From Rubrivivax sp. (GTDB taxonomy: Bacteria; Pseudomonadota; Gammaproteobacteria; Burkholderiales; Burkholderiaceae): 7,309 nucleotides of DNA. The stretch spans positions 1-7,309 of the forward strand of contig SEEY01000188.1 in NCBI GenBank assembly GCA_004211235.1, given 5' to 3'. Of the stretch, positions 1 to 7,309 are shown in pieces. A program made the position numbers and the translations under genes. The notes below the pieces were generated by a model that ran no database searches, was not told the origin of the DNA, and saw nothing but the letters and a program-made list of their open reading frames with translations. The first letter of the stretch is position 1. Every line of letters starts with the position of its first letter.

Positions 1-40
1 GCTGGAGCGCCAGCGGCTGATGCGCGACATGCACGACGGC
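1..40 (+). other. Inverted histidine-kinase H-box fragment at a junction
   Basis: Read on the + strand from position 2, this stretch encodes LERQRLMRDMHDG, the phospho-acceptor H-box of HisKA_3 (NarX/DesK-type) kinases. The adjoining gene from 41 onward is clearly coded on the minus strand, so the box is inverted relative to the kinase it should belong to. Its reverse complement matches 5452-5491 inside the second kinase gene at 39 of 40 bases, the only difference being at position 16 (5476 there). The match ends at the junction near 40/41. The minus-strand frame of HK1 stays open across these bases but reads only the antisense of an H-box (AVVHVAHQPLALQ). The sequence shows the inversion directly. 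Whether it is biological or an assembly or amplification chimera cannot be told from this window. Confidence 0.8.
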
Positions 41-1324
41 GCGCAGCTGCTCGTGCTGCAGGGCCAGCTCCGCCTCGCGCTCGGCCAGCCGCGCGGCCAG
101 CACGCGGCTGGCGGACTCGGCCTGCGCCACCGCGCCGGTGAAGCGGCGCAGCGCGGCGTACAGGAAGCTGCCCGTCAGCAGCAGCGCGCCGTAGGGCAGC
201 AGGTAGATGGTTTCCGGCGTGATGCGCTGCGCGGCCAGCAGCCAGTCGTGCACCGCGAAGCCGAGGATGACCCACAGCGCCGCGACGATGACGCGCAGCT
301 CACGGCGCCCGCCGCGCACGGCCAGCACGGTCAGCACGCCGGTGACGGTCAGCCCCGCCGCGAGGTTGGTGCCATGCTGCACCAGCAGCCCCAGCGGCAT
401 CAGGCCGGGGACGGTGATCAGCGTGCCGGCCAGCACGAACAGCGCAAGCCCACGCTCGAGGCGCGGCAGCCGGCGCGCGTCGAAGCGGAAGGCGAAGAGA
501 TAGGTCGCCAGCATCAACCAGGACACCGAGGCCGCCGTCATCCACCAGAACCACTCGGAGGCCGTGTCGGAGTTCGGCAGGTTGATGAACAGGTGCAGGT
601 TGCGCACCGTCCAGCCGATCGCTGCGCAGGCGAAGTAGAGATAGCCGCGCTCGTCCCGGCGGCCCAGCCAGACGATGAAGGACAGCAGCCCCAGCGCCAG
701 CATCGCGAGGCTGGCCGCGGCCGGCACCGTCTGCTGCAGCGCGCTGCGCAGCGCGTGCCGCTCGCGCAGCTCCACCTCCGGGCCCACCCACACGTGCGAC
801 AGCGCGTGGAAGCGCCCCTGGCGGCTGGGCGTGCCCAGCGCGAGCGTCAGCGTCTGGCCCGGCGCCATCGCATCGGGCGGCAGCGGAATCAGCAGCGGCC
901 GGTTCCATTGCTCCATGGCGCCGGCCTGGTTGTCGAACACCGGGCGCCAGCCCAGCGCCTCTAGCCGCCACAATTGCGCGGCCTGGGAGATGACGCGCGG
1001 CACGTAGACGACCAGTGGCGTGCCGGGCGCCAGGCCGGCCGGCACCGTCCACTGCAGCCGGTACCAGTGCATCGTGCGTTCGTTGCCCTGCTCGGTGGCG
1101 CGCACGACGTCGCGCCGTTGCAGGTCGGGCAAGGCCACCGGCTGCCACGCGCCGCCCTCCAGCGGCGGGCCGGCGTCGGCTGCGCTGAGCGGCACGACCA
1201 GATGGTCCGCCTGCTCGTAGCGATGCGCCAATCCTTCGCCCGCCTGCGCCGCCCCGCCTGCGGCCGCGAACATCAGCGCCCACAGCAGCACCGACAGCCA
1301 CCGCAGCACGCGCGGCTCAATCAC
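41..1324 (-). CDS. Sensor histidine kinase HK1, 7TM-DISM type, N-terminal part (kinase core missing)
   Basis: This is the sensor part of a membrane histidine kinase; about 428 native residues are present. Residues 1-28 look like a signal peptide (LSVLLWALMFAAAGGAAQA). Residues about 30-190 form a periplasmic beta-rich domain of the 7TMR-DISM type, with HWYRLQW near residue 88. About 197-390 holds seven hydrophobic segments, including SLAMLALGLLSFIVWL and LRVIVAALWVILGFAV. From about 395 an Ala/Glu/Arg-rich coiled coil (RVLAARLAEREAELALQHEQ) leads towards the expected HisKA_3 and ATPase domains, which are absent. The frame was picked because it alone gives a coherent membrane protein. GTG at 1324-1322 is the likely start: it overlaps the end of the response-regulator gene (GTGATTGA, 8-base overlap), which suggests translational coupling; GTG at 1309 is an alternative. 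The family senses ligands, often carbohydrate-like, but the ligand here is unknown. The gene breaks at 40/41 at the inverted H-box. Confidence 0.85.
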
Positions 1325-1988
1325 GCAGCAGCCCCATGCGGCGCGCCTCGTAGACGGCTTCGGTGCGCGAATGCACCTGCAGCTTGCGGTAGATGCGCTT
1401 CACGAAGGTGGTGACGGTGTGCCGCGACACCGCCAGCAGCGGCGCGATCTCCTCGTAGCTGTAGCCCTTGGCGCACAGCGCCAGCACCTCGCGCTCGCGC
1501 GGCGACAGCGTCGCGTCGCCCTCTGCGGTGCCGGCCGGGCCGGACGCGCTGCGCTGCGCCTGCGACCAGGCCGCCGAGCGGCGCAGCATCTGACGCGCGA
1601 TGACGGCGCTGATCGGGCTGCCGCCGGCCTTCAGCACACGCAGCTGCTCGACGATCTCGGCGGGCGACGCGTCTTTCAGCAGGTAGCCGGTGGCGCCGGC
1701 CTCGATGGCCGCCAGCACATGGGCCTCGTCGCCGAACACCGTGACCACCATGGCCTCGCAATCCGGCAGCGATCGCGCGGCCTCGGCAATCAGCGCGGTG
1801 CCGTCGCCATCGGGCAGGCCCAGGTCCACCAGCAGCACGTCGGGCCGGGTGTTGTGCAGCAGGTGCACGCCCGCGGCAAGGGTGGCCGCCTGGCCCACCA
1901 CCTGCATGTCTCCTGCCGCCTCCACCGCCGCCGCAAACGGCTGCAGCACGGTGGGGTCGTCGTCGACGATCAGCACGCGCAGTTTCAT
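1317..1988 (-). CDS. NarL/FixJ (LuxR-type) two-component response regulator
   Basis: A 223-residue cytoplasmic DNA-binding regulator of normal family length. The receiver domain (1 to about 120) has the acidic pocket D10/D11, phospho-acceptor D55 (VLLVDLGLP), switch residue T83 (MVVTVFGD) and K105 (GYLLKD). After a Gln/Ser/Ala/Gly linker, the LuxR-type HTH spans about 160-222: LSPREREVLALCAKGYSYEE, then recognition-helix residues VSRHTVTTFVKRIYRKL. ATG at 1988-1986 is chosen because MKLRVLIVDDD is the usual start of the fold; a longer reading from 2099 adds residues that do not belong to the family. No good Shine-Dalgarno precedes the ATG, and a possible -10 lies only 7 bases away, so the mRNA may be leaderless. 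HK1 follows with an 8-base overlap and is the likely partner kinase. NarL-type regulators bind short inverted repeats as dimers, and one lies just upstream (2031-2050), so autoregulation is likely. Confidence 0.95.
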   Translation of the reverse strand: MKLRVLIVDDDPTVLQPFAAAVEAAGDMQVVGQAATLAAGVHLLHNTRPDVLLVDLGLPDGDGTALIAEAARSLPDCEAMVVTVFGDEAHVLAAIEAGATGYLLKDASPAEIVEQLRVLKAGGSPISAVIARQMLRRSAAWSQAQRSASGPAGTAEGDATLSPREREVLALCAKGYSYEEIAPLLAVSRHTVTTFVKRIYRKLQVHSRTEAVYEARRMGLLRD

Positions 1989-1995
1989 GCGATCG

Positions 1996-2001
1996 AGTGT
2001 A
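1996..2001 (-). promoter_or_regulatory. Possible -10 box (TACACT) of the regulator-HK1 operon
   Basis: On the minus strand this reads TACACT, 4 of 6 to the sigma-70 -10 consensus, within AGTGTAGG (+ strand 1996-2003). The same eight bases occur at 6183-6190 in front of HK2, in both cases exactly 30 bp from the shared palindrome. No convincing -35 is seen at the right distance, which would fit an activator-dependent promoter. Only 7 bases separate this box from the ATG of the regulator. It could instead be a second protein-binding site. Confidence 0.4.
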
Positions 2002-2030
2002 GGGAGCAGGGCTCCACAGAGTTGGGGAAA

Positions 2031-2050
2031 CGTGCCGTGATTGCGGTACG
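2031..2050. promoter_or_regulatory. Operator-like inverted repeat, copy A
   Basis: The sequence is CGTGCCG, then TGATTG, then CGGTACG: two 7-base arms that pair at six of seven positions (the mismatch faces 2034 with 2047). It sits near the middle of the divergent promoter region, 30 bp from the leftward -10 candidate and 31 bp from the rightward one, so its centre would be about 50 bp upstream of both predicted transcription starts. Copy B at 6219-6236 keeps both six-base arms and the 6-base spacing. The size and symmetry suit a dimer of a NarL-type regulator, and such a regulator is encoded next door. That binding assignment is inference. Confidence 0.65.
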
Positions 2051-2076
2051 GGAAGGGTGTTCGTCGCGCTGCCGAA

Positions 2077-2086
2077 TTTCCAGAAT
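2077..2086 (+). promoter_or_regulatory. Possible -10 region of the PEP-CTERM gene cluster
   Basis: TTTCCAGAAT contains CAGAAT (2081-2086), 4 of 6 to the -10 consensus. The other divergent region has TTTCCATAGT at the matching place (6266-6275). No strong -35 is present. The predicted start of transcription would lie near 2093, giving a leader of about 20 bases with the GGAG ribosome site at 2103-2106. Confidence 0.35.
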
Positions 2087-2113
2087 GGGGCCATCCCAAC
2101 CCGGAGCTTCAAC

Positions 2114-2752
2114 ATGCGCAACCCCTTCGTGACACGAGCCGCCGCGGCACTCGCCATGGCCTGCACCGCAGGCGCTCACGCGGGCGCCATCGCCGACTTC
2201 GAGAGCGGCCTGCCGACCGGCTGGACGGCGGCGGGCAACGCCTGGGCGGTGGTCGCCGAGGCGACCGGCTCCGTGCACATCGGCCCCGCGCAAGGTGCCA
2301 GCTTCGCCGCGTCCGGCGCACCTGGCACGGCGAGCGAATCAGCCACCGGCACCCTCACGTCCGGGCCGCTGACGGCCAGTTTCGACACCCTCCAGTGGCA
2401 GGCCACCGGCTGGTCGGGGCCCGGGGGCAACGGGGCCAACCGGTTCGAGCTCCTGAACGCCAGCCAGATCGTCGTTGGCACGGTCGCCGCGCCGCTGAAC
2501 GACAACTGGTCGACCCGCAGCTTCAACCTGGCGGCGGCCGGATTCCATGCCGGCGACACCTTCTATTTCCGTGCCGTCGACAGCGATGCCAATACCGGCG
2601 GTGTCGGCTACGCATGGCTTGCCGTGGATGACGTCCGGTTCAGCGGCGCGCCTCTGCCGGTGCCCGAGCCTGGCGCTGCGGCGCTGTTCGCCGCGGGCCT
2701 CACCGTACTCGGCGTGCTGGCGCGCGGCCGCGCCGTGGCCGGTTACCGCTGA
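2114..2752 (+). CDS. PEP-CTERM sorted exported protein
   Basis: A 212-residue secreted protein. Residues 1-23 are a signal peptide (FVTRAAAALAMACTAGAHA). The body (about 25-180) is rich in Gly, Ala, Ser and Thr with alternating beta-like segments, ending in YAWLAVDDVRFSG, as in jelly-roll or carbohydrate-binding-like domains of exported proteins; no catalytic motif is seen. The C-terminus is a classical PEP-CTERM sorting tag: VPEPG at 183-187, a hydrophobic helix (AAALFAAGLTVLGVLA) and a short Arg-containing tail. In known systems such tags are processed by exosortase (EpsH family) and go with exopolysaccharide or biofilm matrix; no exosortase is in this window. ATG at 2114 is chosen because GGAG lies 7 bases ahead and the signal peptide begins there; a GTG at 2057 would add residues before it. 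It is divergent from the regulator gene and shares the operator at 2031-2050. Confidence 0.88.
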   Translation: MRNPFVTRAAAALAMACTAGAHAGAIADFESGLPTGWTAAGNAWAVVAEATGSVHIGPAQGASFAASGAPGTASESATGTLTSGPLTASFDTLQWQATGWSGPGGNGANRFELLNASQIVVGTVAAPLNDNWSTRSFNLAAAGFHAGDTFYFRAVDSDANTGGVGYAWLAVDDVRFSGAPLPVPEPGAAALFAAGLTVLGVLARGRAVAGYR

Positions 2753-2770
2753 CCACGGTGGGGTCGCCCC

Positions 2771-2980
2771 ATGCCACGCCGCACTTGCTGCTGGCTCGCC
2801 GCGCGTGTGCTGATGCTGTGCTGCGTCGCCTGGCTCGGCGTGCCGCCGACGTCGCCGCCGCCCCGCAGTGGCGCGACGGCCGCAGCCAACCTGCCCCGCA
2901 TCAGCATCTGGCCCGAAACGCCGCCCAAGGTCAGCGCCACCCGCTTTCGCCGCCGCCGCATGGCCTGGCAGAGCCCGTGA
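2771..2980 (+). CDS. Small hypothetical exported or membrane protein
   Basis: A possible 69-residue protein not recognised as any family. It has a basic start (MPRRT), a Cys-rich hydrophobic stretch at about 6-24 (CCWLAARVLMLCCVAWLG), a Pro-rich segment (VPPTSPPP), and an Arg-rich end (RFRRRRMAWQSP). There is no clear lipobox. Its codons end in G or C almost throughout, like the neighbours, and it fits between the PEP-CTERM gene (18 bases before) and the M61 gene (28 bases after) in one orientation. A G-rich GGTGGGG about 8 bases before the ATG could serve as a ribosome site. High GC makes chance open frames common here, and two other forward frames are open across part of this stretch, so this remains moderate. 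Confidence 0.5.
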   Translation: MPRRTCCWLAARVLMLCCVAWLGVPPTSPPPRSGATAAANLPRISIWPETPPKVSATRFRRRRMAWQSP

Positions 2981-2996
2981 CGGCCTGGCCGCCGAC

Positions 2997-3001
2997 AGGA
3001 G
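2997..3001 (+). promoter_or_regulatory. Shine-Dalgarno AGGAG that fixes the M61 start
   Basis: AGGAG lies 7 bases before the ATG at 3009, directly ahead of a good signal peptide. This rules out longer in-frame starts as far upstream as 2868, whose extra residues read as low-complexity sequence from an alternative frame of the small gene. Confidence 0.8.
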
Positions 3002-3008
3002 ATATCCG

Positions 3009-4913
3009 ATGAACCGATGGCTCACCCTCTTCGGCGCGCTGTGCGCCAGCTTCTGGCTCACCGCCGTCAACGCCTTTGCCGCATCCGATGACGACACACC
3101 ACGGCCCGCGATGACCGTGCGCGTCGACGCCTCGAACACCGCGCAATGGATCTTCCAGGTCCATGAAACCATTCCCGCCGAGTCCGGGCCGCTGCGGCTG
3201 CTCTACCCGCGCTGGTTGCCGGGCTTTCACGGACCGGCGGGCGACGTCGTGCAGCTGGCCGGCCTGACGGTGCGGGTCGGCGGCCAGCGGCTGCTGTGGA
3301 CGCGTGCGGCGGATGAACTGCACGGCTTCGACGTGCAGGTGCCAGAGGGCGCCCATGCCATCGACGTGCACTACCAGTGGCTGGGCCCGACCAAGGGCGC
3401 CCTGAGCGACAGCCTGCAGTCGCGCGACGCCCTGGCCCTGACCTGGCCGTCGCTGCTGCTCTATCCGTCCAACCGCCCGCTCGCCGAGATGGAAGTGGCA
3501 AGCCGCGTGAAGCTGCCGGTCGGCTGGTCCTGGGGCAGCGCGCTGCGGGCCTCGGCGGTTTCGACGCAAGGCGAAGGGTGGGTCGAGTTCCAGACCGAAA
3601 CGCTGGAGACGCTGCTGGACTCGCCCGTCTATGCCGGCGTGAACTACCGCCGTGTGGAACTGGACCCGCCTGGCACCGCACGGCCGGCCGCGCTGCATCT
3701 CTTTCGCACACGTGATGGCGGCACGGCGCCCAGCGACGAGCAGATCGACACGCACCGGCGCCTGCTTCAGCAGGCCGAGAAGCTGTTCGGCTTTCGGCCC
3801 TGGCGGCACTACGACCTGTTGCTGGCCGACGGCAAGGGCTTCGGCCACATCGCGCTGGAGCATCACGAGTCCAGCGAGAACAGCTACGACGGTGACTACT
3901 TCGCCGACTGGGCCGCCGCCAGCCGCTCGCGCGACGACCTGGCCCATGAGCTGACCCATGCCTGGAACGGCAAGTTCCGCCGGCCGCGCGGGCTGGAGCA
4001 GCTCGACCTCAACTCGCCCACGCGCAACGAGCTGCTGTGGGTCTACGAAGGCCTGACGCAGTACTGGGGCCAGGTGCTGGCCGTGCGCAGCGGGCTGGTG
4101 ACGGCCGAGCAGATGCGCCACGACCTGGCATTGACCGGCGCGCGCACCGCCGACCTGCCCGGCCGGCAATGGCGCGACTTGCAGGACACGACGAACACGC
4201 CGGCGCTGGCTTCGCACGGCACGCAGAAGTGGTGGGACTGGACGCTCGGCTATGACTACTACAACGACGCCGCGCTGCTGATCTGGCTGGATGCCGACAC
4301 GCTGATCCGCGAACGCAGCGGCGGCCAGCGCTCGCTGGACGACTTCGCGCGGCGCTTTTTTAACGGCCAGGACGGCAACCGCACGCCCAGCGTCTACGGC
4401 ATCGACGACGTCGTGGCAGCGTTGAACGCGGTGGAGCCGATGGACTGGCGCCGCTTCCTGCGCGCGCGGCTGGATCACCGCATGCCCACGACGACGCTCG
4501 ACGGCCTGGCGCGCAGCGGCTGGACGGTCGCCTTCGTCGACAAGCGCACGCCGCTGCAGCTGGCCTCGCTGAACGCGAAGAAGCCGCTGTTCTCGATGCG
4601 CTATTCGGCCGGGGTGAGCGTGGACGCCGAAGGCAGCGTCGTCGGGGTCAACTGGGCCTCGCCCGCTTTCAGCGCCGGGCTGGCACCGGACGACAAGCTG
4701 CTCGCCGTCAACGGCCGGGCCTTCACGCCCGAACGCGCGGAAGCGGCGCTGAACGACAACCGCAGTGGCGACAAGCCGCTGCAGCTGCTGATCCACCGCG
4801 ACGACGAGTTCCGCACCGTGGCGCTGGACGTGCGCACCGGGCCGCGCCACCCGGTGCTGCAGCGCGTGGAAGGCCGGCCCGATGTGCTGGCGGAGATCTT
4901 CAAGGCCCGCTAG
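3009..4913 (+). CDS. Secreted M61 family metallo-aminopeptidase with PDZ domain
   Basis: A 634-residue zinc peptidase of family M61 (glycyl aminopeptidase type), which in characterised members removes N-terminal Gly or Ala. Residues 1-24 are a signal peptide (LTLFGALCASFWLTAVNAFA), so it acts in the periplasm or outside. About 35-220 is the M61 N-terminal beta domain (LLYPRWLPGFHGP). The catalytic domain carries LEHHES at 283-288, matching the family GLEH motif, then the zinc site HELTH at 313-317 (H313, E314, H317) and E347 in YEGLTQYWG as the likely third ligand. A PDZ domain follows at about 535-615 (GVNWASPAFSAGLAPDDKLL, then AVNGR). All key residues are present and the length is normal. 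It lies last in a likely operon with the PEP-CTERM gene, which hints at processing of exported proteins or peptides; that is inference. Its last 14 bases overlap the end of HK2. Confidence 0.95.
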   Translation: MNRWLTLFGALCASFWLTAVNAFAASDDDTPRPAMTVRVDASNTAQWIFQVHETIPAESGPLRLLYPRWLPGFHGPAGDVVQLAGLTVRVGGQRLLWTRAADELHGFDVQVPEGAHAIDVHYQWLGPTKGALSDSLQSRDALALTWPSLLLYPSNRPLAEMEVASRVKLPVGWSWGSALRASAVSTQGEGWVEFQTETLETLLDSPVYAGVNYRRVELDPPGTARPAALHLFRTRDGGTAPSDEQIDTHRRLLQQAEKLFGFRPWRHYDLLLADGKGFGHIALEHHESSENSYDGDYFADWAAASRSRDDLAHELTHAWNGKFRRPRGLEQLDLNSPTRNELLWVYEGLTQYWGQVLAVRSGLVTAEQMRHDLALTGARTADLPGRQWRDLQDTTNTPALASHGTQKWWDWTLGYDYYNDAALLIWLDADTLIRERSGGQRSLDDFARRFFNGQDGNRTPSVYGIDDVVAALNAVEPMDWRRFLRARLDHRMPTTTLDGLARSGWTVAFVDKRTPLQLASLNAKKPLFSMRYSAGVSVDAEGSVVGVNWASPAFSAGLAPDDKLLAVNGRAFTPERAEAALNDNRSGDKPLQLLIHRDDEFRTVALDVRTGPRHPVLQRVEGRPDVLAEIFKAR

Positions 4914-6162
4914 CGCCCGACGCCTGCCGCAACGGCAGCCGCAGCTTCACCCGGGTGCCCTGCCCCGGCGCGCTGTGCCAGTGCAGCGCCGCGCCCAGCG
5001 CCTGCGCGCGCTGGCGCATGCTGGTCAGGCCCTGGCCGCTCGCGGCGGACGCGATGTCGAATCCGCAGCCGTCGTCCTGGATGCACACCTCCAGCGCATC
5101 GCCCGCTGCCTGCGCCGACAGGCTGAGCGTGTGCGCCTGGGCATGCTTGATGACGTTGGTCATCGCCTCCTGGATCAACCGCAGCACCTGCAACGCCAGC
5201 GCCGGCTCTAGCCAGGGCAGCGGCGGCATGTCGGCCATGGCCCATTCCAGCTTCAGGCCGGCGCCGTCCAGGCGATGGCCCACGCGCGTGCGCAGCGTCG
5301 CCAGCAGCGTGGCCAGGTCGTGCTCCAGAGGTTCCAGCGAGTCGATGGTCAGCCGAAGGTCTTCGATGGCGCTGCGCAGCAGTTCGGCCAGCGCCGCACC
5401 GCCGACGCCGCTCTCGGCCATGCGCAGCAGCGCGATGAGGTGCGAACCGACGCCGTCGTGCATGTCGCGCATCAGGCGCTGGCGCTCCAGCAGCAGCGCG
5501 TGCTCCCGCTCGGTCTCGTGCATGCGCTGCTGCTGCAGCCGCAGGGCTTCACCCAGCGCCTCGGCCTCGCGGCGGCTCACCAGCGCATCGCGGTAGGCCA
5601 CCTGCAACCGGTAGCCATGCGCAGCCACGCAGACGAACAAGAGACCACAGCCAAGCGCGTGCACGCCGTAGCCCGGGTGCATGGCCACGGCCAGGGTGGA
5701 CAGCGCCGTGATCGGCACCGCCAGCACCAGCCCCATGCGCGGCGTGGCCGGGGCATAGGTGCTGGCAAACAGCACGCTGACGTTGAAGGCACAGGCCAGC
5801 AGCATCGGCAGTTGGGGCGACGGCCCCTGCGACAGCATCAACGGCGTCAGGCCCCAGGCCGTGCTGCTCACCGCGATGCTGACGTGCAGCCACGGCAACC
5901 AGCGCGGCAGCACGGCCGCCAGGTCCTGCCGGCCCGCCAGCCGCCAGCCGATCCAGGCCTGGCCGAGGCAACCGACGTAAGCCGTCGCCGCCCACGCCAG
6001 CCGCCAGCCCAGCGGCGCAAAGTCCTCCCACGCCAGCACCATGCCGGCGATGAGCACGGCCAGCGCGGTCATGGTGCCGCGCAGGTGCGTGAGGAACAGG
6101 CGCATCGAGTCGAGCTCCACGCGCTGGCGCAACTGCTCCGTGTCCGGCACCACGTCGGTCAT
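4900..6162 (-). CDS. Sensor histidine kinase HK2, HisKA_3 (NarL-partner) class
   Basis: A complete 420-residue membrane kinase. Six hydrophobic segments lie at about 30-48, 52-74, 88-110, 119-138, 143-161 and 165-186, forming an integral-membrane sensor with little periplasmic sequence; I do not recognise the sensor family. A coiled coil (about 190-228) leads to the H-box LERQRLMRDMHDGVG with phospho-acceptor H235. The ATPase domain shows the N-box EAMTNVIKHA (N336), the G1 motif DDGCGFD (363-369) and the G2 motif GQGLTSMRQRA (from 377). Kinases of this class phosphorylate NarL/LuxR-type regulators. ATG at 6162-6160 is chosen because AGGAGG lies 8 bases ahead; a longer frame reaching 6405 would run into the divergent gene. 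No regulator gene adjoins it, so the nearby NarL-type regulator at 1317-1988 is a candidate partner (inference). Its stop overlaps the M61 gene by 14 bases, tail to tail. Confidence 0.95.
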   Translation of the reverse strand: MTDVVPDTEQLRQRVELDSMRLFLTHLRGTMTALAVLIAGMVLAWEDFAPLGWRLAWAATAYVGCLGQAWIGWRLAGRQDLAAVLPRWLPWLHVSIAVSSTAWGLTPLMLSQGPSPQLPMLLACAFNVSVLFASTYAPATPRMGLVLAVPITALSTLAVAMHPGYGVHALGCGLLFVCVAAHGYRLQVAYRDALVSRREAEALGEALRLQQQRMHETEREHALLLERQRLMRDMHDGVGSHLIALLRMAESGVGGAALAELLRSAIEDLRLTIDSLEPLEHDLATLLATLRTRVGHRLDGAGLKLEWAMADMPPLPWLEPALALQVLRLIQEAMTNVIKHAQAHTLSLSAQAAGDALEVCIQDDGCGFDIASAASGQGLTSMRQRAQALGAALHWHSAPGQGTRVKLRLPLRQASGASGP

Positions 6163-6170
6163 GCAGCCAG

Positions 6171-6176
6171 CCTCCT
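6171..6176 (-). promoter_or_regulatory. Strong Shine-Dalgarno (AGGAGG) of HK2
   Basis: The minus strand reads AGGAGG, then 8 bases, then the ATG at 6162. It decides the HK2 start. If the TACACT at 6183-6188 is the -10, transcription would begin almost on this site, giving a very short leader. Confidence 0.8.
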
Positions 6177-6182
6177 GGCGCC

Positions 6183-6188
6183 AGTGTA
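6183..6188 (-). promoter_or_regulatory. Possible -10 box (TACACT) of HK2
   Basis: Identical to the box before the response regulator (1996-2001) and at the same 30-bp distance from the shared palindrome. The 30 bases between box and palindrome match the other copy at 17 positions, suggesting the two regions are diverged duplicates. No clear -35 is seen. Confidence 0.4.
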
Positions 6189-6218
6189 GGAACGCCGTCT
6201 CATCAGAAGGGAGGAGAC

Positions 6219-6236
6219 GTGCCGCATTCGCGGTAC
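6219..6236. promoter_or_regulatory. Operator-like inverted repeat, copy B
   Basis: GTGCCG, CATTCG, CGGTAC: the same arms and the same 6-base gap as copy A, and preceded by the same AC. Five of six arm positions pair, and one more pair (6225 with 6230) extends the arms inward. The gap sequence differs from copy A, as expected when only the arms are contacted by protein. It lies between HK2 and the repeat-protein gene, 65 bases before the latter's ATG (64 in copy A). Confidence 0.65.
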
Positions 6237-6265
6237 AGCCCCCCACACACAGGGACGGTGGCGGC

Positions 6266-6275
6266 TTTCCATAGT
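6266..6275 (+). promoter_or_regulatory. Possible -10 region of the repeat-protein gene
   Basis: TTTCCATAGT contains CATAGT (6270-6275), 4 of 6 to the -10 consensus, and matches TTTCCAGAAT in front of the PEP-CTERM gene. A shared CCCAAC follows in both (2095-2100 and 6280-6285). No convincing -35 is present. Confidence 0.35.
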
Positions 6276-6301
6276 CGCACCCAACGAACCTGGAGAACCT
6301 G

Positions 6302-7309
6302 ATGCGCCAGCCCTCTTTCCGACGCCTCGCTGCCTGCACCGTCGGCCTGACCCTCACGGGGCTCACCGCCGCGCCGGCGCTGGCGCTGAGTTGCGACAAG
6401 GCCAACTACATCCTGCCGGCGCCGAACCCGGTCGTGCAGCACATCAGCAAGCTGCTGACCAACAACAACCCGAACGGCTGCCAGGACGGCTTCGCCCTCC
6501 AGATCGATGCCAGCGGCCACCTGATCAACCAGGCCGGCTTCACGCTGCTGCCGGGCCTGCTCGGCGTCAATGGCCGAGGTGGCCTGTCGAGCTACGGCGC
6601 GCTGACCAATGCGGCCAGCGGCACGCTCGACAGCTACGCGGACATCCACAACAACATCAACGCGGTGCTCACCAACGAAGGCGTGTTCACCAACAACGCG
6701 CTGCTCGTCAACGCAGGCTACGTCGTCAACAACGGCAAGCTGTTCAACAAGGGCATGCTGTCGATGACCGGCATCGGCGGCAGCTTCGAGAACCATGGCC
6801 AGCTGGACAACGCGGCGGGTGCCACGCTGGAACTGACGAGTCTGTTTCAGGTGATCGACTGGGCGGGCGGCACGGTCAACAACGCCGGCACCCTGCGTGT
6901 GAGCTACCTGGACATCGGCGACGCCTCCGGTCAAAGCAGCCCCTACAGCAGCTTCAACCTGATGGCGGGCAGCCGGCTCGAGACCGGCGACCTGGTGATC
7001 CGCCAGGGCGCGACCCAGGGCAACGCCGGCACGCTCCGCAACACGGGCGACATGGGTGTCTACGGCACGCTGGTCAACGACGGCGACATCCAGACGGGTT
7101 CGCTGACGCTCGACTACGCGGGCTTCGGCCTCGCCATCCTGAACAACCGCACCACGCTGACCCTCGGCACCGCCGGCGGCGTCTGGCCCGTCGGCGCCGC
7201 CACGTCGCTGACGTCCACGAACAGCGGCCAGCTGACGATCAAGGCCAACGGACTGCTGGTGAATGGCGGCGTCAACCCCTTCGGCGTGCACAACGGCCAC
7301 CTGCAGAAC
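6302..7309 (+). CDS. Secreted Asn/Gly-rich repeat protein, beta-solenoid-like (3' end outside the window)
   Basis: The first 336 residues of an exported protein; the frame is open to the window edge. A GGAG at 6292-6295, 6 bases before the ATG, and a clear signal peptide (LAACTVGLTLTGLTAAPALA, cleavage after about residue 28) fix the start. The mature part begins with a short region containing C31 and C60, which could form a disulfide. From about residue 100 it becomes repetitive: hydrophobic-x-Asn-x-Gly units such as LTNEG, LVNAG, LFNKG, FENHG, LRNTG and LVNDG, typical of parallel beta-helix adhesins and other surface proteins. No enzyme motif is seen. A PEP-CTERM tag, autotransporter barrel or other anchor may lie beyond the edge; this cannot be seen. 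It is divergent from HK2 and shares the palindrome at 6219-6236, so it is probably in the same regulon as the PEP-CTERM gene. Confidence 0.88.
   Translation, partial: MRQPSFRRLAACTVGLTLTGLTAAPALALSCDKANYILPAPNPVVQHISKLLTNNNPNGCQDGFALQIDASGHLINQAGFTLLPGLLGVNGRGGLSSYGALTNAASGTLDSYADIHNNINAVLTNEGVFTNNALLVNAGYVVNNGKLFNKGMLSMTGIGGSFENHGQLDNAAGATLELTSLFQVIDWAGGTVNNAGTLRVSYLDIGDASGQSSPYSSFNLMAGSRLETGDLVIRQGATQGNAGTLRNTGDMGVYGTLVNDGDIQTGSLTLDYAGFGLAILNNRTTLTLGTAGGVWPVGAATSLTSTNSGQLTIKANGLLVNGGVNPFGVHNGHLQN
6668..6757 (+). repeat. Five tandem hexapeptide units in the repeat protein
   Basis: Residues 123-152 fall into five units of six residues: LTNEGV, FTNNAL, LVNAGY, VVNNGK, LFNKGM. Asn is at the third place of every unit (N125, N131, N137, N143, N149), a hydrophobic residue at the first, and Gly or Ala at the fifth. 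The repetition is at protein level; the DNA copies are diverged. Looser units continue to the end of the window. Confidence 0.75.

Follow-up and report, generated by a model that had tools for sequence, protein, structure and literature searches.

Introduction

The Escherichia coli regulator NarL combines a receiver with a LuxR/GerE domain and is described as recognising inverted half-sites of 7 bases with a gap of 2 bp (PMC4549865, PMC7419079). We refer to this as the 7-2-7 layout. An engineered narG test site reads TACCCCT-AA-AGGGGTA (PMC4549865). At the ogt promoter, NarL is described as activating from positions -44.5, -67.5 and -77.5 (PMC7419079). PEP-CTERM proteins form a large group and, in the literature searched, their regulation is ascribed to a system of the sigma-54 PrsK/PrsR type. 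This pair was predicted to regulate PEP-CTERM genes (PMC1569441, PMC9850573). In Desulfovibrio, following the 2006 prediction, five predicted PEP-CTERM targets of the regulator DVUA0057 were enriched by DAP-chip (PMC3333781). The 2006 description also places many PEP-CTERM upstream regions outside the PrsK/PrsR class, with further regulators and motifs remaining (PMC1569441). In Rubrivivax gelatinosus, the EmbRS and BmfRS systems have LuxR-type regulators linked to extracellular matrix and biofilm (PMC3684757).

Here, we analyse 7,309 nt of Rubrivivax sp. DNA (the window), in which one palindrome occurs twice, inside each of two divergent gene pairs, the first of which includes a response regulator gene. 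An initial annotation had proposed that a single regulator controls itself, a second kinase and two exported-protein units through two-way promoters at these palindromes. Like NarL, as described, the window regulator has receiver and LuxR/GerE domains; the 7-base half-sites are inverted with a 2 bp gap, and the activation positions, here predicted, are comparable. The half-site is TNCCGYR, against the published TACCCCT. Several half-site bases differ, as do the kinases (a 7TMR-DISM HK1 and HK2) and the small local regulon, and there is no evidence of nitrate control. Like the described PrsK/PrsR pair, the locus combines a two-component system and a candidate DNA motif of its own, here before PEP-CTERM-type genes. 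However, PrsR is described with a domain for sigma-54 interaction and DNA binding of Fis type (PMC1569441), whereas the window regulator is of NarL/FixJ type with putative -10-type promoters. Profile searches found no sigma-54 interaction domain in the window regulator and identity with PrsK/PrsR was rejected. EmbRS and BmfRS, compared by description, share LuxR-type regulators, membrane-spanning kinases (BmfS is of the 7TM receptor type) and their occurrence in Burkholderiales (PMC3684757). Unlike the arrangement here, bmfR follows bmfS, next to phoH and ybeY; the available text of PMC3684757 describes no palindrome or PEP-CTERM target for either system. Among the literature matches listed for PEP-CTERM or exosortase with regulator families (titles and starts of abstracts), none links a NarL-type regulator to PEP-CTERM proteins. 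The kind of system and its parts are familiar; a NarL-type switch for PEP-CTERM-type or other secreted cargo was not seen in the literature searched.

Results

Two palindromes between regulatory genes and genes for exported-type proteins

The regulator gene (1317..1988, minus strand) encodes a NarL/FixJ-type protein with a receiver domain (Response_reg PF00072, 6.3e-21) and a LuxR/GerE helix-turn-helix (GerE PF00196, 6.4e-18), both above cut-offs. VraR and NarL are among its best solved relatives, and it is ~89-90% identical to a regulator of Roseateles cellulosilyticus P8 (R. cellulosilyticus; locus L001). Beside it is HK1 (2..1324, minus strand), a sensor kinase of 7TMR-DISM type with its catalytic half lost at the contig end. 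The L001 counterpart (8659-10560, 633 aa) is 67% identical over 395 aa. Contig bases 1-41 are the reverse of the HK2 H-box region (5451-5491) at 97.6% identity. On the strand that is wrong for HK1, they read LERQRLMRDMHDG. Therefore, the HK1 reading ends in a false tail, and this stretch is probably an assembly artefact at a repeat common to both kinases.

Facing the regulator, on the plus strand, is a gene for an exported protein with a PEP-CTERM-type tail, LPVPEPGAAALFAAGLTVLGVLARGRA (2114..2752). The VPEP tail is visible in the sequence; the TIGR02595 score, 15.2 bits, is slightly below the cut-off of 16. Besides itself, the protein has seven relatives at E below 0.001, one of which (P0124) carries PF07589. 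Six were inspected; the tail is VPEP in two and APEP in two others. Downstream of 2114..2752, in the same orientation and possibly in the same transcript, is a gene for an M61 family peptidase with a weak PDZ match (3009..4913). The second divergent pair consists of sensor kinase HK2 (4900..6162, minus strand; HATPase_c, H-box RQRLMRDMHDGVGSHL) and a repeat-rich exported protein (6302..7309, plus strand) cut by the contig end. The latter is exported-looking, with a signal-like N-terminus by eye and Asn/Gly-rich repeats. Among 7995 scored candidates the truncated query matched only itself; proteins of 0.55 to 1.75 times the query length were considered, so that long relatives could be missed. 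The left-hand genes are indeed regulators (response regulator and HK1; HK2) and the right-hand genes encode exported-type proteins, as judged at copy A by a profile score slightly below cut-off and at copy B by eye.

The gapped word ACGTGCCG-N6-CGGTAC occurs just twice in the window, at 2030-2049 (ACGTGCCGTGATTGCGGTAC) and 6217-6236 (ACGTGCCGCATTCGCGGTAC). Direct inspection confirmed that both copies are exact at the positions first reported and that their 14 fixed bases are identical. Both have an 18-bp core of the form GTNCCG-N6-CGGNAC, an imperfect palindrome. Putative operator A (2032..2049) is GTGCCGTGATTGCGGTAC, with the 7-2-7 reading TACCGCA-AT-CACGGCA on the minus strand. Putative operator B (6219..6236), between HK2 and the copy-B exported gene, is GTGCCGCATTCGCGGTAC. 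When both strands were searched, GTGCCG-N6-CGGTAC had 2 matches in the window, with 0.00 expected from 200 dinucleotide shuffles. Similarly, only 3 of 20,000 mononucleotide shuffles gave an identical 14-base gapped word common to both divergent intergenic stretches. With 3 mismatches allowed, the pattern was no commoner than chance (25 matches, 19 expected) and, therefore, only the close form is meaningful. No Rfam families were found in the window and no terminators were found beside either copy.

The site is conserved before related regulators

We collected relatives of the regulator at several depths. The genome collection gave 13 loci, with L001-L004 matching at at least 40% over nearly the whole query. 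Matches were found in 19 of 20 genomes from the genus of R. cellulosilyticus (1e-55), 10 of 399 from its family (1e-65) and 3 of 399 from its order (1e-67). From the order of the Methylococcaceae MAG, 4 of 151 genomes matched (1e-60) and, with another query, 4 of 311 (1e-70). Within the 20 genomes of the genus, only R. cellulosilyticus has a regulator at ~90% identity, the next best being 58%. The plasmid collection gave one relative only (45%). Each regulator was scored by the best palindrome in the 300 bp upstream, with 300 shuffles per locus.

The palindrome lies upstream of a related NarL/FixJ-type regulator in seven other genomes, with perfect arms in six and 9/10 in one. The loci are L001, L002 (Aquabacterium MAG), L003 (Methylococcaceae MAG), L060, and L094-L096 from the order of L003 (Methylococcales). 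These genomes belong to Burkholderiales and Methylococcales, and the lowest identity among their regulators is about 56%. In the window, L001, L002, L003, L094, L095 and L096 all 10 arm bases match, and 0 of 300 shuffles for each locus did as well. In L060, the score is 9/10 before the regulator (0.053 of shuffles as good) and 10/10 before a PEP-CTERM-type gene. The L003 operator is 179 bp from the matched regulator start, which is itself unsure. The comparison of orthologous loci put forward in the initial annotation thus finds the site upstream of related regulators and also of kinase 2 in R. cellulosilyticus, where the counterpart of operator B is at 6612-6629. When the divergent regions of L094 and L095, which are sister loci, were compared, the operator fell within the longest stretch of identity (24 nt), ahead of one of 18 nt.

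Within 300 bp upstream, the remaining 29 relatives scored (22 paralogs, five relatives with Met in the recognition helix and two others) have at most 8/10 arms, a score reached by 0.27 to 1.0 of shuffles. Within that distance the operator was found in 0 of the 22 paralogs, which are 52-53% identical, and in 0 of the 5 Met-type relatives. At 58-62% identity there are seven relatives without the site upstream. L048 has a degenerate 8/10 match at the same distance as in L060, which shuffles reach (0.303). For L061 and L065, where the upstream region could not be scored, the sole match of at least 9/10 in each 20-kb locus is over 7 kb from the regulator. L022, L042 and L043, left out of scoring because the regulator start was not parsed, have no match of at least 9/10 in 3.6 kb.

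The grouping of loci as 'with' or 'without' followed the discovery of the site, and genomes that are related do not count as independent. With this grouping, the eight operator-bearing regulators need three label changes on a tree with 22 regulators, compared with a shuffled mean of 6.7; 0 of 500 shuffles were as low. They do not form one clean clade. The pattern is consistent with an old site that some lines have lost or changed, and does not demonstrate a single origin. The recognition-helix position after 'TV' or 'TI' is Thr, Glu or Gly in regulators with the site. It is Met in those without, except in the more distant L044 (Val) and L004 (Arg). This position would correspond to that of NarL Lys188, a base-contacting residue. 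The correlation is a lead only.

Two observations concern Met-type loci. At the contig edge of L093, which was counted without the site, GTCCCGCATTTAGGGGAC (159-176) has 9/10 arms and follows the kinase gene directly, where L060 has its PEP-CTERM operator. Two more 9/10 matches occur in the same 8.2 kb and, therefore, chance is likely. About 60 bp upstream of the L046 regulator is a different palindrome, GTGGGG-TCTG-CCCCAC, noticed by eye, which is perhaps the Met-type group's own operator.

All sites fit a 7-2-7 layout

We aligned 11 sites from eight loci (the window, L001, L002, L003, L060, L094, L095 and L096). The common frame is G-TNCCG(N2)-WW-(N2)CGGNA-C; the site before the L060 regulator ends in T. 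All 11 fit two inverted 7-base half-sites 2 bp apart. Such operators are not found for every member of the NarL/FixJ family. Half-site positions 1, 3, 4 and 5 are T, C, C and G in 22 of 22 half-sites, which is partly the search pattern's own demand. C or T occupies position 6 in 20 of 22, and A or G occupies position 7 in 16 of 22. Between the half-sites, both central bases are A or T in all 11 sites. Hence, the six-base core does differ between the window copies, as first noted, but it is constrained over the 11 sites rather than wholly free. In L094-L096, the third base of each arm has changed symmetrically, giving GTCCCG...CGGGAC. The palindromes are imperfect, with 5 to 8 of 9 pairs matching. 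Other 18-mers in the copy-B intergenic region of the window equal the operator there, with 6/9 pairs, and, therefore, symmetry alone is not the evidence.

Predicted promoters flank the window sites at similar distances

The left-hand box, AGTGTAGG, occurs in the window at 1996-2003 and 6183-6190 only. On the minus strand it reads CCTACACT and contains TACACT. The right-hand box, TTTCCA, lies between palindrome and start codon as described, at 2077-2082 and 6266-6271 and nowhere else in the window. The palindromes end 64 and 65 nt ahead of the right-hand ATGs (2114 and 6302), again as described. The reported left-hand spacing of 30 bp needs rewording. Between the boxes as first written there are 26 nt; 30 bp separate the TACACT hexamer (minus strand, 1996-2001 and 6183-6188) from the 18-bp core, identically in both copies.

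TACACT is the putative -10 element for the regulator (1996..2001, minus strand) and for kinase 2 (6183..6188, minus strand). Operator positions were computed by counting the hexamer as -12 to -7, so that all starts are predictions. The operator would be centred at ~-51.5 in both promoters, and the regulator transcript would be leaderless, starting ~1 nt before the ATG. To the right, the candidates are weak hexamers. CAGAAT (2081..2086, plus strand), before the PEP-CTERM-like gene, overlaps the TTTCCA box and would place the operator at ~-52.5; CATAGT (6270..6275, plus strand), before the copy-B exported gene, would place it at ~-54.5. In both copies, the operator is nearly mid-way between the left and right -10 candidates, and with the predicted starts neither transcript would include the palindrome. 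No -35 element was found for the right-hand promoters of copies A and B, and no full sigma-70 promoter beside either operator copy. This is as expected if an activator is needed.

The predicted operator centre is ~-51.5 in both L001 promoters, and the operator-to-TACACT spacing is identical in four promoters of two species. Elsewhere, the centre is predicted at -49.5 (L060), -72.5 (L094 and L095), -74.5 (L096) and -79.5 (L002). A TANACT- or TAAAAT-like hexamer ends 6-8 nt before the regulator ATG in seven of eight operator loci (not L003). The same class of hexamer precedes the ATG in 4 of 5 scored Met-type relatives and 0 of 22 paralogs. Transcripts of these hexamer-bearing regulators would start at or beside the ATG. 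Seemingly leaderless genes are those at L001:8001 and 6673 (regulator and HK2), L094:8317, L060:10065 and window:1988.

The promoter pattern is rare in genomes

The pattern GTNCCG-N6-CGGNAC-N28-CCTACACT has exactly two matches without mismatch in the 6.3 Mb of R. cellulosilyticus. One precedes the regulator and the other precedes HK2; the closest match after these has 2 mismatches. With up to 3 mismatches there are 6 matches, compared with 11 for the control. Across 399 family genomes, up to 1 mismatch, we found those two and one more, against 5 reversed-control matches.

As a genome-wide regulon finder the bare palindrome was rejected. It gave fewer matches than reversed controls, and its matches were mostly inside ORFs. 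In R. cellulosilyticus, GTRCCG-N6-CGGYAC, a form that misses both GTCCCG sites of this genome, has 6 sites (16 in the reversed control). Five are inside ORFs and the sixth overlaps a predicted ORF start. GTNCCG-N6-CGGNAC has 4, 8 and 8 sites in genomes G415, G012 and G414 (controls 61, 56 and 36), and GTNCCGYNNNNRCGGNAC has 4, 2 and 2 in G868, G888 and G890 (controls 10, 5 and 5). Excluding the six studied-locus sites, the six relative genomes hold 22 bare matches. Of 20 examined, 17 are inside ORFs, as picked by length and third-base GC (two are short: L072, 75 aa, and L106, 101 aa). The other three (L069, L079 and L083) are outside. Elsewhere the bare palindrome is thus rare and mostly coding and, therefore, the regulon looks local; in R. 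cellulosilyticus, this test covers the left-type promoter. Together with the two exact R. cellulosilyticus promoters, these counts show that the site is not randomly frequent.

One match outside ORFs, L083:8524-8541 (GTGCCGGAATCACGGTAC, genome G414), overlaps a gene end and lies 77 bp before a 513-aa minus-strand ORF. It is possibly a second target.

Exported proteins face the site in several lineages

Exported proteins with PEP-CTERM-type tails face or follow the site in four of seven relatives (L060, L094, L095 and L096). In L094 and L095 they have VPVP/VPIP tails and are divergent from the regulator. The L096 protein has 761 aa and a tail of VPLPA type (17.2 bits, cut-off 25.35). The Methylococcales trio thus keeps such proteins opposite the site, with the other two regulators 92% and 72% identical to that of L094. 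In L060, two VPEP-tailed proteins (15.4 and 13.4 bits, cut-off 16) are encoded downstream of the regulator and an HK2-type kinase; the first gene is preceded, after the kinase gene, by the 10/10 site at 201 bp. Only the L095 protein at 9244-10314 passes TIGR02595 (19.1, cut-off 16), the others being below cut-offs. The L095 product of 10400-11305 matched no sorting model. Exosortase (PF09721) is above cut-off in 7 of 7 operator-bearing relative genomes, compared with 1 of 14 control genomes. PrsR is above cut-off elsewhere in 6 of the 7 relative genomes.

Other loci carry different genes. In L002, the regulator faces a C39-peptidase ABC exporter, HlyD and short peptides. The short peptide genes (5978-6391, minus strand, with 2492-5987), one with GG near its start, lie beside the exporter and HlyD, and this looks like a bacteriocin-type export unit. 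In L003, a 1361-aa RHS/YD-repeat protein (3612-7697, minus strand) is opposite the regulator across the operator. In L001, no exported gene is opposite the site, and the gene upstream has the orientation of HK2. Because R. cellulosilyticus has the site at both regulatory genes without a facing exported gene, exported-protein control is not universal. Hence, the initial proposal of one-regulator two-way control agrees with the sites at regulators and kinase 2 and with the exported genes of four relatives, but does not extend to every locus.

Two kinases are alike in the phosphotransfer region

In L001, HK1 and HK2 align over 265 C-terminal residues at 63% identity; the reverse search gave 54% over 352. 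Window HK2 is 68% identical to L001 HK1 over 253 aa of the C-terminal part, and the H-box regions are almost the same. HK1 (633 aa in L001) has a long N-terminal part with no counterpart in HK2 (420 aa). The kinase beside the regulator is of HK1 type in L002 and L003 and of HK2 type in L060 and L094-L096; both are present in the window and L001. The closely similar phosphotransfer parts, and the presence of both kinases, suggest two inputs to one regulator. Hence, HK1 and HK2 probably both feed it.

Discussion

The comparisons support a real, conserved candidate operator and its link to the adjacent regulator. We consider it likely that the locus is a self-controlled two-component module, in which the regulator activates two-way promoters for itself, the second kinase and local exported cargo. 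The NarL/FixJ-type response regulator next to the palindrome would use it as its operator and is the probable ligand of copies A and B. A phosphorylated dimer would bind one 7-2-7 palindrome and recruit RNA polymerase to weak, -35-less promoters ~50 bp away on each side. Leftwards, copy A would drive the regulator gene and HK1; rightwards, it would drive the PEP-CTERM-type exported protein with the M61 peptidase behind. Copy B would drive HK2 leftwards and the repeat-rich exported protein rightwards. HK1 and HK2, with nearly the same phosphotransfer region, would both feed their signal to the single regulator, and the regulon would be small and local.

A different role for the same regulator is unlikely. 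It might bind mainly for negative autoregulation, the right-hand exported genes being bystanders that share intergenic space. The R. cellulosilyticus sites, which precede the regulator and HK2 but face no exported gene, would suit this, as would the fixed 28-bp spacing to CCTACACT on the regulator side and the weak right-hand -10 elements. However, the perfect L060 site precedes a PEP-CTERM-type gene, after the kinase, rather than the regulator. Moreover, the three Methylococcales loci keep tailed exported proteins opposite the site although two of their regulators are only 92% and 72% identical to that of L094, and both window operators are nearly mid-way between the two -10 candidates.

It is quite improbable that a different DNA-binding protein controls the whole locus through the palindrome, with the neighbouring regulator not its ligand. 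The regulator is tied to the site by sequence comparison, and seven close relatives (58-62% identity) have no site upstream. Against this, the site accompanies the regulator across Burkholderiales and Methylococcales, resembles the 7-2-7 shape of the NarL family and, in 17 of the 20 other matches examined, lies in coding sequence. The recognition-helix residue also differs between regulators with the site (Thr, Glu or Gly) and without it (Met, except for Val in L044 and Arg in L004). That the palindrome is a functionless short duplication, a chance match or an RNA hairpin is hardly credible. Bare palindromes with 10 to 12 fixed bases do occur 2 to 8 times per genome, but none was expected in the window, and the TACACT spacing is the same in all four promoters of the two species. 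Neither an Rfam family nor a terminator was found, and the predicted starts would leave the palindrome untranscribed. Chance or repeat is already disfavoured because the site is conserved at 56-59% regulator identity. We therefore return to the self-controlled module as the preferred reading.

The operator points to a candidate regulator together with a binding site and targets nearby. Hence, the question of control is directly testable with one protein and two DNA fragments. The operator-28-CCTACACT arrangement is also a sequence tag that picks the promoter out of a whole genome, as in R. cellulosilyticus. Tentatively, we suggest that the regulator, kinase or kinases and palindrome may form a portable self-controlled switch, with exchangeable, lineage-specific secreted cargo opposite the sensor-regulator genes. 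If so, the cargo would be PEP-CTERM-type proteins, a peptide with its C39 exporter or an RHS protein. Many hosts would then control PEP-CTERM proteins by a further route, through ordinary -10 promoters, in addition to the sigma-54 PrsK/PrsR system.
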